Source: Nocardiopsis kunsanensis DSM 44524 (GTDB lineage: Bacteria > Actinomycetota > Actinomycetes > Streptosporangiales > Streptosporangiaceae). From it: a DNA stretch of 64,000 bases. Every line of letters begins with the position of its first letter. Position 1 is the stretch's first letter. The DNA lies in contig NZ_ANAY01000014.1 in the NCBI RefSeq assembly GCF_000340965.1, positions 1 through 64,000 on the forward strand. The letters are read 5' to 3'. A program made the position numbers and the translations under genes. The notes below the pieces were generated by a model. It was not told the DNA's origin and did no database searches. It was given only the letters and a program-made list of their open reading frames with translations. Shown here in pieces: positions 1-64,000 of the stretch.

Positions 1-184
1 GCCCACTGGCCACCGCGGCCTGAGCACACCCGGGTGAACGTTTCCGGCCACAGCACTAGGTCGGCGACAGGCTCTACCCCGGAGCTTCCCCGGACCGGCC
101 GGGTTCTCACCGGTAAGACGTACCGGCCCCTTCCTGATGCCGTCCCCGTCCCACTTTCCGTACCCTTTAGGAGGAGGCGCTCTC

Positions 185-2644
185 ATGCAGGCCAAAGAAA
201 CCACGTTCCAAGCATTGGTCGAGGGCACCCGGCAGTTCCAGATTCCGCTGTACCAGCGCCCCTATTCGTGGGGTAAGGAAGAGCTCGACCGGCTCTGGGA
301 CGATCTCACCGAACAGGTGGCCACCGACGTGGCAGCGGAGAATTCGGGCAGATCCGCCGCGTCCCACTTCATCGGTTCGGTCGTCCTCGCTCCGCAGGTG
401 TCTTTCGTCAGCAAGCTGAACCGGATCCTGGTCATTGACGGCCAGCAGCGGCTCACGACGCTGTCCATCGCCCTGGCAGCGATTCGCGACCGGCTTAGCG
501 CAGTCGAGGTCCTGGAGGCGGACGATTTCAGCGGTGCGGACAAGATCGACGGTGTGTACCTGATCAACCGGTTCGAGAAGAAGGACGACAGGTACCGCAT
601 CTCCCCCACCCAGGTCGACCGGGCCTCCTACAACGCCATTGTTCGTAGGGAAGTGGACGCGGGCTCCGACGACAACGTCGGTTTCGCCTACAACTACTTC
701 TCGCGCATGGTCGCCGACCACAAGGAGGAAGATCTCCAGCGGTTGGAGGAGACCATCGGTCATCGCATGACCCTGGTGGAGATCCTGGCGGAGAAGGACG
801 ACAACGTCTACCGGATCTTCGAGTCGCTGAACAACACCGGTAAGAGCCTGAGCCAGACCGATCTGCTGCGCAATCACGTCTTCATGCTTCTTCCCGAGAG
901 CGACGAGGAAGTCTACGACGAGGTCTGGTTGCCCATGCAGGAGGAGTTGGGCCCTGACCAGCTGGAGACCCTGGCCTGGCTGGACCTGGTGCTACGCGGC
1001 GACGACCGGGCCAAGCAGAGCGAGGTCTACCACGGGCAGAAGGCACGCCTGGAAAAGGTGGCCCTGGACGGGGGCGAGCAGGCGTTGCGCGCAGAACTGC
1101 AACAGTTGAGGCGGCGCGGCCAACTCCTCCAGCGTGTCATCGACCCCGGGTACGAGGACCATCCGGAATTGGCCGCGATCCTGCAGCGGTTGGTCGACTG
1201 GGGCAACATGATCTACCGGCCGCTCGCTCTGCATCTGCTGGTGCTCCGCGACCAGGGGCACGCCGACACCGAGGAGCTGATCAGGGCCCTGGGTTACGTG
1301 GAGAGTTTCATGGTGAGGCGGATGATCGCGGGTGTTCCCACCCAGGGGCTCAACCGCATCTTCATGTCCTCGCCCAAGGAGATCCCTCCCGGCGGATCCG
1401 TGTCCGACTCCGTGCACCGCTACCTGTCGGATCCTCGGCGGCGCTGGCCCACCGACCGCATCCTGGACGAGGCCGTGGCCACGCGTAACTTCTACTGGTC
1501 CGGCCGTGGACCGCAACGCACATACGTACTGCGCAGGCTGGAGGAGAGCTTCGGTTCCCCCGAACCGGTCGACTTCACCAAGGCCCGGCTGAGCATCGAG
1601 CACGTGCTTCCGCAGAAGCCGACCGAAAAATGGCATGCGCTCCTGAGCACCCAGTCCGACCCCGGTGAGAGCGGGGAAGAGCTGCACACGCGGTTGCTGC
1701 ACACGCTGGGCAACCTCACCCTGACCGCGCAGAACGCCAAGCTCTCCAACCACATGTTCGACCGCAAGCGGGGCATCTTCGACTCCAGTGCGCTCCGGAT
1801 GAACCGGGAGATCGCGGAGGTCGCGAGCTGGGGCCGCCCCGAGATCGAAGAGCGCGCCGCCGAGCTGGCCGAACGCGCCAAGGTCCTGTGGCCGGCCCCG
1901 CTGGACGCGGGACAGGATCGGGGATTGTTGGAGGAAGCCTCCGGGAAGCGGATCGGCGAGGCGTTGGCCATGGTGGCCTCGGAGAACTGGACCACGCATC
2001 GGGAACTGGCGCTGTTGGCGAGCACCCGTCCAGCGACCGTGGCCACGTACTTGGCCGAGCACGAGGACGCCCCGCACCGGGACCGCGCCTTCGCCGACAC
2101 CGCGGCGGCCGAGCAGGCCGGTATGCCTCATGACCGGTTCGTTCCGGCCGCCACGCTGGCCGAACTGACGGGGCTGGACATCGACAGGGCGGTCGAGCGT
2201 GAGCGCCGCTTCCGTGAACAACTGGTGGAGAACCGATCGGCCGGGACCACCAGGGCGGTCCTGGAGCTCATCGACGGCTGGGACGGCCTGGGTGGAGCGC
2301 TGAGGTGGGGTGAAGGGGCCGAGACCAGCTGCTTCATGCTGACCTGGGACCAGCTGACGTCTTCGCACGAACGGTGGGCCCTGACTCTCTACCCCAAGAT
2401 GGGTACGGCCGAGGTGGTCTTCCAGCACCTGCACAGCCGTCCACCGTTCGACACGGTGGGCATGCGCCGCCAACTGCTCGACCGGTTCAACGCCGTCCCG
2501 GGGATCGCTCTGCCCGAGGACGCGCTCGACCGCCGGCCGAACTTCCGGTTGGAGTCGCTGTCCGGTGACGGCGGGCAGCAGGTCTTGGAGGTGCTCGCGT
2601 GGTTCCGTGAGCGCTGCAAGGAATGGCTGGCCACGCAGGGGTGA
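185..2644 (+). CDS. GmrSD-type DUF262/DUF1524 restriction protein
   Basis: Predicted type IV (modification-dependent) restriction enzyme of the GmrSD family, with both halves in one 819-aa chain. The N-terminal DUF262 (GmrS-like, NTP-binding) part shows PLYQRPYSWG, VIDGQQRLTTLSIAL and FESLNNTGKSLSQTDLLRN. The DUF1524 (GmrD-like, HNH nuclease) part starts near residue 465 with SIEHVLPQ, followed by TLGNLTLTAQNAKLSN, which supplies the expected His and Asn. A further C-terminal region of about 250 aa is unassigned. The start is the ATG at 185 because AGGAGGAGG lies 7 bp upstream (169-177). It stands alone, without a methylase, as expected for this class. Known GmrSD enzymes cut DNA with modified cytosines; the substrate here is inferred only. 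Confidence 0.85.
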   Translation: MQAKETTFQALVEGTRQFQIPLYQRPYSWGKEELDRLWDDLTEQVATDVAAENSGRSAASHFIGSVVLAPQVSFVSKLNRILVIDGQQRLTTLSIALAAIRDRLSAVEVLEADDFSGADKIDGVYLINRFEKKDDRYRISPTQVDRASYNAIVRREVDAGSDDNVGFAYNYFSRMVADHKEEDLQRLEETIGHRMTLVEILAEKDDNVYRIFESLNNTGKSLSQTDLLRNHVFMLLPESDEEVYDEVWLPMQEELGPDQLETLAWLDLVLRGDDRAKQSEVYHGQKARLEKVALDGGEQALRAELQQLRRRGQLLQRVIDPGYEDHPELAAILQRLVDWGNMIYRPLALHLLVLRDQGHADTEELIRALGYVESFMVRRMIAGVPTQGLNRIFMSSPKEIPPGGSVSDSVHRYLSDPRRRWPTDRILDEAVATRNFYWSGRGPQRTYVLRRLEESFGSPEPVDFTKARLSIEHVLPQKPTEKWHALLSTQSDPGESGEELHTRLLHTLGNLTLTAQNAKLSNHMFDRKRGIFDSSALRMNREIAEVASWGRPEIEERAAELAERAKVLWPAPLDAGQDRGLLEEASGKRIGEALAMVASENWTTHRELALLASTRPATVATYLAEHEDAPHRDRAFADTAAAEQAGMPHDRFVPAATLAELTGLDIDRAVERERRFREQLVENRSAGTTRAVLELIDGWDGLGGALRWGEGAETSCFMLTWDQLTSSHERWALTLYPKMGTAEVVFQHLHSRPPFDTVGMRRQLLDRFNAVPGIALPEDALDRRPNFRLESLSGDGGQQVLEVLAWFRERCKEWLATQG

Positions 2645-2764
2645 CCGGCCCCGAACCGTCCCGTCCCACACCCCCTCGATCACACGCGGGGCCTTACCCC
2701 TGGTCACACGGCAGTTGACCGCATAACTTCGTGGTACGGGGTACCTGGCGTCGAGGGGGCACAC

Positions 2765-3448
2765 ATGGGTTCGGCCACTGTTCTCGACCTACCGTTCACC
2801 GGACGGTGGTTGGTCCGCAACAGCCCGCTGCGGCGCGTGCCCAGTCATGGCACGGAGTCGCTCGCCGACCGCTACGCCATCGACTTCGTCGGGGTCGACG
2901 AGCAGAACCAGAGCGTGCGGGCGCGGGACTGGCGCAGCGTGCTGGCCACGGAGCCGCCGGAGCGCTTCTTCTCCCACGGCCGTCCGGTCCTGTCACCGCT
3001 CGACGGCGTGGTCATGGCCGCGCACGACGGGGAGGAGGACCACGAGGCGCACCGGTCGGTCGTGGCCCGGGTGCCCTACGCGTGGAACCGGTCCTCCCGG
3101 GAGGCGCGGGGTGTTCCGGCCATGGTCGGCAATTACGTGGTCGTGGCCTACCCCGACATGTCGTCCCACATCCTCCTCGCGCAGCTGCGCCGGGGTTCGT
3201 TGCGTGTGACGGTCGGCGACCAGGTCGGTGCCGGCCAGCAGGTCGCCGAATGCGGGAGCAGCGGCAACGCGCACCAGCCCCACCTGCACCTGCAGGCGAT
3301 GGACGGGCCGGACCCGGTTCAGGCACGGGGGTTGCCGGTGTCCTTCTGCGATTTCCGGGAGTGGGTCCACGGGCTGGATCCGTCTTACACCGTGGAGGCC
3401 GGTCTGCCGGGTGAGTACTCGGTCGTCGAACCGCTCTCCCGGCGCTGA
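2765..3448 (+). CDS. M23 (LytM)-like peptidase-domain protein
   Basis: A 227-aa protein with the LytM/M23 metallopeptidase fold signature. HGTESLADRYAIDF gives the first His and Asp ligands, and AHQPHLHLQ carries the HxH motif. PVLSPLDGVVMAAHDG, GNYVVVAYPD and GDQVGAGQQVAECGSSGN are the usual beta-strand and turn motifs between them. No signal peptide or membrane segment is visible, so export of a cell-wall hydrolase is not evident; it may act inside the cell or be a non-hydrolytic member. The ATG at 2765 follows a purine-rich GAGGGGG. The upstream and downstream genes have no obvious functional link. Confidence 0.7.
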   Translation: MGSATVLDLPFTGRWLVRNSPLRRVPSHGTESLADRYAIDFVGVDEQNQSVRARDWRSVLATEPPERFFSHGRPVLSPLDGVVMAAHDGEEDHEAHRSVVARVPYAWNRSSREARGVPAMVGNYVVVAYPDMSSHILLAQLRRGSLRVTVGDQVGAGQQVAECGSSGNAHQPHLHLQAMDGPDPVQARGLPVSFCDFREWVHGLDPSYTVEAGLPGEYSVVEPLSRR

Positions 3449-3505
3449 CACCGTCCCGGCCGGGCGGTGCTGTCGGCACCCCCTGGTTTTCACAAGAGCC
3501 CCTCG

Positions 3506-3511
3506 TATAAA
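3506..3511 (+). promoter_or_regulatory. Possible -10 element of fdxA
   Basis: TATAAA lies 9 bp before the fdxA ATG in otherwise GC-rich sequence, so transcription would start very close to the start codon. No good -35 is visible at 16-18 bp spacing. Confidence 0.3.
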
Positions 3512-3519
3512 CTCGGGAC

Positions 3520-3867
3520 ATGACTTACGTGATTGCCCAACCGTGCGTGGACGTGCTGGATCGGTCCTGTATCGACGAATGCCCGGTCGACTGCATCTAC
3601 GAGGGCGACCGGATGCTCTACATCCACCCCGACGAGTGCGTGGACTGCGGCGCCTGCGAGCCGGTGTGCCCGGTCGAGGCGATCTACTACGAGGACGACC
3701 TGCCCACGGAGTTCGGGGCCTACCTAGCCGACAACGAGGAGTTCTTCACCCAGCCCCTGCCGGGCCGCGAGGATTCACTGGACTCGCCCGGCGGCGCTTC
3801 GAGGGTCGGTGTGGTCGGCGTGGACACGCCCCTGGTGGCGGGGCTTCCCCCGCAGGCCGCGCAGTGA
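3520..3867 (+). CDS. fdxA: 7Fe ferredoxin (FdxA type)
   Basis: Small cytoplasmic electron carrier of 115 aa. The cysteine pattern is that of bacterial 7Fe ferredoxins: C9-x7-C17-x3-C21-Pro, then C25, then C40-x2-C43-x2-C46-x3-C50-Pro, binding one [3Fe-4S] and one [4Fe-4S] cluster. The acidic tail (EDDLPTEF, YLADNEEFF) is typical of actinobacterial FdxA. Its last 4 bp overlap the start of the next gene, a SufR-like regulator, which suggests co-expression of an Fe-S electron carrier with an Fe-S-sensing regulator. Redox partners are not nearby; the CYP152-like P450 at 17.9 kb belongs to a family that uses H2O2 and would not need it. Confidence 0.9.
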   Translation: MTYVIAQPCVDVLDRSCIDECPVDCIYEGDRMLYIHPDECVDCGACEPVCPVEAIYYEDDLPTEFGAYLADNEEFFTQPLPGREDSLDSPGGASRVGVVGVDTPLVAGLPPQAAQ

Positions 3868-4559
3868 AGAGGCAGGACACGCAGCCCCGGGAGAGCAGGC
3901 AGGCGGGGCCCCGACGGGGCAGCCCCACGGCAGGGCGCCGGGAGCAGGTGTTGCGGCTCCTGCGCGGCGCGGAGCGGCCGTTGGGGATCGCCGAGATCGC
4001 CGAGCGGCTCGGTGTGCACGCCAACACCGCCCGTTTCCACCTGGAGGCCTTGGCCGCGAACGGCCAGGTGGAGCACACCACTTCCGGGCGCGGTGCCCCG
4101 GGGCGGCCCGCTCGCCTGTACCGGCCGGTCCCGGGTATGGACCCGACGGGACCGCGCAGTTATCGGGTGCTGGCCGAAGCGCTGGCCGCGGGTCTGGCCG
4201 GAGAGCCCGACCCCGGCCGCCGGGCGATCGAGGCCGGCCGTTCGTGGGGCCGGTCCCGGGCGGCCGCGGACACGTCCGGGTCGGCCGAGCCGGTGTCGGC
4301 ACTGATGAACCTGCTCGACGAGCTGGGTTTCGCACCCGAGCTGCTCCCCGACGGCGAGGGGCAGCAGATCGGGGTGCACCACTGTCCGTTCCTCGAACTG
4401 GCCACGGAGCGGCCCGACGTGGTGTGCCCCCTGCACCTGGGACTGATGCAGGGGGCGATGGAGGCATGGGGGTCGTCGACCGCGGTCGAGCGGGTCGAGG
4501 CCTTCGTCGAGCCCGACCTGTGCGCGACCCACCTGAGGAGCCCCGCGGAGGTGCCGTGA
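3864..4559 (+). CDS. SufR-like winged-helix transcriptional regulator
   Basis: A 231-aa regulator starting at a GTG that overlaps the fdxA stop (GTGA). An N-terminal winged helix (EQVLRLLRGAERPLGI, AEIAERLGVHANTARFHLEA) is followed by a C-terminal domain with HHCPFLE, VVCPLHLG and PDLCATHL. These cysteines resemble the Fe-S ligands of the SufR/COG2345 family. In that family the iron-sulfur cluster controls DNA binding, usually at suf operons or related Fe-S genes. Coupling to fdxA supports an Fe-S or redox role, but the target is unknown and no operator was identified. Confidence 0.75.
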   Translation: MKRQDTQPRESRQAGPRRGSPTAGRREQVLRLLRGAERPLGIAEIAERLGVHANTARFHLEALAANGQVEHTTSGRGAPGRPARLYRPVPGMDPTGPRSYRVLAEALAAGLAGEPDPGRRAIEAGRSWGRSRAAADTSGSAEPVSALMNLLDELGFAPELLPDGEGQQIGVHHCPFLELATERPDVVCPLHLGLMQGAMEAWGSSTAVERVEAFVEPDLCATHLRSPAEVP

Positions 4560-4592
4560 GGGCTCGAGACACGGGGAGCCCACACGGCGGAG

Positions 4593-4621
4593 GTCCGGGC
4601 CGGAGGACGGACGGCCCGGAC
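4593..4621. terminator. Hairpin between convergent genes
   Basis: Perfect 10-bp inverted repeat GTCCGGGCCG / CGGCCCGGAC with a 9-nt loop, lying between the regulator gene (+) and the end of the nic operon (-). It could stop transcription from both sides; there is no T-run. Confidence 0.6.
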
Positions 4622-4635
4622 ACGGCACTGCGGCC

Positions 4636-5511
4636 TCAGGCCTTCGGCATCGAGGCCAGCGACTCGCGCACGGCGGTCATCGCCCCTTCGGGGGCGTCCC
4701 AGAAGATCATGTGGCCGGCGCCTTCGACCCCGACCAGTTCCGCTCCGGGGTGGGCCTCCGCCGCTTCCTTCACTCCGGCCGCGTCCACGACCGGGCTGTC
4801 CGCTCCGTACACGAGCGTGGTCGGCTGCGGGACCGAGCCCCAGTAGTCGAAGAAGTCCTCCGCCTCGAAACCGCGGTGGGTGGCGTCGATCGACTCGGTG
4901 GCACAGCTGGCCAGCCAGCGCGCCCGCAGCTCGCGCTCGCGCAGCGACCAGCGCGGCCAGAAACCGGCCACCTCCTCGGCGTCGGTACCGCGCTGGGCCT
5001 GCTGCAGCTGCTTGCGGAAGGCCTCCAACGTGGTGGGGTAGGGCGCGCGCCCCGGCCCGCTCATCGGCGGGTCGACCAGGATCGACCCGGTGTAGGCGGC
5101 GCCGGGTCGGACCGCGGCGGCCGCGGCGATCCGCGCGCCCAGCGAGTGCCCCAGCAGGACCGTCCGGCCCAGCCCCAGCCCTTCGACCGCGGCCTCGACG
5201 TCGTCGGCGTAGGCGCTCAGGCTGTAGTCGCCGTCGCCCGGGGCGTCGGACAGGCCCCGGCCCCGCAGGTCCACGACCACGGGCCGGGCCACGTCGGTGA
5301 GTCGGCGGGCGACGAAGTCCATCGAGATCGCGGGGCTGGTGATCCCGGGCAGGATCAGTAGGCTGGGCCGCTCATCGGTCCCGGAGGCCTGCTCGAGGGC
5401 CCCGTAGTCGAGCGCGTGCAGCCGGAGGCCGCCCGAGCGGAACCAGCGTCCGACGGCAGGGACGTCAGCGAGGTCGGCGAGGGCCTCCTGGTGGATCGGT
5501 CTTTCGGACAT
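4636..5511 (-). CDS. nicD: Alpha/beta hydrolase, likely N-formylmaleamate deformylase
   Basis: A 291-aa alpha/beta hydrolase with the nucleophile elbow GHSLGAR, an oxyanion-side LILPGITSPA, DLRGRGLSDAPG and a late GAGHMIFWD catalytic His. In nicotinate degradation NicD hydrolyses N-formylmaleamate to formate and maleamate, and this is the last gene of a cluster that holds every other step. The fold alone does not fix the substrate, so the assignment leans on context. The ATG at 5511 is preceded by AGGAGG. The gene ends 15 bp from a hairpin that closes the operon. Confidence 0.75.
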   Translation of the reverse strand: MSERPIHQEALADLADVPAVGRWFRSGGLRLHALDYGALEQASGTDERPSLLILPGITSPAISMDFVARRLTDVARPVVVDLRGRGLSDAPGDGDYSLSAYADDVEAAVEGLGLGRTVLLGHSLGARIAAAAAVRPGAAYTGSILVDPPMSGPGRAPYPTTLEAFRKQLQQAQRGTDAEEVAGFWPRWSLRERELRARWLASCATESIDATHRGFEAEDFFDYWGSVPQPTTLVYGADSPVVDAAGVKEAAEAHPGAELVGVEGAGHMIFWDAPEGAMTAVRESLASMPKA

Positions 5512-5546
5512 GGTCGTTTCCTCCTGGAGACGGGGTCGGGGCCGGC

Positions 5547-6203
5547 TCATGCCCGGGCCTGGGAGAGGTAGGTGCGGGCGTCGTCGAGCCCGATGACGTC
5601 GGCGTACTTGGCGTCCAGGTCGAACAGGGCCGCCTCCTGGGGGCCCTCGGCCCGGTCCCCCACGCAGTCGCGCGGGACGAGGGCGGAGAAACCCGCCTGT
5701 ACGGCGTCCACGGCGGTGGCGCGCACGCACCCGCTCGTGGTCGCGCCGCACACGAGAAGCGTGTCTCTCTGAAGCCCGGTGAGCATGGTGGCCAGTGGTG
5801 TGCCGGCGAAGGCCGAGGCGCCCTTCTTCACGATGAGGGGGTCGCGGTCGCCGCGCGTGAGCCGCGGGTCGAGTTCCACGGCCGCGCTGCCCTCGCGCAT
5901 CCCGCGCATGCCCGGTGCCTTGTCCAGCCACCGGTACCAGTCGCCGGCGAGCTCTTCCTCGGAGTAGGCGATGACGGTGTAGATGACCGGGACCGAGGCG
6001 GCGTGGGCGCTCTCCACCAGGCGGGCGGTGGAGTCCACGGTCGGGGTGAGGTCGGCGCCGCTGGGGAAGCCGGGTTCGGTGAACCCGCGGCTCAGGTCGA
6101 CCACGACCACTGCGGGGCGTGCACCTCGCCGTACCTGGGAGCCGAACCCGGCCTGGGCGTAGGTGTCGGCCGTCGAGTCACCGTAGGTGTCCAGCTCAGC
6201 CAC
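5547..6203 (-). CDS. nicF: Isochorismatase-family amidase, likely maleamate amidohydrolase
   Basis: A 218-aa cysteine hydrolase of the isochorismatase superfamily. The catalytic triad is visible: Asp in VVVVDLSRGF, Lys in LIVKKGASAF and Cys in CGATTSGCVRATAVDA. NicF converts maleamate to maleate and ammonia, between NicD and NicE; N-carbamoylsarcosine amidohydrolase is the nearest alternative by sequence type. The start is a GTG at 6203 that overlaps the CoxG-like gene by 8 bp, with GGAGG upstream. Its place between nicD and the dehydrogenase genes supports the nicotinate role. Confidence 0.82.
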   Translation of the reverse strand: MAELDTYGDSTADTYAQAGFGSQVRRGARPAVVVVDLSRGFTEPGFPSGADLTPTVDSTARLVESAHAASVPVIYTVIAYSEEELAGDWYRWLDKAPGMRGMREGSAAVELDPRLTRGDRDPLIVKKGASAFAGTPLATMLTGLQRDTLLVCGATTSGCVRATAVDAVQAGFSALVPRDCVGDRAEGPQEAALFDLDAKYADVIGLDDARTYLSQARA

Positions 6204-6912
6204 GGCGGACCTCCTTCAGCAGAGCGATCTGTTTGGACTGGGAGGCGAGCTTGCCGAGCAGCAGGCCCTGCAGCACGCCGACGGCGAAGGCGCCCACGTA
6301 CGGGAGTACCTTCTTCGTCCTCGGGCCCACGAGCAGGCCCAGGCCGTCGAGCTCGTCCCCGGCCGGCGCGGGAGCGGGGGCGGCGGCAGCAGCCGCATCG
6401 GCGGGCCCGGCCTGGGGCGGGACCTGCCCCGCCGGGGCGGAGGCAGCGGCGGCGAGCGCGGGGCCCGAGCCCTCACGCAGCATCCGGGAGAGGTTGTCGG
6501 CGAACTGCTGGAGCAGCCGGTCGGAGACGGCCCCGATGGCGGCCTTGCCGAACTGGGCGATCTTGCCGCGGATCAGCAGGTCGGCCTCGATGTTGAGGAC
6601 GCAGCCGCCCTCGCGTTCGACGACACCGAGGGTCACCGCTGCTTCGGCGTCACCGCTGCCGCCGGCCTCGGAGCCGCGTGCCTGCACCCGCAGCGTGCGC
6701 TGCTCGGCGTCGACGTCGAGGAAACGCACGGTTCCGGAGTAGGCGGCGCTGATCGGGCCGACCTTGACCTTGACGTTTCCCTGGTAGGTGTCGCCGTCCC
6801 GGCCGTCCAGTGCCGCTCCGGGAACGCAGGTCACGATCCGTTCGACGTCGTTGACCGCGGTGAAGACCTCCTCGGGGGAGGCCTCGACGAAGGTGCTCTT
6901 CTCCAGGATCAT
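6196..6912 (-). CDS. CoxG/SRPBCC-like protein of the molybdenum hydroxylase
   Basis: A 238-aa protein with an N-terminal SRPBCC/CoxG domain (ATPEEVF-like start EASPEEVFTAVNDVERI, CVPGAALDG, GKIAQFGKAAIGAVSDRLLQ), an Ala/Pro-rich linker and a C-terminal hydrophobic helix (YVGAFAVGVLQGLLLGKLA). CoxG proteins are thought to recruit carbon monoxide dehydrogenase-type molybdenum enzymes to the membrane, and the C-terminal helix fits that. The ATG overlaps the stop of the [2Fe-2S] subunit gene by 4 bp, so the two are translationally coupled. It probably connects nicotinate dehydrogenase to the membrane electron transport chain. Confidence 0.8.
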   Translation of the reverse strand: MILEKSTFVEASPEEVFTAVNDVERIVTCVPGAALDGRDGDTYQGNVKVKVGPISAAYSGTVRFLDVDAEQRTLRVQARGSEAGGSGDAEAAVTLGVVEREGGCVLNIEADLLIRGKIAQFGKAAIGAVSDRLLQQFADNLSRMLREGSGPALAAAASAPAGQVPPQAGPADAAAAAAPAPAPAGDELDGLGLLVGPRTKKVLPYVGAFAVGVLQGLLLGKLASQSKQIALLKEVRRG

Positions 6913-7445
6913 GCCCGGCTCCTCTCATCGGCGGGGTCGTCGGCGGGTCGGCCGCACACGGCGCCGCAGGATGCTCGGCGTTCGTCCGCGCACGCCCCGA
7001 TGGCGTCGACGATGGTCTGATAGCCGGTGCACCGGCACAGGTTGGAGGAGGCCGCCTCGCGGATCTCCTCCCGGGTGGGTTCGGGGTTGTCGGCCAGGAA
7101 GCCTTCGGCCAGCATCAGGAAGCCCGGTGTGCAGAAACCGCACTGCAGGGCGTGGTGCTCGGAGAACTTGCGCTGCAGGTCTCCCAGGCCGTCGGGGCCG
7201 GCGAGCGACTCCACGGTGCGGATCTGCCGCCCTTCCGCCTGCACGGCGAACATCAGGCAGGCGCGTGCCGGTGCCCCGTCGACCAGGATGGTGCAGGCAC
7301 CGCACACGCCGTGTTCGCAGCCCACGTGGGTCCCGGTCAGGTGCAGGTCGTGGCGCAGGACGTCCACCAGTGTGCGGCGTGCCGGGGTGAGCAGTTCGTG
7401 TTCCTCACCGTTGACGGTGAGGGTGATCAGGAGACGGTCGGTCAT
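6909..7445 (-). CDS. Nicotinate dehydrogenase, [2Fe-2S] small subunit
   Basis: A 178-aa small subunit of the xanthine dehydrogenase family. It has a plant-type [2Fe-2S] site (CEHGVCGACTILVDG with a later Cys) and the C-terminal [2Fe-2S] site CGFCTPGF...CRCTGYQ that passes electrons from molybdenum to FAD. A C-terminal extension with two extra cysteines follows. It is coupled by 4-bp overlaps to the large subunit and to the CoxG-like gene. With its neighbours it should hydroxylate nicotinate to 6-hydroxynicotinate. Confidence 0.88.
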   Translation of the reverse strand: MTDRLLITLTVNGEEHELLTPARRTLVDVLRHDLHLTGTHVGCEHGVCGACTILVDGAPARACLMFAVQAEGRQIRTVESLAGPDGLGDLQRKFSEHHALQCGFCTPGFLMLAEGFLADNPEPTREEIREAASSNLCRCTGYQTIVDAIGACADERRASCGAVCGRPADDPADERSRA

Positions 7446-9832
7446 GAGTGGGCCTCCAATGCTTGCTGCACCTGCTCCGGGGTGATGGGTGTGGCGTCGA
7501 ACTCGACCCCGGTGTGGCGCAGGGCGTCGTTGACGGAGTTGACCACTGCCGCGGGGGCACCGATGGTGCCGCCCTCACCGCTGCCCTTCGCCCCGCTCTC
7601 GGTGAGCAGGGAGGGCGTCTCCAGGTGGCTGATCGCCACGTCGGGGATCTCGGCGGCGGTGGGCACCTTGTAGTCGATGAAGCTGGCCGCCGAGGGTTCG
7701 CCCTGGTCGTCGTAGGTGATGCGTTCGTACAGGGCCCCGGCGATGCCCTGGGCGATGCCTCCGCGGGCCTGTCCGTCGACCACCTGCGGGTTGATGGCCA
7801 CTCCGCAGTCCTCCACGCAGAGGTAGCGCAGGATCTCCACCTTCCCGGTGCCGGGGTGCAGTTCCGTGACCACGGCGTGGGTGGAGTTGGAGAAGGTCCC
7901 GTCACCCGGGGTGTCGAAGTCGCCGTTGCCGACGAGTCCGGGTTCGATCGCCTTCGGCAGCAGGTTGGGCCGCAGGTAGGCGATGTCGGCGATGTCCACG
8001 TAGCTGACCGCCCGGTCGGGGTCGTCGATCCGGCGGACCGTGTTGTCGTGGAGCTCGACGTTGTCGGGTGTGGTCTCCAGCATGTGGGAACCGATGTGCA
8101 TCAGCTTCTCGCCGAGCTTGTCGGCGGCCCGTGAGACGGCGCTTCCGCCGATGGTGATGGAGCGGCTCGCGAAGGTGCCCCACCCGTAGGCGATACGTTC
8201 GGTGTCGCCCTGCTGGATCTTGACCTGTGTGGGATCGAGGCCGAGCCGGTCGGCGGCGATCTGGGCCATGGTCGTCTCGTGGCTCTGGCCGTGGCTGAGC
8301 GTTCCGGTGCTCACCACCACCGTCCCGGAGGTGTCCATCCGTGCTTCGGCCAGGTCGTACCCGGGCACGACGCTCATCTTGCGCTTGGCGAAGGCGTCCG
8401 AGCCGTAGCCGCTGCGTTCGTTGAAGCAGCAGTAGCCGATGCCGATGGTGCGCCCCTGCGCGGCGGCCGACTCGCGCAGCTCGTACCAGCCCTCGTCCTG
8501 GACCAGCTGTTCGGCCAGGTTCAGCGCCTCCAGGTAGGAGCCCGGGTCATAGGTGACGGCGTTGACGCCGGTGTAGGGGAACTGGGTGATGACGTTGCGC
8601 CGGCGGATCTCCACCGGGTCCAGGTCCAGTTCCCGGGCCGCGCGTTCGAACAACCGCTCCATCGCCATCACGAACTGCGGCCGGCTGACCCCGCGGTAGG
8701 GGGCGGTGGGCGCCTTGTTCGTGGTGATGCCGCGGGCCCGCACCCGGTAGGCGGGCACCTTGTAGACGCCGGGCATCTCCGCGGAGGCCATCAGCGGCTC
8801 GATACCCGCGGTGAAGGGGTAGCAGGAGTAGGCCCCCATGTCGCAGACGATGTCGGCGTCCAGGGCCAGGATCCTGCCTTCGGAGTCGAACGCGGCCCGT
8901 GTGTCGTAGTGCTGTTCGCGGCCCAGGAACGAAGCGGTGAGCGCGTCCTTGCGGTCCTCGATCCACTTGACGGGCCGGCCCAGTCGCAGGGCGGCCGCGG
9001 CCGCGGCGATCTCCTCGCGCCCCACCACGCACTTGATTCCGAAACCGCCGCCCATGTCGCCGACGGCGACGCGGACCCGGTTCTCGGCCAGCCCCAGCGA
9101 GCGGGCCATGGCGGTGCGGACGGTGTGGGGCACCTGGGTGCAGGTCTGTACCAGCAGGTTCTCGTCGCGTGCGCTCCAGGAGGCCACGACGCCGCGTGTC
9201 TCCAGCGGCAGGGCGTTCTGCCGGCTGCTGCGCGTGTCGAGCCGCACCACGTAGTGGGCCGAGTCGAACACCTCGTCGATGCCCTCGGTGGCGAACATGG
9301 ACACGTCCAGCAGCGTGTTGTCCGGGGCCTGGTCGTGGACGGTGGGTGCGCCTTCGGACAGGGCGACCTCTTCGGAGGGGACCGCGTCGAGGACCTCGTA
9401 CTCCACCTGTGCGGCTTCGACCCCGTCCTCGGCCGCGTAGGCGTCCTCGGCGACGACGATGGCCACGGGCTCACCGGCGAACCGGACGCGGTCCCGGGCC
9501 AGGATGGGCATGTCGGTCGGCACGAACTCCTCGATGGGCCGGTCCAGGACCGCGGTGATGTCGTTCAGGTCCAGGTCGGCGGCGCTGTAGGCGGCGACCA
9601 CCCCGGGGACACGGCGCACCTCGGACAGGTCGACCGAGAGCAGCCGGCCCGAGGCGACCGTGGCGCGCACGAACTGGGCGTGCACCATGCGCGGCAGGCT
9701 GACGTCGTCGACGAAGGTCCCGGTGCCGCTGAGCAGGCGGGTGTCCTCCTTGCGGCGGACCGCGGTACCGGTCCAGGTCTCCTTCTGCTCCGGGACTTCG
9801 CCGGTCTGCGGGGCTGCGTGTGTGATGGTCAT
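7442..9832 (-). CDS. Nicotinate dehydrogenase, molybdopterin large subunit
   Basis: A 796-aa molybdenum-cofactor subunit of the xanthine dehydrogenase family. Visible motifs are GGGFGIK, LETRGVVA, APYRGVSRPQ and, near the C-terminus, GSGEGGTIGAP, which carries the catalytic Glu of the family. The ATG at 9832 overlaps the FAD subunit stop by 4 bp; the open frame extends further upstream but lacks a suitable start there. Substrate identity as nicotinate is inferred from the surrounding nicC, nicX, nicD, nicE and nicF genes. The layout (L, S, M subunits) differs from the two-subunit, cytochrome-linked NicAB of Pseudomonas putida. Confidence 0.87.
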   Translation of the reverse strand: MTITHAAPQTGEVPEQKETWTGTAVRRKEDTRLLSGTGTFVDDVSLPRMVHAQFVRATVASGRLLSVDLSEVRRVPGVVAAYSAADLDLNDITAVLDRPIEEFVPTDMPILARDRVRFAGEPVAIVVAEDAYAAEDGVEAAQVEYEVLDAVPSEEVALSEGAPTVHDQAPDNTLLDVSMFATEGIDEVFDSAHYVVRLDTRSSRQNALPLETRGVVASWSARDENLLVQTCTQVPHTVRTAMARSLGLAENRVRVAVGDMGGGFGIKCVVGREEIAAAAAALRLGRPVKWIEDRKDALTASFLGREQHYDTRAAFDSEGRILALDADIVCDMGAYSCYPFTAGIEPLMASAEMPGVYKVPAYRVRARGITTNKAPTAPYRGVSRPQFVMAMERLFERAARELDLDPVEIRRRNVITQFPYTGVNAVTYDPGSYLEALNLAEQLVQDEGWYELRESAAAQGRTIGIGYCCFNERSGYGSDAFAKRKMSVVPGYDLAEARMDTSGTVVVSTGTLSHGQSHETTMAQIAADRLGLDPTQVKIQQGDTERIAYGWGTFASRSITIGGSAVSRAADKLGEKLMHIGSHMLETTPDNVELHDNTVRRIDDPDRAVSYVDIADIAYLRPNLLPKAIEPGLVGNGDFDTPGDGTFSNSTHAVVTELHPGTGKVEILRYLCVEDCGVAINPQVVDGQARGGIAQGIAGALYERITYDDQGEPSAASFIDYKVPTAAEIPDVAISHLETPSLLTESGAKGSGEGGTIGAPAAVVNSVNDALRHTGVEFDATPITPEQVQQALEAHS

Positions 9833-10695
9833 CGGGCAGCGGCCTCCTCGCATGCACGAACGATGAGTGTCCGGGCCAGGACCCGGCGGTAGTCGGAGCT
9901 GCCGTCGGCGTCCGAGGGGGGATCGATCGCCGCTTCGGCCGCCTCGGCGCACGCGGCGAACAGCTCCGGGCCGGCCGGTCCGCCGTTCTGCAGTACCGCT
10001 TCGGCCTCGGGTACGCGTACCGGGGCCGGGGCCACCCCGCCCAGGGCCACCCGGCCGCCGCGGACGGTGCCGTCGGCGGCCAGGTCGAGGTCGACAGCGG
10101 CGGCCACGGCCGCGAAGTCCCCGGCGCGTTCGGCGAACTCGGTGAGCGCGCAGTGCGGCGCCGGTCTCGGGAAGACCACGTCCACGATGACCTCGTCGGG
10201 CGCCAGGGTCGTCATGTAGAAGCCGAGGAAGAGGTCGGCGGCCTCGATGGTGCGCTGGGCACCCCCGGGGCCACGGACCACCACCCGGGCGTCCAGCAGG
10301 ACCGCCAGCAGGCACCACTCGGCAGTCGCGTCCCCGTGGGCGAGACTGCCGCCCACCGTGCCCAGCGTGCGGATCGGCAGGTGCCCCACCCAGGCCATCG
10401 CCTCACGCAGGACCGCGTGGTCGGGGCCGAGGAGGGAGTCGGGCGCGGTCTCCACGGCCCGATGGGTGGTGAGGGGGCCGATGTGCAGCCCTTCCTCGTC
10501 TGTACTGATGCCGGAAAGGCCGGGAAGAGCCGTGACGTCGACCAGATGGGCGGGCCTGGCCAGCCTGAAGTTCATCATCGGGACCAGGCTCTGCCCTCCG
10601 GCGATGATCTTGGCGTCGTCGCCGAGTTCGCTGAGCAGGTCGACGGCCCCGTCGACGTCGCGGGCACGGTGGTAGGTGAATGCGGCGGGCTTCAT
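9829..10695 (-). CDS. Nicotinate dehydrogenase, FAD medium subunit
   Basis: A 288-aa FAD-binding subunit of the CO dehydrogenase/xanthine dehydrogenase type. AGGQSLVPMMNFRLARP and TLGTVGGSLAHGDATAEW are the two FAD-binding loops of the family. It passes electrons from the [2Fe-2S] subunit to the respiratory chain. The ATG at 10695 has GAGGAG upstream, and the gene begins only 8 bp after nicC ends, so one transcript is likely. Confidence 0.88.
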   Translation of the reverse strand: MKPAAFTYHRARDVDGAVDLLSELGDDAKIIAGGQSLVPMMNFRLARPAHLVDVTALPGLSGISTDEEGLHIGPLTTHRAVETAPDSLLGPDHAVLREAMAWVGHLPIRTLGTVGGSLAHGDATAEWCLLAVLLDARVVVRGPGGAQRTIEAADLFLGFYMTTLAPDEVIVDVVFPRPAPHCALTEFAERAGDFAAVAAAVDLDLAADGTVRGGRVALGGVAPAPVRVPEAEAVLQNGGPAGPELFAACAEAAEAAIDPPSDADGSSDYRRVLARTLIVRACEEAAAR

Positions 10696-10703
10696 GGGTC
10701 TCC

Positions 10704-11969
10704 TCAGCGGATGAACTGGTAGGAGAAGGATTCGGAGTCGGAATCGTCCAGCGGTGTCCCACGCCACAACAGTTCGTAGGAGATCGCCGATTCCCCGTGG
10801 AAGTCACGGAGCTTGCGGTCGCGTTCTTCCTGCTCCGGACCGTCGGGCAAGTGGTACAGCTCCTTGTTGGCCAGCGAGGCCTCCTGGACCATGGCGGCTC
10901 GCTGCGCCCGGCGGGAGACGTAGCGTGCCAGCGCCTCCGGTGCCTTGTCGACGGTAACGGTACCCAGTTCCTCGGCCAGGACCGCGGCGTCCTCCATCGC
11001 CTGCGAGGCGCCCTGGGCCTGGTACGGGAGCATCGCGTGGCACGCGTCCCCCAGCAGTGCGACCCTTCCGTCGACCCACCCCGGGTCGGGGCGGCGGTAG
11101 TGGAGCGGCCAGGCGCCGGTGCTCTCGGCCTTGGAGAGCATCGCGGTCACCCGGTCGTCCCAGCCGGGGAAGGCGTCGGCCAGTTCCTGGACGGAGGCCG
11201 GCACCGAGCTGTGCGAGGCGAGCTCGGGCGGGCACGGCACGATCGCCACCACGTTCAGGTACTCGCCGCCGTTGATCATGTAGTGCACCAGGTGGCGGTC
11301 GGGCCCGTACCAGATAGTGCTCTGGAACCGGTCGACCAGCCAGCGGGTGGCGGGGTCGGCGGCGATCTTGTCCCCGGGGATGAGGGCCCGGTAGGCCATC
11401 TCGCCGGAGAACCGGAGCGTGTCGGGGAAGCCGGCCGCGTCGCGGACGCGGGACTTCAGCCCGTCCGCGCCGACGAGCACGTCGGCGGCGTAGCGGCGGC
11501 CGTCCGCAGTGATCGCCACGGGGCGTTCGGGGTCGCTGTCGTCGACATCGGTGACCTGGCTGTTGATCTCCACCTGTACGGGGGGACCGGCGCCCTCCGG
11601 GTCGGTGCAGGCGTCCAGGATGACGCGGTGCAGGTCGGCCCGGTGGTAGTGCCAGTAGGGCGCGTTGAACTCGCGCTTGCACCGGTCGCCCAGCGGGGTC
11701 AGACCGATGACGCTTCCGTCCTTCCAGCGCCGCCGGACCTGGTCCTGCGGTTCGGTACGGATCTCTTCGAGCTTCTCGCGCAGGCCCAGGCGGACGAGGA
11801 TCCGGCTGGCGTTGGGCGCGGACTGGATTCCGGCGCCGACCTCGGCCAGCTCTGGGGCCTGTTCCAGGACGGTGACGTGCAGACCGCGTCGGCGCATGGC
11901 CAGGGCGGCCGTGAGGCCTCCGAGGCCGCCTCCGGCAACGGTCACTTCATAGGACTGACGGGACGGCAT
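10704..11969 (-). CDS. nicC: FAD-dependent 6-hydroxynicotinate 3-monooxygenase
   Basis: A 421-aa class A flavoprotein monooxygenase. The N-terminal dinucleotide fold is VAGGGLGGLTAALAMRRRG; the DG motif is VLVGADGLKSRVR, and GDACHAMLPYQAQGASQAME is the third FAD motif. NicC decarboxylates and hydroxylates 6-hydroxynicotinate to 2,5-dihydroxypyridine using NAD(P)H and O2. The next enzyme in the pathway, NicX, is at the head of the same operon. The ATG at 11969 has GGAGTAAGG just upstream. Salicylate 1-monooxygenase-like activity is the main alternative on sequence alone; the context makes NicC much more likely. Confidence 0.85.
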   Translation of the reverse strand: MPSRQSYEVTVAGGGLGGLTAALAMRRRGLHVTVLEQAPELAEVGAGIQSAPNASRILVRLGLREKLEEIRTEPQDQVRRRWKDGSVIGLTPLGDRCKREFNAPYWHYHRADLHRVILDACTDPEGAGPPVQVEINSQVTDVDDSDPERPVAITADGRRYAADVLVGADGLKSRVRDAAGFPDTLRFSGEMAYRALIPGDKIAADPATRWLVDRFQSTIWYGPDRHLVHYMINGGEYLNVVAIVPCPPELASHSSVPASVQELADAFPGWDDRVTAMLSKAESTGAWPLHYRRPDPGWVDGRVALLGDACHAMLPYQAQGASQAMEDAAVLAEELGTVTVDKAPEALARYVSRRAQRAAMVQEASLANKELYHLPDGPEQEERDRKLRDFHGESAISYELLWRGTPLDDSDSESFSYQFIR

Positions 11970-12030
11970 CCTTACTCCAACAGGGATGAGAGTGCGGTTG
12001 GCTACAGGGGGGCCGTGGGGCTGGTGGGCC

Positions 12031-13041
12031 CTAGTCCTGTCGGATCAGCTGTTCGCTGTCGGTGATCCAGGACATGCGGCGCATGGGCAGGTAGACCAGC
12101 CAGGCGACGAGCGCCGGGAGGACGAACTGGAAGGCCACGATGATCAGCAGCACCTCCACGCTGAAACCCATCGTCTCGACGGTCATGAGCGGGCCGACGA
12201 AACCGGAGGTGCCCATACCGGCACCCGCGGCGTTGCCTTCCATCGCAAACCCCACCGTCGCGATGGGGGCCAGTACGGCGCCCGCGACCGTCGGCGGGAC
12301 GAACAGGAGCGGGTTCCGCACGATGTTGGGCACTTGGAGCATCGAGGTTCCCAGTCCGAGCGAGACCACCCCGCCCCAACCGTTCTCCCGGAACCCGGTG
12401 ACCGCGAAGCCGATCATCTGCGCAGCGCAACCGATCGTGGCGGCCCCTGCGGCGAGTCCGCTCAGGTCCATCATGACCGCGATGGCCGCGCTGGAGATGG
12501 GCAGGGTCAGCGCGATCCCCATGAGGACGGCGACCAGGATGCTCATCAGCACCGGCTGCTGATCGGTGGCCCACATGATGATCTGGCCGAGGCCGCGCAT
12601 ACCGCTGTCGATGGCCGGTCCGGCCGCCCAGGACACCCCGAAACCGGCCAGTACGGTCACCGACGGGGTCAGCACGATGTCCAGGCGGGTGCGCTGGGAG
12701 ATCAGCTTTCCGACCTCGGTGGCCAGCACCGTGGCCAGGAAGGCCCCGGCCGGTCCGCCCAGTTCGGCGCCGAAGGCCCCGGTGGCCACCGCCGAGAACA
12801 GCACCAGCGACGGTGCTTTCAGGGAGTAGGCCACGGCCGCGCCGATGGCCGGGCCCATCATCGCCATCGTCATGGTCCCGGCCTCGTCCAACCAGCCGAT
12901 TCCGGCCTGCTCGCCGACCGTCTGCAGGATCAGACCGATGATCAGCGACGAGAACAGGCCCAGCGCCATGTAGGACAGCGCCGTGACGAAGTACGTGTGC
13001 AGTGAGGGGTGGACCCCACGGGAGGCGAGGAACTCTCTCAT
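12031..13041 (-). CDS. PTS IIC-like membrane permease, possible nicotinate transporter
   Basis: A 336-aa integral membrane protein with roughly nine hydrophobic segments (for example LGLFSSLIIGLILQTVG and MTMAMMGPAIGAAVAYSL), matching the PTS_EIIC_2/PfoR-like group (COG3641). It lacks EIIA or EIIB domains, and no PTS partner is nearby. The C-terminus is cytosolic and charged. It starts 1 bp after the nicE stop and so belongs to the nic operon. No MFS (NicT-like) or porin gene occurs in the cluster, so this is the only transport candidate, for nicotinate or a dicarboxylate. That role is inference. Confidence 0.72.
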   Translation of the reverse strand: MREFLASRGVHPSLHTYFVTALSYMALGLFSSLIIGLILQTVGEQAGIGWLDEAGTMTMAMMGPAIGAAVAYSLKAPSLVLFSAVATGAFGAELGGPAGAFLATVLATEVGKLISQRTRLDIVLTPSVTVLAGFGVSWAAGPAIDSGMRGLGQIIMWATDQQPVLMSILVAVLMGIALTLPISSAAIAVMMDLSGLAAGAATIGCAAQMIGFAVTGFRENGWGGVVSLGLGTSMLQVPNIVRNPLLFVPPTVAGAVLAPIATVGFAMEGNAAGAGMGTSGFVGPLMTVETMGFSVEVLLIIVAFQFVLPALVAWLVYLPMRRMSWITDSEQLIRQD

Positions 13042-13042
13042 G

Positions 13043-13804
13043 TCAGTTCCCGGGGTGGTTTCCGCTGAGCAGACTGCCGGCGTCGGGGACCTCGGTCCGC
13101 AGACCGAGCTCGCTGAGCAGCCGGTGGGTGGTCGCGGTCGCGGCCGAGAGCACGGGCAGTTCCACGCGCTTCTCCAGTGCGGGGATCGCCGGCAGGGACG
13201 GCATCTGCACACACGCCGAGGTCACCAGGGCGTCGGCGCGGCCGAGGTTCAGCCGCTGACTGTGCTCTTCCAGATCGGCCGGGTCGAGCCCAGCGACCGC
13301 GAGGTTGTCCGAGACCTCCAGGCTGACCGCGTCGACCACCTCGATCCCGCTGTCCTCGATGTAGTCGGCGACCATCTTGGTCAGCGGCTTCATGTAGGGC
13401 GTGATGATGGCGACGCGCTTGGCCCCCAGCGCCGAGATGCCCGACAGCAGGGCGCCGGCGCTGGACACGACCGGGGCCGAGGCGCCCTCGGCGTCGAGCA
13501 CACCGCTGATGGTGTCCTCGGCGGTGCAGTGGTAGCCGGGTCCCTGGGCCATGATGGCGACCAGGCACGCCGACGCCACGGCGTCCGGGCGTGCGTCCGC
13601 CAGCTCGGCGGCGGCGCGCTCGCTCTGCTGGTTCATCGCCCGCAGCTGCTCGGGCGTGACCTGCTGCATGCGGGCTCGTGCGCTGTGAAAGGTGAAGCGT
13701 TCCTCGGGCCGGTCCGCTTCCCGTGCGCGGAGCATGCGCGGAAGCTCGGTCTCCATGGTCAGGTTGGAGCTGGGAACGACCAGGCCGATCCGGTAGTCGG
13801 TCAC
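13043..13804 (-). CDS. nicE: Maleate cis-trans isomerase
   Basis: A 253-aa Asp/Glu racemase-superfamily protein. The two catalytic cysteines of maleate isomerase appear as ASACLVAIMAQG and VTSACVQMPSLPAI, and the N-terminal VVPSSNLTMETELPRM binds the substrate carboxylates. It isomerises maleate to fumarate, the last step before the TCA cycle. The start is a GTG at 13804 with GAGGAGGAA upstream. It sits second in the operon after nicX and abuts the permease gene. Confidence 0.87.
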   Translation of the reverse strand: MTDYRIGLVVPSSNLTMETELPRMLRAREADRPEERFTFHSARARMQQVTPEQLRAMNQQSERAAAELADARPDAVASACLVAIMAQGPGYHCTAEDTISGVLDAEGASAPVVSSAGALLSGISALGAKRVAIITPYMKPLTKMVADYIEDSGIEVVDAVSLEVSDNLAVAGLDPADLEEHSQRLNLGRADALVTSACVQMPSLPAIPALEKRVELPVLSAATATTHRLLSELGLRTEVPDAGSLLSGNHPGN

Positions 13805-13849
13805 CGGTTCCTCCTCGTTTGTGGTGTGCGCGGCGGTGCCGGCAGGGGG

Positions 13850-14881
13850 TCAGCGGCGTCCGGTCGGACGCATCTCGGGCACGGTGATGTCGCCGTCCAC
13901 CACGATCGGCTCGTCGTCCAGGTAGAGGCTGCAGTTGCGCATCGGGATGTCGAAGTGGCACGGGGTGTCGTTGGGCCCGCCCAGCTCGTTGTTGGGTCCG
14001 ATGGAGAACATGACGTTGCCGTAGAAGGAACGCAGCTCCATGCCCATGCCGCCGGGGAACTGCGTCAGGCCGTGCCAGTGGGCGCGCTCGTCCAGTCCCC
14101 AGCCCACGTGCGACATCCCGTAACCGCGCGGGTCGTCGAAGGAGGCGATGTAGGAGGACAGGAGCTCGGCGTCCAGGCCGCCGCTGATGTCGGTGATGAA
14201 ACCCTTCTCGATCTTCAGGGTCACCGGCGTCTGCACGTAGGTGTTGAACGGCAGCAGGACGTCGCCCGGGGAGAGCACGATGGTGCCGTCCACCCCGTCG
14301 TCGGCCCCGCCGGTGAAGACGAAGGCGGCCGGCCAGTGGTCCCAGCGGCCGGGGGTGTCGGTGTAGCCGTACTCGCTCATGGTCGGGTACACGCCGAGCT
14401 TGTAGGTCACGTCGGTGCCGGCGGGGCTGGTGATGCGCATGGTCTTGGCCTTGGACAGCAGCTCCGCGCCGTACTCGACCCGCTCGCGCAGCTCGCGGGT
14501 GGGCATCAGGCGGGACAGCAGCTCGGGCGGCTCGACCACGGTCAGGATGCGGGTGTCCGCGCCCTGGATCTCGAACTGCTCCTTGCTGAAGAGCAGGAAG
14601 GTCAGGTCGATGAGCATGTCGGACTGCTTGAGGGCGTCGACGGCGACCTGGTTGCCCGCCAGGCCGGACTGGCCGACGGCCCACGCGCCGCCGTCACCGC
14701 GTGCGCTGGGCAGGCGCATGTGGAAGGTGTTCGCACCGAGTTCCTGGGCTGCGAAGAGGAAGGCGTCGGCCAGGTCGCTGCGCTCCTCGCCCTGGGAGAG
14801 CACCGCCACGGTCTCGCCGTCGCGGACACCGCTGAGGGACAGCTGGCGCACGCACATGTCGTTGAGGTTGTTCTGGTCCAT
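13850..14881 (-). CDS. nicX: 2,5-dihydroxypyridine 5,6-dioxygenase
   Basis: A 343-aa iron-dependent ring-cleaving dioxygenase of the NicX/M29-like family, converting 2,5-dihydroxypyridine to N-formylmaleamate with O2. Expected Fe(II) ligands are visible: a His within YGMSHVGWGLDE and the His-x-Asp of TPCHFDIPMRNC. The start is the ATG at 14881, chosen over an in-frame GTG 60 bp upstream because GGAGGAG lies 5 bp before it. It is the first gene of the leftward nic operon, downstream of a shared divergent regulatory region. Confidence 0.88.
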   Translation of the reverse strand: MDQNNLNDMCVRQLSLSGVRDGETVAVLSQGEERSDLADAFLFAAQELGANTFHMRLPSARGDGGAWAVGQSGLAGNQVAVDALKQSDMLIDLTFLLFSKEQFEIQGADTRILTVVEPPELLSRLMPTRELRERVEYGAELLSKAKTMRITSPAGTDVTYKLGVYPTMSEYGYTDTPGRWDHWPAAFVFTGGADDGVDGTIVLSPGDVLLPFNTYVQTPVTLKIEKGFITDISGGLDAELLSSYIASFDDPRGYGMSHVGWGLDERAHWHGLTQFPGGMGMELRSFYGNVMFSIGPNNELGGPNDTPCHFDIPMRNCSLYLDDEPIVVDGDITVPEMRPTGRR

Positions 14882-14942
14882 GACTCCTCCAACCGCGGGT
14901 GGTTTCCGGTCGTGGCCACGGGGAGAGCCGTGGCCACCCACA

Positions 14943-14989
14943 GATCATCAGTACTCAAACAATCCGTATGCTGACTATCTACTGTGATC
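14943..14989. promoter_or_regulatory. Imperfect inverted repeat, candidate MarR operator
   Basis: GATCATCAGTA (14943-14953) pairs with TACTGTGATC (14980-14989) with one bulged base. The right arm lies in the putative spacer and touches the -10 of the nicX promoter. MarR-family repressors usually bind such dyads; ownership by the divergent regulator is inferred. Confidence 0.35.
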
Positions 14990-15002
14990 GGACACACGTC
15001 AA
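14974..15002 (-). promoter_or_regulatory. Candidate promoter of the nic operon
   Basis: On the minus strand, TTGACG (15002-14997) is followed after 17 bp by GATAGT (14979-14974), about 90 bp upstream of the nicX start. Spacing is ideal for a housekeeping sigma factor. Confidence 0.4.
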
Positions 15003-15181
15003 GTGGTTCTGTGTAAAGTTCGGTTCGCGTGATGTTTCCGTGGCGTTCGGTGAAGGCCGCGGATCGATCGTTGCTCCGCGCGGTATAGGGTCGCCCCCGG
15101 CTCGGCCGCGGAACACTGCGCCGTCCGGGCTGCCGGCCCGTCCAACCCGGCAGCAAGGCCGTACACCGAAGGAGACGAACA

Positions 15182-15706
15182 GTGGGAGACAGCGACCGGA
15201 CGGACCACGCACGCGGCCGTACGGACGGGCAGGACCAACCGCGGCAGGACATCCCCCCTGAGCTTCTCACCGCGCCCGGATACCTGGTACGGCGCCTCTT
15301 CCAGAGCTACACCGCACTGTGGGGAAGCGTCGTGGACTCCACACTCACCGGACCGCAGTTCGCCGTGATGCGCGCGATCCGGCGCACCCCCGGGGGCGAC
15401 CAGGGTTCACTGGCCTCCGCGGCAGCGCTCGACCGGTCCACCATGGCCGATGTCGCCCGCAGACTGGACCGCCGCCAGCTCATCGAGCGCCGCACCTGCA
15501 CCAGTGACACACGGCGCAAACTCCTCTACCTCACCCCCGAAGGGGAAAGGATCCTCGCCGAGACCGCAGCACACGCGGCCCACCTCGACGAACTGCTGCT
15601 GGCCGAGTTCTCCCCGGACGAGCGGACGCAGGTGGTGGAGGGCCTGCTCAGCCTCTCCGAGGCCTGGGAACGGCTGGTGGAGGAAGGCCCCTCCGAGAGC
15701 AGCTGA
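15182..15706 (+). CDS. nicR: MarR-family regulator of nicotinate catabolism
   Basis: A 174-aa MarR-type regulator. The core has ALWGSVVDSTLTGPQFAVMR, an HTH region GSLASAAALDRSTMADVARR, and the wing LIERRTCTSDTRRKLLYLT, where Asp-x-Arg is the MarR wing signature. The start is a GTG at 15182 with GGAG 7 bp upstream. It is divergent from the ten-gene nic operon across a 300-bp gap. In Pseudomonas putida a MarR repressor (NicR) controls the same steps and responds to 6-hydroxynicotinate and 2,5-dihydroxypyridine. The same role is likely here, but the ligand is inferred. Confidence 0.8.
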   Translation: MGDSDRTDHARGRTDGQDQPRQDIPPELLTAPGYLVRRLFQSYTALWGSVVDSTLTGPQFAVMRAIRRTPGGDQGSLASAAALDRSTMADVARRLDRRQLIERRTCTSDTRRKLLYLTPEGERILAETAAHAAHLDELLLAEFSPDERTQVVEGLLSLSEAWERLVEEGPSESS

Positions 15707-16086
15707 GAACTCCTCGACCCGCACTCTAAAAGGAGTGGCTCCCCGGCACAATGGCCCTGCATTCCGACAGCCGCCCCCGAGGAACACCTTCCTTCCCTCG
15801 AATTCATACAGCCCGTGGCAAGACACCGTCGCCCGAATGGGCAAGGAAGTTCGACTCCCGCACCACCCGCTGCCTGCGGTTACCGACCCGAGGCCGCCCA
15901 CAGCACAACAAAAGGTACCGGATACATTTCGGCCCGAGGTGACAAAAACAACGGGATCCCCCTTTGCATACGCACAGTAAATGCAACGGATCCACTCGAT
16001 CGATATCTCGCGGTTACAGACAAGAACGTCGACGCCCTGTTACATTTCTTGCGCTCGGAATTCCCCCGTGTCCATTGGACGGAAAA
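15707..16086. other. Intergenic region, no gene recognised
   Basis: About 380 bp, less GC-rich in its second half, between the MarR gene and the amidase gene. I see no conserved coding frame and no riboswitch I can name. It presumably contains the amidase promoter. Confidence 0.5.
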
Positions 16087-16911
16087 ATGTCACGCGACAA
16101 CGAGAACCGCCCCCACCTGCTCTCCCGACGCGGCATGCTCCTCACCTCAGCGGGTACCGCCGGCGCCGTGGCTCTGGGCGGACTCGCCTCCCCCGCACAC
16201 GCACGGACCTCGGCCACCAGCGCGCCGTTCCCCACGATCCACAACCGCTCCGCCTGGAACGCCCGTGCCCCGCGCAGCACCCCGGGGACGGTTTCCGGCG
16301 CACCGACCTACATCGTGGTGCACCACACCGCGACCGCGAACCAGACCGACTACACCCTGGCCCGCGCCTATTCACTCTCGCGCGGCATCCAGAACTGGCA
16401 CATGGACAACAACGGCTGGATCGACAGCGGCCAGCAGTACACCATCAGCCGCGGCGGCCACATCATGGAGGGCCGTTCCGGCTCGCTGTTGGCGGTCGAC
16501 GGCGGCTACCACCTGGTCGGTACCCACGTGGCCAACTACAACGGTGTCGCCGTCGGTATCGAGAACGAGGGCACCTACACCTCGACCTCCCCCACCAACG
16601 CGCTGTGGAGCTCGCTCATCGAGACCTGCGCGTGGCTGTGCTACCACTACAACCGCCCCACCAGCGCGATCGTCGGCCACCGTGACCTGCAGTCCACTCA
16701 GTGCCCCGGCGACCGGCTGTACAGCATGCTGCCGACCCTGCGCAGCGACGTCGGCAACTTCCTCAGCAGCAACAACATGGAGCTGACCGCCCCGGAGCTC
16801 TCGGGTTCGCAGATCCCCCCGTACCCAGAGGTTCCCGCCGACGAGCCCGTGACGGCCTACGAACACGGCCCCGCACTCGGAACGGACGACATCAACGCAC
16901 ACGAGGGGTGA
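16087..16911 (+). CDS. Tat-exported N-acetylmuramoyl-L-alanine amidase (amidase_2/PGRP)
   Basis: A 274-aa secreted peptidoglycan amidase. The N-terminus has a twin-arginine signal (LLSRRGMLL, R14-R15) with a hydrophobic stretch ending in PAHA. The amidase_2/PGRP domain shows IVVHHTATAN, QYTISRGGHIMEGR, VGTHVANYNGVAVGIENEGT and VGHRDLQSTQCPGD, giving the zinc ligands His, His and Cys. It cleaves between MurNAc and the peptide stem. The ATG at 16087 places the RR at the usual position; an in-frame ATG 123 bp upstream would give an overlong signal. The ribosome-binding site is weak. Confidence 0.85.
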   Translation: MSRDNENRPHLLSRRGMLLTSAGTAGAVALGGLASPAHARTSATSAPFPTIHNRSAWNARAPRSTPGTVSGAPTYIVVHHTATANQTDYTLARAYSLSRGIQNWHMDNNGWIDSGQQYTISRGGHIMEGRSGSLLAVDGGYHLVGTHVANYNGVAVGIENEGTYTSTSPTNALWSSLIETCAWLCYHYNRPTSAIVGHRDLQSTQCPGDRLYSMLPTLRSDVGNFLSSNNMELTAPELSGSQIPPYPEVPADEPVTAYEHGPALGTDDINAHEG

Positions 16912-16967
16912 GCCCCGGGGCCCGGTCCGCGCCCGCACTGGTGTGCACCGGCCGTGGAACGGGCCGG

Positions 16968-16985
16968 GCCCCGGCCGGCCGGGGC
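16968..16985. terminator. GC palindrome between convergent genes
   Basis: GCCCCGGCCGGCCGGGGC is a perfect 18-bp palindrome between the amidase and the DUF2071 gene. A short loop must form at its centre; there is no T-run. Confidence 0.35.
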
Positions 16986-16996
16986 GGCGTCGGGCT

Positions 16997-17755
16997 TCAC
17001 GGAGTGATCGGCAGCAGAAAGCACGAAACACCGGGTGACCACAGCACCGAGGCGGGTTCCCGCGTCACCGGTTCCACGCCGGCCGCGGCCAACAGGTCGC
17101 CGTCGTGGTGCAGGAGCTCGGCCCGGTGCAGTGGCCAGGGGCGGTGGCTGATCCTCAGCCACCGCGTACGCCCCAGATGACGGGCGTGCAGTCCCCAACG
17201 CGCGGTCAGGAAGCGTTCCAGGGCACCGTGCTCGTCCAGGGCCTCCCCCACACTCAGGGACCACGACCCCCGAGCCGTTCCGGGGAAGCGTCGCCGGACC
17301 GCGCCCGCACGGCGACCGTGCGGGCCGCGCTTCAGGGACAGGTCCGACCAGATGTAGGGAAGCCCCGTCACGGCACGGGCGGAGGCGACGACGGGAACGG
17401 AGTCGGCGTCCATCGTCAGGAACACCGTCCCGCGGCGCCCGTGGTCGTCGACGGAGTACAGGCGCACGTTCACCTCGTCGAATGCTCCGGTGGGCGCGGT
17501 GCCCGCGACCAGGGAGCTGGTCACCCGGAAGGCGACCAGCCCTGCGTAAGTGGCCCCGTCGAGGGTGTCGGGCCGGGTGCCCGCGGGCAGCAGCGGGGCC
17601 ACTGCGGCAGGATCCACCGGCCAGTGCACGAACGCGACGTCCACCCAGGACTGTCGGAGCAGGGCCGGTCCCGGCATCGGGGGCGGGACCGGGGACAGCG
17701 TTTCCCCGGGCGGAACCGTCGCAGCCCCGGGGGTGGCGCGGGCAGGGGTCTCCAT
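16997..17755 (-). CDS. DUF2071 (YqjF-like) protein
   Basis: A 252-aa protein of the DUF2071/YqjF family: QSWVDVAFVHWPVDPAAVAPLLP at the N-terminus is the family hallmark, with YAGLVAFR, FDEVNVRLYS and GVFFL-like GTVFLTMDADS. The function of the family is unknown (acetoacetate decarboxylase-like beta fold). The ATG at 17755 was chosen although the frame runs much further upstream as antisense of the P450 gene. It lies 143 bp downstream of the P450 gene on the same strand and may share its transcript. Confidence 0.75.
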   Translation of the reverse strand: METPARATPGAATVPPGETLSPVPPPMPGPALLRQSWVDVAFVHWPVDPAAVAPLLPAGTRPDTLDGATYAGLVAFRVTSSLVAGTAPTGAFDEVNVRLYSVDDHGRRGTVFLTMDADSVPVVASARAVTGLPYIWSDLSLKRGPHGRRAGAVRRRFPGTARGSWSLSVGEALDEHGALERFLTARWGLHARHLGRTRWLRISHRPWPLHRAELLHHDGDLLAAAGVEPVTREPASVLWSPGVSCFLLPITP

Positions 17756-17898
17756 GGGCCCATCATGCCGCTCGTCCGCGTCACGACGGCGCAGGACACC
17801 AGGCGTCCGCGACGACCACGGCACGGTCGCTGCCGCGGTCGGAGACCGCGATGCCGCTGACGGCGGCCGTTCTCCGCCGGACGCGGCCGGGTCCGAGC

Positions 17899-19152
17899 TC
17901 ACCGGGACCCACCGCTGACGATCAGGCCGCTGCGGGGCAGCGCGGGCATCGCACGCATCGTGTAGGTCAGGTCCTGGGCCGGGACGGTGTAGTCGGCAAG
18001 GCTCAGCAAGCGCACCATCGTCTCCACCGTTGCGATCGTCAGCCGCTCCCCCGGGCACCGGTGTCCCGTCTCGTAGGGCCCGCCGCCCTGGGGGACGAGG
18101 TCGTAGGCCGTCGGTTCCCTGTCCACGAAGCGTTCCGGGCGGAAGGAGCCGGGCTCGGACCACGACCGGGGATCGTGGTTCGTGCCGTACAGGTCGAGCA
18201 GGACCCAGCTCTGTTCGGGGAAGGCATAACCGCGCCAGGTGAAGGGACGCACGGAGCGCCCGCCGATGAGCGGGAAGAACGGGTAGAAGCGGCGGACCTC
18301 CTGCACGAACGGCTCGAGCCGGGACAGGTCCCCGCGTGCGAACTCCTGTCTCCACTGCGGGTGCTGCCACAGGGCCAACGCGGCGAACACGACGAACCGG
18401 GCGTTGGCGACGATCGGTCGTACGACGTTGAGCAGCTCGACAGCGGCGACCTCGGTACTGAGCGGGCGCCCCTCCTCCGTGTGTCTGGCGATCAGGTCGG
18501 CGGGCCTGCCGGGCCGGGGTGTGAGGTCACCCGACCGGATGAGCGCGATCACCTGGGCCGCCCACCGTTCGCTGCGGCGCCGGATCATCCGCGCCCACGC
18601 GTTGTGCGGACCCGTCGTCCCGGCGTGGTCGACCATCGCCGAGAGCTCCTGTGAACGCAGACGGACCTGGTTCTGTGTCGCGGGCAGTCCCAGCCAGCGC
18701 AGGGCCGCCTCGGTGAGCATCCTGTTGAGTTCCGTGTACAGCTCGATCCGTTCACCGGCCGCGATCCGGGCCGCGCGTGCCTCCCAGACCTCGGCCAGCG
18801 TTGCGGTGAAGTCCCGGATCCCGTCGGCTTCCAGCAGCGCGAGGAACAGGCGCTTGCGCTCCGCGTGCGCGTGGCCGTCCAGCATCTGCACGCTCCCGTA
18901 GTCCTGCAGCAGATGGACGACGGTGGGCGGCATCGCGTCCTTCCGGCTGAACAGGCCGCTGCCGTAGAACAGCTCAGCGGCGCCGGCTCCCCGGACGCAG
19001 AACGCCCGCTTCAGCATCAGCCGGGTCCGGAACACGTCGGTCTGCAGGCGGTCGCAGGTCGAGGAGATGAAGACGTAACCGTCCCGGAGCAGGGACAGGC
19101 TCGCGTCGGGTACGCGTGTTCGGGGAATGCCGGACAGATCCTTCGTGGCCAT
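17899..19152 (-). CDS. CYP152-type fatty-acid peroxygenase P450
   Basis: A 417-aa cytochrome P450. ELLNVVRPIVANARF contains the Arg-Pro pair that in CYP152 enzymes (P450BSbeta, SPalpha, OleT) binds the fatty-acid carboxylate and enables H2O2 use. The haem loop is PQGGGPYETGHRCPGE; RRFYPFFP is the ExxR-helix context. The residue equivalent to His85 of OleT is Gln89 (SVQMLDG), as in the hydroxylating members, so alpha/beta-hydroxylation is more likely than decarboxylation. The ATG at 19152 has GGAGGG upstream. No reductase gene is nearby, which agrees with peroxygenase use. Confidence 0.85.
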   Translation of the reverse strand: MATKDLSGIPRTRVPDASLSLLRDGYVFISSTCDRLQTDVFRTRLMLKRAFCVRGAGAAELFYGSGLFSRKDAMPPTVVHLLQDYGSVQMLDGHAHAERKRLFLALLEADGIRDFTATLAEVWEARAARIAAGERIELYTELNRMLTEAALRWLGLPATQNQVRLRSQELSAMVDHAGTTGPHNAWARMIRRRSERWAAQVIALIRSGDLTPRPGRPADLIARHTEEGRPLSTEVAAVELLNVVRPIVANARFVVFAALALWQHPQWRQEFARGDLSRLEPFVQEVRRFYPFFPLIGGRSVRPFTWRGYAFPEQSWVLLDLYGTNHDPRSWSEPGSFRPERFVDREPTAYDLVPQGGGPYETGHRCPGERLTIATVETMVRLLSLADYTVPAQDLTYTMRAMPALPRSGLIVSGGSR

Positions 19153-19525
19153 GCTGTGCCCTCCGTCGAGGTCCTCGCCTTTTCCACGGGGGTACCCGCC
19201 CGCTACCCCCACCTGCGCCGGTCATGCGTGATCGAGCAGATGGGCGGGCCTGTGCGCAGGTGTGCCGGAACGGCCGGGGCCCGGTGGCGGGGAGCACCTG
19301 GCTCGGGCACGAGTGCGGTGTCCTCGTGAAGGTCCGGTCCCCACCGTTTTTCGACAGAGGGAGCGGGGCGGTGCGGCACGCCGGCCCCCGGTGCGTGCGC
19401 ACTCTCCCGAGGCCGGGCCGGACCGGGACGGGATCACCGGGTCATCGGCCACCGGGGCGACGGCCACACGACGGGATCAGTCACAATAGCCACTAACCAC
19501 CTCAAATCGACCAGAGAGATCATTC
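19153..19525. other. Divergent intergenic region
   Basis: About 370 bp between the P450 gene (-) and the deaminase gene (+). It should hold both promoters; I found no clear motif, repeat or small gene. Confidence 0.5.
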
Positions 19526-20518
19526 GTGCACATGCCGATCCCCAAGGCCGAACTCCATGTCCACATCGAGGGCACCCTCGAGCCCGAACTCGCCTTCGAT
19601 CTGGCCCGGCGCAACGGCATCACCCTCCCCTACTCAGAGGTCGAAGAACTGCGCGCGGCCTACTCCTTCAGCGACCTGCAGTCCTTCCTGAACCTGTACT
19701 ACGAGCTCATGGACGTGCTGCGCACGGAGGAGGACTTCCGCGACCTGACCCTGGCCTACCTGGCCCGCGCGGCCTCCCAGGGCGTCCGGCACGCCGAGAT
19801 CTTCTTCGACCCGCAGGCCCACACCAGCCGCGGGGTCCCCTTCGAGGTCGTCCTCGAAGGGATCACCTCGGCACTGAAGACCAGTGAGGACGAGTACGGC
19901 GTCTCCACCGCCCTCATCCTGTGTTTCCTGCGCGACCGCCCCGCCTCCGAGGCCATGGAGACCCTCGTGGCGGCCCGCCCCCACCTGGAGCACCTCAGCG
20001 CCGTCGGCCTGGACTCGGCCGAGGTCGGCCACCCGCCGTCCAAGTTCACCGAGGTCTTCGACGCCGCCGCCCAGCTCGGGCTGCGCCGTGTCGCACACGC
20101 CGGGGAAGAGGGCCCGCCCGAGTACATCCGCGAGGCGCTGGACCTGCTGGGCGCCGAGCGCATCGACCACGGCATCCGCTGCCTGGACGACCCCGACCTG
20201 GTCACCCGCCTGGCCGAGTCCCGAACGCCCCTGACCGTGTGCCCCTTCTCCAACGTGCGCCTGCGCGCCGTGGACACCCTGGACGTGCACCCCCTGCCTG
20301 CGTTGATGGAGGCCGGGCTGCTGGTCACCATCAATTCCGACGACCCGTCCTACTTCGGCGGCCACGTCCACGACAACTTCCTGGGCGTGCAGGAACACCT
20401 GGGGCTGAGCAACGAGGACCTGCGCTCCCTGGCACGCAACTCGTTCACGGCCTCGTTCCTGTCCGAGGAGCGGCGTTCGGCCCTGATCGCCGAGGTCGAC
20501 GCCTACAGCTTCGAGTGA
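19526..20518 (+). CDS. Adenosine/adenine deaminase family protein
   Basis: A 330-aa amidohydrolase. Zinc ligands and catalytic residues are in place: AELHVHIEGTLEP (HxH), HAGEEGPPEYI (His and Glu), ERIDHGIRC (His) and NSDDPSYFGGHV (Asp). The SDDPxYFGG form and absence of some adenosine-specific loops resemble the adenine deaminase subgroup (Aah1-like), so the substrate could be adenine rather than adenosine. Role: purine salvage. The start is the GTG at 19526, or the ATG two codons later; GAGAGA lies upstream of both. Confidence 0.88.
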   Translation: MHMPIPKAELHVHIEGTLEPELAFDLARRNGITLPYSEVEELRAAYSFSDLQSFLNLYYELMDVLRTEEDFRDLTLAYLARAASQGVRHAEIFFDPQAHTSRGVPFEVVLEGITSALKTSEDEYGVSTALILCFLRDRPASEAMETLVAARPHLEHLSAVGLDSAEVGHPPSKFTEVFDAAAQLGLRRVAHAGEEGPPEYIREALDLLGAERIDHGIRCLDDPDLVTRLAESRTPLTVCPFSNVRLRAVDTLDVHPLPALMEAGLLVTINSDDPSYFGGHVHDNFLGVQEHLGLSNEDLRSLARNSFTASFLSEERRSALIAEVDAYSFE

Positions 20519-20537
20519 GGCGAGTGGCGGCCGGGTC

Positions 20538-21788
20538 TCAGAAACCCTCCCGGACACGGCGGGCGACCTCGGTGTAGCCGGCCTTCTCCAGGGCGTGGAG
20601 CTGGCTCTCGGCGAACTCCTCACGGGCGGCGCGCTCAGGGACCGCGTCGATCAGGCCGCGCAGGATCGCGACCTGGACGTCCTCCTCCGCGCTCTCGGGG
20701 ACCGACTCGGCCGGCCACCAGTAGCTCTCGTAGCCGTGGTCGTCGACGTCGCTCCCGGGCCCGGGGCCGGTGAAGACCGGTTCCTCGGGCATGCCGTGGA
20801 CGGGGTCGAGGTAGACGTAGTCGTGTTCTCCCCCGGACCCGCCGGGTTCGGAGAGCGACTCGAACCGGGACCGGGCTCCGGCCCCGGGCTCCCCCTCGGG
20901 GTCGAGGGGGCCGGGGCTCTGCCCGCTCCACGGCTGCGGGTCCGGGTCGGCGGGCACGGTGCCGTGGCCGCTCCACGGCCGCCGACCGGTCCTGGTTCCC
21001 CCGCTGCGCGGCGGCGCCGTGCGCTCGCCCCACGACCAGGGGTGGTGCGCCGCGCCCTCGCCGCGTGCGTCGTCCCCGCGGCGTCCCGCCTCCTCCTGGA
21101 GTCCCGCATCCTCGCGGTGTGCCCCGCCCATCGGGGCGTGGCCACGTTCGGTCTCCTGGAGAGCGGAGCGCAGGCCGAGGTCCTTACGCAGGTTCCTGAG
21201 GCGGGCCAGGCGTTCGGCGTCCTCCTCGGGAAGCCGCAGCCGTACCTGTTCGGCCCACACGACGATGCCGGTCGCGGTCACGGCGCTCTCGACGGCGAGG
21301 TGGGCGCCCAGGTCGCACTCGGCCCGGGCGTGGTCGCGCGGCCGGGTACGGGCGACCTTGGCCGCGGCACGGGCCACGACGTCGCGGACCGCGGGGGCCA
21401 GGGGGTTGCGCACGGTCAGGTCGACGTGGCCGGACCAACGCCAGTGCACGACGGCGGAGAACTGCAGGTCGTAGTCGGCAGCGGCCGTGGACAGGGCGAT
21501 CTCGCCCACGCGCGTGCCGTGCGCGGGGCCGCCGGCGTAGGGGTGGGAGGCCTCGTCGCCGACGGTGGGGCCGTGCACGTGGGCGGGGCCGCCCGCGTGC
21601 CGTTCGCGGCGGTCCGGGGCGCCGCTTCGCCGGCCGGGCCGGTCGATGGTGACGCGGCCGCCCACCAGCAGGAACCCGGCGCCGGCCATGACGAGGGCCG
21701 GCCACAGCAGCGTCCAGGGCCCCATCAGAGGGTGGAGCACGGCGGGTACGACGACCACGACGGTGGCCGCGAGGACCGAACCGGCCAC
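20538..21788 (-). CDS. Two-TM membrane protein of unknown function
   Basis: A 416-aa protein not recognised. The N-terminus has two hydrophobic segments (GSVLAATVVVVVPAVL and GPWTLLWPALVMAGAGFLLVGG), followed by a cytosolic region with a conserved-looking block (TAAADYDLQFSAVVHWRW, LAPAVRDVVARAAAKVART), then a long Gly/Pro/acidic low-complexity linker and a helical C-terminus (EFAESQLHALEKAGYTEVARRV). GTG 21788 has no ribosome-binding site; an in-frame ATT at 21813-21815 lies 7 bp after AGGAGGG and would add nine residues. It is convergent with the deaminase gene (19 bp apart). Confidence 0.6.
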   Translation of the reverse strand: MAGSVLAATVVVVVPAVLHPLMGPWTLLWPALVMAGAGFLLVGGRVTIDRPGRRSGAPDRRERHAGGPAHVHGPTVGDEASHPYAGGPAHGTRVGEIALSTAAADYDLQFSAVVHWRWSGHVDLTVRNPLAPAVRDVVARAAAKVARTRPRDHARAECDLGAHLAVESAVTATGIVVWAEQVRLRLPEEDAERLARLRNLRKDLGLRSALQETERGHAPMGGAHREDAGLQEEAGRRGDDARGEGAAHHPWSWGERTAPPRSGGTRTGRRPWSGHGTVPADPDPQPWSGQSPGPLDPEGEPGAGARSRFESLSEPGGSGGEHDYVYLDPVHGMPEEPVFTGPGPGSDVDDHGYESYWWPAESVPESAEEDVQVAILRGLIDAVPERAAREEFAESQLHALEKAGYTEVARRVREGF

Positions 21789-22188
21789 GGCGGTGCGTGC
21801 GTCGTTGAGGGAAATGGTCGCGCCCTCCTCTCACGGCGGGACCGGGAGCACGGCCACGGAACGTGGGAACGCCACCGCTCCGTGTGTGCGCCCTGGGGGC
21901 TGGGGAAGTTCCCGGGGCCGGGGCGTGAGAGAGGGCCGCCGGGGGTCTGTAGGCCAGTCTGCCGGAGATCTGGAGCGGTCGTGTCACGAACGGACATGAC
22001 AGCGCAGATCCGGAAGAGCCTCACACGTGCACCCCGCGCCCCCGCGCCCCTCGCACCCCTTCGTGCCCGGCCTGCGGGAGGCGCGGTCGGCGAACGCCGC
22101 ACCAAGCCCGGGTGAGCATTCGGTGAGAAGACGCGGGAGGGTTCCGTGTCGCCTTGGAAATGACCCTTTGTGTCGGGACGATTGCCCG
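21789..22188. other. Divergent intergenic region
   Basis: About 400 bp between the two-TM protein gene (-) and the acyltransferase gene (+). Nothing is recognised apart from the AGGAGGG near 21826-21832 on the minus strand, discussed with the preceding gene. Confidence 0.4.
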
Positions 22189-24249
22189 ATGCGACCACTG
22201 TTCGTGCGGCCTCCGACGCCATCCACACAGAACGGAAGGGACCACGGCGCGAGTGCGGCCCGGGCCGAACGCCGATTCCGCCCCGAGGTACAGGGGCTGC
22301 GTGCTGTCGCGGTGCTGCTGGTCCTCGTCTACCATCTCGACCCCGACCTGGTTCCCGGCGGGTACGTGGGCGTCGACGTGTTCTTCGTGATCTCGGGTTT
22401 TCTCATCACGTCCCTGCTGTACCGGGAAGCGGGCGAGCACGGCCGGATCTCCATCGCCCGCTTCTACGTGCGCCGTGTGCGCCGGCTGCTGCCGGCCTCG
22501 ACGGTGGTGCTGCTGGTGACCGGTGCGGTGGCGCTGGTGTTCCTGCCGATCACCCGCCTGAGCGAGGCCGCGTGGCAGCTGATCGCTTCGGCCGCCTACG
22601 TGGAGAACCTGTACCTGGCACAACAGGCGGTGGACTACCTGGCCTCGGACGCCCCGCCCAGTCCCGTCCAGCACTTCTGGTCGCTGGCCGTGGAGGAGCA
22701 GTTCTACCTGGTGTGGCCGCTGCTGTTCATGTTGTGGGCAGGGGCTGTACAGCGGTGGCGGACCACCCCCAGGGTTCTGGTCGCAGGCCTGAGCGTGTTG
22801 TCGGTGGTCTCGCTTGCGCACTCGGTGGTGCACACGGCGCAGAATCCGGCAGCGGCCTACTTCCTGCCGACGACCCGTGCTTGGGAGCTGGCCGTGGGCG
22901 GACTGGTCGCGGTCGTGCTCGCGCACCGGGCCCTGTCCCCGGCGGCACGCGCCCCGCTCGTGTGGGCGGGCCTGGCGGCGATCGGGGTCTCCGCGCTGGC
23001 CTACGACGACGCGACCGCGTTCCCGGGCTGGACGGCGCTGTTGCCGGTGCTGGGCAGTGCGGCGGTGATCGCGGCCGGGCACACGCGGACCCCGCTGAAC
23101 ACGGCCCCGGCGCAGTTCTTCGGCGACATCTCGTACTCGCTGTACCTGTGGCACTGGCCGTTGATCGTGTTCGCGCTGACGTGGTCGGGCTCGGCGTCCT
23201 TGGGTCTGTTGGAGATGGTCGCCGTGGCGGCGGCCGCGGTCCTGTTGTCGTGGTTGACGAAGGTGTGGGTGGAGGACCCGGTACGCGAACGCGGGCTGAT
23301 CCCGGGCATCCGCACGGCCGGGGTGATGGCCCTGAGTGGGATCGTGGCGGTGTCTGCGGTGGGCTTCGCCTCGCTGGCCCGGGTGCAGCAGTTCTCCTCC
23401 GTGCCCTTCGACCCGCGGGTGCACGTGGGCCCGGCGGCGCTCTCGCAGGGCAGTGCCTCCAACGGCGCGGAACTGTACCCGCCGCTGGTGGAGGCCGAGG
23501 AGGACAATCCCCAGCTCTACGAGGACGACTGCCAGGGCCAACGCAGGGACGTCGAACCCCGCACCGATTGTGTCTACGGCGACCCCGACGGCGAGTGGAC
23601 CGTGCTGGTGGTGGGTGACTCCCACGCCGCCCAGTGGGTGCCTGCGCTGGACAGGGTCGGGGACGAGCGCGGCTGGCGGGTGGTCTCGCTGACCAAGTCG
23701 GCGTGTGCGTTCACCGCTGTACCGGTGCGGTGGAACGACGGCTCGGACTACGAGGAGTGCGAGCAGTGGAACGCTGCGGTGATGGAGGAACTGGCCGGGA
23801 TGGAGCCGGACGTGGTCTTCTCCAGCGCATCCAGGAACGTGACCCCGCAGGACCCGGGCGACGACGCCGCCGGCGTACTCGCCGACGGGTTGGTCCGGCA
23901 GTGGGAGGAGGCCGCCCGGCACACCGACCGGTTGGTGGCCATGCGCGACACCCCCGTCACCGACCGGGACGTGTTCGAGTGCCTGGAGGAGCACAACGAC
24001 GACCTGTCTCAGTGCTCAGTGCCCCGCGAGGTCGCCTTCGAGGACGTGGACCCGCAGGTGCAGGCGGCCCGCGCCATGGAGGACGACGTGCACCTGCTCG
24101 ACATGTCGGACCTGTTCTGCGGTGATGACCGGTGCGCACCGGTCATCGGGAACGTGGTGGTCTACCGCGACTACCACCACATGACGGCCTCCTACTCGCA
24201 GATGCTGTCGGAGGAGTTGGCCGAACGCATCGAACAGGTCACCGGTTGA
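22189..24249 (+). CDS. OafA/YrhL-type acyltransferase with SGNH domain
   Basis: A 686-aa membrane acyltransferase. The N-terminal acyltransferase_3 domain has the family start RPEVQGLRAVAVLLVLVYHL, then GGYVGVDVFFVISGFLIT and about ten membrane helices, including SVEEQFYL-like AVEEQFYLVWP. A C-terminal extracellular SGNH domain shows VLVVGDSHAAQWVPAL (Ser) and YRDYHHMTASYSQ (Asp-His). Such proteins O-acetylate or otherwise acylate surface polysaccharides or peptidoglycan. The ATG at 22189 lacks a strong ribosome-binding site; the frame is open further upstream. The gene ends 42 bp from the convergent fluoride channel gene. Confidence 0.85.
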   Translation: MRPLFVRPPTPSTQNGRDHGASAARAERRFRPEVQGLRAVAVLLVLVYHLDPDLVPGGYVGVDVFFVISGFLITSLLYREAGEHGRISIARFYVRRVRRLLPASTVVLLVTGAVALVFLPITRLSEAAWQLIASAAYVENLYLAQQAVDYLASDAPPSPVQHFWSLAVEEQFYLVWPLLFMLWAGAVQRWRTTPRVLVAGLSVLSVVSLAHSVVHTAQNPAAAYFLPTTRAWELAVGGLVAVVLAHRALSPAARAPLVWAGLAAIGVSALAYDDATAFPGWTALLPVLGSAAVIAAGHTRTPLNTAPAQFFGDISYSLYLWHWPLIVFALTWSGSASLGLLEMVAVAAAAVLLSWLTKVWVEDPVRERGLIPGIRTAGVMALSGIVAVSAVGFASLARVQQFSSVPFDPRVHVGPAALSQGSASNGAELYPPLVEAEEDNPQLYEDDCQGQRRDVEPRTDCVYGDPDGEWTVLVVGDSHAAQWVPALDRVGDERGWRVVSLTKSACAFTAVPVRWNDGSDYEECEQWNAAVMEELAGMEPDVVFSSASRNVTPQDPGDDAAGVLADGLVRQWEEAARHTDRLVAMRDTPVTDRDVFECLEEHNDDLSQCSVPREVAFEDVDPQVQAARAMEDDVHLLDMSDLFCGDDRCAPVIGNVVVYRDYHHMTASYSQMLSEELAERIEQVTG

Positions 24250-24291
24250 GAGGCCGAGGCGGTCGGCGGCGGGGCGCGGCGCAGGCCCGGG

Positions 24292-24654
24292 TCAGCTCAC
24301 GACGGCGCTGGTGACGGCCAGGCCGACCCAGGCCGAACCGGTCCCCAGAGCGAGGCTGACCAGCACGTACACCGCTGCCCGGCGCCCGGTACCGCCGCGT
24401 GCCAGCTGCACGGTCTCGAGGGCGAAGGTCGAGTACGTGGTCAGCGCGCCACAGAACCCGGTGCCCCACACCGCCATGGCCTGCGGGGACAACGGCAACC
24501 CGAGGAGCGCGCCGAGCAGCAGTGATCCCGTGGCGTTGACGGCGAGCGTGCCCCAAGGGAAGGCGGCACCCAGCACACCGCGTAGTGCCAGGTCGACGAG
24601 GAACCGGACGGGGGCGCCGAGCGCGGCGCCCACGGCGACGGCGAGTGCGCTCAC
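24292..24654 (-). CDS. crcB: Fluoride channel subunit FluC/CrcB
   Basis: A 120-aa four-helix membrane protein of the FluC (CrcB) family, which exports F-. Family motifs are visible: GAPVRFLVD, VNATGSLLLG (the Asn lining the pore) and GTGFCGALTTYSTFA (the Phe-box and TTYS). The start is a GTG at 24654 with GGAGGAG upstream; it overlaps the preceding crcB gene by 4 bp. Two small adjacent genes are the usual Gram-positive arrangement and may form a heterodimer. Confidence 0.9.
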   Translation of the reverse strand: MSALAVAVGAALGAPVRFLVDLALRGVLGAAFPWGTLAVNATGSLLLGALLGLPLSPQAMAVWGTGFCGALTTYSTFALETVQLARGGTGRRAAVYVLVSLALGTGSAWVGLAVTSAVVS

Positions 24655-25067
24655 GGGTCTCCTCCTTGCAGGATCCGGTGGGTCAGGGCCGAGGCCGCCC
24701 AAGCAGCCACGAGCGCGCCGGCCAGGGTCAGCGAGAGGTGGGCCAGCGCAGTTTCGGGGGCACCGCGTTCCAGGGCTGTGACCACGTCCATGGCGTAGGC
24801 GGAGAAGGTCGTGTATCCGCCGAGGAAACCCGTACCCAGGAATGGCCGCACCCAGGGGTTCCGAGGAATCCGGTGCGCGAGGACCTCCACGAGCACGCCG
24901 ATCAGCAGGCTGCCGGTGACGTTGATCGCCAGGACCGTCCAGGACATCCCCGCTACCGGGGACGGCCAAGCCAGGGTCAGCCCGTACCGGGCCGCGGCGC
25001 CGAGCGCTCCCCCGGCGGCGACGGCACCGGTCAGAGCCCACAACGGGGCTGATGTCGCGGAAGGCAT
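24651..25067 (-). CDS. crcB: Fluoride channel subunit FluC/CrcB
   Basis: A 138-aa paralogue of the next gene, with the same motifs: GGALGAAARYGLTL, INVTGSLLIGVL and GTGFLGGYTTFSAYAMD. Four hydrophobic helices are evident. The ATG at 25067 is preceded by GTGGGGGT; an in-frame GTG five codons upstream is possible. No fluoride riboswitch (crcB motif) is recognisable in the leader, so the pair may be constitutive. Confidence 0.9.
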   Translation of the reverse strand: MPSATSAPLWALTGAVAAGGALGAAARYGLTLAWPSPVAGMSWTVLAINVTGSLLIGVLVEVLAHRIPRNPWVRPFLGTGFLGGYTTFSAYAMDVVTALERGAPETALAHLSLTLAGALVAAWAASALTHRILQGGDP

Positions 25068-25574
25068 ACCCCCACTCTGCACCCGGGCCGGAACCTGCCG
25101 CCACGTGGTCCGGGCCCGCGCATTCCCGGCAGAGCATTGCGGCCGGGGTTCACGCGTGTACGTGGTTCGGGTCCTGCTGTCACCGCCCTCGGCGGTTGTC
25201 AGTGCTCTCAGGAAATACGGGCCGGTGTTGGCGCCCGAAGGAGCGCCGGCACCGGTGGCTGCAGGGGCCGGGTCCGGCTGTTGCTGCCGCAGGCCACCCC
25301 TTCTTCACATTCCACCCCTCCCTCACGTTCCGGGGAAAGCAAGAAAATACATTTGCCCCGAATCATCCGCACCTCCGAAGAACATCCGATAACACCAATT
25401 TCGAAACACCCTTTTCCCGAGGAGCGCAAAGAATGGTCCGCACGGATATATGATCTGGCCCGGGAAACGGTGCCGAAAGGATCCGTGGAACCCGGTCCCC
25501 GGCCCCGGTCCGTGGCACCGCCCGTCGTCCGCCCGGCACGGGTGTGCCCGCGCCGCCGTGACCAGGAGGGTCCA
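25068..25574. other. Leader region of the Hsp70/GTPase operon
   Basis: About 500 bp between crcB (-) and the Hsp70 gene (+), less GC-rich at 25300-25445. It must contain the divergent promoters. I see no ORF with good coding character and no HAIR/HspR or CIRCE-like operator. Confidence 0.45.
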
Positions 25575-27206
25575 TTGAACACGTACGGAATCGACCTCGG
25601 CACCACCTACTCGTGTGTGGCGGCGGTGGACGACACAGGGCGCGCGCACATCACCAAGAACGCTGCGGGCGAGGACACCACCCCGTCGGTGGTCTTCTTC
25701 GAGTCACCCACCAACGTCGTGGTCGGTGAGGAGGCCAAGAACACCGCGCTGCTCCTGCCCGATCAGGTGGTGTCCCTGGTCAAACGGCAGATGGGCGAGC
25801 AGGCGCGGTTCGAGTTCCACGGGCAGGAGCACAGCCCCGAGACCGTCTCGGCGCTGCTGCTCCGGGAGTTGGCGCGTGCGGCCGGCGAGCACGAGCGGGC
25901 CGAGGTGGAGGAGGTCGTGGTCACCGTCCCGGCCTACTTCGGGGTGACCGAGCGCGAGGCCACCCGCAGGGCCGGGGAGATCGCGGGGCTGCGGGTACTG
26001 GACGTGGTTCCGGAGCCGGTGGCGGCGGCGCTGCACTACCAGAGCCTGGACTCCGGCCGGGGCCCGCGCCACCTGCTCGTCTACGACCTGGGCGGGGGCA
26101 CCTTCGACACCACGGTGATCCGCGTCGAGGACAACGACGTGCGGGTGGTGTGCACCGACGGCGACCACCGGTTGGGCGGTGCGGACTGGGACGAGAAGCT
26201 CACCGACCACCTGTTGGAGCGCTTCTCCGCGCAGTACCCGGAGACCGACCCGGGCGGGGACGAGCAGTTCCTGCAGGACGTGTCGGCGGCCGCCGAGCGC
26301 CTCAAGCGGTCGCTGACCGTGCGCGAGAGCGCGCGGCACAACCTGCGGTTCGCGGGGTCGGCAGTGCAGGTGGAGCTGGGGCGGAAGGATTTCGAGGCGC
26401 TCACCTCCGACCTGTTGGAACGCACCCTGTCCATCACCGAACGCACCGTGGCCACCGCGCGCGAGCGGGGCGTGGACACCTTCGACGACGTGCTGCTGGT
26501 GGGCGGGATGACACGGGTCCCGGCGATCACGGAGGCGTTGCGGGAGCGGTTCGGTTTCGAGCCGCACCTGCACGAACCCGATCTGGCGGTGGCCAAGGGC
26601 GCTGCTCTGTTCGCTCTGGTGCGCCAGGTCAAGAACGTCATGGACGGGGCGCAGGAGGACCCGGGAGCGGTACGTGAGCGTGCCGAGCAGGTGGGCCGCC
26701 GCCTGGGGCTGACCACCGCGGAGGTGGAGCGTATGGCCGACAAGACGGTCACGGGTGTGTCGCCGCGGGCGTTCGGGGTGAAGACCATCGACAGCGCCGA
26801 CCCGGTCTACGAGAACGACCCGCTGTCGGCCCGCCAGTACGTCAGTCACCTGTTGAGCGCCAACACCCCGCTGCCCGCGGTTGCGCAGGAAGGGTTCGCG
26901 ACGGTGTGGGCGGAGCAGGAGGCGGTGCAGATCGACGTCTGGGAGCAGGCGGGCTCGGTGGTCTCCGAGGAGCTGGAGCACAACGCGCAGATCGGGGACG
27001 CGCTGTTGAGCGGGTTGCCGCCGAGCCCCGCCAACACCCCGTTCCGGGTGGAGTTCCGCCTGAGCGAGACGGGGTTGCTCAACGTGCGTGCCTGGGAGCC
27101 GGAGCACGGCAGCCAGGTGCGTTTCGACATCCGTATCGGCGGGATGAGTCGGCAGAGCCTGGAACGTGCCCGTGACGCCGTGGGGATGATCCACACCTCC
27201 GGTTGA
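25575..27206 (+). CDS. Hsp70-like ATPase, first gene of the GTPase operon
   Basis: A 543-aa Hsp70/DnaK-like protein, shorter than DnaK. The actin-type nucleotide-binding domain is intact: GIDLGTTYSCVAAV (phosphate 1), VVTVPAYFGVTEREAT, PEPVAAALHY, LVYDLGGGTFDTTVI (phosphate 2) and DVLLVGGMTRVPAI (adenosine). The C-terminal region has a shortened substrate-binding-like beta domain (LPPSPANTPFRVEFRLSETG) and no lid with the usual EEVD-like tail. The start is a TTG at 25575, 4 bp after AGGAGGG; no ATG exists near it. No DnaJ or GrpE gene is present, so it is probably dedicated to the proteins encoded downstream. Confidence 0.88.
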   Translation: MNTYGIDLGTTYSCVAAVDDTGRAHITKNAAGEDTTPSVVFFESPTNVVVGEEAKNTALLLPDQVVSLVKRQMGEQARFEFHGQEHSPETVSALLLRELARAAGEHERAEVEEVVVTVPAYFGVTEREATRRAGEIAGLRVLDVVPEPVAAALHYQSLDSGRGPRHLLVYDLGGGTFDTTVIRVEDNDVRVVCTDGDHRLGGADWDEKLTDHLLERFSAQYPETDPGGDEQFLQDVSAAAERLKRSLTVRESARHNLRFAGSAVQVELGRKDFEALTSDLLERTLSITERTVATARERGVDTFDDVLLVGGMTRVPAITEALRERFGFEPHLHEPDLAVAKGAALFALVRQVKNVMDGAQEDPGAVRERAEQVGRRLGLTTAEVERMADKTVTGVSPRAFGVKTIDSADPVYENDPLSARQYVSHLLSANTPLPAVAQEGFATVWAEQEAVQIDVWEQAGSVVSEELEHNAQIGDALLSGLPPSPANTPFRVEFRLSETGLLNVRAWEPEHGSQVRFDIRIGGMSRQSLERARDAVGMIHTSG

Positions 27207-27231
27207 CCGGCGTGAGGGGAGGGACGGCCCG

Positions 27232-29928
27232 ATGTCCTGGGACGCTCGGGACCGCAAACGCTACGAGGACGAGGTACTCGTACCCGCGCGGGTGGAGGGC
27301 CCGCACGCGGACCTGTTCGTGCGCTACGACATCGGCCCGGCGCTGGAGCGGCGGCTGCGCACGGACCCGGAGGCCTTCACCGAGCACGTGGAGCAGGTGT
27401 GCACGCACTGGCGGGGGCTGCGGGTGCGCCGCCGGGCGTTGAAGAAGGTGCTGGTGGAACTGGTGGCGGCGCACGAGCGCCTGGCGCGGGCGGGGTGCCT
27501 GACGTACGCGCACTTCGCAGCCGTCCGTGAGCAGGAGCGGGTGCAGGCGGGCCGGGAGTGGGCCGAGGTCGCCGGCAGTCTGACGACGTCGCTGTTGGAG
27601 CGTGCGGAGCTGCGCGGCATGATCCGGTCGGTGGGCATCGACGAGCCGCGCGCCGAACGGGTGTTGGCCGACCGGGGTGTGCAGGTGGTGGAGGGGCTGC
27701 CGCGCCTGCCGGTACGGGCTCCGGTGGCCACGTTCCGGACGTTGCGGGAGAACCTGCGTACACGTGGGGCGGTGTTCTCGCCGGAGGTGGTGTTCGGTCG
27801 CCGGAACCTGGAGCAGGGGTTCACCGTGCTGGACGGGTTCCGGCTGGCCGACGGTTCGGGGTTGGACGAGGAGGCGTTGGCGCGGGCGCGGACCCGGTTG
27901 GGGGTGGAGGCCCTCACCGACGGCAAGGCGGCCGCGGAGAACGTGCTGTCGATCCTGCGGGCGGACGGCGACCGGGACCGGCGTGAGGCGATCGTGTTGT
28001 GGGAGATCGTCGACGATCTGCGGGGCCGCCCGGCGGCGTTGTCGGAGTCGGGGCTGGTGCGCCCGTGGGTGCGGTCGGGTCTGGACGAGCGGGAGGCCCT
28101 CCTGTTGGCGGCGGCGGTGCGGCGTGCCGACCCGGGGCCGGACGAGGGGACGCGGACCGAGGCCGAGGTGCGGGCGTTGTTGGCCGACAACCTGTTGCGG
28201 GAGGCCCAGCGGGGGGTGGTGGACCTTCCGGAGGGGCACGGGTTGCGTCGGGCGGTGGCCGAGCGGTGCGAGCAGGTCGCGGGGTTGGTGCGCGGGGCGG
28301 AGGAGGCTCTACGCGGTGATCGGCCGGAGGAGGCGGCCCGTGCGCTGTCGTCCGCGGTGGAGGTGGCCGCCGACGACAAGGTTCTGACCGACCGGTTGGC
28401 GGAGATCGCGCCGGCGGCGCCGCGGTCGGTGTCGGCGCGGGTGCGGGGCCGCGGGTCCGTGGTGTCCTGGCAGCCCAGCCCGAGTCTGGCGGGCGGGGTG
28501 CGTTACCGGGTGGAACGTGTGACCGGGCGCGGCACGGCGGCACGCAGCACCGTGGTGGGTGAGTTGGCCGGGACCGAGCTGGTCGATCCGGAGCTGCCGG
28601 TGGGTACCGACGCCCGGTACTCGGTGGTCGCGGTGCGTGGAGGCCGTGCTTCCTCGGCACCGGTGGTTTCGGAGGCGGTGATGCTGACCCCGGAGGTGGC
28701 CGATCTGCGGCTGCGTTCGGGACGGTGTTCGGTGAGGGGTTCCTGGCGGGCGCCGGAGGAGGCGGTCCGGGTGGAGGTGCTGCGTGCGTGCGGAGCTTCC
28801 CCGCGCGGGGCGGGCGACGGTGTTGCTGTGCCCACGGACGGGTCGGGGTTCCAGGACCACACGGTGGAGCCGGGGCGGGAGTACTTCTACCGGGTCCGGG
28901 TGGTGTACCTGACCTCGTCCGGGCTCACGCGTACCTCGGAGGGGCTGGTGCGCCGGGCTGCGCCTGGGCCGGGTCCGTTGCCGGTGCCGGATCTGGCGGT
29001 GGAGCACCGGGCCGGGTCCACGGTGGTGTCGTGGTCCCCGCTCCCGCTCGGCCGTGTGTCGGTGTGGGTGGGTCCGCGTGAGCCCGTGTGGCCTCGGGGG
29101 ACCCGGCTGAGCGAGCACGACCTGGCGGCGTTCGGTACCGAGGCGGCGGAGGCTCCGGAGCCGGTGGCGGGCGGCCGGACCGGGGTACGGGTGCCGGTCC
29201 CGCCGGGCACGAGCCACGTGCTGGCGGTGACGGTGGCCGGTGAGGAGCGGGTGGCGGGTGCGCACTGCCGGGTCACGGAGGTGCCGCAGGTACGGGACCT
29301 GCGGACCCAGCGGTTCGGGTCGACGGTGCGGTTGTCGTGGTCCTGGCCCGAGCACGCGGCCCGTGCCTTGGTGCTGTGGAGCCCGCCGGGGTCCGGGCAC
29401 GGGAGCGGGGACGAGGCCGGGCACGGGGACGAGGCCGCGGACGGGGGCGGCCGTTCGTTCTGTTCCCGGCGCCGGTACGAGCGCGAGGGCGGGTTCGAGG
29501 CGGCGATGGGGCCGGGCCCGATGGAGGTGTCGGTGTACACGGCGGTGCCCGATGGGGCTGGTGAGGCGATGAGCGCTCCGGTGCGGACGAGGGTGCCGGG
29601 TGCGGTGGTGGTGGCCTACCGGGTGGAGCCGGCGGGGTGGTGGCGTCGGGAGCGCACGGTGCACCTGACCGCGGAGACCTCCGGGGAGGTGCCCGAGATC
29701 GCGGTGGTGCACGCCCCGGGCCGGGTCCAGCCGCACTCGGTGGCGCAGGGGCAGGTGTTGGCGACCTTCCCGGCCGGGCCCCGGAGGGCGGGTGAGCACA
29801 CGCAGGTGCGGGTGCGCCCGCCCCGGGGTTCGGGGCCGGGCTGGCTCATGTGTTTTCTGGTGTCGGAGTCTGAAGGGTCGGCTCAGGTGCGGTTGCGTCA
29901 ACCCTCGGTACGGGAGTTGCGGTTGTGA
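27232..29928 (+). CDS. Large protein with helical N-terminus and tandem FN3-like repeats
   Basis: An 898-aa protein. Residues 1 to about 390 are charged and alpha-helical (EDEVLVPARVEGPHADLF, LRVRRRALKKVLVELVAAHE), with no domain I can name; a role as partner of the adjacent Hsp70 is inference. From about 395 to 790 there are four FN3-like beta repeats, each with a W and a Y/V-rich strand: VVSWQPSPSLAGGVRYRVE, VRGSWRAPEEAVRVEV, TVVSWSPLPLGRVSVWV and VRLSWSWPEHAARALVLW. A final beta-rich domain of about 100 aa follows. No signal peptide. The ATG at 27232 has GGGGAGGGA upstream; 25 bp separate it from the Hsp70 stop and its end overlaps the next gene by 4 bp. Confidence 0.75.
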   Translation: MSWDARDRKRYEDEVLVPARVEGPHADLFVRYDIGPALERRLRTDPEAFTEHVEQVCTHWRGLRVRRRALKKVLVELVAAHERLARAGCLTYAHFAAVREQERVQAGREWAEVAGSLTTSLLERAELRGMIRSVGIDEPRAERVLADRGVQVVEGLPRLPVRAPVATFRTLRENLRTRGAVFSPEVVFGRRNLEQGFTVLDGFRLADGSGLDEEALARARTRLGVEALTDGKAAAENVLSILRADGDRDRREAIVLWEIVDDLRGRPAALSESGLVRPWVRSGLDEREALLLAAAVRRADPGPDEGTRTEAEVRALLADNLLREAQRGVVDLPEGHGLRRAVAERCEQVAGLVRGAEEALRGDRPEEAARALSSAVEVAADDKVLTDRLAEIAPAAPRSVSARVRGRGSVVSWQPSPSLAGGVRYRVERVTGRGTAARSTVVGELAGTELVDPELPVGTDARYSVVAVRGGRASSAPVVSEAVMLTPEVADLRLRSGRCSVRGSWRAPEEAVRVEVLRACGASPRGAGDGVAVPTDGSGFQDHTVEPGREYFYRVRVVYLTSSGLTRTSEGLVRRAAPGPGPLPVPDLAVEHRAGSTVVSWSPLPLGRVSVWVGPREPVWPRGTRLSEHDLAAFGTEAAEAPEPVAGGRTGVRVPVPPGTSHVLAVTVAGEERVAGAHCRVTEVPQVRDLRTQRFGSTVRLSWSWPEHAARALVLWSPPGSGHGSGDEAGHGDEAADGGGRSFCSRRRYEREGGFEAAMGPGPMEVSVYTAVPDGAGEAMSAPVRTRVPGAVVVAYRVEPAGWWRRERTVHLTAETSGEVPEIAVVHAPGRVQPHSVAQGQVLATFPAGPRRAGEHTQVRVRPPRGSGPGWLMCFLVSESEGSAQVRLRQPSVRELRL

Positions 29929-31163
29929 GATGGCGTGTTCCGCGGGCGCTGCCGGTACCGCCGCAGAAGCGGCCGCTGGTGTGCCCGTACTGCTACGCGG
30001 ACTTTCCCGCACGGCGGATCCGGTTCCGGTGCACCGGGCTGCCCGGTCCCCGCGGCCGGCGCTGCGAACCGGTGGAGGACGCGGCGCTGCGGACGCATCT
30101 GGGGCGGCGCGAGGTGTTGCCGCCGGTCTTCGACGCGGACGGACGGCGCGGGCACGCGATCTGTACGGGGTGCCGGGGGCGGACGGGCCGGCAGGTGTGC
30201 CCGGTGTGCCACGCGCAGCTGCCGGTGCGGTTCGCGCGGATCCGGGGGCGGCTCATCGCTCTGGTCGGGGCGCGTGAGGTCGGCAAGACGGTGTTCATGA
30301 CGGTGCTGGTGCACGAGTTGATGAACCGGGTCGGGTCCCGTCTGGGCGCGTCGGTGGGCGGTTCGGACGACCGGACCCGGCAGCGGTTCGTCGCCGACCA
30401 CGAGGCCCCGCTCTACGACCGGGCGACGTTACTGCAGGCCACGCGGCCGACGGGACTCGTGCGGGAGCCGTTGGTGTTCCGGTTCACGACCCGGAACCGG
30501 GCCCCGTGGGGTGTGCGCTCGCCGCGGCACACGCTGCTGTCCTTCTTCGACACCGCCGGGGAGGACCTGACCAGCCAGGAGAGCGTGGCGGCGCACCTGC
30601 GCTACTTGGACCGCGCCGACGGGATCGTGCTGTTGGTGGACCCGCTGCGGTTGGCGGGTGTGCGCGACCTGTTGGGTCCGGGCACGGACCTGCCGCCGCC
30701 CGCCGGCCCCGGTGAGGACCCGCTGCACGTGCTGGAGCGGGTCACCGAGGCGCTGGTGCTGGGGCGGGCGCCGACCCGGCGGTGGGTGGAGGTGCCGTTG
30801 GCGGTGTGCGTGACCAAGCTCGACGTGCTGCGCGAACACTTGGACGACGGCTCCCCGCTGCGGCGTCCGCAACCGGACGCGGCGCATCCGGGGGCGGCCG
30901 ACGGCCAGGACGTGCACGCCCAGATCCAGCAACTCCTGCACCGGTGGGGCGGGGGCGGCATCGACGACCACGTGCGTACCCATTACCGGCGGGCCCGCTA
31001 CTTCGGGGTCTCGGCGCTGGGTGCGGACCCGGGGCCGGGGCGGCGGGTGCACGGCGGTGTGCGCCCGTACCGGGTGGCCGACCCGTTCCTGTGGCTGCTC
31101 GGTGAGTTCGGTGTGGTGCCGGGCCGGCCCGGCGGCTCGGGGACACCGGGCCCGTTCACGTAG
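29925..31163 (+). CDS. Zinc-ribbon P-loop GTPase (double-GTPase-like)
   Basis: A 412-aa soluble protein. The N-terminus has zinc-ribbon cysteine pairs (CPYCYADFP, then CTGCRG and VCPVCHAQLP). The P-loop is LVGAREVGKTVFMTV, switch/Walker B is LLSFFDTAGEDLTS with a DxAGE-type G3, and CVTKLD is the G4 base-specificity motif, so GTP is the likely nucleotide. This fits the group called double-GTPases in predicted conflict systems (recalled from family knowledge, to be confirmed by HMM). The start is a GTG overlapping the previous stop (GTGA). It works next to a GAP1-like protein and a second, membrane-anchored relative. Confidence 0.8.
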   Translation: MRWRVPRALPVPPQKRPLVCPYCYADFPARRIRFRCTGLPGPRGRRCEPVEDAALRTHLGRREVLPPVFDADGRRGHAICTGCRGRTGRQVCPVCHAQLPVRFARIRGRLIALVGAREVGKTVFMTVLVHELMNRVGSRLGASVGGSDDRTRQRFVADHEAPLYDRATLLQATRPTGLVREPLVFRFTTRNRAPWGVRSPRHTLLSFFDTAGEDLTSQESVAAHLRYLDRADGIVLLVDPLRLAGVRDLLGPGTDLPPPAGPGEDPLHVLERVTEALVLGRAPTRRWVEVPLAVCVTKLDVLREHLDDGSPLRRPQPDAAHPGAADGQDVHAQIQQLLHRWGGGGIDDHVRTHYRRARYFGVSALGADPGPGRRVHGGVRPYRVADPFLWLLGEFGVVPGRPGGSGTPGPFT

Positions 31164-31188
31164 TTACCACGGAAGGCGGCCTGACCCG

Positions 31189-33762
31189 ATGGGTTTTGCG
31201 CAGTTGTACTACACCTCCTGTGAGCGCGGCCTGGGCGGCCACGCCGGGTACCAGTTCAACGCTGCGACCCCGGGTGTGGACGCGCGGGTGCTGCGTGAGG
31301 TGGAGCGGTTCACCGCCTACGAACCGCCGAGGTCGGTCCCGGTGGAGGAGGTTTCGGCGCACCCGGTGAGCCTGAGTTACGCGCCGGATCTGGCCGGGGC
31401 GCGGGTGGTGAGCCGGGTGGTCTCCAACGGGCCGGACCCGTCGGGGCGGCCGGGCAACTACTTCGCGCACAGCCTGGTGTGGCCGGGGGCCGGGGACACG
31501 GACGCGGCGGTGCTGCCGGCGGAGCTGTGGGGGGCGGGTTTCTGGACGCAGGTGCCCTCCCCCGGCCCGGAGCTGCCGTTGCTGCGTTCGCCCTCGGCCC
31601 CGTTGGACCGGGTGCGCACGGGCCTGTGGCAGGGCTCGTGCGGGGTGCGGGCCTCGGAGGTGGCCCGGTTGTTGGGTGCGGTGGATGCGGCGGTGGACGG
31701 CGGGAACCCGGTGCTGGTGGTGGCCGACAGCGCGTCGGTCGCGCACTGGGTCGCGCTGGTCTCGCACCTGCTGCCGCCCGCTCGGGCCCGGGCCGTGGGG
31801 TTCACGACCTACTGCGGGCGGCCCGGGGAGACGTTCGCGCACGTGGTGGGTGTGCCTCCCGGGACCGACACCGAGGGGTTGCGGGCCCGGTTCGTGGTCT
31901 TTCGGCCCCCGCAGCACGGGTGGGCGGGGGACGGGCCCCGCCTTCCGGAGATCACGGGGGCACACCGGGGCCTGGCGCACGCGCTCGTGGCGGCCGGCCC
32001 GGAGCAGGCCCCGGAGCTGTGGCGGCGCCTGGCGCGCTACGGCTCGGGGCGGGAACGTTCCCTGGCCGACTGGTGGCCGGTCCTGGTGGCTTCCTCGGTG
32101 GTGGAGGGCCCGGGCCGGGTCACGCCCGAGCAGTGGGAGACCGCCCGCAGGTGGTGGGCCGGCGCCTCCTGGTTGCCGCGACGGACCCTGGCCGGGGCCC
32201 TGTCCCGTTTCCTGGACGGGTACGGCCCCGATCTGCCGTCCGGGGCGCTGGAGGACCTGTGGACACTGGCCCACCGCGCGGGTTCGGCATCCCTGGCCGA
32301 GCGGCTGGAGAGCGAGGCGGCGCTGCGGTCCCTGCGTTCGGTGGCCGCGGGCGAGGAAGTTCCCGAAGCGGTGCCTCTGCGCTCGGTGCGGGCGCGGGAG
32401 GCGGCTCGCGAGCGGATCGGGACGCTCCTGGAGGGCCGGGCTCCGGGCCTGCACCCGGACCGGGTCCTGGCGTTGTTGGCGTGGGCGCGGGCCGCCCGGT
32501 GCGGGGTCCCCGAGCGGTCTCTGGAGCGCTACGGGGCCAGTGCGGTCGCCGGGCTGATCCAGGGCCTGCCCGAGGGCGCCGTCCCGGACCCGTCGGTGGC
32601 GAGGCTGGTCCGGGCGCGCGCGGGGGTGCGCCGGGGGCTGGCCGGTGCGCTCTCGGAGCTGCCCCGGGAGCGGTTGGCGCGGATCGCGGCGGGGCCGGTG
32701 GGCGTGTGGACCGCCCGCGACCGCGACCCGGCGGGTGTGGTGCTGCGTGAGCTGTACCGGGTGTCCTCACCCCACCCCGACCCGGCCGGGCTCGTGCGTG
32801 AGCTCATGGACGCGCGTCGGCGGGCCCGCCCGTACTCGCCTGCGGGGCTGCCCGAGCACGACCTGGACACCGAGCTGCTGGGACGGGTGCTGGGTCCGGC
32901 GGGCGCCCCGGGCCCGGCCGAGCAGACCCTGGTGCGGTTGTGGCGTTCCGATCTGCTCGCGCCGGGGGTGGCCGGTTGGATCGGGGACGCGTTGACGTCG
33001 GTGCCGTGGCCGGAGCGGTTGCGTGCCTGGCACCGGTTGGCGGCGGCGTTGTCCGGGCACTGGCTGCGGCCGAGTCTGCCTTTGGAGGCCGTTCGTGTCC
33101 TGGAGGGGTGGGAGGGGGCCCGTCCGGCGCTGCGGGCGTTGGCGCGCGCCCCGGACGGTGAGTTCGCGCAGGAGGGGCCCTGGCGTGTGTTGCGGGAGTG
33201 TTCGGAGCGAGCGCATCCCGCGGTGCGTGAGGTGGTGCGCCGGCGGGCGGCGGAAACGTTGTCGGCCCGTCGGGACCCGGACACGCTCGCCGGGGCGCTG
33301 GGGTGGTGTCCGGCCGCGGTGCTGGACGCCTACGCCGACCGTGTCGGGCGGGCGCTGGTCGGGGACGGTCCGGATCCGGCGTTGGCGGCGTCGGTCTTCG
33401 CGGCGGCGCGTTCGCACGCGTGGCCACGGGACACCGGTCCCCGTGGTGCCGGGGATCCGGGTGCCGGGCAGACAGGTGCCGGGGGGCCGGGGGCCGCTTG
33501 GTCCACCGTGTCCGAACCAGGACATGCGGCCGGTGGTGCCGCGCTCGTGTCCCGTGGCTCCGTTCCGGGGGCCGCGGCGGACCGGGCGGCACGGCTCACC
33601 GACGAGGTCCTGTCCCCGGTGCTGTCCACGTGGGGGCGCCGCCGTACCAACGCCGTCCGACGCCTGCTGCCCGCTGCCCTGGCCGCCGAGTTCGACGTGT
33701 GGTTGCGCGGCGTGCGCGGACCGGGCCCCCTGCGCCGCTGGTGGGAGGGGTGGGACCGGTGA
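31189..33762 (+). CDS. GAP1-like GTPase-associated protein
   Basis: An 857-aa protein. The N-terminal FAQLYYTSCERGLGGHAGYQ, with AQLYYTS and GHAGYQ, is the signature I associate with the GAP1-N2 domain (GTPase-associated protein 1). It is followed by a conserved block (RPGNYFAHSLVWP, ARAVGFTTYCGRPGETFAHV) and a long alpha-helical region to the C-terminus, including a low-complexity Gly/Pro stretch near residues 755-790. GAP1 proteins are encoded next to dedicated GTPases in predicted effector/conflict loci; their biochemical role is unknown. The ATG at 31189 follows GGAAGG; the stop overlaps the next gene's GTG. Confidence 0.75.
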   Translation: MGFAQLYYTSCERGLGGHAGYQFNAATPGVDARVLREVERFTAYEPPRSVPVEEVSAHPVSLSYAPDLAGARVVSRVVSNGPDPSGRPGNYFAHSLVWPGAGDTDAAVLPAELWGAGFWTQVPSPGPELPLLRSPSAPLDRVRTGLWQGSCGVRASEVARLLGAVDAAVDGGNPVLVVADSASVAHWVALVSHLLPPARARAVGFTTYCGRPGETFAHVVGVPPGTDTEGLRARFVVFRPPQHGWAGDGPRLPEITGAHRGLAHALVAAGPEQAPELWRRLARYGSGRERSLADWWPVLVASSVVEGPGRVTPEQWETARRWWAGASWLPRRTLAGALSRFLDGYGPDLPSGALEDLWTLAHRAGSASLAERLESEAALRSLRSVAAGEEVPEAVPLRSVRAREAARERIGTLLEGRAPGLHPDRVLALLAWARAARCGVPERSLERYGASAVAGLIQGLPEGAVPDPSVARLVRARAGVRRGLAGALSELPRERLARIAAGPVGVWTARDRDPAGVVLRELYRVSSPHPDPAGLVRELMDARRRARPYSPAGLPEHDLDTELLGRVLGPAGAPGPAEQTLVRLWRSDLLAPGVAGWIGDALTSVPWPERLRAWHRLAAALSGHWLRPSLPLEAVRVLEGWEGARPALRALARAPDGEFAQEGPWRVLRECSERAHPAVREVVRRRAAETLSARRDPDTLAGALGWCPAAVLDAYADRVGRALVGDGPDPALAASVFAAARSHAWPRDTGPRGAGDPGAGQTGAGGPGAAWSTVSEPGHAAGGAALVSRGSVPGAAADRAARLTDEVLSPVLSTWGRRRTNAVRRLLPAALAAEFDVWLRGVRGPGPLRRWWEGWDR

Positions 33763-35252
33763 GGAACGAGGGATGCGGCCTGCCCTCGCTGCTCGCGCTC
33801 CTGGTGGGGCTGCCGGTGTGTGTGGTCGCGGTGCTCAACTGGCCGATCGTCGTGGCGGCTCTGCTGACCGTGCCCCTGGTGGCGGGGATCGTCGCCGTGT
33901 GCCTCGGGGCGCTGTCGTTGACCTGGCTCTACGTGCGTACCGTGCACGCGGTCCTGTTCGCCGGCGCCCACCCCGACGAGCCGGCGCCCGGGCCCGGGGA
34001 CGATCCTGCCCACTGCAGTTACCACGGCGGCCCGGCCTGGGCGGATCTGTGCGCGGTGGTCGGTGGTACCTGGCGGTCCTCGGCCCCCTGGACGCTCCTG
34101 CTCGCTCCGCACGTGGCCCTGTACACGGCGGCGGTGGCGCTCCACCAGTGCGCGGCCTGGGTCTGCGTGGGGGTGCTCCGTGCGGTCGACGCGGCGTTGT
34201 TGGTACTGCGGCGGGTGCGGATGGTGTGCCCGCACTGTTTCCGGCGCCTGGGGTATCCGGCCTACGCGTGTGAGTGCGGGCGCCGGCACACCGCGATCCG
34301 GCCCGGACGGCGCGGGATCCTGTGGCGTGTGTGCCTGTGCGCGTCGCGTATGCCGACTCTGCTGCTGTTCGGTACCGCCGATCTGCACACGGTCTGCCCC
34401 TACTGCACCCACACCCTGGAGCACCGTCCCGGGGAGGCGCCCGAGCTGGTGCTGCCGCTCTTCGGTGGTGCCGGGGCGGGCAAGACCCGCCTGGTCAACG
34501 GGTTGTACCGGGCGCTGGAGCAGGGCGCCGAGCCCTTCCCGGACGCCTACGCCGACACGGTGGGCCACGGGGCGCGCCAGTGCCTGGGTGAGGCCCGCGC
34601 GGTGCTCCGTCCTTCGGCGCGGACCCTGCCGACCCTGCCGGGGCACCGGGTCCGCGGCCTGACGGTGCGGGTGGGCGCCGGCGGCAGCACCCTGCTCCTT
34701 CAGCTCTACGACGCGGCCGGGGAGCGGTTCGCCCGTACCTCGACCGTGGGCGAGCTGGGCTATCTGGGCCAGGCAGCCACGTTCCTGCTGGTGGTGGACC
34801 CGCTCGGGAGCGATGCGGTGTGGTCCCCCCTGGGTCCGGCCGAGCGTGAAGAGCTCGCCCCGGTGCGTTCGCGCACGCGCGACCCCGAGCTCGCCTACGG
34901 CCAGGTGCTGGAGGAGGTCGAACGCCGGCTCGGGCCTGCGGTGCGCCGGGCCCGCCTGGGGGTGGTGGTCACCCGTGGGGACCTGTTGCGGGGGACCTCG
35001 ATCGCCCCGGACGGTACCGGCCAGGAGGCGTTGTCCCACTGGGCCGAGCATACGCTGGGTCTGGGGAACCTGCTGCGGTCGGCGCGTGCCCACTTCGGCC
35101 GGGTGCGCGTGTTCCACACCTGCGCCGTGACCGATCCGGACGGGCGGGTCGATCCCAGCCTGGGCCGTCTGCTGCGGTGGGTGTTAGAGGGCCTGCCGTC
35201 CGCGTTCGGTGCCCTGGTGGAGGAACCGGAGCTCCTGGACGGCCCCGGGTGA
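33759..35252 (+). CDS. Membrane-anchored zinc-ribbon GTPase
   Basis: A 497-aa relative of the soluble GTPase two genes upstream. Residues 8-60 form two membrane helices (LLALLVGLPVCVVAVLNWP, VVAALLTVPLVAGIVAVCLG) and another hydrophobic region lies near 110-150. Zinc-ribbon cysteines (CPHCFRRLGYPAYACECG and VCPYCTHTLEH) precede a P-loop LFGGAGAGKTRLVNG, LLQLYDAAGERFART (G3) and VVVTRGDLL (G4-like, TRGD instead of N/TKxD). It starts with a GTG that overlaps the GAP1 stop. The G4 change could alter base specificity or make it a variant GTPase. It probably brings the system to the membrane. Confidence 0.78.
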   Translation: MRNEGCGLPSLLALLVGLPVCVVAVLNWPIVVAALLTVPLVAGIVAVCLGALSLTWLYVRTVHAVLFAGAHPDEPAPGPGDDPAHCSYHGGPAWADLCAVVGGTWRSSAPWTLLLAPHVALYTAAVALHQCAAWVCVGVLRAVDAALLVLRRVRMVCPHCFRRLGYPAYACECGRRHTAIRPGRRGILWRVCLCASRMPTLLLFGTADLHTVCPYCTHTLEHRPGEAPELVLPLFGGAGAGKTRLVNGLYRALEQGAEPFPDAYADTVGHGARQCLGEARAVLRPSARTLPTLPGHRVRGLTVRVGAGGSTLLLQLYDAAGERFARTSTVGELGYLGQAATFLLVVDPLGSDAVWSPLGPAEREELAPVRSRTRDPELAYGQVLEEVERRLGPAVRRARLGVVVTRGDLLRGTSIAPDGTGQEALSHWAEHTLGLGNLLRSARAHFGRVRVFHTCAVTDPDGRVDPSLGRLLRWVLEGLPSAFGALVEEPELLDGPG

Positions 35253-35410
35253 GCGCCCCCCGGCACCGTGCGCAGCGCCGCGGACTGGGTGTGCTGGTGT
35301 TGGCGGGATCGGTGGTGTTCACCGCGGTCCTGCTCACCACGGTCGCGTTCCAGGGATGGCAGGCGTTGGCGGCGCTGTGGGACTGGGCCCTGGCCGCCAA
35401 CGGGCGTTGA
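35249..35410 (+). CDS. 53-aa single-TM protein at the end of the GTPase operon
   Basis: A small protein of 53 residues: a basic N-terminus (SAPRHRAQRR), one hydrophobic helix (LGVLVLAGSVVFTAVLLTTV) and a tryptophan-containing tail ending in LAANGR. Its GTG overlaps the stop of the membrane GTPase gene by 4 bp, so it is translationally coupled, and its stop codon is inside the terminator stem. That makes real translation likely despite its size. It is not recognised; a membrane partner or regulator of the GTPase is a reasonable inference. Confidence 0.6.
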   Translation: MSAPRHRAQRRGLGVLVLAGSVVFTAVLLTTVAFQGWQALAALWDWALAANGR

Positions 35411-35432
35411 GGGCCCTGCGTCCAGGGCCCTC
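35409..35432 (+). terminator. Terminator hairpin of the GTPase operon
   Basis: Perfect 10-bp stem GAGGGCCCTG / CAGGGCCCTC with loop CGTC, overlapping the last stop codon. It lacks a T-run and could also act on the convergent VOC gene. Confidence 0.7.
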
Positions 35433-35502
35433 GAGGCAGGACCCGTGCTGCGCTCGAGCGCTCCGCCCGGTCGCTCGGCCCGTGTCAGGGGCCGGAACCG
35501 GC

Positions 35503-36441
35503 TCAGAGTCTCAGCAGGTCGTCGACGCCGGTACCGGGCAGGCTGACGGTGACCTGGGTCCGCCACGGGTCCTGCACGGAGACGGACCGCCCGTCGTCGG
35601 CGAACGCGACGTCCTTCGCCCTCAGGCGCTCGACCAGGAGGTCGAGGTCCTCGCGTGCCGGCACGGTCACCGCGACGTCCCCGAGCCCCAGCCGGGAGGC
35701 CCGCGGGCCCACGCCCCTGCTGTTCCAGGTGTTCATCGCCACGTGGTGGTGGTAACCGCCGGCCGCGGCGAACAGGGCCCCGGGGTAGCTGCGCACGGTG
35801 GTCTCGAAGCCGAGGGTGTCGACGTAGAAGTCCCGGGCCCGGTCGATGTCGCCCACCTGCAGGTGGACGTGGCCCACCTTCCCCGGCAGGCGGGGCGCGG
35901 TCTCGACGGTGGACTCGTCCAGGTGGGTGCGCAGGAAGGCGTTGGGGTCGAGGGGGTCGGTGGCCATCCGGAGTTCGCCGTCCGGGGCGTAGGTCCACTC
36001 GGAGCGGTCGCGGTCGATGTAGAGCTCGATCCCGTTGCCCTCGGGGTCGGTGAAGTAGAACGCCTCGCTGACCAGGTGGTCGGAGGATCCCACGAACCGG
36101 CTGCGGCTGTCCTTGGCGGCGCGGTAGACGGTCGCGGCCAGGCTCCGGGCGTCCTCGAAGAGGAACGCGGTGTGGAACAGGCCGGCCTCGCGCGGGTCCA
36201 CACCCGGCAGGTCCGGGGTGGCGATGAGCCGGACCATCGGAACGGTCCCCCGTCCGAGTACCCGGTGGACCTCCCGCCCGTGCGCACGCTCCTCGACGGG
36301 TTCGAGGGCCAGCGCGTCCGCGTAGTAGGAGCTCATCAGCTCCAGATCGCCCACCCGGAGCGTGACCGCGTCCATCGCGGTGTCCGGCGCGAGTGTGCGT
36401 ATGGGATCGTATGCGGACTGCAGTGGTGCGCCACCGGCCAT
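35503..36441 (-). CDS. VOC-superfamily dioxygenase-like protein (CatE type)
   Basis: A 312-aa protein with two vicinal-oxygen-chelate modules. Module 1 has VTLRVGDLELMSSYYADALAL, GLFHTAFLFED and FYFTDPEGNGIELYID; module 2 has KVGHVHLQVGDIDRARDFYVD and GYHHHVAMNTWNS. Metal ligands would be the His of GHVHLQ, the His of YHHHVA and a late Glu; the C-terminal module seems the active one, as in CatE/YfiE-like catechol 2,3-dioxygenases. Its substrate is unknown. The ATG at 36441 has GAAGGGA 6 bp upstream. It is convergent with the GTPase operon, with no functional link evident. Confidence 0.8.
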   Translation of the reverse strand: MAGGAPLQSAYDPIRTLAPDTAMDAVTLRVGDLELMSSYYADALALEPVEERAHGREVHRVLGRGTVPMVRLIATPDLPGVDPREAGLFHTAFLFEDARSLAATVYRAAKDSRSRFVGSSDHLVSEAFYFTDPEGNGIELYIDRDRSEWTYAPDGELRMATDPLDPNAFLRTHLDESTVETAPRLPGKVGHVHLQVGDIDRARDFYVDTLGFETTVRSYPGALFAAAGGYHHHVAMNTWNSRGVGPRASRLGLGDVAVTVPAREDLDLLVERLRAKDVAFADDGRSVSVQDPWRTQVTVSLPGTGVDDLLRL

Positions 36442-36604
36442 GGTTGTTCCCTTCGACACTGCGGGGGCAGCAGGGCGTGCCCCTGCGCCGTGTACTCAGC
36501 ACAACCGCGGGGCACGGCGGGGCATTCGTCCGCAGGCGGTGAAATCGGCCACTCGGCGTCCGTTCCGGGTGTCCGGGCCGCCCGCCGCTGGGACGGCCCC
36601 GGTC

Positions 36605-37042
36605 TCAGCGCCGGCCGGCCGCGCCGGATTCGGTGTACACACCCTGGTGGGTGCTGCCGGAGCGGGCCTGTCCGCGGTAGGGCTCGCCCTGCTCGGTGTA
36701 GGTGGCCTGTTGGGCGGCCGCGTCGCGCTCCCACTCGACGTAACGCTCGCTCTCCCCGAGCAGCATCGTGGTGAGCCAGACGGCGACACCGATGTCGTCG
36801 ACCAGGCCGAACACCGAGAAGAGGAGCTCGGGGACGAAGTCCACGGGCGAGAGGATGTAACCGGCCATGACGAGCATGGCGAGCAGTTTGCCGCTGCTCA
36901 GCTCGGGGTAGCGGCCGCGCAGTTTGGCCCCGAGCATGCGGGGGACGGCGAGGGCCCGCTGCCACACGGACACCCGTCCTCCGGTGTTCTGGATGACCTG
37001 CCAGGCCGCCGCTCCCGCGGCGGCGCGGTTGTACTTGCGCAT
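36605..37042 (-). CDS. DUF1232 (YkvA-like) membrane protein
   Basis: A 145-aa protein with the DUF1232 core: LGAKLRGRYPELSSGKLLAM, GYILSPVDFVPELLF and GLVDDIGVAVWLTTMLL. The SPVDFVPE...GxxDDI pattern defines the family, found in small membrane or membrane-associated proteins of unknown function. The C-terminal 40 aa are polar and Gln/Thr/Gly-rich. The ATG at 37042 is preceded by GAGGAG. No functional partner is apparent. Confidence 0.82.
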   Translation of the reverse strand: MRKYNRAAAGAAAWQVIQNTGGRVSVWQRALAVPRMLGAKLRGRYPELSSGKLLAMLVMAGYILSPVDFVPELLFSVFGLVDDIGVAVWLTTMLLGESERYVEWERDAAAQQATYTEQGEPYRGQARSGSTHQGVYTESGAAGRR

Positions 37043-37743
37043 CGTTGATCTCCTCGGGGGGATGTGGCTACTCAAGATATGACGCGAAACCGCCCCTGAA
37101 CGTTCCCGAACACGGCCGGGCGAACCTCACAGAATCACGGGTGCGAGCCGGAACACGGGGTGTGCAGCGCTTCCGGGGCCGCCACGGAGCCGCTGCCACC
37201 CGGACGGGGCGCCTTGCCCAGGGCCCGTGCGCCGGGGCCCGCGCGGCGCACGGGAAGGACGCGCCGTCCACAGGCAGGAGATCGGCTCTGGCCCTCGGCG
37301 CTCCCGGCATGGATCGTGGGGAAGGTGCGCAACGACCCTCACGAAGGGAACAGAACCGCCGATAACAACTGGACCCGATCCCTGTCCACACCTCACCCCG
37401 CGGTTGGCCACATCCGGCCATCCGCGAACCACCCCGGGCCCGACCGCCCCACCCCGACCACCCGTTCCCGGCCGCGAGTCGCCTGGTCGGGGCTCTCCCC
37501 GGCCCCAGGGCGACCACCGTCCCCGGACGCGACCCTGTGTGCTCCGCCGTACACCCCCGACCGCACCGACGTGCCCGGGAGGTCCGGCGGGGCCTCCCAC
37601 GCCCGAGGACACATTGGTTACGATGCGTCCGAGTGGCGCCCACGAGCAACAGCGCCCCTCACCGAGCCCCGACCCCGAACCCCCGCGGGACCGAACGACG
37701 CGTCAGACCCACCCGAGTGCGCAGAACCGATGGAGCTTGCCCA
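37043..37743. other. Divergent intergenic region, no gene recognised
   Basis: About 700 bp between the DUF1232 gene (-) and the Tad-linked gene (+). Several long frames are open here, but none has a recognisable domain or a good start. The promoter of the Tad locus should lie here. Confidence 0.45.
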
Positions 37744-38943
37744 GTGTCCAGAGCCCTTCCGCGGTCGGCCACGGCCGTCGCCCTGTTGGCGGACATCCCC
37801 AGCACGGGCCACGTGGGCGAGGTCCGGGCGCAGCGGTTCGCGATGCACGGAGACGGCATCGGCGAACGCAGCGCCGCGTTCGTCGACTTCGCCCGCGCAC
37901 GGGCCGAGGCGGGCCAGAAGGTCGTCGCCCTCTACCCGTCCTGGCAGCCGGAGACGGCCGTGCGCGCCGTCAACTTCGCCCGGGGCGCCACTCGGGACGA
38001 CCACGTCGCCGGCATCGCCGTGGACCTGTCACCCCTGGCGCTCTCACTCGTGGCCGACCAGCTCGCCTACCTGACCCCCTACGTACCCCCGGGCATGGTG
38101 GCCGGGCTCAGCGACGAACTACCCAAACACCTGCTGGCGGGCGCGTGGCTGCGCAACGTCTCCAACCTGGCGAGCTTCCCGGTGTCCCTGCGCCAGCAGA
38201 TGGGGTCGCTCGCTCCGTCGGTGTCCTACCTGGCCTACTGCGCGCCCACGCGCAGCCTGGAACGTATGCGTCCCCCGGAGGTCGAACGCACACTGCCCTT
38301 CCGCCCGGTGCGCCCGGTGCAACTGCTGTGCTCGACCCCCGACCCGGCCCTGACCGGACCCTTCGACGAGAACCTGCCCCGGGCCATCGGCCCGGTGGCC
38401 ACCCGCCGGCTGCCCGCCCAACCGCTGGGCCCCGTCTACTGGGGCACGTCCAAGTACGTGGAGTTCGTGGCGCTGAGTGCCCACCCCCAGGCCCTGGCCT
38501 ACGCCGCCGGCGCACTGCGCACCGCCCTGTGCACCTGGTGCGGCGAACCGACACGTTCCAGACCCTGCCCCTTCTGCTCGGGCAACGCGACCCGGCCGCT
38601 GCCGCCGCGCCCGAGCGAGCCCCCGCCCCCGCAGGGTGGCTCCACCTCCCCCACGGGCGGCAGGCAGGCCCCGGCCGGCCCCGCACCGGCGCCGACGCCC
38701 GCTCCGCCCACGGGGCCCGCTCCCCCGCTGCCCGCACACCCCCGGCCCGGACCGCGGGCCGAAGCAGTACCGCCCCGCGAGCACCGGACGGCCCCCGGGC
38801 GTGCCCGCGGTACCGCCCACAACGGGGCCCCGCCGACCGACCCGCCCCACAACCGGCCCCCCGAACCCGAGCCCCTGCCCGACCTCACCACCCACGCACC
38901 CCCCGGACACGCACCGGAGGCACGCAGCCCCCACCCCCGATGA
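37744..38943 (+). CDS. Tad-locus-linked protein with Cys-rich knuckle and Pro-rich tail
   Basis: A 399-aa protein not recognised. Residues 1 to about 255 form a globular alpha/beta domain (TAVALLADIPSTGHVGEV, QKVVALYPSWQPETAVRAV, LLAGAWLRNVSNLASFPVS). Four cysteines (CTWCGEPTRSRPCPFC) then form a likely zinc knuckle, followed by about 130 residues of Pro-rich low complexity. The GTG at 37744 is 8 bp after GGAG. It lies 142 bp upstream of cpaB on the same strand, so a role in pilus assembly is possible but not shown. An unrelated product is also possible. Confidence 0.6.
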   Translation: MSRALPRSATAVALLADIPSTGHVGEVRAQRFAMHGDGIGERSAAFVDFARARAEAGQKVVALYPSWQPETAVRAVNFARGATRDDHVAGIAVDLSPLALSLVADQLAYLTPYVPPGMVAGLSDELPKHLLAGAWLRNVSNLASFPVSLRQQMGSLAPSVSYLAYCAPTRSLERMRPPEVERTLPFRPVRPVQLLCSTPDPALTGPFDENLPRAIGPVATRRLPAQPLGPVYWGTSKYVEFVALSAHPQALAYAAGALRTALCTWCGEPTRSRPCPFCSGNATRPLPPRPSEPPPPQGGSTSPTGGRQAPAGPAPAPTPAPPTGPAPPLPAHPRPGPRAEAVPPREHRTAPGRARGTAHNGAPPTDPPHNRPPEPEPLPDLTTHAPPGHAPEARSPHPR

Positions 38944-39085
38944 AGCCCCGGGGGCCGCGTCCGTCCCGGGAACCCCTCCCATGAGCGGATGCCCGGCCCG
39001 GTGCCGACCCGCCGACCGCACCATGCCCGCCCCACATCCCCCGAGAGCACCCGACACGATTCCCTGAACGGAAAGAACTGCCCCT

Positions 39086-39862
39086 ATGAACCCCCGTCAG
39101 CGACGCGGCGTCCTGCTCATGGTGGTGGCCGCCACAGGCGCCGTGGCCGTGTTCGCCTCCGTCTTCGTGTACCTGCGCAGCCAGCAGGACCAGCTCGGCG
39201 AGTTCGCGACCGTGCTGCGCGTGTCCTCCGAGATCGAGGCCGGGCAGGCCGTCGGCGCCGAGCACGTGGAGCAGGAGAGCGTGCCTCGCATGTACTTCGA
39301 CGAGGAACTCTTCCTCAGCGACCTGGCCGACGTCGACACCCCCTCCGACCAGGAGCTCGTGGCCGCGACCCACCTGGAGGAGGGTTCACTCCTGCAGCGC
39401 GGCATGGTCCAGCCCCAGCCCACCCTGACCACCGGCGAACGCGAGATCGCGATCATGGTCAACGCCGAGACCGGTGTGGCGGGCAAGGTCCAACGCGGCT
39501 CGGTCGTGGACATCTACGGCACGTTCCAGGCCGGCGGGCGCGGCGACGCGTGCGCGGTACGGGTCCTGACCGAGGTCGAGGTGCTCGACATCGGGGAGCT
39601 GCGCCCGCAGGAGGGTCCCGACGGCGGCAGCACCGGGGTGGTCCCGGTGACCTTCCGTCTGGAACCGGGCTCGGCGCTGGAACTGGCCTACGCCGAGGAC
39701 TTCTCCACCAAACTCCGCCTGGCGCTGGTCAGTGCCGACGGGGGCGGCGACCCAGGCGCCGACGAGTTCTGCAGCGACGACTTCTCCGACCAGTTCTCCG
39801 GTGGCGGCGGTGGCGGCGGTGGCGACCAGCACCGCGCCCCGGCAGAGGAGGGGACGCCGTGA
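39086..39862 (+). CDS. cpaB: CpaB/RcpC-like pilus assembly protein (SAF domain)
   Basis: A 258-aa protein with one N-terminal membrane helix (VLLMVVAATGAVAVFASVFVY) and an extracellular SAF domain (ASEIEAGQAVGAEHVEQES, AATHLEEGSLLQRGMV) followed by the RcpC region (EREIAIMVNAETGVAGKVQRGSVVDIYG). The tail is a Gly-rich run. CpaB helps assemble the Flp pilus at the envelope. The ATG at 39086 follows GGAAAGAA; its stop overlaps cpaE. Confidence 0.85.
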   Translation: MNPRQRRGVLLMVVAATGAVAVFASVFVYLRSQQDQLGEFATVLRVSSEIEAGQAVGAEHVEQESVPRMYFDEELFLSDLADVDTPSDQELVAATHLEEGSLLQRGMVQPQPTLTTGEREIAIMVNAETGVAGKVQRGSVVDIYGTFQAGGRGDACAVRVLTEVEVLDIGELRPQEGPDGGSTGVVPVTFRLEPGSALELAYAEDFSTKLRLALVSADGGGDPGADEFCSDDFSDQFSGGGGGGGGDQHRAPAEEGTP

Positions 39863-41205
39863 ACTTCCGTGTACTGGCGGGCATGCCGACCTCCGAGACG
39901 GAGATGGTGCTGTCCGCGCGTTTCGACGAACTCTCCACCGCCGACCTGGTGGCCTCGCGGGGCAGCACCGCGACGCTGATCGAGGCCGCCGGGGAGTTCC
40001 CCGAACTCGACGTGGTCCTCATCCACCAGGACCTGGGCCCCGCCCCGGTCTTCGACGCGATACGCGACCTCTCGCACCGTCACCCCCAGCTCGCGGTCCT
40101 GCTGGTGTCCACGACGATGGACTCCGACACCTTCACCGCCGCGATGGAGGCGGGCGCCCGCGGGGTGATGCCGGCCGACTCCGGGATCGCCGAGCTGGAG
40201 ACCCGGGTGGCCAAGGCCGCCGAGTGGTCGCGCACCCTGCGCCGCCACCTGGAGTCGGCCTCCCTGGACCTGCCGGTCACGGGCGTGCGCGGGCGCGTGG
40301 TGACCCTCAGCGGCGCCAAGGGCGGTGTCGGTACCACCACGTGCGCGGTACAGCTGGCCATGGCCGCGGCGGCCAAGGACCGGGTGGTGTGCCTGGTCGA
40401 CCTGGACCTGCAGACCGGCGACCTGCCCGCCTTCCTCAACCTGCGGCACCGGCGCTCCATCAGCGACCTGGTCGAGGCCGGCGAGGACATCACCCCGGGC
40501 ATGCTGTCGGAGACCCTCTACGTCGACCCCCGCGGCCCGCACGTACTGCTCGCCCCCGAACACGGCGAACGCGGTGAGGACGTGACCGCACGGGCCGCCC
40601 GACGGGTGCTGACGGCGCTGCGTTCGCGCTACGAGCTGGTGCTGGTCGACTGCGGTTCCACGATGAACGAGGCCACGGCCATGGCGGTGGAGATGGCCGA
40701 CCGCTCCGTGGTCACCGTCACCCCGGACGTGCCCTCCACGCGGGGCGCGCAACGGCTGTCGGCGCTGTGGGAACGGTTGCAGATCCGTGCGCAGGACGAC
40801 GTGTTCACACTGGTGACCCGGCACAGCCGCAAGAACGAGATCCAGCCCGACTTCCTGCGCCGGCTGCTGGGCACACAGGTGTTGCGCACCCCGATCCCGG
40901 CCTCCTACCGGGGGTTGGAACCCGGGGAGAACAACGGCGACCCCACCAAGGTCACCGACGAGGGGCTGCGCAAGGCCTTCTCCCGGGTGGCCTCGGAACT
41001 GGAGCTGCTGGACGCGCCCGAGGGGACCTCCCCGGGTGCGGGCAAGGGTGCGGTCCCCACCCCGCCCGGGGGTAGCCGGGCACCGTCCGGGCCCATGCCC
41101 TCCACACGGGACGTGTCGGGGTTCCTGAACGCCTCGGCCGGGGCCGGGAGCCAGGGCAACGGGCGGGGTCCGGGACCGCACGGGGCCGGTGGGTCCGGTG
41201 GTTGA
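39859..41205 (+). CDS. cpaE: CpaE/TadZ-like ATPase
   Basis: A 448-aa cytoplasmic ParA/MinD-like ATPase that localises the Tad machine. An N-terminal atypical receiver-like domain (VVLIHQDLGPAPVFDAI, AMEAGARGVMPADSG) precedes the ATPase with deviant Walker A LSGAKGGVGTTTCAVQLA and LVDLDLQTGDLPAFLNL. The last 80 residues are Gly/Pro-rich. The GTG overlaps the cpaB stop by 4 bp, indicating coupling. Confidence 0.87.
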   Translation: MNFRVLAGMPTSETEMVLSARFDELSTADLVASRGSTATLIEAAGEFPELDVVLIHQDLGPAPVFDAIRDLSHRHPQLAVLLVSTTMDSDTFTAAMEAGARGVMPADSGIAELETRVAKAAEWSRTLRRHLESASLDLPVTGVRGRVVTLSGAKGGVGTTTCAVQLAMAAAAKDRVVCLVDLDLQTGDLPAFLNLRHRRSISDLVEAGEDITPGMLSETLYVDPRGPHVLLAPEHGERGEDVTARAARRVLTALRSRYELVLVDCGSTMNEATAMAVEMADRSVVTVTPDVPSTRGAQRLSALWERLQIRAQDDVFTLVTRHSRKNEIQPDFLRRLLGTQVLRTPIPASYRGLEPGENNGDPTKVTDEGLRKAFSRVASELELLDAPEGTSPGAGKGAVPTPPGGSRAPSGPMPSTRDVSGFLNASAGAGSQGNGRGPGPHGAGGSGG

Positions 41206-41638
41206 GCACGGGACGGACCGGCGCAAGGCCCTCCGTCGGGCCCGCTCGGACCACGGCGGGGTCGTCGTCGAGTTCGCCGCTGTCGTCCCGTTCCTGATGC
41301 TCGCCCTGGTACTGGTGTGGCAGGTGATTCTCATCGGGATCACCTCGATGTATGCCTCCCACGCCTCGTCCGAGGCCGCCCGCCAGGCCGCCGTCACCCC
41401 CGACGACACCGCACTGATCGACGAGGAGGCCCGCAAACGGGTCCGGCCCCCGTGGGACGGAGAGGACACGATGAGCGTCGACATCGTCGAACGCGACGGC
41501 GGACGGTTCGCCCGGGTGTCCTTGTCCATGCCGATCTTCCTGCCGGGCGCGGCCGGGCCCTGGGACGTGACCGGGGAATCAGCGGTCGTGCCGGAGGTCG
41601 CTCCGCTCGACGGCTCCGGAGGGGGGAACCGCGGTTGA
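41189..41638 (+). CDS. tadE: TadE-like pseudopilin
   Basis: A 149-aa TadE-family protein: HGGVVVEFAAVVPFLMLALVLVWQ has the prepilin-type GG/E+5 pattern before a hydrophobic helix, and the rest is a periplasmic domain (SSEAARQAAV, RFARVSLSMPIF). A dedicated peptidase should cleave it, but none is encoded in the window. The GTG at 41189 overlaps cpaE; a second GTG at 41198 is an equal candidate. Confidence 0.8.
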   Translation: MGPVVEHGTDRRKALRRARSDHGGVVVEFAAVVPFLMLALVLVWQVILIGITSMYASHASSEAARQAAVTPDDTALIDEEARKRVRPPWDGEDTMSVDIVERDGGRFARVSLSMPIFLPGAAGPWDVTGESAVVPEVAPLDGSGGGNRG

Positions 41639-41723
41639 GTACCCGAGAGCCCGACCGGTGGGGTCCTTCCGTCGCGAGCGGTGTGTCCAGTGGTGCTCTC
41701 GCAGATCCGGAGAAGGAGTCAGG

Positions 41724-42248
41724 GTGGGGTCCTGTCGACCGATGAGAACACGGCGGGAGCGCCGCCGGGACGAGGCGCAGCAGCAGGTGCTGCGCCGCAA
41801 GGCGTCCGTTGAGGGTCGGCGGCGGGCGACGGCGTGGGCCGGTCTCCGCCGAGCAGGCACCGGGCTCCGCAGGGGACCGGCACGGTGGCGCGCCGGGGGC
41901 AGCGGCGCCGACCGGGGCGGGCCGATGCTGGAATTCGCGGTCGTCTTCCCGATCCTGCTCGTGGTGGTCGTGGTCGCCCTGGAGGCCTTCTTCGCCTTCG
42001 TGGCCGTCGAACGCCTGGAGTCGGCCGCCCGGGCCGGGGCCCGTGTGGCCGGCGCCCAGCAGCTGGAGGGGGCCGAGTCCACCGCGCGCCGGGCCCTGCC
42101 CGTGTGGCTGGAGGATGCCGCGGTCACCAGCGGCACCAACGAGTCCGACGGGTTCTACGTGGAGGTCTCCCACCCGCTGCCGATCGTGTTCTCCTCGGCC
42201 GGGTTCGACCTGTCGCTGACCCGCCGGGTGGACATGCCGAATGTGTAG
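41724..42248 (+). CDS. TadE/TadF-like pseudopilin
   Basis: A 174-aa protein with a long basic N-terminus and the pilin-like segment RGGPMLEFAVVFPILLVVVV with Glu at +5, followed by a small extracellular domain (AARAGARVAGAQQLEGAE, DGFYVEVSHPLPIVF). TadE and TadF work together as minor pilins. The start is a GTG at 41724, 5 bp after AGAAGGAG; an ATG at 41742 lacks such a site. An 85-bp gap separates it from the first tadE. Confidence 0.72.
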   Translation: MGSCRPMRTRRERRRDEAQQQVLRRKASVEGRRRATAWAGLRRAGTGLRRGPARWRAGGSGADRGGPMLEFAVVFPILLVVVVVALEAFFAFVAVERLESAARAGARVAGAQQLEGAESTARRALPVWLEDAAVTSGTNESDGFYVEVSHPLPIVFSSAGFDLSLTRRVDMPNV

Positions 42249-42296
42249 GTGCAGGGGCACGCACGCCGACGACACCGAACGAGGGGGATGAGGACG

Positions 42297-43691
42297 ATGG
42301 GTCTCAAGGACCGTCTGGAGGAGGACCGCGCCTCGGAGGGGCGCGCCGACCGCGGCAGTGTCACGCACTGGCGGCGCCGGTTGCTGGCCGAGATCAACCT
42401 GGAGGACCTCACCCGCCTCACCCTCGCCCAGCGCCGGGTGCGCCTGGAGAAGGTCGTCGGGCACATCCTCACCCGTGAGGGCCCGGTGCTGGCCGAACGC
42501 GAACGGTCGGTACTGATCCGCCGGGTCGTGGACGAGGCGCTGGGGCTGGGGGTGCTCGAACCGCTGCTCGCCGACGAGACCGTCACCGAGATCATGGTCA
42601 ACGGCCCCGACAACGTCTTCGTCGAACGCGACGGGCGGATGCAGCGTGTGGACGCGAGCTTCAACGGCGAGGACCAGCTGTACCAGACCATCGACCGCAT
42701 CGTCTCGATGGTGAACCGGCGCGTGGACGAGTCCTCCCCCATGGTGGACGCGCGCCTGCCCAGCGGCGAGCGGGTCAACGTGATCATCCCGCCCCTGTCG
42801 CTGTCGGGGCCGGTGTTGACGATCCGGCGGTTCCCCAAGCCCTACCCCATCGAGGACCTGGTGCGGATGGGCAGTCTGGACTCTCCCACGGGGATCCTGC
42901 TGGCGGCGATGGTGCGGGCCCGGTTCAACATCGTGGTCTCCGGCGGGACCGGCAGCGGGAAGACGACGTTCCTGAACGCGTTGTCGGCGTTCGTGCCGCC
43001 GACCGAGCGCATCGTGACCATCGAGGACTCCGCCGAGCTGCAACTGATGCAGGAGCACGTGGTGCGTCTGGAGTCGCGTCCGCCCAACATCGAGGGCCAG
43101 GGGGCGATCGCCATCCGCGACCTGGTGCGCAACGCGCTGCGGATGCGTCCGGACCGCATCATCGTCGGTGAGGTGCGCGGTCCCGAGACCGTCGACATGC
43201 TGCAGGCGATGAACACCGGCCACGACGGTTCCCTGGTGACGGTGCACGCCAACTCCGCCGACGACGCCATCCACCGGTTGCAGACGCTCGCGACGATGGG
43301 TGAGGGGCTGATCCCCTACGACGCGCTGCGCGACCAGATCAACAACGCCGTCGACGCGATCGTGCACCTGGGCCGGTGGCCGGACGGGTCGCGCCGGGTG
43401 GAGGAGATCGCGGTGGTCTCCTCCAAGCGGCGCGAGGAGTTCCGGTTGGACTCGGTGCTGGAGTTCGAGGCCGAACCGATCGGACCCGACAGGAACGTGG
43501 AGGGCTCCTTCCGGCACCACCCGCTGCCGCGCCACATCGCAGGGCGGATCTACCACGTCGGCGAGGCGGTGCCCGCGACCTTCGGTGTGGCCGCCGGCGG
43601 GGGCGGCCCCGCGGGAGACAACGGCCCCGGCGGCGGCCCCGCGCAGGGTCCCCCACCGCAGCAGCCTCCCGGACGCCCGCCCGTGAGCTGA
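42297..43691 (+). CDS. cpaF: CpaF/TadA secretion ATPase
   Basis: A 464-aa hexameric type II/IV secretion ATPase that drives Tad pilus assembly. Motifs: VTEIMVNGPDNVFVERDG, Walker A VVSGGTGSGKTTFLNALS, Asp box ERIVTIEDSAELQL and Walker B MRPDRIIVGEVRGPE, plus the His-box NTGHDGSLVTVHANSADD. The C-terminal 40 residues are Gly/Pro-rich. The ATG at 42297 is chosen over the in-frame ATG at 42288, because a GAGGGGG sits 9 bp before the first but directly abuts the second. Confidence 0.92.
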   Translation: MGLKDRLEEDRASEGRADRGSVTHWRRRLLAEINLEDLTRLTLAQRRVRLEKVVGHILTREGPVLAERERSVLIRRVVDEALGLGVLEPLLADETVTEIMVNGPDNVFVERDGRMQRVDASFNGEDQLYQTIDRIVSMVNRRVDESSPMVDARLPSGERVNVIIPPLSLSGPVLTIRRFPKPYPIEDLVRMGSLDSPTGILLAAMVRARFNIVVSGGTGSGKTTFLNALSAFVPPTERIVTIEDSAELQLMQEHVVRLESRPPNIEGQGAIAIRDLVRNALRMRPDRIIVGEVRGPETVDMLQAMNTGHDGSLVTVHANSADDAIHRLQTLATMGEGLIPYDALRDQINNAVDAIVHLGRWPDGSRRVEEIAVVSSKRREEFRLDSVLEFEAEPIGPDRNVEGSFRHHPLPRHIAGRIYHVGEAVPATFGVAAGGGGPAGDNGPGGGPAQGPPPQQPPGRPPVS

Positions 43692-43731
43692 CCCCTCCCC
43701 CACATCCCCCGAAGGAAGGACGGAACCCCCG

Positions 43732-44682
43732 GTGAACTGGGAGATCCTGGCCGACTGGCGCATCTCGGCGATCCTGCTCGCCCTGGTGCTGGTGCTGGCC
43801 GTGGCGCTGTGGGCGCTGTGGGAGTTCGTCTCCGGCACCCAGCAGCAGCGGATGATCGCCGAACGCAGCGCCCTCGAACGCGCCGAGCACGAGGCGGCCG
43901 CCCCCATGGCCCGGTTGGAGGTGGCGCTGTTCCGCACCCAGTGGGGCGCACGCCTGCACCGGCGCATCGCGCGGTCGGGTGCCGACATCCGGCTGTCCAC
44001 GTTCGTGGTGGCGCTGTCGGCCGGGGCGCTGTCGGCGGTCGTGGTGGTCTGGCAGGTGCTGGCTCCCTTCTTCGGGCTGCTGGCGGCTGCCGGGGTGGCG
44101 TTCCTGTTCTTCTCCTACTTGAACCGGGCCGAGGCCAAGCGGCGGGAGGAGTTCACCGCCCAGCTGCCCGACCTGGCGCGGGTGCTGGGCAACGCCACCT
44201 CGGCCGGGCTGGCCCTGCCCACGGCCGTGGCTATGGCCGCCGAGGAGCTCGACGGCCCGGCCGGGGAGGAGCTGGCGCGCATGACCGAGTCGATGAAGCT
44301 CGGGGCGAGCTTCGAGGAGGCCGTCGCCGAACTGCGCGAACGGATGCCTTCCCGGGAACTCGGGGTGCTGCTGGCCACGCTCGTGGTCTCCTCGAGGTCG
44401 GGCGGTTCGCTGGTCACGGCGTTGCGCAACATCTCCTCGACCCTGGAGCACCGCAAGGAGACCCGGCGCGAGGTGCGCACGACCCTGAGCGAGACGACCA
44501 GCACGGTGTGGGCGTTGGGGGCCATGTCGGTGGGTGCGGTCTTCCTCATCAACTCGATCGAACCCGGGATCATGCGTGTGATGACCACCTCCGTGTCCGG
44601 GATCGCGGTGCTGCTGGTGGTGGCCGCGCTGTTCACGCTCGGGTTCGTACTGGTCAACCGGATCACCCGGTTCGAGCTGTAG
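43732..44682 (+). CDS. tadB: TadB-like platform protein
   Basis: A 316-aa integral membrane protein with a T2SSF domain (LPDLARVLGNATSAGLALPTA, SRSGGSLVTALRNISSTLEH) and TM helices at the N-terminus, at about 80-125 and at the C-terminus. With TadC it forms the inner-membrane platform of the Tad system. The GTG at 43732 has GAAGGAAGGA upstream. Confidence 0.87.
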   Translation: MNWEILADWRISAILLALVLVLAVALWALWEFVSGTQQQRMIAERSALERAEHEAAAPMARLEVALFRTQWGARLHRRIARSGADIRLSTFVVALSAGALSAVVVVWQVLAPFFGLLAAAGVAFLFFSYLNRAEAKRREEFTAQLPDLARVLGNATSAGLALPTAVAMAAEELDGPAGEELARMTESMKLGASFEEAVAELRERMPSRELGVLLATLVVSSRSGGSLVTALRNISSTLEHRKETRREVRTTLSETTSTVWALGAMSVGAVFLINSIEPGIMRVMTTSVSGIAVLLVVAALFTLGFVLVNRITRFEL

Positions 44683-44695
44683 GGGTAGGTGGATC

Positions 44696-45634
44696 ATGGT
44701 TGCGGTGTCGATGGGACAGTTCTCCGCCACGGCGGTGCCCCTCGGGCTGGCTGCGGCCGCCGCGGGGGTCGTGCTGCTGGCCGCGTACGCGGTGAACCTG
44801 CTGCGTTCCCGCACGCAGGTGACCGTGCAAGGACCCACGATCGGTTCCACCCCCCGGCCGGAACGCGGCTCGGAGGGGGTGTTCGTGCTGCACCGCCTCA
44901 CCGAGGCGCTCGGAGGCCCTCTGGCGCCGTCGGTCCTTCGGTCCTTCGGGGAGCGGCGCCGGTCGGCGGTCGCCGAGCGGATCGAGGCCGCCGGACGCCC
45001 CGACGGTCTCACCGTGGAACGTTACGTGCGGCGCCGCACCGGTGAGGTCGTGCTCTACGGCGGTGTGGGACTGCTGGTGCTGCTGGCCGGCCAGGTGTTC
45101 CTGGGCGTGGTGGTGTTCGCGTTCGTCTTCATGACCGACCTCAACCTGTACGTGCAGGCCCAGGAACGGGCCGACAAGGTGCAGTCGCAGCTGCCCGACT
45201 TCCTGGACGTGCTCGCGGTGACGGTGAGCGCGGGGATGTCGTTCCGCGCTGCGGTGGGCCGGGTCGCCGACTCCATGCCCGGGGTGCTCTCGGAGGAGTT
45301 CAAGCTGGCCCTGCAGCAGATGGAGCTGGGCACCTCGCGCCGGGAGGCCTTCGAGATGCTGCGCCGGCGCAACCGGAACGAGTCGCTGAGCAAGTTCGTC
45401 ACCGCGATCCAGCAGGCGGAGGAGCTGGGCGCGCCGCTGAGCCAGACCCTGGTCGACATCAGCCAGGACATGCGCCGCGCGGACGCGCAGTACATGCGCC
45501 GGAAGGCACAGCGGCTCAACCCCCGCGTGACGATGGTGACGGCGGTGACGCTGTTGCCCGGGTTGTTGATCCTGGTGGTCGGGTCGATGTTCATCGGTAC
45601 CGAGGTCGACCTCGGTCTCGTCCTCGGGGGCTGA
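44696..45634 (+). CDS. tadC: TadC-like platform protein
   Basis: A 312-aa partner of TadB with a T2SSF domain (LPDFLDVLAVTVSAGMSFRAA, QQAEELGAPLSQTLVDIS) and about four TM helices, one near the N-terminus and one at the very C-terminus (TLLPGLLILVVGSMFIG). It lies 13 bp after tadB and is the last gene of the operon, before a strong hairpin. Confidence 0.88.
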   Translation: MVAVSMGQFSATAVPLGLAAAAAGVVLLAAYAVNLLRSRTQVTVQGPTIGSTPRPERGSEGVFVLHRLTEALGGPLAPSVLRSFGERRRSAVAERIEAAGRPDGLTVERYVRRRTGEVVLYGGVGLLVLLAGQVFLGVVVFAFVFMTDLNLYVQAQERADKVQSQLPDFLDVLAVTVSAGMSFRAAVGRVADSMPGVLSEEFKLALQQMELGTSRREAFEMLRRRNRNESLSKFVTAIQQAEELGAPLSQTLVDISQDMRRADAQYMRRKAQRLNPRVTMVTAVTLLPGLLILVVGSMFIGTEVDLGLVLGG

Positions 45635-45681
45635 CGACGGCCCGCCTCCGGGGCCGGGCCGCAGGGGGCGGGGGAAGGTGC

Positions 45682-45724
45682 CCACCGGGGTGCCGGGTTC
45701 CGTCCCGTCCCGGCATCCCGGTGG
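45682..45724. terminator. Terminator after the Tad operon
   Basis: A 16-bp stem, CCACCGGGGTGCCGGG / CCCGGCATCCCGGTGG, with a single G-T wobble and an 11-nt loop. It separates the Tad operon (+) from the kinase gene (-). Confidence 0.7.
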
Positions 45725-45935
45725 TGTCCGTCCGCGAGTCCGGACACCTGTGATGGTGGCAGCTCCCGGCGACAGTTGTGCGAACCGGCGGTGAAACCCC
45801 GGCGAGCCCGCCGCGCCCTGAACAGGCGCCGGGGCCGTCCCGCCGGAGGTGTTCCGGCGTGCCTTCACCGGAACCGGCCGCGGTCGCCGGTGCTCCCGTG
45901 GCACCGGCGGGCGGCGTTCCGGAGACCCTTCCGGT

Positions 45936-48173
45936 TCACTCCCGGGCCGGGCTCCCGCCGGCCCGGACCTCGCCGGGTTCGGGCACACGCAGATCCGTCC
46001 CGGTGTCGAAGGAGACGAAGGTGTACTCGGTGTACCACCACCGCGGGTACCCCTCCTCGCCCGTGCCCAGGTCCTCGGGGGACAGCCGCAGCGATGTGGG
46101 ACGCAGGTGGAAGTGGGCCTCCTCCTCCCACGAGAACTCCAGTGGCACCCCTTCCTCGGTGGTTACCAGGGTGAAAACGGCCGGGTCTGCCGCGGGGTTG
46201 TGGGAGGCGGAGAACTCCCCCTCGATCCACACCGCGTCGCGTTCGCCGGCGGGGCGCCCGCCGGCGAGGTGGGGGTAGGCGTCCTCGGCGGGCCGGGAGG
46301 GGACGTAGTCGGCCCGCCGGTACCCGACGATCCTGCCGCCGTCGACCGCCGAACGCAGCGGGGCCGTGATCGCCTCGCGGGTGTGCTCGTCGGCCCGGTC
46401 GGGCTCGGCCGATTCGGTCCAGGAGGCGCGGTCCCCGCCGCGGGAGGTGTCCCCGGCGTCGAGGAGGCGCCCCTCCCACCACATGCGGTCGCTCGTGGGA
46501 CCGCCGCCACCGACGGTGCTGTTCCAGCGCAGCGCCTCTTCGGGGGCGCTCTGGTAACGGACCCGGTCGTAGAGGGTCGGTCCTCGTGTCCGGGCGTTCT
46601 GGTGGGGGCCGGTGCCGTTGCCCCCGCGGGTGAGGATGGTGAGTTCGAAGGTCTCGGCGGTGAGCACGGCGTCGCGGGCGCGCACGAGTAGTTCGTCGCC
46701 GGCGGCGTGGGGGTAGCGGCGTTCGGGCTGCTCCGGTCCGAAGGCGTCGAGGAGGGCTCCCCCGGCCGCGGTTACGACGATCAGTACGAGGAGGCCGGCC
46801 ACGAGTACGGCGTCCCGGCCGGAACCCCTGGGTCTTCCCGGGGTGCGTGCGGCCGGGAGGGACCGCGGCGGCGGGTCCTGTTGCCAAGCGGGATCGTCGT
46901 CGGTGGCTGGGACGTCGGGCCACATGCGGTCGAGGTGGCGGCGTGCGGGCGAGGCCGGACCGGCCCCTTCGCGAGGCCCCCGTGGTGTGCGCGTCCGTCC
47001 GGGCCTCACCGGAGAGGCACCGGAAGGCCTTTTTCTCCGGTATCCGCACCTGAGCACATTCGGAGACTCTCCGGATCCTTCCCCGCCGGGATCGGAAAAC
47101 GGTCGTTCCACCTTCAACCAGGGAAGATTCTCTTCCCTCTCCGGAAACGGCACCTCACCGTTTCCACCAGGGCCCTCCCATTCGGGTCCGGGCTCCGCCA
47201 GGTGCATTTCCGCAGACCGCGGCCGGTGCACGGAACCACCTGCTCCCTCCGGTCCCCGGCAGGGCGGCTCTGTTTCGTCCCCGGGCTCCTCCGTCCCGCC
47301 ACGAGAACCCCGTCCGCCCGCTCCCCCACCATTGCCCGGGCCGGCCGGGGGCGGGTACTCGGCCGGGAACCGTTCGAGTACCCGCAGGCACGCCCGGGCG
47401 GCGGCCCGCGCGGTGGGCCGTTCCCGCGGGTCCGCGGACAGCGCCCGGCGCAGCAGCGGACGCAGGCCCAGCGGTGCGGCGGACAGTTCCACCCGGTCGA
47501 GCCGGGCGCGCTCCTCCGACTCGGCGAGGTCGCCACCGTTGCCGAACGGCGGTTGCCCCGACGCGGCCAGAACCACCACGCACGCCCAGGCGAACACGTC
47601 GGAGGCCGGTTCGGGCGGGGCTCCGGCGTAACGTTCCGGAGCCAGCCACCCGGGTGCGCCCGCCACGGGAGCGGGGGCCGAGTCGTCGATGCGGCGGGCG
47701 ATCCCGAAGTCCCTGAGCCAGGGCCCGTCGGGCGCCAGGATCACGGTGGCCGGTTCGACGTCGCCGTGCACGGTGCCCGCCGCGTGGACGGCGACCAGGG
47801 CCTCGGCGATGCCGGCGGCCAGGCACAGGAGCGCACCCTCGGGCAGAGGGCCGCGCGCGTCGGTCCAGGTGGCCAGGTCGACGCCGGGCAGGTGGTCCAG
47901 CGCGGCCCAGGGGCGTGCGGCGTGGGTACCGCCTCTGCGTGCGGTGAGCAGGTGCGCGCCGCTCTCCGGTACTGCCGGGGCCCGGGCGGTGGGCTCGCGT
48001 CCGCGGTGGGCGAGTTCGAGGGCGCAGCGGGCGCCGCCGGGGGCGAGCGCCGCGTACACGGTGCCCATGGCACCGGCGCGGAGGCGGCCGATCAGGCGAT
48101 GGCCGCCGATCTTGACCGGGTCGGCGGGTTCGAGGGGACCGATGCGGAGGGTGGGGATGGCAGGAGGGGCCAT
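45936..48173 (-). CDS. Degenerate membrane Ser/Thr kinase (pseudokinase-like receptor)
   Basis: A 745-aa protein with a cytosolic kinase fold (residues 20-270), a disordered linker, one TM helix (DAVLVAGLLVLIVVTAAGG, 453-476) and an extracellular beta-rich domain to the C-terminus. The kinase looks catalytically degraded: the VAxK lysine is Glu53 (CALEL), the HRDxKxxN loop is HGDVEPAT, with Lys replaced by Glu139 and Asn by Thr142, while DFG (154-156) and a glycine-rich loop (LRAGAMG) remain. PASTA repeats are absent; the outer domain is unassigned. The ATG at 48173 has GGAAGAAG upstream. It may bind ATP or act as a sensor scaffold. Confidence 0.78.
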   Translation of the reverse strand: MAPPAIPTLRIGPLEPADPVKIGGHRLIGRLRAGAMGTVYAALAPGGARCALELAHRGREPTARAPAVPESGAHLLTARRGGTHAARPWAALDHLPGVDLATWTDARGPLPEGALLCLAAGIAEALVAVHAAGTVHGDVEPATVILAPDGPWLRDFGIARRIDDSAPAPVAGAPGWLAPERYAGAPPEPASDVFAWACVVVLAASGQPPFGNGGDLAESEERARLDRVELSAAPLGLRPLLRRALSADPRERPTARAAARACLRVLERFPAEYPPPAGPGNGGGAGGRGSRGGTEEPGDETEPPCRGPEGAGGSVHRPRSAEMHLAEPGPEWEGPGGNGEVPFPEREENLPWLKVERPFSDPGGEGSGESPNVLRCGYRRKRPSGASPVRPGRTRTPRGPREGAGPASPARRHLDRMWPDVPATDDDPAWQQDPPPRSLPAARTPGRPRGSGRDAVLVAGLLVLIVVTAAGGALLDAFGPEQPERRYPHAAGDELLVRARDAVLTAETFELTILTRGGNGTGPHQNARTRGPTLYDRVRYQSAPEEALRWNSTVGGGGPTSDRMWWEGRLLDAGDTSRGGDRASWTESAEPDRADEHTREAITAPLRSAVDGGRIVGYRRADYVPSRPAEDAYPHLAGGRPAGERDAVWIEGEFSASHNPAADPAVFTLVTTEEGVPLEFSWEEEAHFHLRPTSLRLSPEDLGTGEEGYPRWWYTEYTFVSFDTGTDLRVPEPGEVRAGGSPARE

Positions 48174-48722
48174 GGGGATCGGCTTCTTCCGCGCGTCGGT
48201 GATGCCGGGGTTCGTGTGCGGATGTACCGATCCTGGACGCCCACAAACGTCCGGGACGGACACGAATTACTCACTTCACGGCCCCGCCCGTTCGCACGCC
48301 CGTGCCCGTGTGGACCCTTGCTCGCCGACCCGCGCCGCGCGGGGGTGCCGGGTGCGGTGAACGGCCCGGCCACAGCGCGGCCCCGAGGACGGCCCGAGAC
48401 CCCGGGTTCGGGCGCTTCCCCGCACAAGGGCAAGTGGACATCACTCCCGGAAGCGGGCGAATCGTGACGACTTCGGGGTGACTTCGGGAAAACACGCCCC
48501 AGGGACCGGACCACGCAGCTAGCATTGACTGAGTTCCGGCACTTCGGGCGCGGCATCCGGGTCGCCCCACATCCGGAATACCGCTATTGCGCCCGACCGA
48601 ACGAAGCGCCTTCGGCCAGTTTCCCAGACGGGTTCGAAGACAGAATTCTTGTGTGGTAGAAATATGAACACCGGGAAGCCGACACCCTCCTTGAACGGGA
48701 ACGGGTTTCCCGGAGGAAGGGA

Positions 48723-48785
48723 CCTCTTTCCCGTCGATGTCGGGGGACTAACGGCGTGATGTGTCACGCCGGAGCGGGAAAGAGG
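48723..48785. ncRNA. Candidate structured RNA element (nested stems)
   Basis: An outer perfect 11-bp stem, CCTCTTTCCCG (48723-48733) with CGGGAAAGAGG (48775-48785), encloses an inner perfect 8-bp stem CGGCGTGA / TCACGCCG with a 4-nt loop (48752-48771). The strand of transcription is unknown and no RNA family is recognised. Confidence 0.35.
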
Positions 48786-49042
48786 TTGCCTTCCACATTG
48801 GTCACGGCGGCGCACGCCGCCAGGGGGAGGCCATGACCTGGGCCGCTCCTTCGGCCCGAGGACGAAGTGAGGGTTCGCAGAACACGGTGAGGCCGGGCTG
48901 ACGAGAACGGACGCCTGTCGTTTCCCGGTCTTGAGGGAGAGTCACCTGTGTTCGCCGACGCGGCCCTCGAGTTGTCCCTCGGGCACGGGGCGGACCGATC
49001 TTCACGATCGGTTCGTGCTGGTGGAGCGGCCGTACGAGGGGA

Positions 49043-49072
49043 GGCCCCGGTGCTTGGGGGAGCATCGGGGCC
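49043..49072. repeat. Strong hairpin in non-coding DNA
   Basis: GGCCCCGGTGCT and AGCATCGGGGCC form a 12-bp stem with one wobble and a 6-nt loop. A smaller stem, ACCGATC-TTCAC-GATCGGT, lies just upstream at 48991-49009. Confidence 0.5.
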
Positions 49073-49522
49073 GCACCCCACCGGGCCGGTGCACACCGCG
49101 GTCATCCGTGGTGTCACGGCCCGCGGGAGGGGCCGGGGAGACACGTGCCGTAGGCAGGTCCCCGCCCGTGCACCGCACCGGGGCCGACGTCACTTCGGGG
49201 GCCGTCGGCCCCGGTGACCGCCGTTCGGAGAGGGTTGCGCCAGGGGAGGGTGCGACCCCGGGACGGGGTCCGGGGAGAACGAACAAAGCCCCCGCATCCA
49301 GGGAGGAGATCGGGACGGCGCATTTGTGCCCGCCCGGAACATCACGTGTATTCACCCAGAGAAACCACACGTCCACACAACGACCGGCCGACCGAGCACG
49401 ACGGCCCGGCGGGGCAACGGACATCACCCCGGGAACGCATCGCACACCGCATCGAACTTCGCAGAAGCGACATGCTGCTCACCAAAAATTACATTCCACG
49501 GGAATCTCTGATTGAACGTTGC

Positions 49523-49528
49523 TAGGTT
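49523..49528 (+). promoter_or_regulatory. Possible -10 of a leaderless XRE transcript
   Basis: TAGGTT ends 6 bp before the ATG of the XRE gene, which also has no ribosome-binding site. This fits a leaderless mRNA, common in actinomycetes. No -35 is evident. Confidence 0.35.
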
Positions 49529-49534
49529 GCCCAC

Positions 49535-50395
49535 ATGAAACCTTCGTTCAGCCCCACGATCCGTCGCCGCCGCCTGGCTCGTATCTTTCGTGACTTTCGT
49601 GAGGAATCCGGGAAAACATTGGAAGCGGTCTCGAAGGAGACGGGCGTCCCGAGGGCGACGCTCGGCAAACTCGAGACCGCGGAGCTGAAACGCATCCGCA
49701 GTGACCAGCTCGACGCCCTGGCATGGCTCTACGACTTCGACGACGAGACGTGGGCGAATGTGCAGCAGCTGTCCAAGGACGCGGCCGAGCGCGGCTGGTG
49801 GGCCCAGTACAAGGACCTCTACGGCCGCGGTGACCTGCCCTCCTTCGAGGTCGAGTCGTCCTTCATCCGTGTCTACGAGTCCCAGGTGATCCCGGGCCTG
49901 TTGCAGACCTCCGAGTACACGCGGGCGGTCTTCACCGGCACGAGCGCCTTCCCCGAGGACAAGATCGCCCGCCACATGGACGGGCGGCGCGAGCGCCAGG
50001 CGATCCTCGAGCGCGAGTACCCACCGGAGTACGCGGCCGTCCTGGACGAGTCCGCGCTGCGCCGCACCGCCGGCACCCCGGAGATCATGCGCAAACAGCT
50101 GCTCCACCTGGTGGACCTGGCCAAGCGCCCCCGGGTGAGCCTGCACGTACTGCCCTTCGACGCGGGCATGCACGGGGCCACCCTCGGGAGTTTCCAGATC
50201 ATGGAGTTCCCCGAGCCGACCGACCCGAGCATCGGCTTCTCCGAGACGCCGACCTCCCTGGTCTTCGTCGAGGAGCGCGACGACATGCGCCGGATGGACT
50301 CGATGTGGCGCGAGGCCCACAGCGCCAGCCTGACCGCGAACCAATCCATCGAATTTCTGGAAAGAGCTATCAAAGATCTGGGGGACAAATCGTGA
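49535..50395 (+). CDS. XRE-family regulator with DUF5753 (WhiJ-like)
   Basis: A 286-aa actinomycete-type regulator. The N-terminal HTH (REESGKTLEAVSKETGVPRA, TLGKLETAELK) is followed by the DUF5753 domain, with ESQVIPGLLQTSEYTRAV, RRERQAILER, LDESALRR and HVLPFDAGMHGATLGSFQIM. These WhiJ-like proteins pair with small DUF397 proteins and affect development or antibiotic production in Streptomyces. Its stop overlaps the DUF397 gene, forming such a pair. Confidence 0.88.
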   Translation: MKPSFSPTIRRRRLARIFRDFREESGKTLEAVSKETGVPRATLGKLETAELKRIRSDQLDALAWLYDFDDETWANVQQLSKDAAERGWWAQYKDLYGRGDLPSFEVESSFIRVYESQVIPGLLQTSEYTRAVFTGTSAFPEDKIARHMDGRRERQAILEREYPPEYAAVLDESALRRTAGTPEIMRKQLLHLVDLAKRPRVSLHVLPFDAGMHGATLGSFQIMEFPEPTDPSIGFSETPTSLVFVEERDDMRRMDSMWREAHSASLTANQSIEFLERAIKDLGDKS

Positions 50396-50604
50396 TAACT
50401 CCCGAATTCCGCAAGTCGAGTCTGAGCGGAGCCGGGCAGAACTGCGTGGAGGCCAAGCGGGTGAGGGGCCCGGGGGCCGAGCGGGGTCCCTCCCCCAGAC
50501 CCGGGGTGAAGGTCCGGGACTCCCAGCACCCGCACGAGGACCACCTCTTCTTCCCCGACCCCGAATGGGGTGCCCTCCTGGCCGGCCTCCGTTCCCCCGA
50601 ATAA
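50392..50604 (+). CDS. DUF397 protein
   Basis: A 70-aa DUF397 protein: FRKSSLSGAGQNCVEAKRV is the family start and VKVRDSQHP the second motif. The GTG overlaps the XRE stop by 4 bp. DUF397 proteins act as antagonistic partners of the neighbouring XRE/DUF5753 regulator. Between its two motifs is an insertion rich in Gly, Pro and Arg. Confidence 0.85.
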   Translation: MITPEFRKSSLSGAGQNCVEAKRVRGPGAERGPSPRPGVKVRDSQHPHEDHLFFPDPEWGALLAGLRSPE

Positions 50605-50879
50605 CCCCCTCACCCCCAGGACAGAACAACGAACGCGACCAGACCCGGCCCGCGGCCCCATGGCCCCCTCTCCCCCACCGCCGGGCCCAGCCCGATACAC
50701 GACGCATCCTCCTCGACCCCGCCGGGGGCCGCACGACGGCCTCCGGCACTGTCGTTCCGGGGCCCTCGGAGCCCCTGAACCTCCCCCGATCCGGCCCTCC
50801 CCTACGGCGAAAGCCACCGCACACCCACGCGCCGGACCTCGTTCACCCACTCGGGACCGGGGTGCGAGACCCTGGGGGT

Positions 50880-51542
50880 ATGCGCGTTTACCTCCTGAGA
50901 CACGGACAGACACCTTCGAACGTGGCCGGCCTGCTCGACACCGATGCACCCGGCCCCGGGTTGACACCCTTGGGTGAACGGCAGGCCGAGGCCCTCCCCG
51001 GGGCTTTCGGAGACCGCAGGCTCGACGCCCTGGTGGTCTCGACCCTGGAACGCACCCGGCTCACCGCCGGTCCTCTGGCCCACGGTCTCGGCCTGGAGCC
51101 TCTGGTCCTGGACGGGCTCCGCGAGGTCGAGGCCGGAGACCTGGAGATGTCCAGCGACCGGGCGGACCACCACACCTACGTGACGACCGCCTTCGCGTGG
51201 GCACGCGGTGACCTGGACCGCCGGATCCCGGGCGGCCCGGACGGGCACACGTTCCTGGGCCGCTTCGACCGGTCCCTGGAGCAGATCGCCTCCCGCGGTT
51301 GGGAGGACGTCGCGCTGGTCTCGCACGGTGCGGCGATCCGCTCGTGGGCCAGCGCGCGGGTGTCGGGCACCGACCTGGAGACCATCGAGCACACCCCGTT
51401 GGCCAACACCGGTCTGGTCGAGATCGAAGGCGACCCGGACGCGGGATGGCGCCTGGTGGACTGGACCAGCCGGCCGTTCGGCGGCGCCCACCTGACCACG
51501 CTGCAGGCCGACGACCCCACCGGCGAGGCCGTGGAGGCCTGA
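50880..51542 (+). CDS. Histidine phosphatase family protein
   Basis: A 220-aa phosphoglycerate-mutase-like phosphatase. The catalytic His is in VYLLRHGQTPSN (RHG), LTPLGERQAEAL and STLERTRLTAGPL supply the arginine, LREVEAGDLEM the acid, and ALVSHGAAIRSWA the second His. Substrate unknown; similar proteins in actinomycetes act on phosphosugars or phosphoglycerate. The ATG at 50880 has GGGGG just upstream. A strong terminator follows. Confidence 0.87.
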   Translation: MRVYLLRHGQTPSNVAGLLDTDAPGPGLTPLGERQAEALPGAFGDRRLDALVVSTLERTRLTAGPLAHGLGLEPLVLDGLREVEAGDLEMSSDRADHHTYVTTAFAWARGDLDRRIPGGPDGHTFLGRFDRSLEQIASRGWEDVALVSHGAAIRSWASARVSGTDLETIEHTPLANTGLVEIEGDPDAGWRLVDWTSRPFGGAHLTTLQADDPTGEAVEA

Positions 51543-51553
51543 GACCACCCGAA

Positions 51554-51581
51554 CCGGGCGCCGGCACGGGCCGGCGCCCGG
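51554..51581 (+). terminator. Terminator after the phosphatase gene
   Basis: Perfect 12-bp stem CCGGGCGCCGGC / GCCGGCGCCCGG with loop ACGG, 12 bp after the stop codon. Confidence 0.75.
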
Positions 51582-51603
51582 CCCTCATGTGACGTGGGGC
51601 CGG

Positions 51604-51930
51604 TTACACGAAGAGTTCGTCGACGGTACGGACCCTGATGACCCGGCGCATCCACATGCGCAAGGTCTCCAGATCCTCACAGGAACGGATACGGCTCTCC
51701 TGCTGCTCACTGGGAGCCAGACCCCGGTCGTCCAGCAACATCAGGACCTGGTCCGCCGCCCCGGCACGCCGCCCCTGCTCAAGGCCCTACTCAAGACCCT
51801 CTTCACGGCCGAGGCCGACGTACTTGCGGGCGAAGTCGCTCTGCCACTCGTAGGTGTCCACAGACATCAAACCCTCCAGCTCCTTCCGCGCCGCTTCCTG
51901 GAGGCCGACGAGTGCATGATCATCATGCCT
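51604..51930 (-). pseudogene. C-terminal remnant of an Rpn/PD-(D/E)XK-like protein
   Basis: Read on the minus strand, the fragment holds VDTYEWQSDFARKYVGLGRE, then a TAG stop, then in the same frame GLEQGRRAGAADQVLMLLDD, SCEDLETLRMWMRRVIRV and DELFV before a TAA. Streptomyces-type Rpn-like proteins end in just this way: an SEFAR/YxxxGxxxG stretch followed by a charged helix and a D-L-D-W-RR tail. The 5' part is missing and the TAG (probably from GAG or CAG) breaks the rest. It marks a degraded mobile or nuclease gene. Confidence 0.65.
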
Positions 51931-51949
51931 GATCGGCCGGCGCTTCCGC

Positions 51950-52285
51950 TCAGCTTTCGGTGCAGGTGAGCACGGTCTGCAACAGCCCGGGGAAGCGCGC
52001 GTCGATCTCGTCTGTGCGCAGCGAGACGAAGCAGCGTGTGCCCTCGGCACGGTTACGCAACAGTCCGGCCTCGCGCAGGATCCGCAGGTGGTGGCTGAGG
52101 GTGGATTGCGCGATGGGCAGGTCCAGGTCTCCCCACGCGCGTTCGTTCTCGGTAGTACCGGCGGCGCCTCCACACGCGGCGAGCATGCGCACGATACGCA
52201 GCCGGGTCGGCTCGGCCAGAGCGGAGAGCACCGTCACCAGTTCCACGTCGTCGACGTCGGGGTGACTGTGTGTCCTGGGGGCCAA
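51950..52285 (-). CDS. ArsR-family transcriptional regulator
   Basis: A 111-aa winged-helix repressor: TVLSALAEPTRLRIVRML, DLPIAQSTLSHHLRILREAG and LLRNRAEGTRCFVSLRTDEI are the family core. No clear metal-binding Cys motif (ELCVCDL) is present, so the signal may not be a metal. The start is a TTG at 52285, 6 bp after GGGAGGAGG, the only site with a ribosome-binding sequence. It is divergent from a luciferase-like monooxygenase gene, with a perfect palindrome between them. Confidence 0.83.
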   Translation of the reverse strand: MAPRTHSHPDVDDVELVTVLSALAEPTRLRIVRMLAACGGAAGTTENERAWGDLDLPIAQSTLSHHLRILREAGLLRNRAEGTRCFVSLRTDEIDARFPGLLQTVLTCTES

Positions 52286-52375
52286 CCCGGTCCTCCTCCC
52301 GATTGCGCCGACCGTGTGTTGGCGGGCGCCCGACGTGGCGTTTGTGCGTGCAGACACCCGAGTGTACCGTCGTAA

Positions 52376-52398
52376 TTCGATGTTCGTCGAACATCGAA
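52376..52398. promoter_or_regulatory. ArsR operator palindrome
   Basis: TTCGATGTTCG and CGAACATCGAA form a perfect 11-bp inverted repeat separated by one T, between the ArsR gene and the monooxygenase gene. Its size and symmetry suit a dimeric winged-helix repressor controlling both. Confidence 0.75.
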
Positions 52399-52424
52399 CA
52401 TAACCGTCCGGGAGGGTCCACCAC

Positions 52425-53438
52425 ATGCCGTCCGATGTCGCACTGTCCGTGCTCGAACACGCCTCAGTCTCCGAGGGTTCCACGCCCGGGAAGTCCCTGC
52501 GCTCTGCCAGGGAGCTGGCGCAGAACCTGGAACGCTGGGGATACAAGCGCTTCTGGTTCTCCGAGCACCACAACATGAGAGCGATCTCCACCGCTGCCAC
52601 TTCGGTCGCGCTCGGTTTCGTCGCCGAGGGCACCTCGACGATCCGCATCGGCTCGGGCGGGATCATGCTGCCCAACCACGCGCCGCTGGTGATCGCCGAG
52701 CAGTTCGGAACCCTGGAGTCCCTCTACCCCGGACGTGTGGACCTGGGCCTGGGCCGCGCCCCGGGCACCGACCCGCGCACGATGCGGGCGCTGCGCCGCG
52801 ACCAGACCGCTTCCTCCACCTTCCCCTCCGATGTGCAGGAGCTGCAGGCCTACTTCGAGCCCGCCGCCCAGGGCCAGTCGGTGACCGCGGTGCCGGGCGA
52901 GGGCCTGCGGGTGCCGTTGTGGATCCTGGGCTCCAGCCTGTTCGGCGCGCAGTTGGCCGCCCAGCTCGGGCTGCCGTACGCGTTCGCCTCCCACTTCGCC
53001 CCGCAGGCGCTGCACGAGGCGCTGCGGGTCTACAACGCCACGTTCCAGCCCTCCGACCAGCTCGAGAAGCCCTACTCCATGGCCGGTGTGAACGTGTTCG
53101 TCGCCGACACCGACGCCGAGGCCCGCAAGCTGTTCACCACGATGCAGACGGCGTTCCTGGGTACGCTCCGCGGCTCGCGCGGTCTGCTGGCTCCCCCGGT
53201 GGAACCCTCGAGCCTGGACACGAAGTGGCGCCCGGGCGAGAAGGAGCAGCTCGACTCGATGCTGCGCTACTCCTTCGTGGGCTCGAAGGAGACCGTGAAG
53301 CCGCAGATCGAGGACTTCGTCGCGCGCACGGGCGTGGACGAGCTCATGGTCTCGACGATGATCCACGACCCGCAGGCGCGGTTGAACTCCTACCAGGGGC
53401 TCGCGGAGATCTTCGGGCTGGAGGGCCCCAACGCCTGA
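52425..53438 (+). CDS. Luciferase-like (LLM) flavin-dependent monooxygenase
   Basis: A 337-aa bacterial luciferase-like oxidoreductase. [69 protein letters not shown] and [16 protein letters not shown] are the hallmark blocks. It uses reduced flavin (FMN or F420 type undetermined) with O2; the substrate is unknown. It is divergent from ArsR and probably repressed by it via the 23-bp palindrome that lies 26 bp upstream of the ATG. Confidence 0.88.
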
Positions 53439-53529
53439 GGTCGCTGATGGGGGTGCAGGGTAGGGAACGTGGCCCTGCGCGGGGGGCGGGTCCGGTGGGT
53501 CGGTGGCCGGCTGGTGGACCAGTGACTGG

Positions 53530-54725
53530 TGGGGTGGTGCCCGGTGGACCGGTGGTAGGTGGGTGGTGTTCGTCGGAGCGTCGAGCGTAGCCCGGCCGGG
53601 GCTCCCCGCAACCCGCATCGGCGCCCCGCCACACCTGCTTCATCGCGCTGATGGTGGCGGCGTTGTGCGGGGTTCTCGCGGCGCCTCGGGGTGTGCGGTC
53701 CGCCCCTTCCCCGGGCTGTTGCGCTCTCGCCGCCGAACACCCCACGGCCGCTACCAACCATCCGCCCGAAGAAATGGGGGCCCAACCGCCAACCCCCAGG
53801 GGCGGGCCATTGCGGTCACCGCTTGCGGCGTGTGCACGGTGGCTCGCTCCTGCGGAGGCAACGGCCGGCCCCGGCCGCTCCCGGCGGCGCATGGAGGCCG
53901 GGGGCGGCAGGCGTGTGCGCAGCCACCCCAGGCCCCGCTTGCTCCCGGCAGAGCGTTGCAGCCGGATCCCACCAGCGTGGGCACCCCTGCTTCGGAGAAT
54001 CTCCCCCGCCGGTGGAGCTGGAGCACACCGGGGGAGCTGGAGCGGCCCCGTGCGGGCCCCGGAGACCGAAAACCACCGTTGACAGTGCCCGCGTGGGCAC
54101 CAACACCCGCCTACGGTGCCCACAAGAGCACTATCAACCGCCCGGACCGGCACCGCCTGGGCCTCGAATCTGACACCGGCAACAAGAACCACAGCCGAAG
54201 CCGGTTCCGGCAGCAATCCCCACGCGCCGAACCCCGCCCAGCCACACGCACACCCACCACCCCCGGGCCTCCACACCACAGACCAGGAACCCGGCCCCCG
54301 GGCACCGCGCACACACACCAGCCACCCCCGGCCTCAATGCCCCGCCGGGAGCAGGCGGGGCCAGACCCGAAGGGCCGTAGTTGCCCCCGCAAGGGCCCGT
54401 AGTTGCCTTCCGCAGGAGCGAACCACCCCCCACACGCCGCAAGCGGTGATCACAATGCCGCGCCCCAGGGGGTTGGTAGTTGGACCACCATTTCTTCTGC
54501 TGCCGGGGCGCCGGGGGTGGGAGGGGTTCGTCGATGAGGGTCGGGAAAGCCCGGCGCAAAGGGTCGCAGCGCACACCCCGAGGCGCCGTGAACAACCCCG
54601 CAGAACGCTGCCACCATCAGCGCAAAGAAGTAGGTGTGGGGGTGGCGCCGACGAGGGTTGCGCGAAGACCCGGCCGGGCTAGAATTCCCGACCCCGACGA
54701 ACCCCCACCCCCGGCACCACAAGAA
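53530..54725. repeat. About 1.2-kb imperfect inverted repeat
   Basis: The left half (from about 53530) and the reverse complement of the right half (to about 54725) carry the same sequence in the same order. Examples are TAGCCCGGCCGGG, GCGCTGATGGTGGC, GCGCCTCGGGGTGTGCG, GAAGAAATGG, TCACCGCTTGCGGCGTGTG, GCTCGCTCCTGCGGA and GAGGCCGGGGG. The arms differ by substitutions and small indels; the symmetry centre is near 54108. No coding frame is convincing. It may be two opposed copies of an old repeat, or one cruciform-prone element. Confidence 0.75.
54078..54138. repeat. Central hairpin of the large inverted repeat
   Basis: Two 24-nt arms (54078-54101 and 54115-54138) match at 20 of 24 positions, including perfect GTGGGCACC / GGTGCCCAC next to a 13-nt loop. 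It marks the axis of the larger repeat. Confidence 0.7.
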
Positions 54726-54975
54726 ACCCCACACCCCGATCCCAAGCACCACCGAGGCCCGGGGCCATCCCGGCACCACAAGACCCCTCCACACCCATCA
54801 ACGATTTGGGGCGGCGCTGGTCCACGCGGTACCGGCCCGGCCAGGGCCGCTCCGGCGGGGGACCGCAGCGCGGGGCCGCGCACCGCCCGGCGCAGGACGC
54901 GGCCGCCGCGCTCCGAGACTTGCGCGGCGGCCGCTCGATGTGGGCCCGTCCCGGGCCCGGCCTGGTCGGGTGGGG

Positions 54976-56325
54976 TCAGCAGGTACTCTCGGCGGGCTCA
55001 CCGGCCAGGCGCTCACCCAACCATTCCTGGGCGCCTGCGGTGTCGGCGAAGAAGCTGAGCATGTGCGGCCCGGAGGAGGTCTCCACCCACTCCAGGGTCG
55101 CGCCGGCCTCGCAGTAGCTGTCGCGCATCTCCTCGGCCTGGTCGATCGGGATCACGTCGTCCCCGGTGGAGTGGTACAGGTACAGCGGGGCTTCGGGCGG
55201 GGTCCCGCCGGGCTTGTTCTCCTCGAGCCGGGCCTGCCACTCGGGCGTGCCGAGGAGGTCGACGTCGATCACGTCGTCCATGCTCTTGCCGATACCCAGC
55301 GGCAGGGTGTCGATCATGCACCCGTCCGAGACCTGGTCGAACAGGAACTGGCCGCGGGCGTTCAGGTGCTCCTCCAGCGGCAGTTCCGGGTAGGCGGCGT
55401 CGTAACCGTAGGCGGCGAACGCCAGGAAGGTGAAGTACAGGCTTCCGTCGATGTTCTCGGCGACCCGGTCCAGGTCGGCGGGCACACCGCCGGCAGCGAC
55501 GCCTTCCAGGGTCAGGTCCGGTGCGTACTCGGGTTGCATCTGCCCGGCCCACACCGCTGCGCCTCCGCCCTGGGAGAAGCCGGTCACGCCCATGGGCGAC
55601 CCGGTTCCGAGGTCGGCCTCGTCCAGGCGGGTGGCGGCTCGCAGGGCGTCGAGGACGGCGGCGCCCTGGGAGTGGCCGACCATGTACGTGTGCTCGCCCG
55701 GGGTGCCGAGGCCCTCGTAGTCGGTGACGACGAGGGCCTTGCCGGAGTCGACGACCTGTTTCATCATGGCGGCCTCGTAGTCGAGCCCCTGCTCGAGCCC
55801 GACCGAGGGGGCGCAGTGCGAGCCGAGCCCGTGGGTGCCGATGGCGTAGGAGACCAGAGGGCGCTCGCCCTCGCCCTCCCACGGGTCGGTCGGGACCATG
55901 ACGGTTCCGGTGACGGCCATGGGCTCGCCCATGGCGTCGGTGGACAGGTACATCACGCGCCAGGTGTCGGCGGGGAAGGTGCCGATGCCCAGCGGGTCGG
56001 TCCTGGGTTCGTAGGGTTCGGCGCGGATGACGTCGCCCGGTTCGCCCTCGGGCAGTGGCTCGGGCGGTTCGTAGAAGTCGTTCTGGGCCTCGGGGCTGTG
56101 GGGGTCGGGCTGTTGGAGGTCGTCCAGAAGCTCGTAGGAGTTGTCGGCTCCGCCGAGGTCGAGGCTCTGCGGAGCCATGGCCTCGGGGTCTGCGGGGTCG
56201 GTTCCGGGGACGGTCTCGGCGGAGGCGGGACCGGCTGTGAGTGTGAGGGAAGCGAAGAGGGCGCCGGCGGCGGTGCTCGCGACCGCTGCCGTGCTCCAAC
56301 GCCCGGGGCGGGGGTGTGCTCTCAC
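54976..56325 (-). CDS. Secreted lipase/esterase (secretory lipase family)
   Basis: A 449-aa exported alpha/beta hydrolase of the secretory lipase (LIP) type. A Sec signal peptide ends near PASA, residue 36. The catalytic Ser is in YMVGHSQGAAVLDAL (a second GFSQGGGA is also serine-containing), Asp in YHSTGDDVIPIDQAEEM and His in SSGPHMLSFF. Paired cysteines (SHCAP, GCMID, SYCEAG) fit an extracellular protein. The GTG at 56325, with AGGAG upstream, is preferred over an upstream frame because it puts the signal at the N-terminus. Its 3' end abuts the inverted repeat. Confidence 0.85.
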   Translation of the reverse strand: MRAHPRPGRWSTAAVASTAAGALFASLTLTAGPASAETVPGTDPADPEAMAPQSLDLGGADNSYELLDDLQQPDPHSPEAQNDFYEPPEPLPEGEPGDVIRAEPYEPRTDPLGIGTFPADTWRVMYLSTDAMGEPMAVTGTVMVPTDPWEGEGERPLVSYAIGTHGLGSHCAPSVGLEQGLDYEAAMMKQVVDSGKALVVTDYEGLGTPGEHTYMVGHSQGAAVLDALRAATRLDEADLGTGSPMGVTGFSQGGGAAVWAGQMQPEYAPDLTLEGVAAGGVPADLDRVAENIDGSLYFTFLAFAAYGYDAAYPELPLEEHLNARGQFLFDQVSDGCMIDTLPLGIGKSMDDVIDVDLLGTPEWQARLEENKPGGTPPEAPLYLYHSTGDDVIPIDQAEEMRDSYCEAGATLEWVETSSGPHMLSFFADTAGAQEWLGERLAGEPAESTC

Positions 56326-56637
56326 GGGGTCTCCTGATCGTGTTCTGCGGCCCCTGCTGCGGGGACCTGCCACTCCACGAGCATGCGCGTGCGTGAACTG
56401 GTTCACTACTCACGAGTAACCGAAGTTCGCGTCCGTGCTCACTCAACTCCGTACAGTTCACACGCATCGGCGCTGATGGTCGGCACGGCACTCCGGCTCC
56501 TGCGAACCCTCGCCCCGCCGCGACCCGGGGGAGAATCCGGCACGGGCCGAGCGGCCTGATCGAACACGGTCGCGAACTGTCGGGTGCGTTCAGGGGTCCC
56601 CTCCGTAACTTCGGTGGTGAGCGAAGGAGGAGTCACC

Positions 56638-57510
56638 GTGCTGGAGAGATTGAACAAGGCACTGGAGCTGGTCGAGGTCCGGACCACCGAACCGGTGGAC
56701 GCCGCGGCGATGGCCAGGGTCGCGCTCACCTCCGGGCACCATTTGCGCCGCATGTTCGCCGCCTTGGCCGGGATGCCTCTGGCCGAGTACGTGCGTCGGC
56801 GCAGGCTGACCTTGGCCGGCTCCGAGGTCGTCGGTGGCAGCCGGACTCTGCTGGAGATCGCGGTGGAACACGGTTACAGCTCCACCGAGGCCTTCTCCCG
56901 GGCCTTCCGCGCCATGCACGGGATCTCTCCCGGACAGGCCCGGCGCACCGGGGCGGTGCTCTCCTTCCAACCGCGGATGGCCTTCCGCCTCACCGTCGAA
57001 GGGAGCGAGACGATGCAGTACCGGATCGTGGACAAGGGGGACTTTCGGATCGTGGGCCCCAGAGCACGGGTCCCGATCGTCCACCTGGGCCGCAACACCG
57101 CCATGGAGGACTTCGTCCGGGGCCTGGACAAGCAGCTCCGGAGGCGGATCGCCGAGCTGTCCGACCAGGAACCCGCCGGTGTGCTGGGGGTGACGATGCC
57201 TCTGGGCCCGGACCGGGAGGAGGGCAACGAGATCGACTACTACCAGGGCGCGGCCACCTCGGCCCCAGGGGCTCAGGGCATGGAAACCCTGGAGGTGTCC
57301 GCGGGCACCTGGGTGGTGTTCCCGACCTCGGGGCCGGTCAGTGAGCACCCCCGATCCCTGCAGCGCCTGTGGGCCGATGCCTATGGCCAGTGGTTCCCCG
57401 CCAACCCCGCCTACCGGACCGTTCCGGGGCCCGAACTGCTGAAGGTGGAGTACTCCCGGGACGGAACCACCGCCGAGGCCGAATTGTGGGTGCCGGTGGA
57501 ACACACCTGA
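56638..57510 (+). CDS. AraC-family regulator with GyrI-like effector domain
   Basis: A 290-aa regulator of the Rob/SoxS-GyrI type. The AraC DNA-binding domain comes first (LTSGHHLRRMFAALAGMPLA, EYVRRRRLTLAGSEVV, IAVEHGYSSTEAFSRAFRAMHG), followed by a GyrI-like ligand-binding domain (MQYRIVDKGDFRIVGPRARV, WADAYGQWFPANPAYRTV, EAELWVPVE). Such proteins respond to hydrophobic or toxic small molecules. The GTG at 56638 has AAGGAGG 7 bp upstream. It is divergent from the lipase gene but with 312 bp between, so regulation of the lipase is only a guess. Confidence 0.87.
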   Translation: MLERLNKALELVEVRTTEPVDAAAMARVALTSGHHLRRMFAALAGMPLAEYVRRRRLTLAGSEVVGGSRTLLEIAVEHGYSSTEAFSRAFRAMHGISPGQARRTGAVLSFQPRMAFRLTVEGSETMQYRIVDKGDFRIVGPRARVPIVHLGRNTAMEDFVRGLDKQLRRRIAELSDQEPAGVLGVTMPLGPDREEGNEIDYYQGAATSAPGAQGMETLEVSAGTWVVFPTSGPVSEHPRSLQRLWADAYGQWFPANPAYRTVPGPELLKVEYSRDGTTAEAELWVPVEHT

Positions 57511-57518
57511 CCCGTTCT

Positions 57519-57546
57519 CGCCGGAGCCCGCACCCGGGCCCCGGCG
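57519..57546 (+). terminator. Terminator after the AraC gene
   Basis: A 12-bp stem, CGCCGGAGCCCG / CGGGCCCCGGCG, with one mismatch and loop CACC, 8 bp after the stop codon. Confidence 0.65.
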
Positions 57547-58532
57547 GGACCTCGTTCCGCTCGCGGTGGATCGGCCCCGCACGAAGGGCCCCGCGCAGGG
57601 GAGAGCTGCGAGGACCCTGACGGCATGTACGGGATTCTCGGATGCGGTCCGGCCAGAAACATTCGGAGAATGCTCCGTATCCCGGCTCGCACGTCGAAGC
57701 GGGTTTTACCTCGGACGGAACGAGGATCCCTGGGGTTTTTCCTGTTCAGGGATGGCTTCCTCAAGAACGGTCCGCCGACCGTGGTTCCTCCGGCCGCAAC
57801 CTGAGCGCCCCGCACGAGCAGACGTGGGGCCCGATCGAACGTCGGCCACGGATTTCGGACCCGAACACGCACCGGTTCCCCACACCTCTGGTCTCAGCTT
57901 CTTATGCCCCTCAAGAGGAGCCCGCAAGGACGCACCACCAGGCCCGGACACCGGCACGGGTCCGCGTGAGGACACCCCGGGAACCCTCCGCTGCCGGCCC
58001 GTGCTCAGGAGAGCCCGACGGAGGAAGCGGCGGACCCGAGCAGCGCTCTCACGAGCACATTCGCCCTCCCCGCAAGACACAGAACAAAGAGCGGCACAAG
58101 AACACTCGGAACCCGAACCACCGCGCTCCTCCGATGATTGTCCCCAGGTTCGGGGGAGCATGGCGCGGTGATGGGATGCATGCGAAGATGGCTCTGTTCC
58201 AACTGAATTGATTGATGTTCTCCCCCGAACGGAGACAACACCCCGCCCCACCCGGTGCCGGTGACCGTCGAGGTCCGACGGAATGCAGCTGATCATGGGG
58301 CGCCCGATGACCAGGGGGCTCGTGTGCATCCGCAGGAGCTGGTGCGAGGCACAGGAGGCCCCCCGGATGCGCCCCCGAACCAGGTGGTCCAAGTAGACCG
58401 GCACCCGGACCGGGATGGCCGCATTCGGCCACGTGTGAAGCGATATTCGGGGAAGAACACGTGGTGGTGCCGGACGACAGACCCCTCGGCTGCCACACAC
58501 AGAAAACTGTCCCCTGGAGGAGCCGTTCCCCT
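57547..58532. other. Intergenic region, no gene recognised
   Basis: About 1 kb before the Flp pilin gene. Open frames exist, for example at 57642-58211, but none shows a domain, plausible start or codon bias like its neighbours. The Flp promoter should lie in the last part. Confidence 0.45.
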
Positions 58533-58775
58533 ATGAGTAAGTTTCGAGAGCTCTGGCTCAGATCCCGAACGTGCCTGGTGCCCCCACACCGGAAGAGCGA
58601 CCAGGGGGCCAGCATCATCGAGTACGCCGCAGTCATCATCCTGGTAGCAGCAGTGGCCGCGGCGGTTTTCGCGATTGGCCTCCCAGAGGAAATAAGAGGT
58701 GCGATCGACGGAGCAGTATCAGAAATATTGCGCGGCGGAGGAGACAGTGAAACACCGCCAGACAGCCCCTCATGA
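58533..58775 (+). CDS. flp: Flp-type type IVb pilin
   Basis: An 80-aa prepilin. KSDQGASIIEYAAVIILVAA carries the Flp class signature: processing after Gly25, Glu at +5 and Tyr at +6, then a hydrophobic helix. The tail is short and polar (GGGDSETPPDSPS). It would form the fibre of the Tad machine encoded 13 kb upstream. The ATG at 58533 follows GGAGGAG by 9 bp. It heads a four-gene group of envelope proteins. Confidence 0.82.
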   Translation: MSKFRELWLRSRTCLVPPHRKSDQGASIIEYAAVIILVAAVAAAVFAIGLPEEIRGAIDGAVSEILRGGGDSETPPDSPS

Positions 58776-58792
58776 TTCACATGTGATGCACT

Positions 58793-59818
58793 ATGAGCAC
58801 CAACCGCCAAAAAAATAGCACCCTTAACGTACTAGCCATATTCCCTCTCATCGCCTCCCTCTCAGGCTGCGTTGTTGCCCCTAGCGAAACATCTAACGAC
58901 GCCACATCCGACACTCAAGAGGGAAACCAAGAACAAGAAAAACCCGACAGCGAGAGCGAGAGCGAAATAATCGAAACCGCCCCGACAACTGCCACTAAAC
59001 TCGGCAGCAACCTAGAAATAAGCGTTCATCCACTTGAGCTAATTAACGGTGACTTTCTTCGACTCAACCTGACACTCACAAACAATTCAGGAAGTCATTA
59101 TATACTTCAAGATGCATTAAGCGACGGAGACGATCCATACTCAGCGAGCAATGCATCTCTTATTGACGCATCATCGCAAACTAGACACCTAAGCTACGAC
59201 CAAGAAAATGGATCTTGCTTCTGTTCCACCGCGGACAACGGAATCGACAGCGGGGAAACTGTCAACCTTTGGGTTATTTTCCCAGCCCCTCCTGACGATG
59301 TCGAATATATGACTGTGACCACTCCAATCACACCACCCTTTCTAGACGTGCCGATCCTTGAGTCATCAGAATCGATTGAAAATGATAGTATTTCTGAACC
59401 TGAAATTACCCCACTCACCATGATTTCCGATGACATTGAACACGAAACTGGACGCCAGGAAAGCGAAGGCGACGTAAGCATCCTGCTTTCTTCAGACGTA
59501 CTGTTTGACACAGGAAGCTCAGATCTCACGAATGACTCTCAGGAAATCATCGCCCAGGTAGCTTCAGAGATTGACCAATCCGAATCAAGCACCGTCCAGG
59601 TCGATGGCCATGCAGACAACACTGGTTCAGACGCTGTGAACACTCCGCTCTCTAAAGAGCGAGCCGAAGCTGTGGAAGAAGCCATCTCAGATCGAATTTC
59701 CCGAGATGGTGTATCTTTCGAAACTGAAGGACATGGCTCAGCAGACCCGATCGCCAACAACGAAACCGAAGAAGGCAAGAAAAGAAATAGGCGAGTCACT
59801 GTGACTTTTGAGAAATAG
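58793..59818 (+). CDS. AT-rich OmpA-domain lipoprotein
   Basis: A 341-aa exported lipoprotein: signal peptide with lipobox LSGC (Cys26), an acidic Glu/Ser-rich linker, a domain of about 120 aa with CFC (residues 70-200), then a C-terminal OmpA-like domain (VQVDGHADNTGSD, TPLSKERAEAVEEAI, EEGKKRNRRVTVTFE). The Asp/Arg sites for peptidoglycan diaminopimelate appear to be kept. It would tether to the cell wall. By hand count, 59041-59100 is 38% GC against 78% at 60421-60480, so this gene and the next look recently acquired or differently selected. It follows the Flp gene by 17 bp. Confidence 0.82.
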   Translation: MSTNRQKNSTLNVLAIFPLIASLSGCVVAPSETSNDATSDTQEGNQEQEKPDSESESEIIETAPTTATKLGSNLEISVHPLELINGDFLRLNLTLTNNSGSHYILQDALSDGDDPYSASNASLIDASSQTRHLSYDQENGSCFCSTADNGIDSGETVNLWVIFPAPPDDVEYMTVTTPITPPFLDVPILESSESIENDSISEPEITPLTMISDDIEHETGRQESEGDVSILLSSDVLFDTGSSDLTNDSQEIIAQVASEIDQSESSTVQVDGHADNTGSDAVNTPLSKERAEAVEEAISDRISRDGVSFETEGHGSADPIANNETEEGKKRNRRVTVTFEK

Positions 59819-59826
59819 ATTGACCG

Positions 59827-60345
59827 ATGAAAAACAAAAGAGCCGCCACGGCAATAACTTGCGCACTGGCGATGCTACCCCTTGCGCTGACAGCCAATGC
59901 GAGTGCAAGCCCTCAATATAAAGAACTCGAATCACTAGGAATAGGCGAAGGTATTTCCGAAGAGGCTGATGGCCTCAAGGTCGAAGCCAATTCTGCGGAG
60001 AGAAACGGAAATGGAAACCTAGTCTCCGTAACTTGGAGCGTACAGAACTTCACAGATGACTACGTGACTTTAACATGGCTCCACGACAGATCATACACAT
60101 ATTCTGGCTCCTACTTCTCTGCAGTGACTGCTACGGACGAAGATTCCGGAACACTTCATCATCCAGTCATGGATGGGAACAATGAGTGCCTGTGCTCAGG
60201 AAATACATCAAGGTACTTCAATCGAGATGTCCATCCAGATGGTCAACTAACGTACTGGTCTCTCTTCTCGACACCTAGTGATGTTGAGACCTTGACCCTG
60301 GAGGTCCCCGGGTTCGAGCCCATCGAGGACATCCCCATCGACTGA
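59827..60345 (+). CDS. Secreted paralogue of the lipoprotein's N-terminal domain
   Basis: A 172-aa exported protein: signal peptide ending near NASA, residue 27, followed by a single domain that matches the middle domain of the preceding lipoprotein. Shared features are a CxC pair (NNECLCSGNTS versus NGSCFCSTADN), a TPSDVETLTLEVPGFEPI-type ending (PPDDVEYMTVTTPI there) and a long N-terminal strand. Only the OmpA module is missing. It begins 8 bp after the lipoprotein stop and has the same low GC, so the two were probably gained together. The function is unknown. Confidence 0.72.
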   Translation: MKNKRAATAITCALAMLPLALTANASASPQYKELESLGIGEGISEEADGLKVEANSAERNGNGNLVSVTWSVQNFTDDYVTLTWLHDRSYTYSGSYFSAVTATDEDSGTLHHPVMDGNNECLCSGNTSRYFNRDVHPDGQLTYWSLFSTPSDVETLTLEVPGFEPIEDIPID

Positions 60346-60379
60346 CCCCACCCTCCCCATCGCCACCTTGGAGACGGAG

Positions 60380-61057
60380 TTGAGTACCCCCACCCCCGAG
60401 AGACACGGGGACGCCCGCGGCCCCTCCGGGCTCCCTGGCGCTTCCGAGCGGCCGAGCCCCCGCCCGGGTTTCCTTTCGCGTTCCCGCATGCTCCTCGTCC
60501 GCGCACGCGCACGTGCCGGAGGCGACCGAGCCGGCCGGAACTCCGACTCCGGAGCAGCGATCCTCGAGACGGCTGCGGTCCTCATTCTCGCGGCGGCCAT
60601 CATGGTGGCCGTCTACCAGCTCGAACTCAGCCGGACCTTCAACAACGCCGTCCGTCAGATGGTCTGCCTCGTCGAGGGCCCCGAGTGCGGTGAGTCCTGG
60701 ACCGAGGAGGACCGCCCCGAGGAGCCCGAGAGCTACGACGGGGCGAGCGGGTCCGACAACTCCTCCGAGAACGAGTCCATCGCCATGAGGATGGCCAAGG
60801 ACCACGGCTGGGAAGGCCAGGAGTGGAGCTGTCTCGACAACCTCTGGAGCAACGTCTCCGACTTCGAGCGGTCCACGGACGGCGACACCCGAGGCATCCC
60901 GGGCTACGATCCCGAGGTCCACGGCGATCATCCGCCGCCCGACGACTTCGAGGCCAGCGCGAGTTCCCAGGTCTCCTGGGGGCTGGACTACATCTCCGCT
61001 GAGCACGGGTCCCCGTGTGTGGCGTGGGCCCAGTGGGAGAACTCCCGCTCCTACTGA
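60380..61057 (+). CDS. Prepilin fused to a transglycosylase-like domain lacking its catalytic Glu
   Basis: A 225-aa protein. A basic N-terminus leads to a pilin-type segment (SDSGAAILETAAVLILAAAI, 56-75) with processing after Gly58 and Glu at +5. A Glu/Ser/Asp-rich spacer follows, then a C-terminal domain (132-225) with WSCLDNLW, RGIPGYDP, SQVSWGLDYI and GSPCVAWA. These are the landmarks of actinobacterial SLT-like transglycosylases (CLDxLWxRESxW, GIPQ, WGLxYI, GSPCxAW). The catalytic Glu position is Val159 (LWSNVSDF) and GIPQA is GIPGY, so it is probably inactive and may bind glycan. The TTG at 60380 follows GGAG by 6 bp. Confidence 0.72.
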   Translation: MSTPTPERHGDARGPSGLPGASERPSPRPGFLSRSRMLLVRARARAGGDRAGRNSDSGAAILETAAVLILAAAIMVAVYQLELSRTFNNAVRQMVCLVEGPECGESWTEEDRPEEPESYDGASGSDNSSENESIAMRMAKDHGWEGQEWSCLDNLWSNVSDFERSTDGDTRGIPGYDPEVHGDHPPPDDFEASASSQVSWGLDYISAEHGSPCVAWAQWENSRSY

Positions 61058-61639
61058 CACCTGTCTTCTGCCGCCCCTCCCCGGTCCTCGCCGAGCGTCG
61101 GCCACCGGAGCAGATCCGGGCGAACGGTTCCGGGGGCTCCGGCGTACCGTTCCCACCGTGCCGACCCTGTGCGGGGCCGGTCGCCGTCCCCACGGCCCGA
61201 GGAAACCTCAGGGACTCTCGCGGACCGGCGCCACGAGACAGGGTCACGGGCATTGCTCGAATCGCATCCGTGACCGATGAGTTGTGCGAGCCCTCCGGAG
61301 CAACCATTCCGAAACACGCCAGGGGAACGGCTCCTGAAAAATCGACGCAACTGGTTCGAGTACCTAAAATCCGAAAAACCTATGAATCGCCCGGGCAACA
61401 ACCAAAAAATGGCCCCGTGGATCGCACCACGGGGCCGCACCCGCCATTACACAATGGCTGCCTCCCCAGGGATCCCCGGGCGGTTTCATGCCTTACACAC
61501 CCGGGGCTCCCTCTGGAAGTGAGCCCGGTCCACTGATATTTGTTCTCACCTGCGAACCGGGCTCGGAGGTCCGGACACGCAGGCAAGGGTCCCCAAGCTC
61601 CTGCGGTCCGGAACCGTCGACCTCGGCCCTCCCCTCCAG
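61058..61639. other. Convergent intergenic region
   Basis: About 580 bp between the prepilin-fusion gene (+) and the hypothetical gene (-). Apart from the terminator hairpin near 61410 I recognise nothing. Confidence 0.5.
61402..61436 (-). terminator. Rho-independent terminator on the minus strand
   Basis: A perfect 10-bp stem, GGCCCCGTGG / CCACGGGGCC, with a 6-nt loop at 61411-61436 is flanked on the left by AAAAAAT (61404-61410), so minus-strand RNA would end hairpin then U-run. It fits the gene at 61640-62281, about 200 bp upstream of it. Confidence 0.7.
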
Positions 61640-62281
61640 TCAGAGCCGCCTGGCCGACCTCCACCAGGGTTCGGGCATCGCCGACCCTTCCTTCATGGTC
61701 TCGTTCAACTGGCCCCATTCCCTCCGGGCTTTCCGCAAGGCCTGTCGGCATTCCGTGGCGCCGCCGGAGGTTCTGAGAACCTCGGAGAGAACGTCGTACC
61801 GATCAGTCACAAAAGCCCGCCCCTCATTGTCGTCCGCACCGAGCACCCGCCAGGAGAGAGGAGGCTCCTCCCCTGCACGGAGACGCACATCGAGCCGGCC
61901 GAAGAGCTCGTCGGCCGCATTCAGCCGCTCGACCGAGTGCGCTGGAAGCCCTGGTGAGAACACCATACCCGTCATAACAGCGACAAGGGAATCCAACTTC
62001 GGCTCCTCTTTCCGTCCGGAGAATTCCTCGTGGTCGAACGTCATGTGTGCCCCCAAGTGATAGGCCGAGAGCGCGCAATCGGACTCCGGGCACGCCTCCA
62101 ACCCCAGCCACTTCCTGCGAAATCGCTGGTCATAGCGCTTCTTCACCCTGGAGGAAGGGGGCTCTCCTGCCAGGTCGAGGGACTCGCCCCGGGTTTGGGA
62201 CGTAGACATTTCGTCTTTGGTGACGCTCCGCCACCAACCGATATGTGCATTTTCTGCCGTGTTCCGGCGTCGATCACTCAC
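61640..62281 (-). CDS. Hypothetical protein with Cys/His-rich centre
   Basis: A 213-aa protein not recognised. The centre has EACPESDCALSAYHLGAHMTFDH, written here in part: CPESDC, then AYHLGAH, with spacing that could bind zinc. The C-terminal half is acidic and helical (SGGATECRQALRKARREWGQ). No signal peptide or TM. The start is a GTG at 62281, 6 bp after GGAGGGGG; ATG 62326 and ATG 62209 lack comparable sites. Context gives no function. Confidence 0.55.
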   Translation of the reverse strand: MSDRRRNTAENAHIGWWRSVTKDEMSTSQTRGESLDLAGEPPSSRVKKRYDQRFRRKWLGLEACPESDCALSAYHLGAHMTFDHEEFSGRKEEPKLDSLVAVMTGMVFSPGLPAHSVERLNAADELFGRLDVRLRAGEEPPLSWRVLGADDNEGRAFVTDRYDVLSEVLRTSGGATECRQALRKARREWGQLNETMKEGSAMPEPWWRSARRL

Positions 62282-62773
62282 TGACTTCCCCCTCCCGAGC
62301 ACAGAAAATTTTTTCCCTCGGACCATTCGGCGGTCGACCGGAGACCCCATCGGGACTCTCGAACATGAGAGTTTGGGCGAACCCCTCAGGTTCTGGCACC
62401 CAGGAGGCGGCCGCGGGAGAGACGGCGACGAGGGCGAGGGAGCGCGCGGGCGGCAGGTCAGCCGCATAGCGCCGGATCCGCCGGGAGCGGCTCCGAGGGC
62501 TCCGGGTCGTCGGCCGGGCGGAAGTACGGATCCCCGGCACCACACGGACCGGGGCGTGAGCGAACGAGTGTTCACGTGGCGCGGCAAGTAGGGTTTGCAT
62601 GTCGATCTGTCCGTTCAGGTCGGCCATGGCCCCGGGACGTGCTGCTACACGTCGCCGGGGTTTCTTCATTCACCTGCTGATCTGATGGTACGTCACTCTT
62701 ACCTACCCGTACATAGACTTCAACAGACTGACCCACTAGGGGCCATTGACCTCCGCCCAGCCATGCTCTTCAC
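62282..62773. other. Divergent intergenic region
   Basis: About 490 bp between the hypothetical gene (-) and the GntR gene (+), relatively AT-richer at 62690-62740. It should contain both promoters; GTACG and CGTAC half-sites flank 62692-62716, but the symmetry is too short to call an operator. Confidence 0.4.
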
Positions 62774-63040
62774 ATGGACTTGCCGAGTGGCTACGGGCCG
62801 AACACAGAAATCGACGACGAGGGCATGGACCCGGTGTGGAAGCAGCTTGCTGCGATCCTCCTCGCGCGTATCGACGCGGAGGTGTACCCGGCAGGCAGAG
62901 CCATCCCTTCGCTGACACAGCTCCTGCAAGAGTTCGGTGTCTCCAGAGGCACGGTGCTGAAGGCGACTGGTCATCTGGAAGACGCAGGGGTCCTACACGC
63001 TGTGCAGGGACGTGGAGTGTTCGTCCTGCCGAAGCAGTGA
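62774..63040 (+). CDS. Stand-alone GntR-type winged-helix protein
   Basis: An 88-aa protein made only of a GntR DNA-binding domain: WKQLAAILLARIDAEVYPAG, IPSLTQLLQEFGVSRGTVLK and HLEDAGVLHAVQGRGVFVLP, ending directly after the wing. No effector domain is present, unlike full-length GntR proteins (about 230 aa or more). Such mini-GntR proteins are common in actinomycetes near mobile regions. The ATG at 62774 lacks an evident ribosome-binding site. Confidence 0.8.
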   Translation: MDLPSGYGPNTEIDDEGMDPVWKQLAAILLARIDAEVYPAGRAIPSLTQLLQEFGVSRGTVLKATGHLEDAGVLHAVQGRGVFVLPKQ

Positions 63041-63173
63041 CCACAGACCCTCCGGGCGCAGGAACTGCACCCCGAGGGCCGGCGGCCGCGGGGGCCTGTC
63101 GGCAGCCGGGAAGCAGGGGAAGGCGACTCACCGGTCGGAGCACACCTTCTTCCGAGGCCCTGGGGGACCGAGG

Positions 63174-63214
63174 GGCCGGGTGGGGGCCGGGGCAGCCCCG
63201 GCCCCCAGCCGGCC
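63174..63214. terminator. Strong bidirectional terminator
   Basis: A 19-bp stem with one mismatch and a 3-nt loop (left 63174-63192, right 63196-63214), between the GntR gene (+) and the glycine-rich gene (-). TTGTG follows on the plus strand. Confidence 0.7.
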
Positions 63215-63251
63215 TTGTGCGTTCGAACTGGTGCGTGTCAGGCAGGGCCCG

Positions 63252-63998
63252 TCACAGGGAGCCTCCGGGGTGGCTGGGGCGCACGGACTCGTACGGCCCG
63301 GCGCCCCCGATGGACCGCTCGCTCTGGCCGGTGTGCGTGGTGCCGTTCCTCCACAGTCCGCCGATGGGCGCCCCGCAGTCGGAGCTGTTGTAGTTGAAGC
63401 TCACGCTGCCCGACATCGCGTCGACGGTGGTGACGGTCGATCCCTCCGGCCCCAGGCTGGAACCGCCTCCACCGCCGGCTCCGCCGTTGAGCACGGTCAG
63501 CTCCGCGGAGCCGCCACCGCCTCCGCCCTGGGCCCCGCCACCGCCACCACCACCTGCGGCACCGAGGTCCTCGTCGTCGGAGGGGCCGTCGGCCCCGTCC
63601 CCGCCCGCGCCACCGCTGCCGGGTGCTCCGGGGAGCCCCGCGTCCGTGGTGTCCCCGCCGGCACCGGGTGCATCGGTGGTCGCGCCTGCGCCGCCTCCCC
63701 CGAGCCCGCTGTTGTCCGAGTGGGGCCGGCCGTCCTGGCCGGTCCGACCGCCGTCTCCCCCGTTGCCTCCCGGATGGTAGGTGCCGGAGGATCCGTCATG
63801 GCCGCGGCCGGCGCCTCCACCGCCACCCGCGGCGATGATCAGGTCCTGGCCCGCGCGGGTGACCACGGTCGCGCCGCCGCCACCGCCACCGCGCAGTGTC
63901 TGGAGCCCGGAGCCGCCGGAGGTCCCTCCGTCGCCGCCGTCGCGGCCGTCGCCGCCGGTGGCCCCTCTGCCCCCGAATGCGGTCCCGGCGGTGTCCAC
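63252..63998 (-). CDS. Glycine-rich protein, 5' end beyond the window
   Basis: At least 248 residues, the C-terminal part of a longer protein running off the right edge. It is dominated by Gly with Ala, Asp and Ser (AAGGGGGAGRG, GAAGGGGGGGAQGG) and has recurrent strands such as ATVVTRAGQDLIIAAGGGG and AELTVLNGG, like bacterial glycine-rich domains related to the ALK/LTK GR fold. The C-terminus has one Cys (SSDCGAPIGG). It is probably secreted or cell-surface, but the signal peptide is not in the window. Its 3' end is near a strong terminator. Confidence 0.6.
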   Translation of the reverse strand: MDTAGTAFGGRGATGGDGRDGGDGGTSGGSGLQTLRGGGGGGATVVTRAGQDLIIAAGGGGGAGRGHDGSSGTYHPGGNGGDGGRTGQDGRPHSDNSGLGGGGAGATTDAPGAGGDTTDAGLPGAPGSGGAGGDGADGPSDDEDLGAAGGGGGGGAQGGGGGGSAELTVLNGGAGGGGGSSLGPEGSTVTTVDAMSGSVSFNYNSSDCGAPIGGLWRNGTTHTGQSERSIGGAGPYESVRPSHPGGSL

Positions 63999-64000
63999 GG

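Follow-up and report, generated by a model that had tools for sequence, protein, structure and literature searches.

Lytic transglycosylases of the VirB1 type are wall hydrolases that serve pili or transporters. In a Gram-positive bacterium, pilus extrusion is aided by a separate hydrolase, LytF (PMC13192262). For Tad pili, unlike for other appendages, a structure paper from 2025 remarks that reports of an associated peptidoglycan hydrolase or lytic transglycosylase are lacking (PMC12307814), and our literature search, which covered few subscription papers and no supplementary datasets, found no earlier report of Tad-linked wall hydrolases. According to the part of PMC8179133 considered here, modular type IV pilins are defined by the class III motif IPR012902, and their modules are adhesive or of other kinds; in Streptococcus sanguinis, PilB and PilC have a functional module joined to a pilin moiety, and the grafting of modules onto pilins is described as a general bacterial strategy. 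S74 and M26 peptidases are named in this part of the paper, and no peptidoglycan hydrolase is mentioned in it.

Here we describe a gene of Nocardiopsis kunsanensis DSM 44524 that encodes a prepilin-like carrier fused to an SLT-like domain. Its product shares with PilB and PilC (PMC8179133, same part) the grafting of a module onto a pilin part, but in contrast to the modular type IV pilins its carrier is linked to Tad, and the heads found on this carrier are peptidoglycan hydrolases or, as in the present case, a dead one. Modular pilins and a separate pilus-aiding hydrolase were known; a peptidoglycan hydrolase tied to Tad is stated to be unreported (PMC12307814). Our preferred reading, to which we assign a probability of about 0.6, is that of a Tad-dedicated modular pilin-like protein with a wall-remodelling enzyme, the head of which lost catalysis in Nocardiopsis and was retained. 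The window, i.e. the whole stretch of DNA analysed (64,000 nucleotides), contains the following features of the Tad locus, the satellite gene cluster and the fusion gene:

39086-39862 (+): RcpC/CpaB of the Tad locus (PF16976)
39859-41205 (+): TadZ-like ATPase (PF13614)
41189-41638 (+): TadE-like minor pilin (PF07811)
41658-42248 (+): second TadE-like minor pilin (PF07811)
42249-43691 (+): TadA/CpaF motor ATPase (PF00437, E 1e-67)
43732-44682 (+): TadB platform protein (PF00482)
44696-45634 (+): TadC platform protein (PF00482)
58533-58775 (+): Flp/DUF4244-like small prepilin (GASIIEYAAVIILVAAVAAAVFAIGLP), start ATG 58533 with GGAG Shine-Dalgarno sequence; first gene of the satellite cluster
58793-59818 (+): OmpA-family lipoprotein, predicted to bind peptidoglycan
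59827-60345 (+): secreted protein resembling the OmpA lipoprotein's N-terminal half, with no OmpA domain (by sequence reading only)
60380-61057 (+): fusion gene (225 amino acids) for a prepilin-like carrier joined to an SLT-like domain in which the catalytic residues are replaced
60380-60553 (+): leader peptide of 58 amino acids, C-terminal end ...NSDSG, likely cut after Gly58 by prepilin peptidase
60554-60640 (+): mature N-terminal hydrophobic helix A59AILETAAVLILAAAIMVAVYQ, Glu at +5
60665-60769 (+): conserved signature of the carrier, made up of the CX6C motif (CLVEGPEC) and the acidic/proline linker SWTEEDRPEEPE
60770-61054 (+): SLT/aggregation-promoting-factor-like domain
60854-60856 (+): Val159 in place of Glu
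60902-60904 (+): Gly175 in place of Gln

The fusion gene starts with TTG 60380, which is preceded by a GGAG Shine-Dalgarno sequence. A TTG with a GGAG-type Shine-Dalgarno sequence occurs at the same place in 30 of 30 genus orthologues examined, and ATG 60488 was discarded as the start in view of this conservation. Counted from the TTG, the predicted processing site is G58|A59, followed by Glu63 (+5), C96 and C103, and the domain landmarks are CLDNLW (151-156), GIPG (172-175), WGLDYI (200-205) and GSPCVAW (210-216). A sequence-only reading of this DNA had already noticed the reading frame and these landmarks, all of which are present, with the start now backed by the Shine-Dalgarno sequence. 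Within the genus, taken here as Nocardiopsis sensu GTDB, the gene was detected in 37 of 40 genomes (E <= 1e-20) with no internal stop, relatives of the window protein being encoded in N. xinjiangensis, N. salina and N. coralli among others; 30 fusion sequences were extracted for residue counts. Across the family, the carrier half (helix, CX6C and linker) was found in 69 of 343 genomes, and at the genus level in 18 of 68. This distribution rules out a chance ORF. In a class-wide sample, strong-scoring carrier matches were confined to this GTDB family; the scan outside of it gave weak matches only, in one other family (f18), where part of the matched proteins were long and prepilin-like.

The Tad core at 39086-45634 comprises TadA, a split platform (TadB/TadC), RcpC, TadZ and TadE. 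The fusion gene of Nocardiopsis lies outside this core operon and closes a group of four closely spaced genes for the Flp-like prepilin, the OmpA lipoprotein, the related secreted protein and the fusion itself. In all 29 genus genomes that have tadA and the fusion on one contig, the latter is located 3' of tadA on the same strand, the starts of the two genes being 11.6-38.1 kb apart as calculated by hand from their positions. The near-complete genome G176, assembled in two contigs, has neither a tadA match nor the fusion. In other genera, the fusion is normally the last gene of the Tad operon, in the order RcpC, TadZ, TadE, TadE, TadA, TadB, TadC, histidine kinase, response regulator, Flp, TadG-like protein, OmpA lipoprotein and fusion; some of these parts went undetected in some loci. 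The OmpA-family lipoprotein gene adjoins the fusion there as well. Outside Nocardiopsis, every locus that is not truncated at a contig end has the fusion after the Tad core, the TadG-like gene and the OmpA gene on the same strand, except for G063, where the NlpC carrier is encoded apart from the Tad locus and a stop interrupts its matched frame. On the computational level, the linkage of the fusion family to Tad is established. The two genes between the Flp-like gene and the fusion in the window (58793-60345) are low in G+C, with 48% and 50% (GC3 0.46 and 0.51) in a region of 70% G+C.

The N-terminus of the fusion carries a class III signal with a small residue at -1, a hydrophobic stretch and Glu at +5. 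In an alignment of 20 diverse carriers, Glu63, C96 and C103 are invariant and Gly at -1 is nearly so, which upholds the prepilin-type N-terminus proposed earlier. TadE/TadF minor pilins and Flp of Tad (T4c) pili share with the fusion the locus, a prepilin-type site with Glu at +5 and a short N-terminal helix, whereas the C-terminal wall-enzyme domain and the CX6C linker set it apart. A Pfam search of the fusion gave no matches at E values up to 1, including none to TadE, Flp or any pilin family, and we therefore term the protein pilin-like instead of filing it as a TadE or Flp pilin. Probably it is processed as a prepilin and incorporated into the pilus or its base. Its leader is long, however, cleavage is only predicted, and the sole prepilin peptidase gene that we found in the genome (A24 family, PF01478) is unlinked to the Tad locus, at position 211605 of another contig (C7). 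Taken together with the missing Pfam pilin match, this would agree with an uncleaved signal anchor, that is, an ordinary membrane-tethered wall enzyme, dead in the present case, which lies near Tad by coincidence. We consider this account improbable, given the conservation at +5 and -1 in diverse carriers and the strong Tad-operon synteny outside Nocardiopsis. Large conserved prepilin-like proteins of about 440-530 amino acids also adjoin Tad operons (L042:13757-15358, minus strand; L052:12781-14109, plus strand), the former with no Pfam family match.

The head on the carrier differs between genomes and is either SLT, NlpC/P60 or M23. The NlpC/P60 heads match PF00877 with E values down to 5e-28, and the M23 heads, which occur in tandem with an NlpC carrier, match PF01551 with E values of 2e-27 and 6e-30; the catalytic residues (Cys-His-His in NlpC, HxxxD/HxH in M23) are present. 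Mapped onto a TadA tree of 23 genomes, the computed head types require 6 changes, the minimum being 4. A search for homologous fusions, which the sequence-only reading had recommended, thus uncovered a carrier bearing apparently intact SLT, NlpC/P60 and M23 domains. That reading had treated the fusion as an isolated oddity: dead it is, but rather than standing alone it belongs to a Tad-linked family, in which it makes up the dead branch and the remaining members look catalytically intact. The Tad locus, the other hydrolases on the carriers of relatives and the Gln to Gly175 exchange had escaped notice.

The TadG-like partner varies too. In the SLT-carrier genomes examined, including the source genome, TadG-like proteins possess a C-terminal domain of the HxxGxAxD...DHIHxS type; those of NlpC- and M23-carrier genomes are bare, without this domain. 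In relatives, the HxxGxAxD domain resembles PDB chain 9flh by sequence (E 5e-9). The TadG-like protein of the source genome is encoded beyond the window, about 13.6 kb downstream of the fusion (contig positions 74006-75253, L054:14007-15254), and its C-terminal HxxGxAxD...DHIHLA domain looks catalytically intact. The TadG-like protein of G063 (L061:9020-10105, plus strand) has an intact C-terminal SLT/APF domain (NF052397, 123.8 bits), the separate carrier in this genome being of the NlpC/P60 type.

According to our proposal, the prepilin-type N-terminus would sit in the membrane, with prepilin peptidase as its probable processing enzyme, and the CX6C linker would hold the cell-wall enzyme outside the membrane. 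The intact heads of most other genera may then cut the wall, opening or trimming the thick Gram-positive layer locally such that the Tad pilus can pass. VirB1-type enzymes and LytF (PMC13192262) would share this probable job, the passage of a trans-wall filament; they are separate enzymes, whereas in the fusion the hydrolase is joined to a pilin-like subunit. For the question of how Tad pili cross the wall, the fusion family offers a genetically hard-wired candidate, encoded at the end of Tad operons and available with three alternative enzyme types.

The chief rival explanation regards the carrier as an export tag, by which Tad delivers wall-degrading enzymes or polymorphic toxins to neighbouring cells; the Nocardiopsis head would then be a retired effector or a receptor-binding piece. 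Two proteins encoded near Tad loci bear on this, each with a prepilin-like N-terminus and a similar CX6C motif: one is fused to a pretoxin HINT and an Ntox28 domain (L042:16146-17726, minus strand), as if the Tad-type carrier bore polymorphic toxins too, and the other to a calpain-type protease domain (PF00648; L043:2693-4072, minus strand). A Tad-like apparatus is, moreover, needed for contact-dependent prey killing by Myxococcus, with local loss of peptidoglycan (PMC8460266). The fusion, however, occurs as one conserved gene of the operon, no immunity gene was recognised beside it, and its heads, with the few changes on the TadA tree, switch slowly and are not polymorphic. We therefore regard effector export as unlikely, and keep to the reading of a Tad-dedicated wall-remodelling subunit.

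The identity of the C-terminal domain was inspected on the levels of profile and fold. The NCBIfam model NF052397 (aggregation-promoting factor C-terminal-like) aligns to the fusion over all of its positions (1-80 of 80; E 2e-8), with 34.5 bits, which is under the curated cut-off of 40; Glu-retaining homologues score above this cut-off (92.5 and 118.9 bits). The AlphaFold model of the window protein has good local confidence over most of the C-terminal domain (means of 10-residue blocks 79-97, one block 54). Its best VIA-align matches belong to the lysozyme/GH23 superfamily, although at modest Z values below 8: the GH23 chitinase 3w6e (Z 5.8, rmsd 4.1, 97 residues aligned) and phi29 gp13 (3csq, Z 5.3). 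The Glu-retaining homologue of N. potens matches MltE (Z 7.8) as well as MltF, Slt and goose lysozyme, again with modest Z. For the window model, GH23/lysozyme folds came up in this VIA-align second look only; a plain Foldseek comparison with the PDB gave no significant match, an absence that was not counted as evidence, and PDB sequences likewise yielded no match to the fusion in a profile search. Because of the Z values, we base the fold claim on profile and fold jointly, and on this computational basis the domain appears SLT/APF-like, as had been supposed from its landmarks; the structure prediction that had been suggested as a check points the same way, at modest Z. By its profile match below the cut-off, it would be the same domain as in the NF052397-type APF C-terminal-like/SLT proteins. 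Two intact-looking secreted paralogues of this type, encoded on contig C18 of the same genome, keep the Glu and Gln; the fusion has neither and sits on a pilin-like carrier.

The column of the catalytic Glu, occupied by Val159 in the window protein, holds M (10), V (8), I (6) or T (6) in the 30 genus orthologues, and the Gln of GIPQ is replaced by Gly (Gly175) in all of them. Both residues are kept in 12 of 12 SLT fusions examined from other genera. A displaced Glu was rejected, since homologues that keep the residue align it exactly at Val159; the missing Glu noticed in the single sequence thus extends to the whole genus, and in no homologue has it moved elsewhere. Both residues expected of a working lytic transglycosylase, the catalytic Glu and the GIPQ Gln, are missing from the fusion. 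In the tree, the genus forms one side of a branch with a support of 100/99, so that one loss event suffices; computationally, the catalytic residues were lost once, in the lineage of Nocardiopsis.

Could the domain still be an enzyme, with the acidic residue 163 or another one substituting for Glu? All 30 genus members have an acidic residue at position 163 (D 27, E 3), compared with N 8 and D 4 in the outgroup. Asp at 163 also occurs in homologues that keep the Glu, so it is no clear replacement, and the Gln of GIPQ is gone too, which makes a surviving activity highly improbable. The sequence-only reading went further in inferring a pilus tip or subunit that binds peptidoglycan or glycan and does not cut it. 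A place at the pilus tip and peptidoglycan binding found no support in the analysis. As other motif positions besides Glu have changed, with the Gln replaced, Pro174 variable and Tyr204 turned into His in 10 of 30 sequences, this binding role is not established.

A further explanation is decay, i.e. that the Nocardiopsis domain has been under relaxed constraint since catalysis was lost and is just tolerated. By approximate NG86 estimates, which are biased and unreliable at this high G+C, the median dN/dS in the genus is 0.64 for the dead SLT domain versus 0.23 for the carrier helix, the pattern being reversed in the catalytic outgroup (0.23 versus 0.47); relaxed constraint is therefore possible, and the free variation of the Glu position among M, V, I and T would fit as well. 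On the other hand, several close pairs have dN/dS of 0.1-0.2 in the dead domain, and the fusion has been kept without stops across the genus. The fold positions C151, L152, W156, S160, G172, I173, Q197, W200, G201, I205, P212, C213, A215 and Y225 are invariant, and Gly175, His181, Gly182, Pro187 and Trp144 are fixed genus-wide. These fixations suggest a new role or constraint rather than only decay, which we hold to be an improbable account on its own.

Returning to the reading of a retained pilin-like subunit, we propose that in the Nocardiopsis ancestor the SLT head would have lost its catalytic Glu and Gln once and that new constraints would then have preserved it. Most likely it would serve as a structural or glycan/wall-binding head that does not cut and may position or dock the Tad assembly. 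The cutting itself would fall to different enzymes, such as the TadG-like protein with its intact-looking C-terminal domain. The wider view, namely that actinobacterial Tad pili have built-in interchangeable hydrolases (SLT, NlpC/P60, M23), borne by the TadG-like protein as well as by a dedicated pilin-like subunit, with the head of one genus now fixed as a non-catalytic binder, a pseudoenzyme pilus component, is put forward tentatively, at slightly below even odds. With its enzyme inactivated a single time and the part itself preserved, the Nocardiopsis branch amounts to a natural experiment, and Thermobifida, Nocardiopsis potens or Nocardiopsis xinjiangensis would allow a direct test of the wall-crossing question. 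At the window end, a very glycine-rich ORF (63252-63998, minus strand) follows, and a related ORF is found in the nearest relative.
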